DNA from: Vicinamibacteria bacterium
Lineage (GTDB): Bacteria; Acidobacteriota; Vicinamibacteria; Fen-336
NCBI GenBank assembly: GCA_025923995.1
Contig: JAICEW010000021.1
Coordinates: 1-35,261 of the forward strand
Reading direction: 5' to 3'
Length of the DNA stretch: 35,261 nucleotides
Shown here in pieces: positions 1 through 35,261 of this stretch. Each line of letters begins with the position of its first letter. The stretch's first letter is position 1. The translations under genes were made by a program, and so were the position numbers. The notes under the pieces were generated by a model that worked only from the letters and a program-made list of their open reading frames with translations, had not been told where the DNA came from and did not search any database.

Positions 1-467
<467 letters not shown>

Positions 468-471
<4 letters not shown>

Positions 472-1592
472 CGCCGGCGCCCGATCTCTGGCCGGCCGGC
501 TTCGACGAGCGGCTGGCCGATCGGGCGCGCCGCGGCGGGCCGCTGCTGCTCTTCGGCCCGCCGGGCGCGGGCAAGACCACCCTGCTGCTCCGCGTGACCG
601 AGCGGCTTCGCGCCGCCGGCTGGACCTGCGTGTACCTGGACCTGATGGCGGCCGCGTCGTCCCCCGACCGCTTCGTGACCGCGGCGCTCGACGTGATGCC
701 CGCCGAGTCCTTCGGCGCGCGCCTGCCGGAGGCCGTGCGCATCCGGCGGCTCGCGTCGTCCGGGCGCGCGCACGAGGCGTCCGCGGTCGAGGCCCTGTTC
801 ACGCTCTGGGCCTCGCTGCCCGCGAGCGGCCCCCGTCCGGTCGCGCTCCTGCTCGACGAGGCGACCGAGATCCGCTCGCTCGCGTACTTCAAGGGGCTGC
901 GCGAGGTCCATCGGCCGTTCCTGGACGCGCTGGCGCGGCGCAGCGGCGGCACGCTGCTGGCGACCTCGTACCCGGCGCAGGCGCGCCGCCTGTGGCCGGA
1001 GCTGGAAGCGATCGAGGCATCTCCGCTGGGCGTCGCCGACGTCGCGGCCGTGCTCGAGCGGTCGGGCCTGCGGGCCGACGCCGCGTCCCTGCTCGCCGCC
1101 TCCGGCGGCCGGCCCCGCTACGTGCACGTGCTGCTCGACGGCCTGCGCGAGAGGCGCGACGTCGCGGAGACGTGGGCCGACGAGATGGCCGCGGGCGGGC
1201 GGCTCGACCTGCCCTGCCGCCACACGTACGAGACGCTGCTGCTGCGCAGCCGCGGCTACGGCATGTCGAAGGCCGTCCTGGCCGCGGTCGCGGCGGAGGA
1301 GGGGCTGAACCTGACCGCGCTGGTCGGGCGCCTGGGCCGCACGCCCGGCGCCGTCCGGGACTACCTGGTGTGGCTCGTGGGCGTCGACGCGCTGCGCATG
1401 GTCAAGAAGCGCTACTTCTACGTGGACCCGGTCCTGCGCGCCTGGGTGCGCCTGCACGGACGTGGACGGCCTCCGCTGGCGGCCGAGCTGCGCGCGGCGG
1501 CGCAGGTGATGGCGTCCAGCGAGTCCGCCGCGCCGGCCGAGCCGCCCCCGGTCGCCGGGACGCGGCGCGACACGCTGATGGAGATCGACTGA
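468..1592 (+). CDS. P-loop ATPase with C-terminal winged-helix-like region (archaeal ATPase/AAA type)
   Basis: A 374-aa soluble protein. Residues 30-37 are a perfect Walker A, GPPGAGKT (Lys36), and residues ~124-131 a Walker B, VALLLDEA (Asp130, Glu131). A sensor-like LLATSYP follows at about 164-170. After the ATPase core, residues ~250-330 look like a winged helix ending in [14 protein letters not shown], a pattern typical of the archaeal-ATPase/ORC-like P-loop families. The C-terminal ~40 residues are Ala/Pro-rich and probably disordered. The ATG overlaps the hutU stop (ATGA), so translation is probably coupled, but nothing in the sequence links it to histidine use. It may instead belong with the toxin-like cassette to its right. 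Its substrate and partner are unknown. The ATPase call is firm; the subfamily is not. Confidence 0.85.
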
Positions 1593-1594
1593 TC

Positions 1595-1618
1595 CGCCGT
1601 CAGTTCTGGACGACGGCG
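1595..1618. terminator. Candidate terminator hairpin between convergent genes
   Basis: CGCCGTC (1595-1601) pairs with GACGGCG (1612-1618) across a 10-nt loop. It starts 3 bases after the ATPase stop and overlaps the last codons of the leftward gene. There is no T-run, so intrinsic termination is uncertain. Confidence 0.35.
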
Positions 1619-2304
1619 AACAGCGCCTGGGGGTCGCAGCGCTTCGTGCAGGCGAACAGGTACGTCTCGTTGCCCAGGAAGATCAGGAACTTCTTCTTCG
1701 AGTAGGTCCCGGGCTGCTGCGGCGCTTCGGGCGCCTTGGGGAAGATGTAGTTGAGCGGGACCTGGACCAGCGGCTCCATGTCGGCGCCGCACTGGCAGCG
1801 GTAGACCTGCGGGCCCTGCGCCCAGGACGGGATGCCGCCCAGCTTGAAGGCACGGATGCCGACCATGAACGGCTTCCCGGTCTTGACCGCGACCTCCTGC
1901 GGCTGCTCGTCCGCGTCCTCGAAGACCATCCGGGAGTGCACGAGGTGCGGCTCCGGCTCCAGCGGCGCGCCGGCCGAGGGGTTCAGGAAGAACGCGTAGT
2001 GCCCCTCGCCCTGCTCCCAGAAGCGCGCAGGCAGCTGCTCGCCGGGCTTGACCGGCGCGAAGTCGGGGATGTCGTTCCACTGCGGGCACTGGAAGACGAG
2101 CAGGTGCTCGGCGCCGCGGAGCGGCGCGCCGCCGTCCTGCGCGGCGATCTGGAAGAACAGGACCATCGGCACCTGGTGCGTGCGGCACTTCGGCCACGCG
2201 GCACCGCCGGCCACGTGCGGCCGTCCGCCCACCGACGAGCGTACGGCCTCGTCGCCCGTCACCGGCTCCAGCGCCTTCACCACACGCACTTTCGTGTCTG
2301 CCAT
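1600..2304 (-). CDS. DUF1963/YwqG-like cytoplasmic protein
   Basis: A 234-aa protein without signal peptide or membrane segment. The start at 2304 (MADTKVRV) is preferred over the in-frame ATG 36 bases upstream because a clear GGGAGG lies just before it. The N-terminal half carries the pattern GGRPHVAGGAAWP, then an FFQI segment, LLVFQCPQWNDIPDF and a YAFF strand. This resembles the DUF1963/YwqG fold (GG-P...WP...L.FL.QI...). Scattered cysteines (CRTH, FQCPQ, CQC, TKRCD) could bind a metal as in PDCD2-like proteins. No enzymatic role is known to me. It is divergent from the nuclease operon and shares its control region. In Bacillus subtilis, ywqG lies beside an LXG toxin locus (ywqH-L), so the association may be meaningful. 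The family call is from memory of motif spacing. Confidence 0.62.
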   Translation of the reverse strand: MADTKVRVVKALEPVTGDEAVRSSVGGRPHVAGGAAWPKCRTHQVPMVLFFQIAAQDGGAPLRGAEHLLVFQCPQWNDIPDFAPVKPGEQLPARFWEQGEGHYAFFLNPSAGAPLEPEPHLVHSRMVFEDADEQPQEVAVKTGKPFMVGIRAFKLGGIPSWAQGPQVYRCQCGADMEPLVQVPLNYIFPKAPEAPQQPGTYSKKKFLIFLGNETYLFACTKRCDPQALFAVVQN

Positions 2305-2352
2305 CACCGCCTCCCGCTGCCCGACGTTGGAAGCCGCCATCTTACTGCCCGC

Positions 2353-2442
2353 GCCGCTTGATCCGGATCACACGCGCACGCGAAAGGTGTGCCCGGTCAC
2401 GGCCTCGGGACGTCGCTCGGCCTATCTTGCCGCTTGATCCGG
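2353..2442. repeat. 14-bp direct repeat in the divergent control region
   Basis: GCCGCTTGATCCGG occurs at 2353-2366 and again at 2429-2442, 76 bp apart, inside the 195-bp gap between the DUF1963-like gene and the nuclease. The first copy extends into the dyad at 2357-2372; the second has only its left half. The rest of the gap shows a weak -10-like TATCTT at 2423-2428 without a matching -35. Confidence 0.6.
2357..2372. promoter_or_regulatory. CRP/FNR-like operator (CTTGA-N6-TCACA)
   Basis: The core TGATCCGGATCA (2359-2370) is a perfect 12-bp palindrome. The outer right arm reads TCACA as in CRP sites; the left arm reads TTGA as in FNR-like sites. The stretch GGATCACACGCG (2365-2376) is repeated exactly at 7657-7668, inside a perfect CRP-type site, which suggests one regulator acts on both sides of the nuclease operon. 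The regulator gene is not in the window. Confidence 0.5.
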
Positions 2443-2499
2443 TCGCATGAGACACTCTCGGTTCCCGATCGTGAAGCCGTCGTAGGAGCCCCTCCGCCG

Positions 2500-2985
2500 A
2501 TGACGCAGTGGACCGTCAACAAGGTCAGCATGTCCCCTCCCAAGGGTGCGAAGAAGGAGGGGCCCGACGAGTCCGGCCTCACCGTCCACGTCCACAAGGG
2601 CCGCGTCGTGCGCTGGGAGTGGGTGGTCACCGGCGACGGCGACCGCGGTACCGACTACCGCGACGTCGACCCTGGCACCGGCATGCATCGCGGCCACGTC
2701 ATGAGCTGCCAGGAGGGTGCCAAGGACACCTGGATCGCGGACAGCGAGTACAACATCGTACCGCAGACCCCGACGGTCAACCTGTCGAACGTCAAGCGCT
2801 TAGAGAACTGGCGGTCGGAGAACGCGCTCGGCTGCACGGTGGTGGTGGTGCAGCCGGCGGCGAACGGGATGATGACGTTCGAGATCAAGGACTCCGACCC
2901 GCCCATCAAGACCACGTTCGACCCCATGTCCAACGACCGCTTCCCCGACGGCTGGTTCTTCCAGCCCGGGCCCTGGCCAGCATAG
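2500..2985 (+). CDS. DNA/RNA non-specific endonuclease (Serratia-nuclease superfamily), toxin-like
   Basis: A 161-aa stand-alone nuclease domain. Key motifs are HRGH (63-66), YNIVPQTPTVN (84-94) and RLENW (100-104). Against Serratia nuclease (Arg87, His89, Asn119, Glu127), the matching residues are Arg64, His66 (general base), Asn94 (Mg ligand) and Glu102. The Asn-to-Glu spacing of 8 is identical, so it looks active on DNA and RNA. The form resembles Endonuclea_NS_2 tips of polymorphic toxins. There is no signal peptide, membrane helix or trafficking domain. ATG 2500 is chosen because AGGAG lies at 2484-2488; an in-frame extension to 2389 would encode an unconserved, control-region-derived N-terminus. 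It is the first gene of an operon; the SUFU-like gene begins 9 bp later. Cytosolic activity would require inhibition, consistent with toxin-immunity pairing (inference). Confidence 0.82.
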   Translation: MTQWTVNKVSMSPPKGAKKEGPDESGLTVHVHKGRVVRWEWVVTGDGDRGTDYRDVDPGTGMHRGHVMSCQEGAKDTWIADSEYNIVPQTPTVNLSNVKRLENWRSENALGCTVVVVQPAANGMMTFEIKDSDPPIKTTFDPMSNDRFPDGWFFQPGPWPA

Positions 2986-2994
2986 GGCGCGCCG

Positions 2995-3912
2995 ATGGAC
3001 CGCGACGCCGTCATCCGCGCCCTGCAGGTGATCCTGCCCCGCTCGCCGCACTTCCCGTACCTGTTCCGGGGGGCGAGCCAGTTCGGGATCAGCTTCGGCC
3101 GCGAGGGTCTGCTGGTGAACCTGGAGTTCGCCAGCCAGCGCATCGACTTCGAGCACGTGCCCGACCCGCGCGAGGCCCACCCGCCCCTGTGGGTGGAGCT
3201 GCGCGAGCGGGACCTGCTCGCGTTCGCGTCCGCCCTGACGCCGATCCCGAACCTGAAGGTGGTGACGCCCGCCTCGCCGACGCCGCCTCCGCCGCCCCTG
3301 GAGCGGCTGCTGCTGCGCGTGTTCACGCCGCCCGGCATGCCCTCGCCGGTCAGCGACCGCGAGGACCTGATCGACGCGACGCTGTTCGGCTTCCGCGAGC
3401 CCAAGGTGCTCTGGCGTGCCGAGGAGCTGCCGGTGCAGGTGCTGTTCTACCCGGAAGCGGTGAACGGCCTGCACGCGTACGTCACGTCGGGCTTCAGCAA
3501 CCCCGAGCTGGGACCGGCCGCGGTGACCGGCGACGGGCTGCCGCCGTCCGGCTTCGGCTACGAGCTGGTCCTGCTCGACGAGCAGCCGGTCAGCCTGCTG
3601 GCCGGGCAGTTCGTGGCCTGGACGCGCTACGTGTGCCGCACCCGCGAGCACATCCTGCGCGGCAACTGGCTCGAGTACCAGGAGGGCGGCCTGCCCGGGA
3701 CCGTGCTGGCCGGCTTCCTGATCGTGCCGCCGCTCCTGATTCCCCCGAGCTTCCCGGTCGGCGTGGGCCTGGGCCAGTGGAACCTGCTGCTGGGCGCGAC
3801 GTCCGAGGAGCTGGATCTCGCGAAGAAGACGCGCGTGACCGACGTCGCGCAGAAGCTGCTGGAGGCGGGCTACCGCGACTTCACGCCCCTCCAGCGGCCG
3901 TCGGTGGTCTGA
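2995..3912 (+). CDS. SUFU-like domain protein, candidate immunity protein for the nuclease
   Basis: A 305-aa soluble protein. An N-terminal alpha/beta region (1-90) leads through a proline-rich linker (PASPTPPPPPL) into a C-terminal domain of about 185 residues. That domain shows the suppressor-of-fused pattern: LHAYVTSGFSNPEL (a 'W/LHyvTxGlS'-like strand), then SGFGYELVL (the hallmark SGFGFELTFR-like motif), a helix around QFVAWTRYV, a glycine near the start of the following strand, and LLGATSEELD near the end. SUFU domains are a recognised immunity family in bacterial polymorphic-toxin loci (Zhang, Iyer and Aravind), so placement 9 bp after a toxin-type nuclease is strong context. AGGG at the junction serves as a modest ribosome site. 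The N-terminal domain is unknown to me and may contact the coiled-coil proteins. Inhibition of the nuclease is inferred, not shown. Confidence 0.7.
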   Translation: MDRDAVIRALQVILPRSPHFPYLFRGASQFGISFGREGLLVNLEFASQRIDFEHVPDPREAHPPLWVELRERDLLAFASALTPIPNLKVVTPASPTPPPPPLERLLLRVFTPPGMPSPVSDREDLIDATLFGFREPKVLWRAEELPVQVLFYPEAVNGLHAYVTSGFSNPELGPAAVTGDGLPPSGFGYELVLLDEQPVSLLAGQFVAWTRYVCRTREHILRGNWLEYQEGGLPGTVLAGFLIVPPLLIPPSFPVGVGLGQWNLLLGATSEELDLAKKTRVTDVAQKLLEAGYRDFTPLQRPSVV

Positions 3913-3928
3913 CGGGAAAGGAGGAGCC

Positions 3929-4822
3929 ATGGCCGAGTCCGAGATGAACCAGCTCCTCGAGGAGGCCACGGCCGGCTGCGACGAGCTGACCGACGAGGTC
4001 ACGACCACGATGGAGGTGGTCGAGCGCCTGACCCAGCGCGCGGAGAAGCTGACAGGCACGGTCGAGCAGGAGGGCGACGAGTCGCACGAGCGGTTCCAGG
4101 ACCTCGACGCGAAGCTGGAGAGCGCGGCCGGCGAGCTGGAGAAGGCGGGCGAGGAGGCGAAGGCGGGCCTCGATCGCCTGGCCTCGAAGGCGGCCGAGGT
4201 GCAGGCCGAGGTCACCGAGCTGCTGGAGAAGGTCAAGTCGGGCCTGGCCGAGCTGGAGTCGCGGCGCGACACGATCGGCACCGAGCTGGAGACGTCGGTC
4301 GGCAACGCCAACACCGCGGCCCAGGAGCTGGCGGGGCGTATCGAGAGCCTGCAGTCTCGTCTGTCCGAGCACTTGGAGACGGCCGGCGCGCGCATCGCCG
4401 CGTTCGGCACGGCCGTGGAGGAGGCGCACGGGGAGCTCGAGGAGAAGAGCGAGCACCTGGCCGAGGCGGTGACCGAGCTGGCGCGGGCGGCCGTGCGCCA
4501 GACGCGGGGCTACGTCGAGGCGGTCGACGCCGCGCTCGAGGCGCAGGGCGAGGCCATCGAGCAGCTGGCCGACCAGCTGGTCGAGGCGCACAACGAGGCC
4601 ACGGGCGCGCTGGGCCCGAAGTTCACGGAGGAGGCCGTCGCGGCGCTGGGCGAGAGCCTGGACCCGCTGCAGGCCGCGATGGAAGCGCTCGCCGAGCTGT
4701 GCGAGAGCGAGGGCCAGGGGCTGGCCGAGAAGTCGGAGGCGGTGCGCGAGAAGGCCGAGCAGGTGCTGGGCCTCCTGGAGAGGATCGCGCCGGTGTTCCC
4801 CGCGGCGGCGCGGCTGGGGTAG
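3929..4822 (+). CDS. Acidic coiled-coil protein 1 of 4
   Basis: A 297-aa, almost wholly helical, acidic protein with continuous heptad-like patterns rich in Glu, Ala and Leu from residue 1 to ~280 (for example EELTELLEKV-like and LEEKSEHLAEAV stretches). It has no signal peptide, membrane helix, catalytic motif or cysteine pair. A strong AAAGGAGGAG lies just before the ATG, the best ribosome site in this operon, so the scaffold proteins may be made in excess over the nuclease. It follows the SUFU-like gene by 16 bp and precedes a sister gene by 3 bp. Apolipoprotein-like or tape-measure-like hits would be expected from composition alone. The function is unknown; a structural, carrier or bundle-forming role is inference. 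Confidence 0.75.
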   Translation: MAESEMNQLLEEATAGCDELTDEVTTTMEVVERLTQRAEKLTGTVEQEGDESHERFQDLDAKLESAAGELEKAGEEAKAGLDRLASKAAEVQAEVTELLEKVKSGLAELESRRDTIGTELETSVGNANTAAQELAGRIESLQSRLSEHLETAGARIAAFGTAVEEAHGELEEKSEHLAEAVTELARAAVRQTRGYVEAVDAALEAQGEAIEQLADQLVEAHNEATGALGPKFTEEAVAALGESLDPLQAAMEALAELCESEGQGLAEKSEAVREKAEQVLGLLERIAPVFPAAARLG

Positions 4823-4825
4823 GCG

Positions 4826-5779
4826 ATGGCAGTCGACGAGTCCGTCCAGAAGCTCGCTGAGTTCTGCGCCCTGCTCAAGCAGACGAACGCGCAGATCGGC
4901 CAGCAGACGACCGCGCTCGACGAGCAGGACAGCCGGCTCGACGACGTGGACGAGCAGCAGCTGGGAGCGCTCGGCGACGAGCTCTCGCGGCAGATCGAGT
5001 CGCTCACGACGCTCGCGGGCCGCGCCGAGGACGGCGTCGAGCGCATCGGCGCGGAGGCGGACGGCATGGCGGGCGACGAGCTCGAGCAGGGCTCGAGCAC
5101 GGTCGGCGACACGGGCGACGCGTTCGAGCAGGCGCTCGACCGCGACACGGGCCTCCTCGACCAGCACTTCGAGGAGCTGCAGTCGCAGGGCTTCGCCGAC
5201 GCGGAGCAGGCGCTGGGCGAGGCGGCCGACCGTGCCGACTCGCTCTCCGGCGACGCGGACGGCGCGTTCGAGGAGCTGGAAGGAGGCCTGGACGGGCTGA
5301 CCGGCGACCTCGAGCACGTGCGCAGCGAGACGTCACAGGCGCTCGACGAGGTCGCGCAGGCGGTGAGCGGCGACGAGACGTCGGCGCTCGAGGGCGAGGC
5401 GACGCCGCTGGTGGCCGAGTGGCAGGGCCTGCCCGGGGAGCTGTCGGGCGAGTGCGGCGAGATCGGCGGCGCGCTCGAGACCGCGTACACCTCGTTCCGC
5501 ACGGACAACGAGGCCGTGGCCGACAACCTGATCTCGAGCGTGGCCGACATGGGCCGCGAGGCGGCGGAGGCGGTCTCGGAGCAGGGCACGCAGCTGGGGC
5601 AGGAGGCGGACACGGTCGAGGGCGCGCTGTCGGCCCTCGACGAAGAGGGCGGGAACATGCAGGAGACGCTGGAGGCCGGCGCCACGACGTCCGAGGCGCT
5701 GCTGCCCGTGCTCGAAGAGATGGTGACGGCGCTCGCCAAGGTCGACGAGATCGACGAGCTGCTGAACGCGCTGGGATAG
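4826..5779 (+). CDS. Acidic coiled-coil protein 2 of 4
   Basis: A 317-aa helical protein, richer in Asp, Gly and Ser than its neighbours and strongly acidic. Breaks such as SGDADGAF and SGECGEIGG separate predicted helices, suggesting several antiparallel helices rather than one long rod. There is no signal peptide or transmembrane segment. The start codon sits 3 bases after the previous stop in a TAGGCGATG junction, so translation is likely coupled. Its size matches the other three coiled-coil genes, which suggests an ancient tandem duplication followed by divergence, though identity is low by eye. I do not recognise a family; it is coding because the frame is long, uninterrupted and in tight operon spacing. 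Confidence 0.73.
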   Translation: MAVDESVQKLAEFCALLKQTNAQIGQQTTALDEQDSRLDDVDEQQLGALGDELSRQIESLTTLAGRAEDGVERIGAEADGMAGDELEQGSSTVGDTGDAFEQALDRDTGLLDQHFEELQSQGFADAEQALGEAADRADSLSGDADGAFEELEGGLDGLTGDLEHVRSETSQALDEVAQAVSGDETSALEGEATPLVAEWQGLPGELSGECGEIGGALETAYTSFRTDNEAVADNLISSVADMGREAAEAVSEQGTQLGQEADTVEGALSALDEEGGNMQETLEAGATTSEALLPVLEEMVTALAKVDEIDELLNALG

Positions 5780-5782
5780 GCC

Positions 5783-6706
5783 ATGTCACTCGAAGAGGCG
5801 CTCAGCACTCTCGGCTCGACGCTCCCGGGCCTGCCGCAGCAGGTGCAGTCGCTGCTCACGCACCTGGCGGGCGCGGTGGGCGACGGCGACGCGCTCATGG
5901 AGTCGGCCGAGGACAAGCGCAACAAGGCGGTCGAGCTGCTGGACCAGGTGGAGGAGGTCCTGGACGGCGTGGTCGAGCAGGGCGACGACCACCGGCAGAA
6001 GCTCACGACCGCGGCCGAAACGCTCGCGGCCAGCTTCCAGGAGCTGTCGACGGTGGCGTCGGCGCAGGCCGAGCTGACGTCGAGCCTGGACGGCGCCGGT
6101 GATGCCATGCGCGCGATGCAGGAGCAGCTCGCGTCCACCGTGTCGGCGGTCGAGGCCGCCGAGCAGGATGCGGCGACCCAGCTCGGGGAGGTCACCGAGC
6201 GCGCGCGTGCGGGCCGCGAGGAGGTCGCGTCGGCGCTCGCCCAGGCGACGTCGGAGGCAGAGGCGCTGCGCCAGGCGGCGGAGGGCGGCCGCGCGCGCAT
6301 CGAGGCCGAGCTGTCGGGTCTCAAGGACCTCATGTCGACCCTGCTCGAGCAGGCCCGCGCCGCGCTCGAGGAGACGACCGGCGCGCTGCGCGAGCAGCTC
6401 TCGGCGCACGAGGGGGCGCTCGGCGAGGCGACCGACCAGATCGGCCAGGGCACGGCGGACCTGGTGCAGGAGCTGGAGCAGGCCATCGTGACGGAGATGC
6501 GGGAGCACATCACGTCCGCGGCCGACCAGGTCGCGGTAGCACTCGAGGACCTCGGCGGGCAGGTGGTGGAGGCCGGCTCGGCGTCCGCCGGCCTGCGCGA
6601 GGCCGCGCAGGCGCTGTTCGCCGCGGCCGAGGAGAACGTCGACCCGCTGGCCAGGGCGATCGACGCGGTCAAGGAGGCCGCGAACACGGCCGGCATCGGG
6701 TGGTGA
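5783..6706 (+). CDS. Acidic coiled-coil protein 3 of 4
   Basis: A 307-aa predominantly helical protein. Residues ~40-280 show repeating Ala/Leu heptads with Glu/Gln flanks (for example SLLEQARAALEETTGAL-type runs). The N-terminal 35 residues, with SLEEALSTLGSTLPGLP, look like a short amphipathic cap, and the C-terminus ends in a glycine-containing tail. There is no export signal or membrane helix. The junction to the previous gene is TAG-GCC-ATG (5777-5785). A WXG/LXG-like role as a helical secretion partner is conceivable but no WXG motif is present. The function is unknown. Confidence 0.73.
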   Translation: MSLEEALSTLGSTLPGLPQQVQSLLTHLAGAVGDGDALMESAEDKRNKAVELLDQVEEVLDGVVEQGDDHRQKLTTAAETLAASFQELSTVASAQAELTSSLDGAGDAMRAMQEQLASTVSAVEAAEQDAATQLGEVTERARAGREEVASALAQATSEAEALRQAAEGGRARIEAELSGLKDLMSTLLEQARAALEETTGALREQLSAHEGALGEATDQIGQGTADLVQELEQAIVTEMREHITSAADQVAVALEDLGGQVVEAGSASAGLREAAQALFAAAEENVDPLARAIDAVKEAANTAGIGW

Positions 6707-6717
6707 AGGGCTAGGCC

Positions 6718-7623
6718 ATGGACCTCGAGGAAGCGGCGAACACGGCGCACAACAAGGTCAAGGAGCTGGAGGGCCACGTCGACGAGGGCGAGTCGGCGCT
6801 CACGGCGTTGCGCGAGGCGGTCACGCGCGTGGGCGAGCGCCTCGACGGCGACTTCGACGCGCTGGCGGAGACGGTCGGCTCGTTCCTGGAGCGCGCGGGC
6901 ACGCTGCGCACCGAGCTCGCCTCCGAGCTGGAGACGTCGCTCAAGGCACTGCAGGAGCTCAACACCGAGGTCGGCGAGACGCGCGCGGGTGCCGTGCAGG
7001 AGCTGGAGCAGGCGAGCGCCGACGCCGAGGCGCTGGCCGAGCAGGTCACGACCGCGCTGCCCGGCGTCACCAGCCTGCGCGAGCAGCTGGAGCAGGCGAT
7101 GCAGTCGCTGTCCGAGCAGGCGGCGCAGGTCGAGCAGCAGCTGGAGGAGGGCCTGGGCAAGGCGCGCGACTTCCTGCAGAACGACGTGGCGGCGGGCCTG
7201 ACGGAGCTGCAGCAGGCGATCAGCGACGGCGTGGAGGACCTGGCCTCGGCCGTCGGCGACTGCCGGACCGACCTCGAGGGAAGCTTCGAGGCCTTCGAGG
7301 AGCGGCTGTCCGAGGTGCGCGAGTACGCCGAGGGCGAGTTCACGCGCCTGCAGGAGCACGCGCACGAGGTGGCCGAGGCCTGCGTGCAGCAGGCGGCCGA
7401 GGCCCACCGCGAGAAGCTGCAGGAGCTGGGCCAGACCGCCGAGCGGCTGATCGGGACCATGGAGGTCTTCGGCGAGTCGCTGATGGCCCGGCGCGAGGAC
7501 GTCACGCAGTACCACACCGCATCCGGCGACGGCGTCGGGCCCGCCAACGACCAGACAGAGGCGATGCTGGACACCCTGCAGCGCGTCAAGGACAAGCTGG
7601 CCAGCTTCACGTTCCTCACCTAG
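6718..7623 (+). CDS. Acidic coiled-coil protein 4 of 4
   Basis: A 301-aa helical protein, last gene of the operon. Long heptad runs (such as LREQLEQAMQSLSEQAAQ and VEQQLEEGLGKAR) fill residues ~5-250. The last ~50 residues are less regular and end in a basic, hydrophobic tail (VKDKLASFTFLT) unlike its sisters. There is no signal peptide or membrane helix. It starts 11 bp after the previous stop, but TAGGCCATG directly before and at its start (6712-6720) copies the junction used at 5777-5785. This supports tandem duplication, with the upstream gene's stop now displaced to a TGA at 6704-6706. The function is unknown. Confidence 0.73.
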   Translation: MDLEEAANTAHNKVKELEGHVDEGESALTALREAVTRVGERLDGDFDALAETVGSFLERAGTLRTELASELETSLKALQELNTEVGETRAGAVQELEQASADAEALAEQVTTALPGVTSLREQLEQAMQSLSEQAAQVEQQLEEGLGKARDFLQNDVAAGLTELQQAISDGVEDLASAVGDCRTDLEGSFEAFEERLSEVREYAEGEFTRLQEHAHEVAEACVQQAAEAHREKLQELGQTAERLIGTMEVFGESLMARREDVTQYHTASGDGVGPANDQTEAMLDTLQRVKDKLASFTFLT

Positions 7624-7631
7624 AGCGCGCC

Positions 7632-7646
7632 CGGGCTCGCGGCCCG
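7632..7646 (+). terminator. Weak hairpin after the coiled-coil operon
   Basis: CGGGC (7632-7636) and GCCCG (7642-7646) form a 5-bp stem with a 5-nt loop 8 bases after the last coiled-coil stop. There is no T-run. It abuts the CRP-type site at 7649. Confidence 0.25.
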
Positions 7647-7648
7647 AA

Positions 7649-7664
7649 TGTGACCGGGATCACA
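7649..7664. promoter_or_regulatory. Perfect CRP-type binding site (TGTGA-N6-TCACA)
   Basis: TGTGA (7649-7653), CCGGGA, TCACA (7660-7664) matches both half-sites of the CRP consensus exactly. Its centre lies about 65 bases before the ATG of the following gene, compatible with activation from an upstream position, but I cannot see a convincing -10. It shares the 12-mer GGATCACACGCG with the operator at 2357-2372. Confidence 0.6.
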
Positions 7665-7721
7665 CGCGACCAGGGCCTCGGAAACGCAACCTCCCCTGTT
7701 CGCAAGGGACGAGGGGGCGAC

Positions 7722-10562
7722 ATGCTTCGAGGACTTGTCCTGTCCGCGGCCGTGGTGGGCTGCGCATCGACGCTCGCCGCGGAGGAGCTGTTCTTCAAGA
7801 GCCCGGGCCCGGGCATGCGATTCACCGCCGGCCTGCCCATCGTCGTCTGGGCCGACGCGCTGCCCCGCGACGAGCAGGCCGGGTTCCCGATCGTCGAGGG
7901 GTTCTGGGACGCGCAGCCCTTCGCCACCGCGGTCAACGTGGTCGGTGCCTACAACTACTTCCCGCTCACGGTGCCCGGCGCCCTGTCGACGCCGGGTGCG
8001 CACCTGCTGAAGCTGCGCGCCACGTTCCGCAGCGGCGCCATCCGCGAGACGGAGATGCCGGTGTCGGTCGATCCCTGGCCCGCCGCCATGACGACGCCGT
8101 GCAGCGCCCCCAGCGGACAGCAGTTCTGCGTCGTGGAGCTGACCGCGAACGCGGCGTTCACGAACCTCGACTGGACGAACGTGGCGGTGCGCGGCCACGG
8201 GCACACCGTGACCGTGAGCGGCTCTCTCACCATCCGCGACTCGCTGGTGACAGGCCTGGGATCGCTCACCGGCCTCGCGAGCCCGTCCACCGCGGTGATG
8301 GTGAACGGCATCACGGGCACGCTCACCGGCAACGTGGACGTGCGCGGCTCGACCTTCGAGGCGACGGGCGCCCTCGACCTGGTGGTGAACGGCTCCGGCG
8401 CGGTCGCATTCAGCGGCAACGAGCTCCGGGCCAGCAACTTCATCCGCTTCGAGCCGTCCAACCCCGACGCGTCGCCGGTGATCCGCTTCCGCGGGACGCA
8501 CGCGCCGCGGAAGCTCTTCCAGGGGAACCGCATCGGCTCGGGGCGCGTGGTCTTCGAGGGAGTCGACAACTGGCTGATCGGGGCCGACGAGGACGAGGAC
8601 CCGCTGGACGGCAACATCCTCATGGGCCCGCGCTGCACCATCGAGCTGGCCAACGCGGGCGGCATGGTCGTCCGCGGCAACTACGACCGCCACAACTACC
8701 GCGGCGAGTGGAGCCAGGGCTTCAACCTGGTCGTCGGCGGATCCGAGGACGCGCTGGTCGAGCACAACCTGATCCGCGGCGGCTCGTGGCCCGTCCAGTC
8801 GGTCGGGGGCGAGTTCCGCTACAACCTCGTCGTGGGCTACGGGCACGAGTGGATACGGACCCTCCACACCGGGGCCCACATCCACCACAACGTGTTCGTG
8901 CCCGAGGGCGGGGGCGGGCTCAGCCACGGGATCTGGGCCTACCTGCCGTACTACCTGCCCAACGCGACCGGCCTGCGGATTCACAACAACACGATGGACG
9001 GCGGCGCGCTCACGGGCGACTTCGCGGGCCCGTTCGTGGAGATGAGCGACCCGCTCATCCAGGTCACGTCGCTCCGGAACAACCTGTTCACCTACGCGCG
9101 CGACTACGGGAACGGCAGCCCGGGCGAGCCGCTGGTGCGCGCCACCGACGGGTCGTTCCTCTACGCCGACTACAACGCCTTCTACTCCCCCGACAGCGAT
9201 CAGCCCGAGAACTACGACGCGGTGGTGCCCGGCCACAACGAGGGCGACCCCGGCTACGCCGGCCACGACGTGAGCGGGACGGGCGCCACCGGCGTCGTGA
9301 ACGGTCGGCTGGCCGCGCATCCCTTCGCCGGGTTCCGCGACGACCCGTACTCGGTGGACGAGGCCGCCGTGTGGAACAGGCAGCTGCTGCTCCCCGCCGT
9401 GCTGGCCGGCTTCCGCCAGCGCTACCAGCCGGCCGCCGGCAGCCCGGTCATCGACCGCGGCGACGTGGCCGACAACGACTCGCAGGGCCGCCGCACCGAC
9501 ATCGGCGCGATCGACCTCGCGGGCCACGACCAGGACCGCTTCGGCCTCTTCGGGCCGACGGTGACGCCGGCGCTCACGGTCGACGACGTCACGGTCGTGG
9601 AGGGCACCGGTGGCACGACGCCCGCGACGTTCACCGTCCGCCTCTCTTCGGTCGCCTCGCAGGCGGTGACGGTCTCCTACGCGACAGCGAACGGAACGGC
9701 GCTCGCGCCGGCCGACTACGCCGCGGCGTCCGGACCGCTCACGTTCGCGCCGGGCACGACCTCGCGCACGGTCACCGTGATGGTGGCGGCCGACGCCGTC
9801 GTCGAGCCCGACGAGACGTTCGTGGTCCAGCTGGCGAGCCCCGCGGGCGCGACGATCGCGGACGGCCAGGGCCTCGGCACCATCAGCGACGACGACGCCC
9901 CGCCCCTGTCCGGCCTGGAGCTGGGCCACGGCACCACCATCACGAAGGACGTGGACGCGGGCGGCGACGACTTCCGGATCGCGCAGGCGCCGCGCGCCTC
10001 CTACGAAGTGGTGGTCGACGCGGCGGCTGGCGACGCCGCGCCCGTGCTCCAGCGCCTGGCGGCGGACCATTCCACGATCCTGCAGACCGGCGAGGCGGTC
10101 GGCACCGGGACAAGCCGGACGCTGCGCTGGCACAACACGTCGGGCGTCGCGATCCAGAACCAGCCCATCCGCGTGCGCAGCAGCCAGTGCTCGACCGACT
10201 GCGGGCCGGGTGACGCCTATCGCGTGCGTGCCTGGGAGACGACGGACTCGATCCCGCGGTTCAACAACGGCGGGTCGCAGGTGACGGTCCTGCTGCTCCA
10301 GAACCGGACGGGACGCGCCCTCTCGGGGCGGGCGTACTTCTGGAGCGGCACGGGCGTGCTGCTGGCGTCGCAGGCGCTGGACCTGGCGCCGCGGGCGACG
10401 CTGTTGCTGAACAGCAGCGCGCTGCCCGGGCTCGGCGGCCAGTCCGGGTCGGTGACCATCGCGCACGACGGCGGCTACGCCGCCCTGGCCGGCAAGGCGG
10501 TGTCGCTGGAGCCGTCGACGGGGTACAGCTTCGACACGACCCTGCAGCCGCGGCCGCGCTAG
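7722..10562 (+). CDS. Exported right-handed beta-helix protein with Calx-beta domain
   Basis: A 946-aa cell-surface or secreted protein. ATG 7722 is chosen because GAGGGGG precedes it and a signal peptide follows directly (residues 1-20, ending TLAA). VVGC at 11-14 could alternatively act as a lipobox. Residues ~21-120 look like an Ig-type domain. Residues ~130-560 have repeated short N/G-rich strands (for example LVEHNLIRGGSW, IHHNVFV, RIHNNTMDG) typical of a parallel beta-helix as in pectate-lyase-like proteins. Residues ~618-725 form a clear Calx-beta domain: VVEGTGGTTPATFTVRLS, VSYATANGTA, DYAAASGPLTF, VVEPDETFVVQL and GTISDDD (calcium-binding acidic cluster). A ~220-residue beta-rich C-terminal domain has two cysteines in CSTDCG. 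No catalytic residues were assigned. Binding or cleavage of a polysaccharide is possible. Confidence 0.85.
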   Translation: MLRGLVLSAAVVGCASTLAAEELFFKSPGPGMRFTAGLPIVVWADALPRDEQAGFPIVEGFWDAQPFATAVNVVGAYNYFPLTVPGALSTPGAHLLKLRATFRSGAIRETEMPVSVDPWPAAMTTPCSAPSGQQFCVVELTANAAFTNLDWTNVAVRGHGHTVTVSGSLTIRDSLVTGLGSLTGLASPSTAVMVNGITGTLTGNVDVRGSTFEATGALDLVVNGSGAVAFSGNELRASNFIRFEPSNPDASPVIRFRGTHAPRKLFQGNRIGSGRVVFEGVDNWLIGADEDEDPLDGNILMGPRCTIELANAGGMVVRGNYDRHNYRGEWSQGFNLVVGGSEDALVEHNLIRGGSWPVQSVGGEFRYNLVVGYGHEWIRTLHTGAHIHHNVFVPEGGGGLSHGIWAYLPYYLPNATGLRIHNNTMDGGALTGDFAGPFVEMSDPLIQVTSLRNNLFTYARDYGNGSPGEPLVRATDGSFLYADYNAFYSPDSDQPENYDAVVPGHNEGDPGYAGHDVSGTGATGVVNGRLAAHPFAGFRDDPYSVDEAAVWNRQLLLPAVLAGFRQRYQPAAGSPVIDRGDVADNDSQGRRTDIGAIDLAGHDQDRFGLFGPTVTPALTVDDVTVVEGTGGTTPATFTVRLSSVASQAVTVSYATANGTALAPADYAAASGPLTFAPGTTSRTVTVMVAADAVVEPDETFVVQLASPAGATIADGQGLGTISDDDAPPLSGLELGHGTTITKDVDAGGDDFRIAQAPRASYEVVVDAAAGDAAPVLQRLAADHSTILQTGEAVGTGTSRTLRWHNTSGVAIQNQPIRVRSSQCSTDCGPGDAYRVRAWETTDSIPRFNNGGSQVTVLLLQNRTGRALSGRAYFWSGTGVLLASQALDLAPRATLLLNSSALPGLGGQSGSVTIAHDGGYAALAGKAVSLEPSTGYSFDTTLQPRPR

Positions 10563-10569
10563 CGGCCGT
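10550..10569. terminator. Bidirectional terminator-like hairpin
   Basis: CGGCCGC (10551-10557), loop GCTA, GCGGCCG (10562-10568) forms a perfect 7-bp stem, with a possible G-T closing pair. It spans the stop of the rightward gene and lies 8 bases before the glgA stop. It lacks a T-run on either strand. Confidence 0.45.
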
Positions 10570-10576
10570 CGCGCGC

Positions 10577-12034
10577 CTAGACCCGGCCCAGCGCCCGTCG
10601 ATAGAGGTCGACGTACTGCTCCGCCGAGCGTCCCCAGGAGAAGTCGCGCGACATGCCGTTGCGCATGAGCTTGCGCCAGGCCGGAGCGTCCTTCCACAGC
10701 GCGAGGGCCTGGTCGATCGCCCACATCATCCCGGTGCCGTCCGCATGGTCGAACCGGAAGCCGGTGCCCTCGCCGGTCGAGGCCTGGTAGGGCTCCACGG
10801 TGTCGACCAGCCCGCCGGTGGCGCGCACGATGGGCACCGTGCCGTAGCGCAGGCTGTACATCTGCGTGAGCCCGCAGGGCTCGAAGCGCGACGGCATGAG
10901 GAACATGTCCGCGCCCGCCTCGACCTTGTGCGCGAGCGTCTCGTCGTACACGAAGCGCATGGCGAAGCGGGACGGGTCGCGCTCGGCCAGGGTGGCAAAG
11001 CCCTCCTGGATGGCGGGCTCGCCGGTCCCCACCACCACCAGGCGCAGCGGCCGCTGCAGCAGGTCGTACCAGGCGTCCGCGACGATGTCGTGCCCCTTGA
11101 GCCGCACCAGGCGGGACACGATCCCGATCACCGGCAGGTCCGGCGTCTGCGCGAGGCCGAACGTCTTGAGCAGGTCCGCCTTGCACGCGGCCTTGCCGGC
11201 GACGACGTCCTGCGGACCGTACTTCCGCGCGATGAGCGGGTCGACGGAGGGGTCCCACTCGTCGTAGTCCACTCCGTTCACGATGCCGCTCAGGTCCGCG
11301 CCCCGGCTGCGCAGGATGCCGTCGAACCCGTAGCCCATCGCCGGCGTCTGGATCTCACGCGCGTACTGGGGCGACACGGTGTTCACGAGCTCCGAGAACA
11401 TCACGCCGCCCTTCATGTAGCTGACGCCCCCGTGGAACTCGAGCGCGTCGCCCGACGCGAGGTTCCAGGGCAGGCCCAGCACGCTCGGCGTGTCCGCCGG
11501 GAAGTTGCCCTGGTAGGCCAGGTTGTGGATCGTGAACACCGTGGGCATGCGGTGCAGCGTGGGGTCGTCCCAGTAGAACGACTTCAGGTACACGGGCACC
11601 AGGCCCGTCTGCCAGTCGTGTGCGTGGAAGACGTGCGGGCGCTCGCCACGGCTGCGGAAGTACTCGATCGACGCGCGCGCGAGGAACGCGAAGCGCAGGC
11701 GGTTGTCCTGGTAGTCGCGGTCGCCCGCGCCGTAGGCGTGCGGCCGGTCGAAGAACGGCGGGTGCTCGACGAAGACGACCTCGACGTTCTCCGACAGCTC
11801 GCGGCGGTAGAACCCCGCGCTGCGGTGGACGGCGTCGACCGGCACGTGCACCGAGCCGGCGAAGGCGCCCGGCGGGAAGCCGATGGCCGCGTAGCGCGGC
11901 AGGAAGATCGTGACGCGATGGCCGAGCCGCCCGAGCGCCTTGGGCAGGGCCGCTCCCACGTCGCCCAGGCCGCCCGTCTTCATGAACGGGACGACCTCCG
12001 GTGTGACGAACGCGACGTGCAGCGGGGTGGACAT
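10577..12034 (-). CDS. glgA: Glycogen synthase (ADP-glucose:starch synthase, GT5)
   Basis: A 485-aa enzyme that transfers glucose from ADP-glucose to the non-reducing end of alpha-1,4-glucan. The N-terminal KTGGLGDV (Lys19) is the ADP-glucose-binding KxGGL motif. Further conserved elements are HDWQTGLVP, TIHNLAYQG, NGVDYDEWDP and, in the C-terminal Rossmann half, SRLVRLKGHD, SRFEPCGLTQMYSLRYGT and TGGLVDTV. The start at 12034 (MSTPLHVAF) begins the beta-strand leading to KTGGLGDV and gives the family's usual length; longer in-frame openings to the right run antisense to ksgA and are unlikely. No good ribosome site is seen. It is divergent from ksgA with 70 bp between. No other glg gene is in the window. 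Confidence 0.95.
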   Translation of the reverse strand: MSTPLHVAFVTPEVVPFMKTGGLGDVGAALPKALGRLGHRVTIFLPRYAAIGFPPGAFAGSVHVPVDAVHRSAGFYRRELSENVEVVFVEHPPFFDRPHAYGAGDRDYQDNRLRFAFLARASIEYFRSRGERPHVFHAHDWQTGLVPVYLKSFYWDDPTLHRMPTVFTIHNLAYQGNFPADTPSVLGLPWNLASGDALEFHGGVSYMKGGVMFSELVNTVSPQYAREIQTPAMGYGFDGILRSRGADLSGIVNGVDYDEWDPSVDPLIARKYGPQDVVAGKAACKADLLKTFGLAQTPDLPVIGIVSRLVRLKGHDIVADAWYDLLQRPLRLVVVGTGEPAIQEGFATLAERDPSRFAMRFVYDETLAHKVEAGADMFLMPSRFEPCGLTQMYSLRYGTVPIVRATGGLVDTVEPYQASTGEGTGFRFDHADGTGMMWAIDQALALWKDAPAWRKLMRNGMSRDFSWGRSAEQYVDLYRRALGRV

Positions 12035-12104
12035 CGGGCGGGAGGCTAACACGACCGCGAGGGCGGGGTCATGACGAGCGCGTGAACTACACTCCGAGGC
12101 AGCG

Positions 12105-12869
12105 ATGCCACGCCGCCTCGGACAGCACTTCCTGCGCGCGCCGTCGGTCGAGCGGCTGCTGCGCGTGATCGCGCCGCGCTCCGACGAGGTGTTCCTCGAG
12201 ATCGGGCCGGGCGCGGGCGCGCTGACGCTGCCGCTGGCGGCGCGGGCCGCGCGCGTGGTCGCGGTCGAGATCGACGGGGCGCTCGCCCAGCGGCTGCGCG
12301 CGTCGGCGCCCGCCAACGTGGAGATCGTGACCGCCGACGCGGTGGAGGCGGACCTGCGCGCGCTGGTGCCCGCGGGCGGACGGCTCGTCGGCAACCTCCC
12401 GTACTACGTCTCGAGCCCGCTGCTCCGCCGCTTCCTCGAGCTGCGCGAGCGCGTGCGCGACGTCCACGTGATGCTGCAGGAGGAGGTCGCGCGCCGCATC
12501 GCATCGCCTCCCGGATCGAAGGAGTACGGGATCCTGTCCGTGATGTACGGCGCGTGGGCGAACGTCGACGTGCCGCTCACGTTCCCGCCCGGAGCGTTCG
12601 CTCCGCCTCCGCGCGTCTCGTCCGCGGTGCTGCGCGCGCGCTTCCTCCATCCCCCGCCCGTCCCCGTTCGCGACCCCGCCGCCCTCGAGACGCTGCTCCA
12701 CAGGGCTTTCAGGCATCGTCGAAAGACGCTTGAAAACAACCTGGAAGATAGCTATGCTAACCTCAAGCAACACTTGAGGTTGCTCAATATCGAGGGCTCG
12801 AGGCGCCCCGAGACTCTATCGGTGGTAGAGTTCGCGAAGCTCGCCGAAATGCTCGCGCGGGACGTCTGA
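12105..12869 (+). CDS. rsmA: 16S rRNA (adenine1518/1519-N6)-dimethyltransferase
   Basis: Also called KsgA; 254 aa. It dimethylates two adjacent adenines near the 3' end of 16S rRNA during 30S assembly, using SAM. MPRRLGQHFL at the start, EIGPGAGALTLPL (SAM motif I), VVAVEIDGAL (motif II), the NLPYYVSSPLL catalytic N-[L]-P-Y motif and the C-terminal HRRKTLENNL are all present. GAGG precedes the ATG; TACACT at 12088-12093 is a possible -10 without a clear -35. The last ~45 codons are conspicuously AT-richer than the rest and hold a perfect inverted repeat. It is slightly shorter than E. coli KsgA (273 aa) but complete. RNase J follows after 57 bp. Confidence 0.95.
   Translation: MPRRLGQHFLRAPSVERLLRVIAPRSDEVFLEIGPGAGALTLPLAARAARVVAVEIDGALAQRLRASAPANVEIVTADAVEADLRALVPAGGRLVGNLPYYVSSPLLRRFLELRERVRDVHVMLQEEVARRIASPPGSKEYGILSVMYGAWANVDVPLTFPPGAFAPPPRVSSAVLRARFLHPPPVPVRDPAALETLLHRAFRHRRKTLENNLEDSYANLKQHLRLLNIEGSRRPETLSVVEFAKLAEMLARDV
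12759..12781 (+). repeat. Perfect 9-bp inverted repeat inside rsmA
   Basis: AACCTCAAG (12759-12767), loop CAACA, CTTGAGGTT (12773-12781). It sits in an AT-rich patch (about 12710-12800) within the C-terminal coding region and uses codons rare in this genome, such as TTG, CAA and AAT. Confidence 0.7.
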
Positions 12870-12878
12870 GCGCTCGAC

Positions 12879-12901
12879 GACCGCACGGTTGCGTGACGGT
12901 C
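12879..12901 (+). terminator. Imperfect hairpin between rsmA and RNase J
   Basis: GACCG-CAC (12879-12886) pairs with GTG-(A)-CGGTC (12893-12901), an 8-bp stem with one bulged A and a 6-nt loop. No T-run follows. It could be a weak terminator, a processing site or a leader structure for the RNase J message. Confidence 0.35.
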
Positions 12902-12926
12902 GGTTAACGAAAGGGCGACGGCCGGG

Positions 12927-14594
12927 ATGGTCTCAACCGAGGACCGCCGGCTCCGCCTGGTCCCCTTGGGGGGGCTGGGCGAGTTCGGCCTCAACGCCAT
13001 GGTCGTGGAGTGGCAGGGCCACCTGCTGCTCGTCGACGCGGGTGTCATGTTCCCCAGCGCCGAGATGCCGGGCGTCGACTCGGTCGTGCCCGACTTCCAG
13101 TACCTGGCCCAGCGCGCGGCGAACCTCCACGGCATCCTCCTCACCCACGGCCACGAGGACCACATCGGCGCGCTCGCTTTCGCGCTCGCGGCCGCGCCCG
13201 CGCCCGTGCACGGCAGCCGCCTCACGCTCGGCTTCGCGCGCCGCCGCCTGCAGGACCGCGGCGTCAGCGCCGACCTGCACACGCTCACGCCGGGCCAGCC
13301 GGTTGCGCTCGGACCCTTCCGCATCCATCCCATTCGCGTCGCGCACAGCGTGGTGGACAGCCTCGCGCTGGCGATCGAGACGCCGGCCGGCGTCGTGATC
13401 GCGAGCGGCGACTTCAAGATCGACCCGGCCGCGCCGCCCGACGAGCGCACCGACCTCGAGTCGCTGTCCGCCTGGGGCGACCGCGGCGTGCTGGCGCTCC
13501 TGGCCGACAGCACGAACGTCGAGCAGCGAGGCACCACGCCCGGCGAGGACGAGCTGATCCCCGCGTTCGAGCAGGTGTTCGCGTCGACGCCCGGGCGCGT
13601 GGTGGTCTCCTGCTTCGCGACGTCGGTCCCGCGCATCCAGCGCGTGGCGGACCTGGCCCGTCGCCACGGCCGCCGCGTCGGGTTCCTGGGCCGGCGCATG
13701 GTCGACAACGCCGAGGTGGCGATGGACCTCGGCCTCCTGCACATCCCGGCCTCCGACCTGGTGGCGGGAGACGCGGCGGATGCGCTGCCACCCTCGCGCC
13801 AGGCGCTGTTCGTCTCGGGCAGCCAGGGCGAGCCGCTCTCCGCGCTCTCGCTCGTGAGCCTCGACGAGCACCCCGCGCTGGCGGTGGGCCCCGGCGACAC
13901 GGTCGTGCTCTCGGCGCGGCCCATCCCCGGCAACGAGCGCGCCGTCTCGCGCGTGATCGGCAACCTGTTCCGCCGCGGCTGCGACGTCGTGCACGGGGGC
14001 ACCGCGTTCGTCCACGTCTCGGGCCACGGCTCGCAGGACGACCTGCTGGAGCTCATCGCGCGCGTGCGGCCCCGCTACCTGGTGCCGGTGCACGGCGAGT
14101 ACCGCATGCTCGCGCAGCTCGCGCGCCTCGCCGTGCGCGCGGGGCTGCCGTCCGACCGCGTGCTGGTCGCGGAGGACGGCGACGTGCTGGGGCTGGACGC
14201 GGAGGGCGCACGCAAGGAGGGCCGCGTGGGCGCGGGGCGTACGCTGCTGGACCGCTCCGGCATCGAGGGCGTCGAGGACGTGGTGATCCGGGACCGGCGC
14301 CACCTCTCTTCGCAGGGGATCGTGGTACCGGTGGTGGTGCTCGACAAGCAGACGGGCCAGCTCGAGTCCCCGCCCGAGATCGTGAGCCGCGGCTTCGTGG
14401 ACGCGGGCGAGCGCGGCGCGGACCTGATGGAGGACGCGGGCCGGCTGGTGACGGAGACGGTGGCCTCGCGGCCGCCCGAAGAGCGCTTCGATCCCGCCCT
14501 GACGCGCGAGCGCGTGCGCAGCGAGCTGCGGCGCTTCTTCCGGAAGCGCACGCAGCGGCGGCCCATGGTGATCCCGGTGGTCATGGAAGTGTGA
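12927..14594 (+). CDS. rnj: Ribonuclease J (metallo-beta-lactamase/beta-CASP RNase)
   Basis: A 555-aa cytoplasmic RNase with endo- and 5'-3' exonuclease activity in bacterial mRNA decay and rRNA maturation. The two-metal site motif HGHEDH is at 74-79, the same numbering as in B. subtilis RNase J1 (His74, His76, Asp78, His79). GDFKID, ADSTN, the beta-CASP segments (CFATSVPRIQ, SGSQGEP, SARPIPGNE) and HVSGHGSQDDL plus VPVHGEYRML complete the core. The C-terminal domain (residues ~450-555) ends in RRFFRKRTQRRPMVIPVVMEV, matching the family. Only one RNase J is visible, so J1 or J2 is not distinguished. Its TGA is immediately followed by the ftsK ATG with no gap. Confidence 0.96.
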   Translation: MVSTEDRRLRLVPLGGLGEFGLNAMVVEWQGHLLLVDAGVMFPSAEMPGVDSVVPDFQYLAQRAANLHGILLTHGHEDHIGALAFALAAAPAPVHGSRLTLGFARRRLQDRGVSADLHTLTPGQPVALGPFRIHPIRVAHSVVDSLALAIETPAGVVIASGDFKIDPAAPPDERTDLESLSAWGDRGVLALLADSTNVEQRGTTPGEDELIPAFEQVFASTPGRVVVSCFATSVPRIQRVADLARRHGRRVGFLGRRMVDNAEVAMDLGLLHIPASDLVAGDAADALPPSRQALFVSGSQGEPLSALSLVSLDEHPALAVGPGDTVVLSARPIPGNERAVSRVIGNLFRRGCDVVHGGTAFVHVSGHGSQDDLLELIARVRPRYLVPVHGEYRMLAQLARLAVRAGLPSDRVLVAEDGDVLGLDAEGARKEGRVGAGRTLLDRSGIEGVEDVVIRDRRHLSSQGIVVPVVVLDKQTGQLESPPEIVSRGFVDAGERGADLMEDAGRLVTETVASRPPEERFDPALTRERVRSELRRFFRKRTQRRPMVIPVVMEV

Positions 14595-16966
<2,372 letters not shown>

Positions 16967-16967
<1 letters not shown>

Positions 16968-19096
16968 TGGCGAACGGCCCTTCACCGCGCAGAGCGCAGC
17001 CCACGCGCAGGAGAGCTGTGCTGTCGTCGCTCTGCGTCCTCGGCGTCCTCTGCGGCGCTCCTGTTTCCGTCGAGGCCGCGAAGAAGAGGCCGGCCAGGGC
17101 TGCGCCCGCGAAGCCCGCGGTCGACGCCAAGCCCGATCGGGCGCTGTACCAGGAGGCGCAGGCGGAGCTGGCCGCGCTCAAGGCGTCGCCGGCGCGCCTG
17201 GCCAGGCGCGCCGAGTGGGAGAGGGTCGCGCTCAAGTTCCAGCGCGTCGTGGCCCGCTACCCGCAGAGCGCCTACTGCGACGACGCGCTGCTCACGCAGG
17301 GCGACGTCTACCGGAACATGGCGACCCGCTTCAAGGGCTCGCGCTACGAAGAGCAGGCGATCGAGGCCTATCGCTTCCTGGTGGCCGAGTACCCCAGCAG
17401 CCGCCACAGCGAAGCCGCCCTGTGGGCGGTGTTCGAGCTGGCCACCGCCACTGGCGACCGCAAGCGCGTGGCCGACGCGGGGCGCGAGTACCTGGCCGCC
17501 TTCCCGCGCTCGGGCCGGGCGAAGGCCGTGAAGGCGCAGCTGCGCCAGCGGGTCACCGTGCAGGAGGCCGCGCTACCGCAGCCACCTCCGCCCGGACTGG
17601 CGCAGGTCTTCAACCTGCGCTTCTGGAGCGGCGAGTCCTCGACGCGCGTGGTCATCGACGTCGAGAAGCCCGTGCCCCTCAAGCACGACCGCATCCGGAA
17701 CCCGGACCGGCTCTGGGTCGACCTCGAGGGCACGCGCCTGCACCCGAACCTGACCGACCGCGCCCTCCCCGTGGGCGACGGCCTGCTGGAGCAGGTCCGC
17801 ATCGGCCAGAACCGGGACCGCGTGGTCCGCGTGGTCCTCGACTTCAAGGCGGTGAAGGACCACCAGGTGTTCTACCTGGAGAACCCCACGCGGCTCGTGA
17901 TCGACGTGAACGCGCCCGCGCGGGCGCGCATGGCCTCGGGCGATCCGCCCGCGGTGACGGGCTCCGCGACCGCCGCCGCGTCCACGCCGATGACGACGCC
18001 CTCGGCGCCGCCGGGGAGCACGATGCCCTCGCCGCCCTGGACGATCGTCGCCGCTCCGCCGGCCACGACCGCGTCCGCCCCGGTCACGCGCCCCGGTCCG
18101 CCCGCGCCCGGCGTCGACCGCGTGCCGTCGCGCCGCCTGCCGGCGCTGGCGACGCCCGAGCTGCAGACCGAGCCGACGACGCGAACGGGGACCCGGCAGG
18201 CGCCCGTGGAGCTCGAAGGTCCCGTCCGTCCGTCGCCGCCGCCGGACGGGCGCGAGGAGAAGGCCGCGCGGAACGCGCGCGCCGAGCCGCCCGCGCCCCC
18301 GGTCGCGAACCGGGCGGGCAGCTTCAGCCTGGCCCGGCAGCTCGGCCTCTCGGCGCGGCGGATCGTGATCGACGCGGGACACGGCGGGCACGACCCCGGC
18401 GCGATCGGGCCGGGCGGCTACCAGGAGAAGGACCTGGTGCTGGACGTGGCCCTGCGCCTGGAGAAGATCCTGCGCGCCGAGCTGGGAGCCGAGGTCGTGA
18501 TGACGCGCGCGACCGACGTGTTCATCCCGCTCGAGGAGCGCACGGCCATCGCCAACGCGAGGGGGGCCGACCTCTTCCTGTCCATCCACGCCAACAGCAG
18601 CCGCAGCCGCAGCGCCCGCGGCATCGAGACCTACTTCCTGAACTTCGCCAAGAACGCGCACGCGGAGGAGGTGGCCGCGCGCGAGAACTCGATCTCGTCG
18701 GCCACGCTCAAGGACCTGCAGAACCTGGTCAAGGCGATCACGCTCAACAGCAAGATCGACGAGAGCCGGGACTTCGCCGCCAACATCCAGGAGGCCATGA
18801 TCGACAGCTTGCGGTCCACCTATCCCGAGGTCCAGGACCGCGGCGTCCACCAGGCCCCCTTCTACGTGCTGATCGGCGCCAGCATGCCGAGCGTCCTCGC
18901 CGAGATCGCGTTCGTGAGCCATCCCCACGAGGAGAAGCTCCTGCGCACCGCGGACCACCGCCAGAACATCGCGCGCAGCCTGGCGTCGGGCGTCCGCACC
19001 TACCTCACGGCGCTCAACCGCAACCAGCCCATCGCACGGGGATTGACCACCCCCCCTCGCGGCGCTAAGGTGTCCTCGAGGGGCGGCAAGCGGTGA
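16967..19096 (+). CDS. N-acetylmuramoyl-L-alanine amidase with TPR and AMIN domains
   Basis: A 709-aa exported enzyme that cuts the amide bond between muramic acid and the stem peptide. A signal peptide spans residues 1-37 (VSVEA end); TRRRAVLSS resembles a twin-arginine motif, notable because E. coli AmiA and AmiC are Tat substrates. Residues ~55-195 are TPR-like (YxxAQAELAAL, FQRVVARYPQS, FLVAEYPSSRHSEAA). Residues ~212-320 form an AMIN domain that targets such enzymes to peptidoglycan/septum. A Pro/Ala/Thr linker (~325-455) precedes Amidase_3 (~465-705) with the zinc site His472 (DAGHGGHDPG), Glu487, His541 (SIHANSS) and catalytic Glu646 (AEIAFVSHP). ATG overlaps the ftsK stop by one base, tying cell-wall splitting to the division translocase. 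Confidence 0.93.
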
Positions 19097-19317
19097 TCTT
19101 CCACGCCGACCAGGTCATCACCTGGATCCACGTACCGAGGCCCACGCTGGACCTGGTGGGCATCGTGCTGGGCTCATTGAGGCTCGCCGCCGTGGCCGCC
19201 ATCCTGGCCACGGTCCTGGGCTCGCTGGTGGGGCTGGTGCTGATCGTCCGCAACCGCCGCCGTCCCAGCGTGATCGAGCCCTCGCGGCTCCATCTCCTCG
19301 AGACCACGCCGTCCTAG
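19093..19317 (+). CDS. Small single-helix membrane protein
   Basis: A 74-aa frame beginning GTG and overlapping the amidase stop as GTGA. Residues ~22-52 form one long hydrophobic helix (LVGIVLGSLRLAAVAAIL...), followed by RNRRR, which predicts N-terminus out and C-terminus in. The family is not recognised. Tight coupling to the amidase suggests a partner or anchor in division or envelope work. A chance frame is possible, but the hydrophobic segment plus positive-inside pattern and coupling favour a real gene. Confidence 0.68.
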   Translation: MIFHADQVITWIHVPRPTLDLVGIVLGSLRLAAVAAILATVLGSLVGLVLIVRNRRRPSVIEPSRLHLLETTPS

Positions 19318-19348
19318 CCGGCCGGGCCGAGCGTTCCTACCGCCGGCT
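19316..19348. terminator. Bidirectional hairpin between convergent genes
   Basis: AGCCGGC (19316-19322) pairs perfectly with GCCGGCT (19342-19348) over a 19-nt loop. It spans both stop codons. No T-run. Confidence 0.4.
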
Positions 19349-21394
19349 TGCGGCCAGCAGCCCTTCGGCCAGGACGATGTCCGCGTCGCCCTCCGCCACC
19401 GCGGCCAGGATCGAGCGCCCGTCGGCGGACCAGCTCACGCGACGCGCCACCAGGGTCACCCGGTCCCCGAAGTCCGTCACCTGCCGCCACTCGCCGGTCG
19501 CGGTGCCGAGCGCCCACACGTTCGTGGTCAGCCCGTCGGTCAGGGGCAGGGCCAGCCACTTCCCGTCCGGCGACAGCGCGGGGTTCACGATCTGCCAGGC
19601 GGCGACGCGCGACGCCCCCACCCGCCCCACCACGCGCGAGGGCCCGTCCTCGGGGCTCGCCGCCCGGATCTCGAACTCGGGACGCCCGTCGACCAGCGGT
19701 CGCTCGACGACGTAGTACAGCGTGCCGTCGTGCAGCCCGACCACGTTGCGCGCCGGCTCCGGGCGCACGGTGACGGCGGCTCCCCCCTCCGCCGGCACCT
19801 TCTTGAGCACGCCCTCGTCCACGAAGTAGAGCCACCGCCCGTCGGCCGACCAGCCGGCGCCCAGTCCGCGCGGGGCGAGCAGCCGCAGGCCGCTGCCGTC
19901 CGGGTTCACGCTCCACAGTCCGAACACGAAGCCGCGGTTCCCGCGGGACGAGACGAAGACGATCGAGCGGCCGTCGGGCGACCAGATGGGAACGCCCACC
20001 GCCACGCTCGGATCCCGTTCGTGGGTGATCTGGCGCATCTCGCCGGTGGCGGCCGACATCACCCAGATGTTCGCGTGGCCGCCGCTGTCGGAGAGGAACG
20101 CGATCTCGCGGTCCTGCGGACCAGTGGTCGGCGTGCGCACCTGTCCCGTCTGGCGCGTGATGGGGACGCCGCGACGCACGTTCTCCGCGGGCGCGCCGTC
20201 GACCGGGAACCTCCAGACGTCCGAGTGCAGCCACAGCCGGCTCGCCGCCAGCGTGCCCATGGCGTCCACGTCCGGCTGCCCGTAGGACGCCTCGTCGGAC
20301 GAGATGCGCTCCACGCGGCCGCCCTCGAGCCAGGCCTTCCACAACCCCAGGGGCGGCAGGTACGGGAGCGTGCTGTCGTGAGCCGAGCTGAACACCACGG
20401 CCCGGCCGTCCGGCGTCCACGCCAGCCCGTTGACCAGGCTGCTGTCCTTCGTGAGCTGCAGGGGCCGGCCGGCCCCGTCGCTGCGGACGGCGAAGACGTC
20501 GAAGCGGACGCCGTCGCCCTCCTGGTACGCGATCCACCTGGCGTCGCGCGACCAGCGGGGGTTGCGGTAGTAGCGGCCGGGAGGGAACCGGCCGACCACG
20601 GGCGACGACGCGCCGTCCCTGGAGACGGCCACCAGCTGCACCTGGCCGCCGTCGAGTCGGAAGCAGGCCAGGCGGCCGTCCGCCGCCACGTCGGCGTCGC
20701 TCAGGCTGGCCGTGACCCGCCGGGGCGTGCCGCCGAGCGCGGGGACCTCCCAGACGTCGCCCGGGCGCTCCGCGGTGGCGTCGGGCGCGAAGTACACGAG
20801 GGTGCTCGAGTCCGGCCCCCAGCGCGGCCACTGGTGATCGGCCGGGTCGCTCGTGACCCGCAGCGGCGGGCCGCCGGCGACGAGGCGCACGAAGACCTGC
20901 CGGTGCGCGCCTTCGACGGCCGTGAACGCGACCGCCTTGCCGTCCGGCGACAGCGCCGGCGACTCCTCGAGGCCTACCCTCTCCGTGATGCGGTGGAAGC
21001 GCGCCGCCAACGCGGCCGGGCGATCCGCCGCCCCACGCCGGCCCACGCCGTAGCCGGCGGCCACCGCGGCGGCGAGCGCCAGGACGGGGAGCGCGATCGA
21101 GGCCGGCGATCGCCGCGACGGAGACGGATCGGCGTCCGGCGGCGCGGGAGCCAGCGGCTCCTCCTGCTCCAGCCGCAGCCGGCGGCCCTGCCACCAGCCG
21201 TCCAGCTCCGACGCGAAGGCGTAGACGGACCCGATCTTGTCGTGCAGGTGCCGGTGGACGGGCATGCCCTCCCGCTTCTCCCAGCGCTGGACGGTGCTGA
21301 TGTCGCGGTTGAGGTAGGCGGCGACCGCCTTCCAGGACTCCAGCCGGGTCCCAGGGTCTTCGGCGACGGTCGGGGTGGCCACCCGATCCTTCAT
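19337..21394 (-). CDS. Transmembrane HTH regulator-like protein with PD40/TolB-type beta-propeller
   Basis: A 685-aa protein. Residues ~18-70 form a short DNA-binding-like domain: ESWKAVAAYLNRDISTVQRW, then KREGMPVHRHLH and SELDGWW, a module very common in Acidobacteriota. A proline-rich linker leads to one membrane helix (~98-117). The rest is a WD40-like PD40 propeller with repeated SPDGKxxAF / W-SPDGRSI-F-S units (for example ALSPDGKAVAF, WTPDGRAVVFSS, WSPDGRSIVFVSS, LSPDGKWLALPL). Topology implies a cytoplasmic DNA-binding head and an extracytoplasmic propeller, as in a one-component membrane sensor. The start at 21394 gives the complete HTH. It diverges from phaR across 156 bp holding two dyads, so both may be co-regulated. 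DNA targets and ligand are unknown. Confidence 0.85.
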   Translation of the reverse strand: MKDRVATPTVAEDPGTRLESWKAVAAYLNRDISTVQRWEKREGMPVHRHLHDKIGSVYAFASELDGWWQGRRLRLEQEEPLAPAPPDADPSPSRRSPASIALPVLALAAAVAAGYGVGRRGAADRPAALAARFHRITERVGLEESPALSPDGKAVAFTAVEGAHRQVFVRLVAGGPPLRVTSDPADHQWPRWGPDSSTLVYFAPDATAERPGDVWEVPALGGTPRRVTASLSDADVAADGRLACFRLDGGQVQLVAVSRDGASSPVVGRFPPGRYYRNPRWSRDARWIAYQEGDGVRFDVFAVRSDGAGRPLQLTKDSSLVNGLAWTPDGRAVVFSSAHDSTLPYLPPLGLWKAWLEGGRVERISSDEASYGQPDVDAMGTLAASRLWLHSDVWRFPVDGAPAENVRRGVPITRQTGQVRTPTTGPQDREIAFLSDSGGHANIWVMSAATGEMRQITHERDPSVAVGVPIWSPDGRSIVFVSSRGNRGFVFGLWSVNPDGSGLRLLAPRGLGAGWSADGRWLYFVDEGVLKKVPAEGGAAVTVRPEPARNVVGLHDGTLYYVVERPLVDGRPEFEIRAASPEDGPSRVVGRVGASRVAAWQIVNPALSPDGKWLALPLTDGLTTNVWALGTATGEWRQVTDFGDRVTLVARRVSWSADGRSILAAVAEGDADIVLAEGLLAASRR

Positions 21395-21492
21395 GGCCTC
21401 GGCTCCGGTTCCATGACGTGCGAGGAGGCGATTCTACCGTCTGGGCGGTCCGCCCGGGGGACGGCGCGGGGATCGACCGCGCCCGCTCCTCT

Positions 21493-21509
21493 CTAACGCA
21501 GGGCGTCAC
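21493..21509. promoter_or_regulatory. Upstream copy of the phaR operator
   Basis: CTAACGC-AGG-GCGTCAC follows the pattern TAACGC-N3-GCGT of the dyad at 21525-21541. Centre-to-centre distance is 32 bp, about three helical turns, so two dimers would bind the same face of the DNA. Confidence 0.55.
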
Positions 21510-21515
21510 CTCCGC

Positions 21516-21544
21516 TTGACATTCATAACGCACTGCGTTATCTT
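21516..21544 (+). promoter_or_regulatory. phaR promoter with nested operator dyad
   Basis: TTGACA (21516-21521), a 17-bp spacer and TATCTT (21539-21544) form a near-consensus sigma70 promoter. A perfect dyad ATAACGC-ACT-GCGTTAT (21525-21541) fills the spacer and overlaps the -10, the place for a repressor. Transcription is expected to start about 7 bases after the -10, at GTG 21551. Confidence 0.75.
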
Positions 21545-21550
21545 GTGGGC

Positions 21551-22153
21551 GTGACGGACGGGAACGAGACGCTGATCAAGCGCTACGAGAACCGCAAGCT
21601 GTACGACCCCGGCGCGCGCCGGTACGTGACGCTCACGGACCTGGCGCGGCTGGTGGCGGACGGCGGCGAGATCCGGGTCGTGGACCAGAGGACGGGCGAG
21701 GACCTGACCACGCTGGTCCTGGCCCAGGTGGTCCTGGAGGGCATCAAGGAGCGCACGGCCGAGATCCCCCGGCACGTGCTGTCGCGGCTGATCCGGCTGG
21801 CGGCGCGGCCGGCGTCCTGGGGCGACTGGGCCTCCGCGCACGAGGTGGCCGCCCGGGCCCGCGCCGAGGCGGAGCGCATCGTGAGCGGCTTCGTGGCCAA
21901 GGGGCGCCTGAGCCTGGACGAGGCGGTGGCCGTCCGCCAGGAGATCGCCGGCACCGTGCAGCGATTGGTGTCCGACGCCCAGCAGGCGCTGGAGGCCCGC
22001 TTCCGCGGGCTGTTCGAGCGGCCGGCGCCGGGAGGCGCGCTGGCGTCGCTGCGGGCCCTGGAAGAGAGGCTGCTCGCGTTCGAGCACGTGCTGGAGCCGG
22101 AGGCGCCCCCCGCGCCTCCGGCCCGTGTCCGCCGAAGGACGGCGAAGAAGTAG
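21551..22153 (+). CDS. phaR: PHA/PHB accumulation regulator, DNA-binding
   Basis: A 200-aa member of the polyhydroxyalkanoate synthesis repressor family, which senses PHA and represses phasin genes and often itself. The N-terminal ~60 residues are the hallmark domain: LIKRYENRKLYD, RRYVTLTDLARLV, EIRVVDQRTGEDLT and TLVLAQVVLE. The rest is helical with an Ala/Pro/Arg-rich tail. Two GTG starts are possible (21545 and 21551). I choose 21551 because the -10 ends at 21544, placing +1 near 21551, and no ribosome site can fit. The mRNA is probably leaderless. The phasin gene lies 42 bp downstream, separated by a perfect palindrome. No PHA synthase (phaC) is in the window. Confidence 0.9.
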   Translation: MTDGNETLIKRYENRKLYDPGARRYVTLTDLARLVADGGEIRVVDQRTGEDLTTLVLAQVVLEGIKERTAEIPRHVLSRLIRLAARPASWGDWASAHEVAARARAEAERIVSGFVAKGRLSLDEAVAVRQEIAGTVQRLVSDAQQALEARFRGLFERPAPGGALASLRALEERLLAFEHVLEPEAPPAPPARVRRRTAKK

Positions 22154-22157
22154 GAAG

Positions 22158-22176
22158 GGCCCGCGGACCGCGGGCC
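22158..22176. promoter_or_regulatory. Perfect 19-bp palindrome between phaR and the phasin gene
   Basis: GGCCCGCGG, A, CCGCGGGCC: 9-bp arms around one base. As RNA it folds into a 7-bp GC stem with a GGACC loop, directly after the phaR stop and 13 bases before the phasin AAGGAG. It may be an attenuator, a 3' stabiliser or an operator. Confidence 0.55.
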
Positions 22177-22195
22177 GAGCAAGGAGACGAGAGTC

Positions 22196-22681
22196 ATGCC
22201 GACGAAGAAGAAGACGACCAAGCGCCGGACCGCGAAGAGCACGGCCGGCAGCACGGCCGACGTGCTGCGCGCCCGCTGGCAGGAGGCCCTCAAGGCCCTG
22301 GCCGCGGCCGAGGCCGAGCTGGAGAAGCAGTGGAAGACCCTCGTGAAGAAGAGCGGCCTCTCCGGCAAGGACGCGAAGGGCGCGCTGCAGGAGCTGCGCG
22401 TGCGGCTCGAGAAGGAGCGCCAGCGCGCGCTCAAGGGCATCGAGGCCGGCGTGGCCGGCCTGCAGGCGCGGGTCAAGGAGGAGCGGGCCACCCTCTCGCG
22501 CCGCGCCGACGAGGCGATGAAGAGCGCGCTGGTCGCGTTCAACATCCCCAGCCGGCAGGAGGTGGGCGAGCTCACGCGCAAGGTGAACGAGCTGTCGCGC
22601 AAGATCGACGCCTTCAGGGCGCCCGCGCGCAAGCCGGCCCGCAAGGCGGCGCGCCCCGCCGCCCGCCGCTCGCGCGGCTGA
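22196..22681 (+). CDS. Phasin, PhaF/PhaI-like, with basic tails
   Basis: A 161-aa polyhydroxyalkanoate granule-associated protein. The N-terminus is basic (PTKKKTTKRRTAK). Residues ~20-140 are amphipathic helix/coiled coil ending in the phasin signature FNIPSRQEVGELTRKVNELS, close to the NIPTR-x-DVE-L motif of PhaF/PhaI. The C-terminal 25 residues are a histone-like Lys/Ala/Pro/Arg tail (PARKPARKAARPAARR). In Pseudomonas PhaF such a tail binds DNA and helps share granules between daughter cells, so a similar role is inferred. AAGGAG is well placed before the ATG. It sits behind phaR, its likely repressor, and before a patatin that might act on granule lipid or polymer. Confidence 0.82.
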   Translation: MPTKKKTTKRRTAKSTAGSTADVLRARWQEALKALAAAEAELEKQWKTLVKKSGLSGKDAKGALQELRVRLEKERQRALKGIEAGVAGLQARVKEERATLSRRADEAMKSALVAFNIPSRQEVGELTRKVNELSRKIDAFRAPARKPARKAARPAARRSRG

Positions 22682-22696
22682 GGTCCCAGGCGGCGT

Positions 22697-22740
22697 GGCC
22701 GGCGCGCTGAAGTAGCCTTTCCCGTGAAGCGCGCCGGGCC
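22697..22740 (+). terminator. Long hairpin after the phasin gene
   Basis: GGCC-GGCGCGCT (22697-22708) pairs with AGCGCGCC-(G)-GGCC (22728-22740): 12 pairs with one bulged G and a 19-nt loop. It is 16 bases after the phasin stop. No T-run follows, so it may terminate weakly or protect the phasin mRNA 3' end. Confidence 0.45.
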
Positions 22741-22790
22741 TCGCCGCCGGCGTTTCGTTCGCAAGGGCCGGCTTTCCTCCCGGAGGGAGC

Positions 22791-23987
22791 TTGGGTCGAT
22801 CCAGTCCGTCGCGCCGCGCGTCCCGGCAGGGCAAGGTCGCGCTCGTCTGCGCCGGCGGCGGCGTCACGGGGGCCGTGTACGAGATCGGCGCGCTGCGCGC
22901 GCTGGAGGCGCTGCTGGACCGCAGCGTCCTCGACTTCGACATCTACGTCGGCGTCAGCGGCGGCGCGTTCGTGGCCTCGCTGCTGGCCAGCGGCATCTCC
23001 CCCGTCGAGATGTACGACGAGGTCGTCACCCGCGCGGGCCGGCCCTTCGGCGTCTCGGCCGCGCCCGTCTTCAGCCTGGGCCTGGCCGACCTGCTCAAGC
23101 GCACCGCCCGCGCCCCGCGCGTCCTCACCGACGCGGTGTGGACCGCGCTCACCGGCGAGGGACGCAACCTCTCGGACCTGGCCCTCTCGATGTTCGAGCT
23201 GCTGCCGGCGGGGCTGCTGGACACGACCGGCATGCAGAAGTACCTGGCCCACCTCTTCGCCAGCCGCGGGCACCAGGACTCCTTCGACTCCCTCTCCCGC
23301 GAGCTGTACATCGTCGCGGTGGACCTGGACGACGGCACGGCCGTCGCTTTCGGCGAGCCGGACCACCGCGACGTGCCCATCTCGCGCGCGGTCCAGGCCT
23401 CCATCGCGCTGCCCGGCCTGTACCGCCCGGTGCGCATCGGGGGCCGCGACTACGTCGACGGCGGCGTGAAGAAGACGGCCCACATCAACCTGGCCATCCG
23501 CCAGGGGGCCGACCTCGTCGTCTGCATCAACCCCATCGTGCCCATCCACAACGACACGCGCGGCGGCCCGCTGGGCGGGCACCTGAGCAACAAGGGCGTG
23601 ACGTACGTGCTGGACCAGGCGCTGCGCATCATGCTGCACGGCCGCATGCAGTACGGCCTGGAGCGCTACCAGGTGGAGCACCCGGACGTGGACATCCTGC
23701 TGGTCGAGCCGCAGCACGACGACATGCAGATGTTCAGCTTCAACATCATGCGCATGAGCGCGCGCCGGCTGGTGGCGCAGCACGGCTACCTCTCGGTGGC
23801 CGAGGCCTTCGCACGCAACCGGACCGCCTACACGCGCGTGCTCAAGCGCCACGGCATCGCGCTCGGGCCCAGGCTCGGGTCCCAGGCGGCGCCGGCCCAC
23901 CGCCGACGCGGCAGCGCCCTCGCGCGCTCTCTCGACAGCTCGCTCGACCGCCTCTCGGGCAAGCTCCGTCGCGCCCGCGCGTCGTGA
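22791..23987 (+). CDS. Patatin-like phospholipase/acyl hydrolase
   Basis: A 398-aa hydrolase with a Ser-Asp dyad. The oxyanion glycines CAGGGVTGAVYEIGAL (20-35), nucleophile elbow GVSGG (Ser56) and DGG motif (Asp223 in VDGGVKK) are all present, so it is probably active on lipid or polyester acyl chains. TTG 22791 is chosen because CGGAGGGAGC lies immediately upstream and the conserved domain begins at residue ~14; no ATG or GTG fits. The C-terminal ~40 residues are basic and low in complexity. There is no signal peptide. Neighbours (phaR, phasin) raise the possibility of action at PHA granules, since some intracellular depolymerases are patatin-like, but phospholipid turnover is equally possible. 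Its stop overlaps the next GTG. Confidence 0.88.
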   Translation: MGRSSPSRRASRQGKVALVCAGGGVTGAVYEIGALRALEALLDRSVLDFDIYVGVSGGAFVASLLASGISPVEMYDEVVTRAGRPFGVSAAPVFSLGLADLLKRTARAPRVLTDAVWTALTGEGRNLSDLALSMFELLPAGLLDTTGMQKYLAHLFASRGHQDSFDSLSRELYIVAVDLDDGTAVAFGEPDHRDVPISRAVQASIALPGLYRPVRIGGRDYVDGGVKKTAHINLAIRQGADLVVCINPIVPIHNDTRGGPLGGHLSNKGVTYVLDQALRIMLHGRMQYGLERYQVEHPDVDILLVEPQHDDMQMFSFNIMRMSARRLVAQHGYLSVAEAFARNRTAYTRVLKRHGIALGPRLGSQAAPAHRRRGSALARSLDSSLDRLSGKLRRARAS

Positions 23988-26320
23988 CCCGCGTCCCGCG
24001 TCTCCTCCTCCGCGTCCTGCTGGTGCTGCTGGCGGGCCTGGCCCTGCTCGGCCTCACGGGCACCGGCATGTACTGGCGCTGGTCCCGCGCCGCGCTTCCG
24101 GCCGTCGAGGGCACGGTGCGCCTGCCCGGGCTGGCCGCGCCGGTGACGGTGCGCCGCGACGCACACGGCATCCCCCACCTGCGCGCCTCGTCCGTGGCCG
24201 ACGCCATGCGCGCGCAGGGCTTCGTGACGGCCCAGGACCGGCTCTGGCAGATGGACGTCATGCGGCGCGCCGCGCTCGGCGAGCTGGCGGACGCCTTCGG
24301 CGAGGGCGCGCTGCGCGCCGACCGCGAGATGCGCACGCTGGGCCTCAACCGCGCGGCCCGCGACGCCGCGGAGCTGCTCCCGCCCGACGTGCGGGCGACG
24401 ATCGAGGCCTACGCCGCCGGCGTCAACGCCTTCATGGACGCCCAGGGGGACGCGCTTCCCATCGAGTTCCGCCTCCTGCGCTACCGGCCGCGCGCCTGGA
24501 CGGCCGTGGACACGCTCGCGGTCGGCAAGCTGCTGGCGCGCGACCTCGCGGGCGGGTGGGAGCAGGAGGCGTACCGCGCGCTCTTCGCCGACCGCCTGCC
24601 GCCCGACGTGCAGGACGTGCTCTACCCCACCCGGTTCCCGGACGACCACATCCTCTTCGGCCACGACACGGGCGCCGCCGCCGCCTCGGCCGCCGAGCCG
24701 ACGTCCCGCGGCAGCAACAACTGGGTGATCTCGGGCGCCCACACCGCGACGGGCCGGCCGCTGCTCGCGAACGACCCCCACCTCGGCCTGAGCGTGCCGT
24801 CCATCTGGACGACCGTGCACCTGACCGCTCCCGAGCTGGACGTGGCCGGCGTCACGCTGCCCGGCACGCCCGGCGTGATCCTGGGCCGGAACCGCCGCAT
24901 CGCGTGGGGCTGCACCAACGTCCACGACGACTCCGCCGACCTGTACCTCGAGGAGTTCGACCCGCGGCGGCCCGACCACTACCGCGTCGAGGACGGCTGG
25001 GAGCGGGCGCGCGTGATCGAGGAGCCGATCCTCGTGCGCGAGGGCACGCTCTCCTCGTCGCGCCGCACGGTGCTGCATCGCGTGACCGTGACGCGGCACG
25101 GTCCGCTCATCGAGGCGTACGCACGGCAGTGGGCGCTGCGCTGGACCGGCATCGACCGCGTGCAGGAGCTCACCGCCTTCCACCTGGTCGACCGCGCGCA
25201 GGACTGGGAGTCCTTCCGCAAGGCGGTGAGCGCGTTCCCCGGCCCCTCGCAGAACTTCGTCTACGCGGACGTGGACGGGCACGTGGGATGGGTGTCGGCC
25301 GGGCGCCTGCCCATCCGCGCCAGCGGCGACGGCGCGCGGCCGTACGGCGGCGCCGCGCCCGCGTCGGAGTGGACGGGGTTCGTGCCCTTCGAACAGCTGC
25401 CCTTCGTCCTCGACCCGCCCGAGGGGCGCATCGTGACCGCGAACAACCGGCTGGTGGGGACGGACTATCCCTACGTGGTGACCAAGGGCGGCGTCGCGCC
25501 GTACCGCGCGCACGCGATCCTCTCCGCACTGCAGGCGCGCGAGGGCTGGACGGCGGACGACTTCGCGCGGCTGCAGTCCGAGAGGCTGTCGATCCCCCAT
25601 CGCGACCTGGCGCGCGCGCTGCTGGAAGCGGCGTCGAGGCACGGCGTCGACGCCGCATGGCAGGAGGTCGCCCGCGAGCTGCAGGGCTGGGACGGACGGC
25701 TCGAGCCCGCGAGCCGCCCCGGAGCGCTCGTGTTCACCGCGTTCCGCGCGCTCGGGGAGCGCGTGATCCTCCCGCGCGTCAAGGGGGTGCCCCAGGCCGA
25801 GCGGCTGGCGCGGCGCATCGCGCCGCTGCACCGCTTGATCCGCGAGCGGCCGGCCTCCTGGGTCCCCGCGGGCGATGCGGACTGGGACGCGACCCTGCTC
25901 GCGGCCTGGCGGGAGGCGGAGAAGCGCCTCACGGCGCAGCTGGGCGCGGATCGTGCCGGCTGGCGCTACGGCGCGATCAACCGCATGGCGGTGGGCCATC
26001 CGCTGTCGGGCGCCATACCGGCCCTGGGTCGGCTGCTCGACCCGCCGCCGATCGAGATGGGCGGCGGCCCCGTCTCGCCCAACGTGCTGCAGATCCTCCC
26101 CACCGGCGCCACCGAGGGGCCCTCGATGCGCCTGGTGGCGGACATGGCGGACGTGGACAACACGCGCCTCACGAACTTCATGGGCCAGTCCGGCCATCCC
26201 GCCAGCCCGAACTACGGCGACCAGATGGACGCGTGGGTCCGAGTGGAGCCGCTGCCCCTGCCGTTCACGGAGGAAGCGGTCGCGCGCATCACGCGCCACA
26301 CGCTGACGCTCCATCCCTGA
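23984..26320 (+). CDS. Penicillin acylase-family Ntn hydrolase (possible acyl-homoserine-lactone or lipid amide acylase)
   Basis: A 778-aa precursor. GTG overlaps the patatin stop as GTGA. Residues ~5-27 form a signal anchor (LLLRVLLVLLAGLALLGL), so it is exported. The alpha-chain region (PVTVRRDAHGIPHLRA, GFVTAQDRLWQMD) is followed by the autocleavage site and N-terminal nucleophile Ser244 in RGSNNWVISG, with PLLANDPHLGLSVPSIW after it. The beta-chain Asn of the catalytic set lies in GRIVTANNRLVG, and YADVDGHVGW is typical. The family includes penicillin G acylase, PvdQ-type quorum-quenching acylases and acyl-peptide enzymes; substrate cannot be read from sequence. All key residues are present, so activity is expected. 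It ends in a 24-bp convergent gap with the remnant gene. Confidence 0.92.
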   Translation: MTRVPRLLLRVLLVLLAGLALLGLTGTGMYWRWSRAALPAVEGTVRLPGLAAPVTVRRDAHGIPHLRASSVADAMRAQGFVTAQDRLWQMDVMRRAALGELADAFGEGALRADREMRTLGLNRAARDAAELLPPDVRATIEAYAAGVNAFMDAQGDALPIEFRLLRYRPRAWTAVDTLAVGKLLARDLAGGWEQEAYRALFADRLPPDVQDVLYPTRFPDDHILFGHDTGAAAASAAEPTSRGSNNWVISGAHTATGRPLLANDPHLGLSVPSIWTTVHLTAPELDVAGVTLPGTPGVILGRNRRIAWGCTNVHDDSADLYLEEFDPRRPDHYRVEDGWERARVIEEPILVREGTLSSSRRTVLHRVTVTRHGPLIEAYARQWALRWTGIDRVQELTAFHLVDRAQDWESFRKAVSAFPGPSQNFVYADVDGHVGWVSAGRLPIRASGDGARPYGGAAPASEWTGFVPFEQLPFVLDPPEGRIVTANNRLVGTDYPYVVTKGGVAPYRAHAILSALQAREGWTADDFARLQSERLSIPHRDLARALLEAASRHGVDAAWQEVARELQGWDGRLEPASRPGALVFTAFRALGERVILPRVKGVPQAERLARRIAPLHRLIRERPASWVPAGDADWDATLLAAWREAEKRLTAQLGADRAGWRYGAINRMAVGHPLSGAIPALGRLLDPPPIEMGGGPVSPNVLQILPTGATEGPSMRLVADMADVDNTRLTNFMGQSGHPASPNYGDQMDAWVRVEPLPLPFTEEAVARITRHTLTLHP

Positions 26321-26328
26321 CGCGCGAC

Positions 26329-26341
26329 TGCCGCCGCGGCA
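26329..26341. terminator. Small hairpin in the convergent gap
   Basis: TGCCG-CCG-CGGCA, a 5-bp stem with a 3-nt loop, lies between the acylase stop (26320) and the stop of the leftward remnant (26345). No T-run. Confidence 0.3.
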
Positions 26342-26344
26342 ACG

Positions 26345-27039
26345 TCAGCGGGAAGCACTGCGCCGCACCAGGCGGAAGGCCGAGACGGTTTCTCCCTCCA
26401 TGACCCGCTCGTGGCCCACCGTGATCCCGCGGTGCTCCTGGAGGTCGCGCTCCAGGAACGGCAGGTACTCGGGGCGCGCGAGGATCAGCAGGTCGTCGCG
26501 CTCGTAGAGGGCCGCGTAGAGGTCGCGGATTCCGTGGCGCTCAAGCCAGAGCTGGCTGATGGGCAGACGCGTCGGCCAGCCCAGCCAGAAGAACGACCGA
26601 ACGCGGCGGCTCGCGCCAGGGATCAGCAGCGCGAGGGCGAACGCGGCCAGGCTGAAGGGTGTGACGAGCGCCGCCCGCAGCCGGCCCTGGCCCAGCGACG
26701 CGGGGGCCACGGCGTCGTGATCGCGCAGAGTCCGGTAGAGACGACGCAGCGAGGGTGCGCTGTAGCGCTCCGGATCCCAGACGAACCATCCGCGAAGCTG
26801 GTCGGGCGGAAGGCGTACAGCGCCTCCAGGACGCGGCCGAGCAGCAGGTGGATGAAGACGGCGCGCGGCGACGGATGCGTCTCCCCGCCGATCCAGCCCA
26901 CGCCGCTCACGACCGTGCTCATCACCGCGTCGTCGTTGAAGTGGTAGAAGGGCGGCCCCAGGAAGGCCACAGTCGAGGCACCGGCGGCGAGCACGAGCAG
27001 GACGCACGCGGCCAGCGCCCGCGCCCCTCCGCGTCTCAC
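26345..27039 (-). pseudogene. Remnant of a polytopic GT-C-like membrane protein (internal deletion plus frameshift)
   Basis: GTG 27039 overlaps the stop of the upstream gene (GTGA). From there one frame encodes a membrane helix (RALAACVLLVLAAGAS), then PPFYHFNDDAVMSTVVSGVGW and LLLGRVLEALYAFRP. This is the N-terminus of a family with an NDD motif early on and a P-WY following. At about 26800-26810 sense switches to a second frame, which reads GWFVWDPERYSAPSLRRLYR, one more helix (PFSLAAFALALLIPG) and a soluble end (ISQLWLERHGIRDLYAALYE) to 26345. Family members are usually several hundred residues longer, so the centre appears deleted at the same point where frame is lost. The first frame alone stops at 26623. 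A sequencing error could explain the shift but not the missing middle. Confidence 0.7.
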
Positions 27040-28958
27040 GAGCCCCCTCCCCCGCGCGAGAGCAGGCGGATCCCGGGCGCGGCCTGCTGCGCCGTCCATC
27101 CCGGGAGCACGACTCGCAACGGCCGGGCGGCATCCTCCCAGACCCACTGCGCCCCCAGGCGATCGATGGCGTCCTGCACCACCGTCGGATCCGCCGACTC
27201 GTACACGCGCCTCGACCATTCGCGCCGCTCGGCGACCCGCTCCATCGGGATCCCCAGCGGGACGCCGTAGGCCACCACGCGGCGCCGCGCGAGCGCCGCG
27301 ACCAGCAGCGGCTTCACTCCACCCACGTTCTCCGGATCGCCGTCCAGCGGCACCAACACGCGATCGCGCGGATCACTCGCCACGCGCAGCCGTTCGGCTG
27401 CGGCCAGGGTGGCCGGGCGCAGCGTGACGCGCACGAGGTCGAGCGACCCCGCCGTCGCGAACCGCGCGGGAGCGACCTTCCGCGCCAGCGACGTGACGGG
27501 CGCCACCAGGGCCAGGGCCACCAGGGGCGCCGCGATCCAGGCGCGACGCGCGAGCCACTCGCCAAGCGTGGGCCCCGCGTAGAGCCAGGACACGTACTGC
27601 GCGAAGGTCAGGAACTGGATTCCGTCGACTCCCATGGGATGGCCGCGCAGCGCGAGCGATGCAGCGATGGAGATCGCCATCGCGACGGCCACGAGGGCGT
27701 GCAGGCCGCTCGCGTCGCTGCGGGCCAGCCGCAGCAGCCGCGGAAGGCCGACGAGGCGCACGCCGAGCCCACCGGCCAGGAACAGCACCGTGGCCAGCAG
27801 GAGGACCGCCGGGCCGGCGTCGCCCAGGACCGACGCCGCCCATCGCAGCGTCGCGTTCACCTCCAGCGAGAGGCGCACCGGGCGCAGCGGGTCGGGCAGG
27901 AGCGGCCATCCGCCGCGACCGCCGGGGCTCAGCGCCGTGAGCAGCAGCCACGGGGCGCCCCCGACGAGCCCGGCGAGCGCCACGGCCAGGAGACGCGCCC
28001 GTCGGAGAACGACCGTCGCCACGAGCGCCGCGGCCAGCAGCGCGAGGAACGCGAACACCTTGGTCTGCCACAGCGCACCCAGGACCAGGCCCAGCAGCGC
28101 GAGGTCGGCCCGCCGGCCCGCCTGCAGCCAGCGTCCGGCCAGGACGAGGGCGGCCAGCGCGAGCGGGAGCCCCCACACCCACGGGTTGTAGAGCAGTGAC
28201 TCCGCCGAGAACGAGTGGAAGGCGAAGAAATGGGCCGAGCGTTCGAGGCCGGTGCGGTTCGCGGTCGCGGTCAGGAAGGAGAGGTCGCCTCCCAGCGCAA
28301 CCAGCAGGGTCGTGACCACGCGCGTGGTCCGCGAGGCTCCCCACCCCGCGAGCAGGCCCGCCACGGCCAGCCCGACGAAGACCGCCCCGATCGCGTGCAG
28401 CTGCCACACGAACGCCGCCAGGCCGGAGGCGCCCGCGTACGCGCGCAGCAGGAGCCCGGCCAGCGCGGGGAACAGCGAGTACTGCATGGGCAGCGGCGCG
28501 AACAGCGGGTTCTCGAGGCGATCGGGCGCCGCGCGCAGCAGCTCGTCTGCCACCAGCGAGTAGCTCACGCGGTCCCCGACGTCGAAGCCCAGCCGGAGCG
28601 AGGCGCCGCCCGGGCCGGGCCTGAAGTCGGAAGCGTTCGCGAGGTGGAAGAGCGCGCCCAGGGCGAGCGGCAGCGCCAGGTCCGGCCACAGCGCCCACGC
28701 ACGGCGGACCGACTCGCGGCCCGGACGCAGCCAGGCCAGGCACGCGACGACGAGCGGCACCAGGAGATAGCGCCCTCCCAGGCGGATCTCGAGCAGCAGG
28801 ACCGGCAGCACGACCGACCAGCCGAGACCCATCGCCACCGCCAGCCCCTCCGGTCCGTCGGCACGCGAGCGGGCCAGCCGCAGCGCGGCGTAGCCAGGAG
28901 GAAGGAGCATCAGCGCGAAGACGGCGAGCGAGACCGCGGTGCCCGCGGCGGCGGTCAC
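27036..28958 (-). CDS. Polytopic membrane protein, GT-C glycosyltransferase-like
   Basis: A 640-aa protein with roughly a dozen predicted membrane helices, from LAVFALMLLPPGYAALRLA near the N-terminus to LVALALVAPVTSLA at ~500, and a soluble C-terminal domain of ~130 residues. GTG 28958 overlaps the upstream stop as GTGA. An acidic stretch in the first large loop (GFDVGDRVSYSLVADEL) and the following NPLFAPLPMQYSLFPAL recall catalytic-loop regions of GT-C transferases, which use polyprenyl-phosphate sugars outside the membrane. The C-terminal part (LVPLDGDPENVGGVKPLLVAAL, PTVVQDAIDRLGAQWVWEDA) resembles the end domains of large mannosyl/arabinosyl-type membrane transferases. Substrate is unknown. 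It lies between two related membrane genes, the downstream one broken. Confidence 0.7.
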   Translation of the reverse strand: MTAAAGTAVSLAVFALMLLPPGYAALRLARSRADGPEGLAVAMGLGWSVVLPVLLLEIRLGGRYLLVPLVVACLAWLRPGRESVRRAWALWPDLALPLALGALFHLANASDFRPGPGGASLRLGFDVGDRVSYSLVADELLRAAPDRLENPLFAPLPMQYSLFPALAGLLLRAYAGASGLAAFVWQLHAIGAVFVGLAVAGLLAGWGASRTTRVVTTLLVALGGDLSFLTATANRTGLERSAHFFAFHSFSAESLLYNPWVWGLPLALAALVLAGRWLQAGRRADLALLGLVLGALWQTKVFAFLALLAAALVATVVLRRARLLAVALAGLVGGAPWLLLTALSPGGRGGWPLLPDPLRPVRLSLEVNATLRWAASVLGDAGPAVLLLATVLFLAGGLGVRLVGLPRLLRLARSDASGLHALVAVAMAISIAASLALRGHPMGVDGIQFLTFAQYVSWLYAGPTLGEWLARRAWIAAPLVALALVAPVTSLARKVAPARFATAGSLDLVRVTLRPATLAAAERLRVASDPRDRVLVPLDGDPENVGGVKPLLVAALARRRVVAYGVPLGIPMERVAERREWSRRVYESADPTVVQDAIDRLGAQWVWEDAARPLRVVLPGWTAQQAAPGIRLLSRGGGGS

Positions 28959-30646
28959 GGCCAGAGCCAGGCGGCCGGTCCGCCCACGGCATCGAGGAGC
29001 GCGCGCGCCAGCGGAGTGCGCGGCCGGGCGAGCAGGTGCGCGTCCGGCCGGTAGGCGAGCGCACCCGCGGCGGCCTCCGCGGGCAGCTCTCGCGACAGCA
29101 CGAACGCGTTCCGGGCCGGCTCGTACTGCAGGAGCACCAGGCGGTCGTAGGGCAGGAGCTGGGTGTCGCGCCCGTCCAGCCGGCGGCAGTCGGGACTCCG
29201 CTCGCCGCTGCACTCGAAGCCGTCCGCCGCGGGCCGGCACGTCGTCTGCCGATTGGAGGACCAGAGGAAGACCCGGCACTCGACGCTCGGGTCCTCGTAG
29301 AGCAACACGGCCCACGCGCGCGCGAGGTACCCGGCTTCGGTGGCCAGGTAGCGGCGGTGCTCGGGGACGCGCAGCAACAGGTGCGCGCCCGGCGCGAGGG
29401 CGGGCGCCTCGCCCAGCCACGAAGCCAGCTCCTGCCGGTGCGCGCGCGTGTAGCCGACGAAGTAGTCCTGGCGCTCCAGCGCGCCCGCCACGCCCAGAGC
29501 GAGCCATCCGCCCAGGGCGACGCGTACGAGCGCGCGCCCGGCGGTTCCCGTCGCGCGGCCCCACGCCGCGGCGGCCAGGCGCCCGAGCGCGAGGCACGCG
29601 AAGACGCGCGCCAGCAGGTGCGTCCGACAGTAGACCTCGGACAGCTGCACGCTCGCGAACGCGACGCTCGTCACCGCCATCAGTCCCAGCGAAGCCGCGA
29701 CACCGGCGAGCCCGATGCGCTCGCGGGCGCCGTCACGCGCGGGACCGCGCCGCAGCAGCAGGAGCGCCGCGATCGCCCCGGCGGCGAGCGCGATCGCCAG
29801 GCGAAGCGGCTCCGGGACGACCGTGCCGATGGACGGGAACCACAGCGGGCGATCCAGGGCCCAGCGCCAGGGCGTGAAGTTCCAGAGAAGCAGGTCGGCG
29901 CAACGGCCGAGCCACCGTCCCGCGCCGAGCGGCACCAGCGCCTGCTGGAGGTATCCGCCACCGGTGAGCTGGCGCAGCACCAACACGAGGTACGGGAGCG
30001 GTGCGACGAACCACAGGAGCGCGAGCCCCACCCTCCGCCGGCCGCGCGTGCCCGGCGCCGCGATCCACAGCAGTGGTGTCAGGGGCCACGCGGCGAGCGC
30101 GCCGTCGCTCGTCCAGAGCGAGACCGACAGGCACAGCGGCGTCGTCCACAGCGCGACCTTCGATCCTCCTTGCAGCCACGCGAGCCCGAGCAGCGTCGCG
30201 CCCAGGTAGGCGACGATCGAGAGCTGGTACGCGACCGCGAGCGGCGCGCCGGTGAAGAAGTCCGGCGTCGCGCAGAGCACGAGCGCGGCGCAGAGCGGCG
30301 CGGCCAGCGGCGCATCGGGCCACAGCCGCCGGGCCAGCCGATCGGCGAGGACGCCGGTCGCCAGCCAGGACGCCGCGCAGAAGAGGTGCAGCGCGTGCAC
30401 GGGGTAGCCGGTGGCCAGGGCGGCCATGAACGGCAGCCCCAGCAGCCGGCGGGTCGGCGTGGCGATCGCCGGGAGGAGCCCTTCGCCGCGCTCCGGCGCG
30501 ACGTACGCTCGGAAGAGGTTCTGCACGTCGTCGTGCCACAGGCCCTGGTCCGGGACGAACAGGCCCCAGACGACCGCGCTCAAGCCGAGGTACAGGAGCC
30601 AGGGAGTGCTAGGGGGCGCGCCCTCCGTGGCCCCCGGCTCGGTCAC
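28955..30646 (-). CDS. Polytopic membrane protein, GT-C glycosyltransferase-like
   Basis: A 563-aa membrane protein with about ten helices in residues ~15-395 and a soluble C-terminal domain of ~165 residues. The first loop carries DQGLWHDDVQNLFRAY; an acidic pair (HDD) in the first periplasmic loop is a hallmark of GT-C enzymes. The C-terminal domain contains four cysteines in CRVFLW, TTCRP, FECSG and PDCRR, which could form disulfides if outside the membrane. The start is GTG 30646 with GAGG upstream, 4 bp after the acyltransferase stop; in-frame ATGs are much further in. Its stop overlaps the next GTG. The role is probably in glycan or lipid decoration of the envelope (inference). Confidence 0.7.
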   Translation of the reverse strand: MTEPGATEGAPPSTPWLLYLGLSAVVWGLFVPDQGLWHDDVQNLFRAYVAPERGEGLLPAIATPTRRLLGLPFMAALATGYPVHALHLFCAASWLATGVLADRLARRLWPDAPLAAPLCAALVLCATPDFFTGAPLAVAYQLSIVAYLGATLLGLAWLQGGSKVALWTTPLCLSVSLWTSDGALAAWPLTPLLWIAAPGTRGRRRVGLALLWFVAPLPYLVLVLRQLTGGGYLQQALVPLGAGRWLGRCADLLLWNFTPWRWALDRPLWFPSIGTVVPEPLRLAIALAAGAIAALLLLRRGPARDGARERIGLAGVAASLGLMAVTSVAFASVQLSEVYCRTHLLARVFACLALGRLAAAAWGRATGTAGRALVRVALGGWLALGVAGALERQDYFVGYTRAHRQELASWLGEAPALAPGAHLLLRVPEHRRYLATEAGYLARAWAVLLYEDPSVECRVFLWSSNRQTTCRPAADGFECSGERSPDCRRLDGRDTQLLPYDRLVLLQYEPARNAFVLSRELPAEAAAGALAYRPDAHLLARPRTPLARALLDAVGGPAAWLWP

Positions 30647-30650
30647 AGCC

Positions 30651-31667
30651 TCAGCCGAACCAGACCGAGCGGCGGCGGGCCAGGCGCCCGTCGATCATGC
30701 GCTGCACCGTGGAGCGGACGTCCTCGGAGATGCGGTTGACGAGGATCGGGTCGTCCGCGCTCTCGGGGCCGTATTCGTCGAGCCGGACCGGGTCGGCGAA
30801 CTCGATCGACCACTTGGACGGCAGGGGCACGAGCCCCAGCGGGCCCAGCAGCGGGAACGTCGGAGTGATCGGGAAGTACGGCAGGCCCAGCGGCTTCCCC
30901 ATCCAGTTGGCCTGGCCGACCATGGGATGGATCTCCTCGGCGCCCACCACGGCGCAGGGGATGATGGGCGCGCCGGTGCGCAGCGCGATGCGCACGAAGC
31001 CGCCCCGCCCGAAGCGCGCGAGGCGGTAGCGGTCCTTGAAGGGCTTGCCGACGCCCTTGACGCCTTCGGGGAAGACGCCCACCAGCTCGCCCTTGCGCAG
31101 CAGCCGCACCGCGTTGTCCGGGTTCGCCCGCACGGCCCCGCTGCGCGAGAGCAGCGGCGCCAGGAACGGCAGCAGCGCGAACATGTCGAGCGCCAGCATC
31201 CGGCACGTGCGGCGGGCCGGGTGCTCGTGCCGGACGGCCAGGCTGATCATGAGGCCGTCGTACGGCAGCACGCCCGAGTGGTTGGCGACGATCAAGCCGG
31301 CGCCGTCGCCCGGGAGGTGCTCGATGCCCTGCGCCTCGACGCGCCACCAGACCGCGTAGAGGAACTCGAACAGCGGCATGAGCGTCTCGGCGAAGCGCGC
31401 GTCGTAGCCGAACTCGTCCACGTCCTCGGAGTGGTACGAGAAGTAGACGTCGCTCCAGAAGCGCGCCGCCTTCTCCCAGGAGAGCCCGCTGCGCAGCTCC
31501 TGCACCAGGCGCGCCGCAGCCACCAGCGGACCGGGGCGCCCGCCGGCCGCAGCGCGGGCCCGCCGGAGCTGATCCTCCAGCGCGCGCACCTGCCGGCGGA
31601 GCGCCTCCGCCTCGTCGTCGCCGTCGGCCACCGGCGGGCGCAGCGGCACCACCTTGGGCCGGCTCAC
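30651..31667 (-). CDS. PlsC-type lysophospholipid acyltransferase
   Basis: A 338-aa protein that transfers an acyl chain from acyl-CoA or acyl-ACP to a glycerolipid-like acceptor. Residues 130-137 read HSGVLPYD, the HX6D form seen in actinobacterial-type relatives rather than the classic HX4D, and FPEG (199-202) binds acceptor phosphate. VANHSGVLPYDGLM and KGELVGVFPEGVKG leave little doubt about the superfamily. A charged, coiled N-terminal ~45 residues precede a helical region (AARFWSDVYFSYHSEDVDEFG) typical of this branch. The start is GTG 31667, overlapping the SDR stop as GTGA; further in-frame extension to 31856 runs opposite the conserved SDR gene and is rejected. Acceptor could be phospholipid, wax or triacylglycerol precursors. 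Confidence 0.87.
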   Translation of the reverse strand: MSRPKVVPLRPPVADGDDEAEALRRQVRALEDQLRRARAAAGGRPGPLVAAARLVQELRSGLSWEKAARFWSDVYFSYHSEDVDEFGYDARFAETLMPLFEFLYAVWWRVEAQGIEHLPGDGAGLIVANHSGVLPYDGLMISLAVRHEHPARRTCRMLALDMFALLPFLAPLLSRSGAVRANPDNAVRLLRKGELVGVFPEGVKGVGKPFKDRYRLARFGRGGFVRIALRTGAPIIPCAVVGAEEIHPMVGQANWMGKPLGLPYFPITPTFPLLGPLGLVPLPSKWSIEFADPVRLDEYGPESADDPILVNRISEDVRSTVQRMIDGRLARRRSVWFG

Positions 31668-32650
31668 GCGGTGGCCTCCACCGGCGTGGCCTCGCCCCGC
31701 GGGTGCCGGTAGCGCAGGTACGCCTCCAGCGCCTGGCGGCTCGAGTAGGTGGCGCTCCATCCCAGCTCGCGGCGCGCCTTGGCGCCGTCGGCCACGAACG
31801 GGTAGCGCACGAAGTCCACGAAGCCCCCCGGCGCGTCTCCGATGCCGGTCGTCCACAGCGCGTCCGCGGCGACGTACGCGAGCGGGTGCGGCACGGCCAC
31901 GGGGATCTTGGCGCCCAGGTGGAGCGCGGTCGCGAGCGGGATGGGGTGGGACGGCGCGACGTTGAAGATCCCGCGCGGCCGCCGCTCGACGGCGCGCAGC
32001 GCCGCCTCGACCGCGTCGTCCGGGTGCAGGAGCTGGACGAGCGGATCGAAGCCCATCAGCATCGGCACCACGCGGTGGTCGAAGATGCGCGTGTAGAACG
32101 TGTGCACGCCGGGCCCGAACAGCGGCGCGAAGCGCAGCACGGTCACGCCCAGGTCCGGGTAGCGGCGCGCGAAGGAGGCCGCGTGCTGCTCCGCCTCCAG
32201 CTTGTCGCGCAGCCAGCGCAGGCCCGAGCCGGACGGCAGGGCCCGCTCCTCCGTGAGGAAGCTCGGGTTCTGGCCGGACGCGCCGTAGACGGTGGTGGAG
32301 GAGCGCAGGAACACGTGGCGCACGCCGGCCGCCGCCGCGGCGGCGAAGAGGTTGAGCGTGCCGATCGACTCCAGCTCGTGCGCGTGCGTCGCGTCCCGGC
32401 GCGGGCTGGTGAAGAAGGCCGCGTGCAGGACGGAATCGACCTCCTCCTCGCGGAGCGCCTCCAGCAGCTGCTGGTCGGACGCGGGCTCGGTGAGGTCGAT
32501 GGCGCGGTGGCGGACGCCCAGCGCGCCCGGGGGCGCGGCCACGTCCAGCGCGACCAGGGCGTCGCCTCCCCGCTGGCCGGCCAGACGGCGCAGCAGGCGC
32601 GATCCCAGGAAGGACGACGCCCCCGTGACCGCGAGCCGGCCGGCGCTCAC
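31664..32650 (-). CDS. Extended SDR (NAD-dependent epimerase/dehydratase family), catalytic Tyr replaced
   Basis: A 328-aa Rossmann protein with TGASSFLG at 9-16, a DL acidic residue for nucleotide binding, VLHAAFF, then LRSSTTVYGAS at ~115-125. In typical extended SDRs the active site is YxxxK. Here the segment is WLRDK (146-150): the Lys is kept but the Tyr position is Trp. Some actinobacterial relatives also read RDR/RDK here, so this may be a non-canonical subfamily rather than damage. GTG 32650 overlaps the phasin stop as GTGA. Redox chemistry may be lost or use another residue; a scaffold or ligand-binding role is possible. Its placement with lipid genes suggests an acyl or sterol-like substrate rather than a sugar. 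Confidence 0.85.
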   Translation of the reverse strand: MSAGRLAVTGASSFLGSRLLRRLAGQRGGDALVALDVAAPPGALGVRHRAIDLTEPASDQQLLEALREEEVDSVLHAAFFTSPRRDATHAHELESIGTLNLFAAAAAAGVRHVFLRSSTTVYGASGQNPSFLTEERALPSGSGLRWLRDKLEAEQHAASFARRYPDLGVTVLRFAPLFGPGVHTFYTRIFDHRVVPMLMGFDPLVQLLHPDDAVEAALRAVERRPRGIFNVAPSHPIPLATALHLGAKIPVAVPHPLAYVAADALWTTGIGDAPGGFVDFVRYPFVADGAKARRELGWSATYSSRQALEAYLRYRHPRGEATPVEATA

Positions 32651-33015
32651 CTGGCGCCCTTGCGCCTCGCCGCCTTCTTGCGCGCGGCCTTGCGGCGCGG
32701 CGCCGTCGCGGCCCCCTCGGCCTTCGGCGTGCCCTGCGCGGAGGCCTTCACCGCGAGGCCCTCGACCGCCGCCTTCTGGACCGCCAGCTCGCGCTCCAGG
32801 GACTCGATCTTGGAGAGCGCCTTCTTGAACTCGGTGCGCGTGGGGATGTTCATGCCGGCCAGGGCCTGCGCGACCCCTTCCTCCAGCTTCTCCTTGCCCT
32901 TGACGGCGCCCTGCATGGCCTTCACGAAGTGCGGGTTGGCCATGAGGTCGTTCGAGAGCTGGTTCAGGACCTCTTCGCCACGCTCCTTCAGGCGATCGAA
33001 GACGCTGCGTGCCAC
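32647..33015 (-). CDS. Second phasin-like protein with basic tail
   Basis: A 122-aa protein. GTG 33015 is chosen because GGGAG lies 7 bases upstream; the in-frame ATG 54 bp further up lacks a site. Residues ~1-95 are helical (SVFDRLKERGEEVLNQLSND, MQGAVKGKEKLEEGVAQAL) and include GMNIPTRTEFKKALSKIESL, the phasin NIPTR motif also found in the phaR-linked phasin. The C-terminus is a histone-like tail (APRRKAARKKAARRKG). It lies downstream of the acyl-reductase gene by 76 bp and overlaps the SDR gene, so it is cut off from phaR. The protein may coat a lipid inclusion other than PHA, or be a second PHA phasin. Confidence 0.75.
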   Translation of the reverse strand: MARSVFDRLKERGEEVLNQLSNDLMANPHFVKAMQGAVKGKEKLEEGVAQALAGMNIPTRTEFKKALSKIESLERELAVQKAAVEGLAVKASAQGTPKAEGAATAPRRKAARKKAARRKGAR

Positions 33016-33091
33016 GGTGTGCTCCCTTCTCGAGGTTCCGACGCGAACGGCTGGGCCCACAGGATACACCCCTGGAGAACGCGAGGCACCG

Positions 33092-34957
33092 CTAGCGGCG
33101 CGCCTTGAAGGCCTTCAGGTCCACGCGGTCGGCGAGCTGGCGCTGGAACTCACGCGGGCGGATGGCGCCCGCCTCGTGCCCGGTCTCGCGCTCCATCGCC
33201 GCCAGCGTCTCGTCCCAGACCCGCTCCCGCCGCGCGATCTCGTCCGCGTCCTTGACCCGCCCGAAGTCCTGCACGTACTTGTTGTGGCGGCACAGCATGC
33301 GGAAGGCGTGCTCGGTGTCGGGCCGGCGGATGGGCAGGCCCAGGATGCGCACGTCGTTGCCGACCGAGTGCACCGGCTGGCCCCACTCGCTGTACCCGCC
33401 GAAGATCGTCCCCAGCTTCTCCAGGCCGTTGGCCAGGCGCGCCTCCCCCAGCCACGTCAGCGTGGACTTCATGAGCGGCAGCGTGAAGTTCCGGTAGACG
33501 GTCGGATCGGCCAGGCGCACGCGCACGCCCAGCTCCTCGCGGTTGATGCGCAGCATGTCCTCGGAGCGGATGCGGTTGTCGGTCGCCAGGTGGATGCGGT
33601 TCCCGATCGCGTCGGGGGCGCCCAGCGCGGCCAGGATGCCCGCGACCACGCGGTCCACGGGCACCAGGTTCAGCTCGGCCGTGGGGTCGCCAGGGAAGTT
33701 GCCGGCCAGCAGGCCGATGACGCGCGCCTTGGCCTGGTCGGTCAGGCCCTCGGCCGCCTCGATCGCCTGCTGGGCCCGCCCGAACGCGTTGATGGGCGCG
33801 TTCACCACCTTGGTGTCGCCCCGGTTGTTGCCGCTGCGCGAGTGGCCGATCACGATCGACGGCAGCAGCTGCGCCACGCGCAGGCCGTGGTCGATGAGCG
33901 CGCGGTCGGTCTCGATCGACGCCATCGCCTTGGTCAGCTCGTAGTAGTTGTTGTAGAAGTGCCGGGGGAAGACGAGCGCGTTCTCCTGCGCCATCGAGCG
34001 CCGCTTGCGGCCGTGGATGTACGAGGTCTCGATGGCGATGTGGGCCACGAAGGCCGAGTCGGGCGTCTCCTGCACGGCGCGCGAGAAGGCGAGCGCGTTC
34101 TTGCTGCCCAGCACGTTGGCGCGGAAGCTCGTCTCGTAGGGGTCGTCGAACGACACGCTGGCCGCGCAGTGGATGACGTGGGTCAGGGTGCGGCGCAGCT
34201 CCTGCAGGTCGGATTCGCCCAGCCCCAGGTGCGGCTTCTCGATGTCGCCCTCCACGAAACGGAACTTGCGTGCCTGGGAGGGCTTGAGGTGCAGCCGCTT
34301 GAGCAGCAGCGCGCCGCGCTGCTGCGGTGTCAGGACCTTCACGACCTCCCTGGTCCTGTGATCGCGGATGGTCTCCGGCCGCACCACCGCGACCAGCTCC
34401 TCGATGCGCCGGTCCGACGCCGCCTGGTGGAGGATCTCCTTGCCCAGGAAGCCGGTCGCGCCGGTCAGGAGCACGCGCAGCTTCGGCTGGCGCCCGCGTC
34501 GGCGCAGCGCGGCGGCCGCGTCCCGCTGCAGCTTCTCGACGCGCGCTTTGACGTCCTTCTCCGACAGGTGCGAGGTCTCGCGGAAGCGGAACTGGTGGCT
34601 GCGGTCCACCACTCCCAGCAGGCGGCGCGCCCGACGCTCGAGCCCTTCCCCCCCGACGACGGAGCCCACGGTCCGCGCGACGAACGAGCCCACCTGGTTG
34701 ATCGCCCGCAGGCCGTCGCCCACCGCGCCCTCGGCGCCGGTGAGCTGGACCGCGCGGTTGGCCAGGAACTGGACGGCGACCTCGAGCGGATGGTTGTCCC
34801 GGTGCGCGTGCACCAGCAGCTCCGCCGGGTCGATGGGGCCGGGGATCTCCTCGCCGGTGATGCGGCTCAGGCGCGCGATGTAGCGCTCGGGCGCCGGGTC
34901 GAACGCGGCCGGCTCCTCGGCGGCGGGGCCACGTCGGGATCGCGCTCGGGCCTTCAT
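33092..34957 (-). CDS. Fatty acyl-CoA/thioester reductase-like SDR (NAD_binding_4)
   Basis: A 621-aa soluble protein. An N-terminal ~155-residue helical region is followed by a Rossmann domain: LLTGATGFLGKEILHQ (motif at 165-172), FVEGDIEKPHLGL, THVIHCAASVSFDDPY, NVLGSKNAL and the catalytic YELTK (Tyr339, Lys343). LPSIVIGHS and LNLVPVDRVVAGI are typical of the male-sterility/fatty acyl-CoA reductase branch, and the C-terminal ~150 residues resemble the sterile domain. Such enzymes reduce acyl-thioesters to aldehyde or alcohol with NADPH, for example for wax esters or ether lipids. ATG 34957 has no strong ribosome site. All catalytic residues are present. It heads the lipid block with phasin, SDR and acyltransferase downstream. 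Confidence 0.85.
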   Translation of the reverse strand: MKARARSRRGPAAEEPAAFDPAPERYIARLSRITGEEIPGPIDPAELLVHAHRDNHPLEVAVQFLANRAVQLTGAEGAVGDGLRAINQVGSFVARTVGSVVGGEGLERRARRLLGVVDRSHQFRFRETSHLSEKDVKARVEKLQRDAAAALRRRGRQPKLRVLLTGATGFLGKEILHQAASDRRIEELVAVVRPETIRDHRTREVVKVLTPQQRGALLLKRLHLKPSQARKFRFVEGDIEKPHLGLGESDLQELRRTLTHVIHCAASVSFDDPYETSFRANVLGSKNALAFSRAVQETPDSAFVAHIAIETSYIHGRKRRSMAQENALVFPRHFYNNYYELTKAMASIETDRALIDHGLRVAQLLPSIVIGHSRSGNNRGDTKVVNAPINAFGRAQQAIEAAEGLTDQAKARVIGLLAGNFPGDPTAELNLVPVDRVVAGILAALGAPDAIGNRIHLATDNRIRSEDMLRINREELGVRVRLADPTVYRNFTLPLMKSTLTWLGEARLANGLEKLGTIFGGYSEWGQPVHSVGNDVRILGLPIRRPDTEHAFRMLCRHNKYVQDFGRVKDADEIARRERVWDETLAAMERETGHEAGAIRPREFQRQLADRVDLKAFKARR

Positions 34958-35004
34958 GGTCTTCGGGGGAACCGCCGCATGCTACGACCGCGGGCCGCGC
35001 AGGG

Positions 35005-35261
35005 TCAATCGACCACGGTCGCCGCGTCGGGACGCACGCCGAACCGGTGCAGGCGCACGCCAGGGGCCGGGGCGGCCAGGCCGACCAGGTTGTCCCCGCG
35101 GAACAGCGCGTCGCGCGGGATCGCCAGCAGGTGCCGCTGCACCTGCGCGCCGACCGGCGCGTCCCCCAGCACGCGTCCGTTCACGTCGACGCGCACCGTG
35201 GCCGGCACGGTGGCCGACAGCCAGAGCGCGAGCTGCCACGTGTCGGGCGCCAGGCACGGGA
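35005..35261 (-). CDS. C-terminal fragment of an unknown protein (5' end outside window)
   Basis: The frame is open to the window edge and gives the last 84 residues. It reads as a small beta-sandwich: WQLALWLSATVPATVRVDVNG, then VQRHLLAIPRDALFRGDNLVGL and VRLHRFGV. The RVxVNGxxLG...lPxxaLxxGxNxV pattern resembles the C-terminal beta-domain of membrane glycosyltransferase-like or sulfatase-like proteins, but 84 residues are too few to name it. The stop lies 47 bp before the reductase gene, so they may be co-transcribed. Confidence 0.65.
   Translation of the reverse strand, partial: PCLAPDTWQLALWLSATVPATVRVDVNGRVLGDAPVGAQVQRHLLAIPRDALFRGDNLVGLAAPAPGVRLHRFGVRPDAATVVD

Follow-up and report, generated by a model that had tools for sequence, protein, structure and literature searches.

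Paired PhaR-type boxes in a predicted leaderless promoter point to probable autorepression of an acidobacterial phaR-phasin operon

Autorepression by a PhaR-like regulator, acting through paired boxes in the promoter of its own leaderless gene and relieved by titration onto a granule, was the best explanation for the phaR-phasin(-patatin) operon in the window (the whole stretch of 35,261 nucleotides that was analysed), and we consider it highly probable. This reading was preferred because the dyads, their spacing and the position of the start codon were conserved, the dyad fitted the known PhaR box, and, of the 20 dyads that an unbiased survey of 396 Acidobacteriota genomes found inside a TTGAC promoter, 16 were located directly upstream of genes with the PhaR domain (PF07879). 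New relative to the described systems were the TAAC/GTTA arms, the leaderless start, the single promoter-located target found and a genome with no detectable polyhydroxyalkanoate (PHA) synthase.

The sequence from position 21490 is TCTCTAACGCAGGGCGTCACCTCCGCTTGACATTCATAACGCACTGCGTTATCTTGTGGGCGTGACGG. The sole sigma70-like promoter in the region 21300-22250 was TTGACA-N17-TATCTT on the forward strand (0 in 50 shuffles), with the -35 hexamer at 21516-21521, a 17 nt spacer at 21522-21538 and the -10 hexamer at 21539-21544. The phaR-like gene (21551-22153, forward strand) starts with a GTG at 21551-21553, 6 nt past the -10 hexamer and at the predicted +1, and the promoter and start codon proposed in the first-pass annotation were therefore all in place. 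An alternative in-frame GTG at 21545 would precede the predicted +1 and was not kept in relatives. The transcript is predicted to begin at or next to the GTG with no 5' leader. The -10 hexamer begins 12 nt before the GTG and there is no Shine-Dalgarno sequence, as in the bacterial leaderless genes whose start codon is preceded at about 12 bp by a TANNNT box and which are common in Acidobacteria (PMC3160421). Leaderless genes as such are ordinary in this phylum, since 9.7-19.4% of its genes are predicted to be leaderless (PMC3160421). What stands out at phaR, unlike in the general TANNNT class, is that the -10 box doubles as the edge of an operator, with bases common to both.

Two dyads, both putative operators, were associated with this promoter. 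A perfect dyad, ATAACGC-ACT-GCGTTAT, had been described as filling the spacer. A perfect dyad was present (21525-21541), but it was better written as 8+1+8, ATAACGCA-C-TGCGTTAT, than as 7-N3-7, and it extended out of the 3' part of the spacer into the first three bases (TAT) of the -10 hexamer. The second copy was found 32 bp upstream of the proximal one, as had been noted, at 21494-21508 (TAACGC-AGG-GCGTCA, TAACGCAGGGCGTCA). With 10.5 bp to a helical turn, the distance between the dyads is 3.05 turns, and both are predicted to lie on the same DNA face because the spacing is three turns.

The rarity of the motif was assessed by a pattern search of the 6.8 Mb genome. The search for TAACGC-N3-GCGTTA that had been recommended as a check returned, at no more than one mismatch, only the two promoter sites. 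The relaxed pattern TRACGCN3GCGTYA had four more exact genome sites, and these were rejected as extra targets since all were inside predicted coding genes. The genome thus yielded a promoter-located site at the phaR operon and nowhere else. Within the window, a search at up to three mismatches gave 6 sites against 6.7 expected, no excess, and at this stringency is uninformative.

Conservation was examined in the family of the window (f1) and its sister family (f2), where PhaR homologues were present in 11 further f1 genomes and two f2 genomes, giving 14 loci with the window and 12 f1 loci including it. The exact proximal dyad was inside the spacer at all 14 loci (0 in shuffles), and a distal partner with at most one mismatch was located 30-33 bp upstream at 11 of them (again 0 in shuffles), although the distal box was degenerate in several relatives as well as in the window. 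The TTGAC of the -35 was nearly invariant. Column information across the 14 loci was 1.77 bits in the dyad, 1.20 bits in the TTGAC block and about 0.3 bits in the flanks. A start codon followed the dyad by 9-11 nt in all 12 f1 loci and by 15 nt in both f2 loci, with no Shine-Dalgarno sequence, from which the leaderless start also appears to be conserved. The first-pass reading of a leaderless phaR under a repression switch with paired operators, which was to be abandoned if the dyads were missing from orthologous promoters, withstood this comparison.

The product of the phaR-like gene contains the PHB_acc_N DNA-binding domain (PF07879, 80.9 bits, E 7.4e-23, cut-off 25). Its score against the equivalog model TIGR01848 was 64.5 bits, under the cut-off of 109.45, and it is therefore termed PhaR-like rather than a certified PhaR. 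The C-terminal PHB_acc domain (PF05233) was not detected even at E 10, only the N-terminal domain being recognised. The predicted structure (mean pLDDT 82.8) has long helices in the C-terminal part; comparison of the model with the PDB gave no significant match, and no solved structure of a PhaR was found on searching. A phasin gene (PF05597, 22196-22681, forward strand) is located 42 nt past phaR behind a Shine-Dalgarno-like AAGGAG and is probably the second gene of the operon; a phasin adjacent to the regulator, a mark of PhaR, was also seen in relatives. A patatin-like lipase gene (PF01734, 22791-23987, forward strand) is the conserved third gene. The order rnj-ftsK-amiC-(lapA-like)-phaR-phasin-patatin was kept in ten f1/f2 neighbourhoods, with patatin undetected in one.

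The dyads were compared with the PhaR boxes described in Proteobacteria. The Sinorhizobium meliloti PhaR (AniA) box, WNWD2NYGCRNYGCRNH2WNW, has the core YGCRNYGCR and one central base (PMC12542648), and its full 21-mer matched the window at one place only, 21523-21543, which is the proximal site. The distal core, CGCAGGGCG, departs from YGCRNYGCR at one position. At the S. meliloti phaP1 and phaP2 promoters two copies of the box likewise flank the -35 and the phasin genes are repressed, with binding to the boxes demonstrated by EMSA (PMC12542648). The Ralstonia eutropha PhaR motif, YTKNTGCRNYGCANMAR, has a single central base as well (PMC12849132) and shares the GCRNYGC core, and its protein binds cooperatively near the -35/-10, where the window boxes also lie, and is released by polymer, much as is proposed here for the window protein (PMC12849132, PMC3570403). 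In S. meliloti the boxes regulate phasin genes that stand apart, along with many further genes, whereas the only promoter-located site found in the window genome is at the phaR operon and has TAAC/GTTA arms; R. eutropha also has other outer arms, and a PHA synthase. The haloarchaeal phaRP operon is similar in that the regulator represses a single promoter driving both its own gene and the phasin gene, but that regulator has an AbrB-like DNA-binding domain from a family other than PF07879 (review PMC9049629).

From these features we infer the following circuit. PhaR, probably as a dimer, would occupy the 17-bp box between the -35 and the -10, overlapping the latter, and would bind cooperatively to the weaker distal box, which lies three turns farther upstream. 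The two boxes thus flank the -35, and their occupancy would block RNA polymerase. Cooperative binding on one face is plausible because 32 bp is three turns and the same two-box layout occurs at the S. meliloti phasin promoters. When the promoter is on, transcription would start at or near the GTG, with PhaR translated from a leaderless mRNA and the phasin from its own Shine-Dalgarno sequence. A hydrophobic granule surface would titrate PhaR off the DNA and open the operon, and coat protein would be made until free PhaR rises again. Strong autoregulation at the window phaR is a prediction that departs from the studied species, where it is not the rule since own-promoter binding is weak: the S. 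meliloti protein shows weak binding to the phaR promoter, and PhaR autoregulation is described as weak and probably not conserved in the studied Proteobacteria (PMC12542648), and R. eutropha PhaR barely binds the phaR promoter (PMC3570403).

The granule that is sensed may differ from those of the known systems. A PHA synthase encoded in the same genome, expected for a PhaR, was not found by PF07167 or TIGR01836 in 17 f1/f2 genomes, many of them more than 92% complete, although both models find synthases elsewhere. The sensed surface may for this reason not be PHA, and PhaR here may respond to a different hydrophobic inclusion. Convergent to the phaR operon is a gene group on the reverse strand that was conserved in relatives, comprising an acyltransferase (PF01553, weak DAGAT similarity, 30651-31670), an SDR/NAD-dependent epimerase-like gene (31664-32650), a second phasin-like small protein (32647-33069, PF05597 at 20.8 bits, below the cut-off) and an NAD_binding_4 fatty acyl-CoA reductase-like gene (PF07993, 33092-34957), the last present in most loci. 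In the distant genome G376, phaR, phasin, patatin, acyltransferase, SDR and phasin-like genes occurred together in a different neighbourhood, there without the reductase. As these genes stay together in f1/f2 and in the distant genome, they would appear to function as a unit at a hydrophobic inclusion. We tentatively propose that the leaderless, self-repressed PhaR-phasin-patatin circuit and the linked lipid genes provide surface sensing for a hydrophobic inclusion other than PHA, for example droplets of wax ester or another neutral lipid. Genes 30651-34957 are candidate neutral-lipid inclusion genes. Wax ester made by WS/DGAT was rejected as a general explanation; one such gene was found in the window genome, a few relatives have any and most have none.

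A competing explanation leaves the autoregulation as described and concerns the sensing part only, namely that the polymer is ordinary PHA made by a synthase too divergent for the two models to detect, or that the module is a relic of a PHA metabolism since lost. This is conceivable to a similar, limited degree. PhaR and phasin are PHA proteins wherever they have been studied, and 28 of the 30 genomes of the phylum with strong synthase matches (E below 1e-30 in the sample of 396) also have PhaR. PHA from an unrecognised synthase could also accommodate the third gene of the operon, because in Haloferax mediterranei a patatin-like protein acts as PHA depolymerase, according to Liu et al. 2015 as cited in PMC4823750. 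The failure of both synthase models in all 17 f1/f2 genomes counts against a PHA polymer, and a relic would hardly be expected to keep its operator and genes conserved. In the same sample PhaR was present in 86 genomes, and 58 of these, about two thirds, had no strong synthase match, which raises for the phylum the question of what PhaR senses in genomes where no synthase is detectable.

That PhaR itself binds the dyad, one of the candidates named in the first-pass annotation, was the likely outcome, as the dyad fits the PhaR box in palindrome, core and position at the -35/-10 and tracks PF07879 genes across phyla. In classes and phyla beyond the window's own, a site with at most one mismatch was present upstream of the phaR gene at 31 of 36 loci against 0.12 expected; outside Acidobacteriota these included Rhodothermota/Bacteroidota, KSB1, Calditrichota, Methylomirabilota and Planctomycetota. 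The central triplet was RNY in 27/27 PhaR-linked proximal sites, as the known core requires. A second set of Acidobacteriota PhaR promoters without the TRACGC arms kept the core YGCRNYGCR in 26 of 29 cases, against 3.9 in shuffles, with arms that were TTGCTGC-like or TGCCGC; many of those genomes have a PHA synthase. Site sets and PhaR subgroups clustered on the tree. Since the core tracks PhaR while the arms vary between subgroups, this pattern is strong, though indirect, evidence for PhaR as the binder.

The dyad alone cannot name its binder, because similar dyads serve higB promoters: the remaining four of the 20 promoter-embedded dyads precede HigB-type toxin genes in other Acidobacteriota, where TAACGC-N3-GCGTTA is placed as at phaR, ending 10 nt ahead of the start codon. 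An unlinked regulator, for instance an antitoxin of the HigA (XRE) type, could be imagined as the binder on this basis, and Pseudomonas aeruginosa HigA binds TTAACGTTAA (PMC6987408). We regard it as improbable, as no higBA adjoins phaR, the genes downstream being PF07879, phasin and patatin, the dyad follows PF07879 genes across phyla, and the RNY centre that all the PhaR-linked proximal sites keep is broken at two of the four higB promoters.

The divergent HTH-plus-beta-propeller gene (19337-21394, reverse strand), which had been thought to share the switch, was missing from the interval separating phaR from the lapA-like gene in 10/10 f1/f2 neighbourhoods that retain the dyads; it is most simply a lineage-specific insertion that would lie outside the switch. 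Divergent regulators often bind the intergenic DNA between both genes, and the propeller protein carries an HTH-like region at its N terminus and is divergently transcribed from 150 bp away, but that the operator is its own or is common to both genes is already largely refuted and very improbable indeed, given those ten neighbourhoods, the same dyads upstream of phaR in other phyla and the lack in 21300-22250 of any promoter-like site facing the propeller gene. A TetR-type regulator, also put forward earlier, found no support as the binder, nor did the propeller protein, and no tetR gene was among the identified neighbours.

With PhaR as the probable binder, the strong predicted boxes at phaR promoters of several phyla suggest that, outside Proteobacteria, autoregulation is ancestral or was selected more than once, and the core/arm pattern offers a readable code for PhaR specificity, with one common core and three arm dialects. 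In the second-set phaR promoters (loci L178-L206) the PhaR core is combined with other arms, which suggests that PhaR proteins differ in their specificity dialect. At the four higB-type genes (L168, L169, L171 and L172) the dyad is again embedded in a TTGAC promoter, a leaderless operator-in-spacer layout that is convergent with that of phaR. Three genomes, G107 (L161/L202), G299 (L164/L205) and G404 (L165/L198), have two PhaR-domain genes each, one with the TRACGC promoter and one lacking it; for G107 and G299, a PHA synthase lies no more than a few kb from the gene that lacks it.
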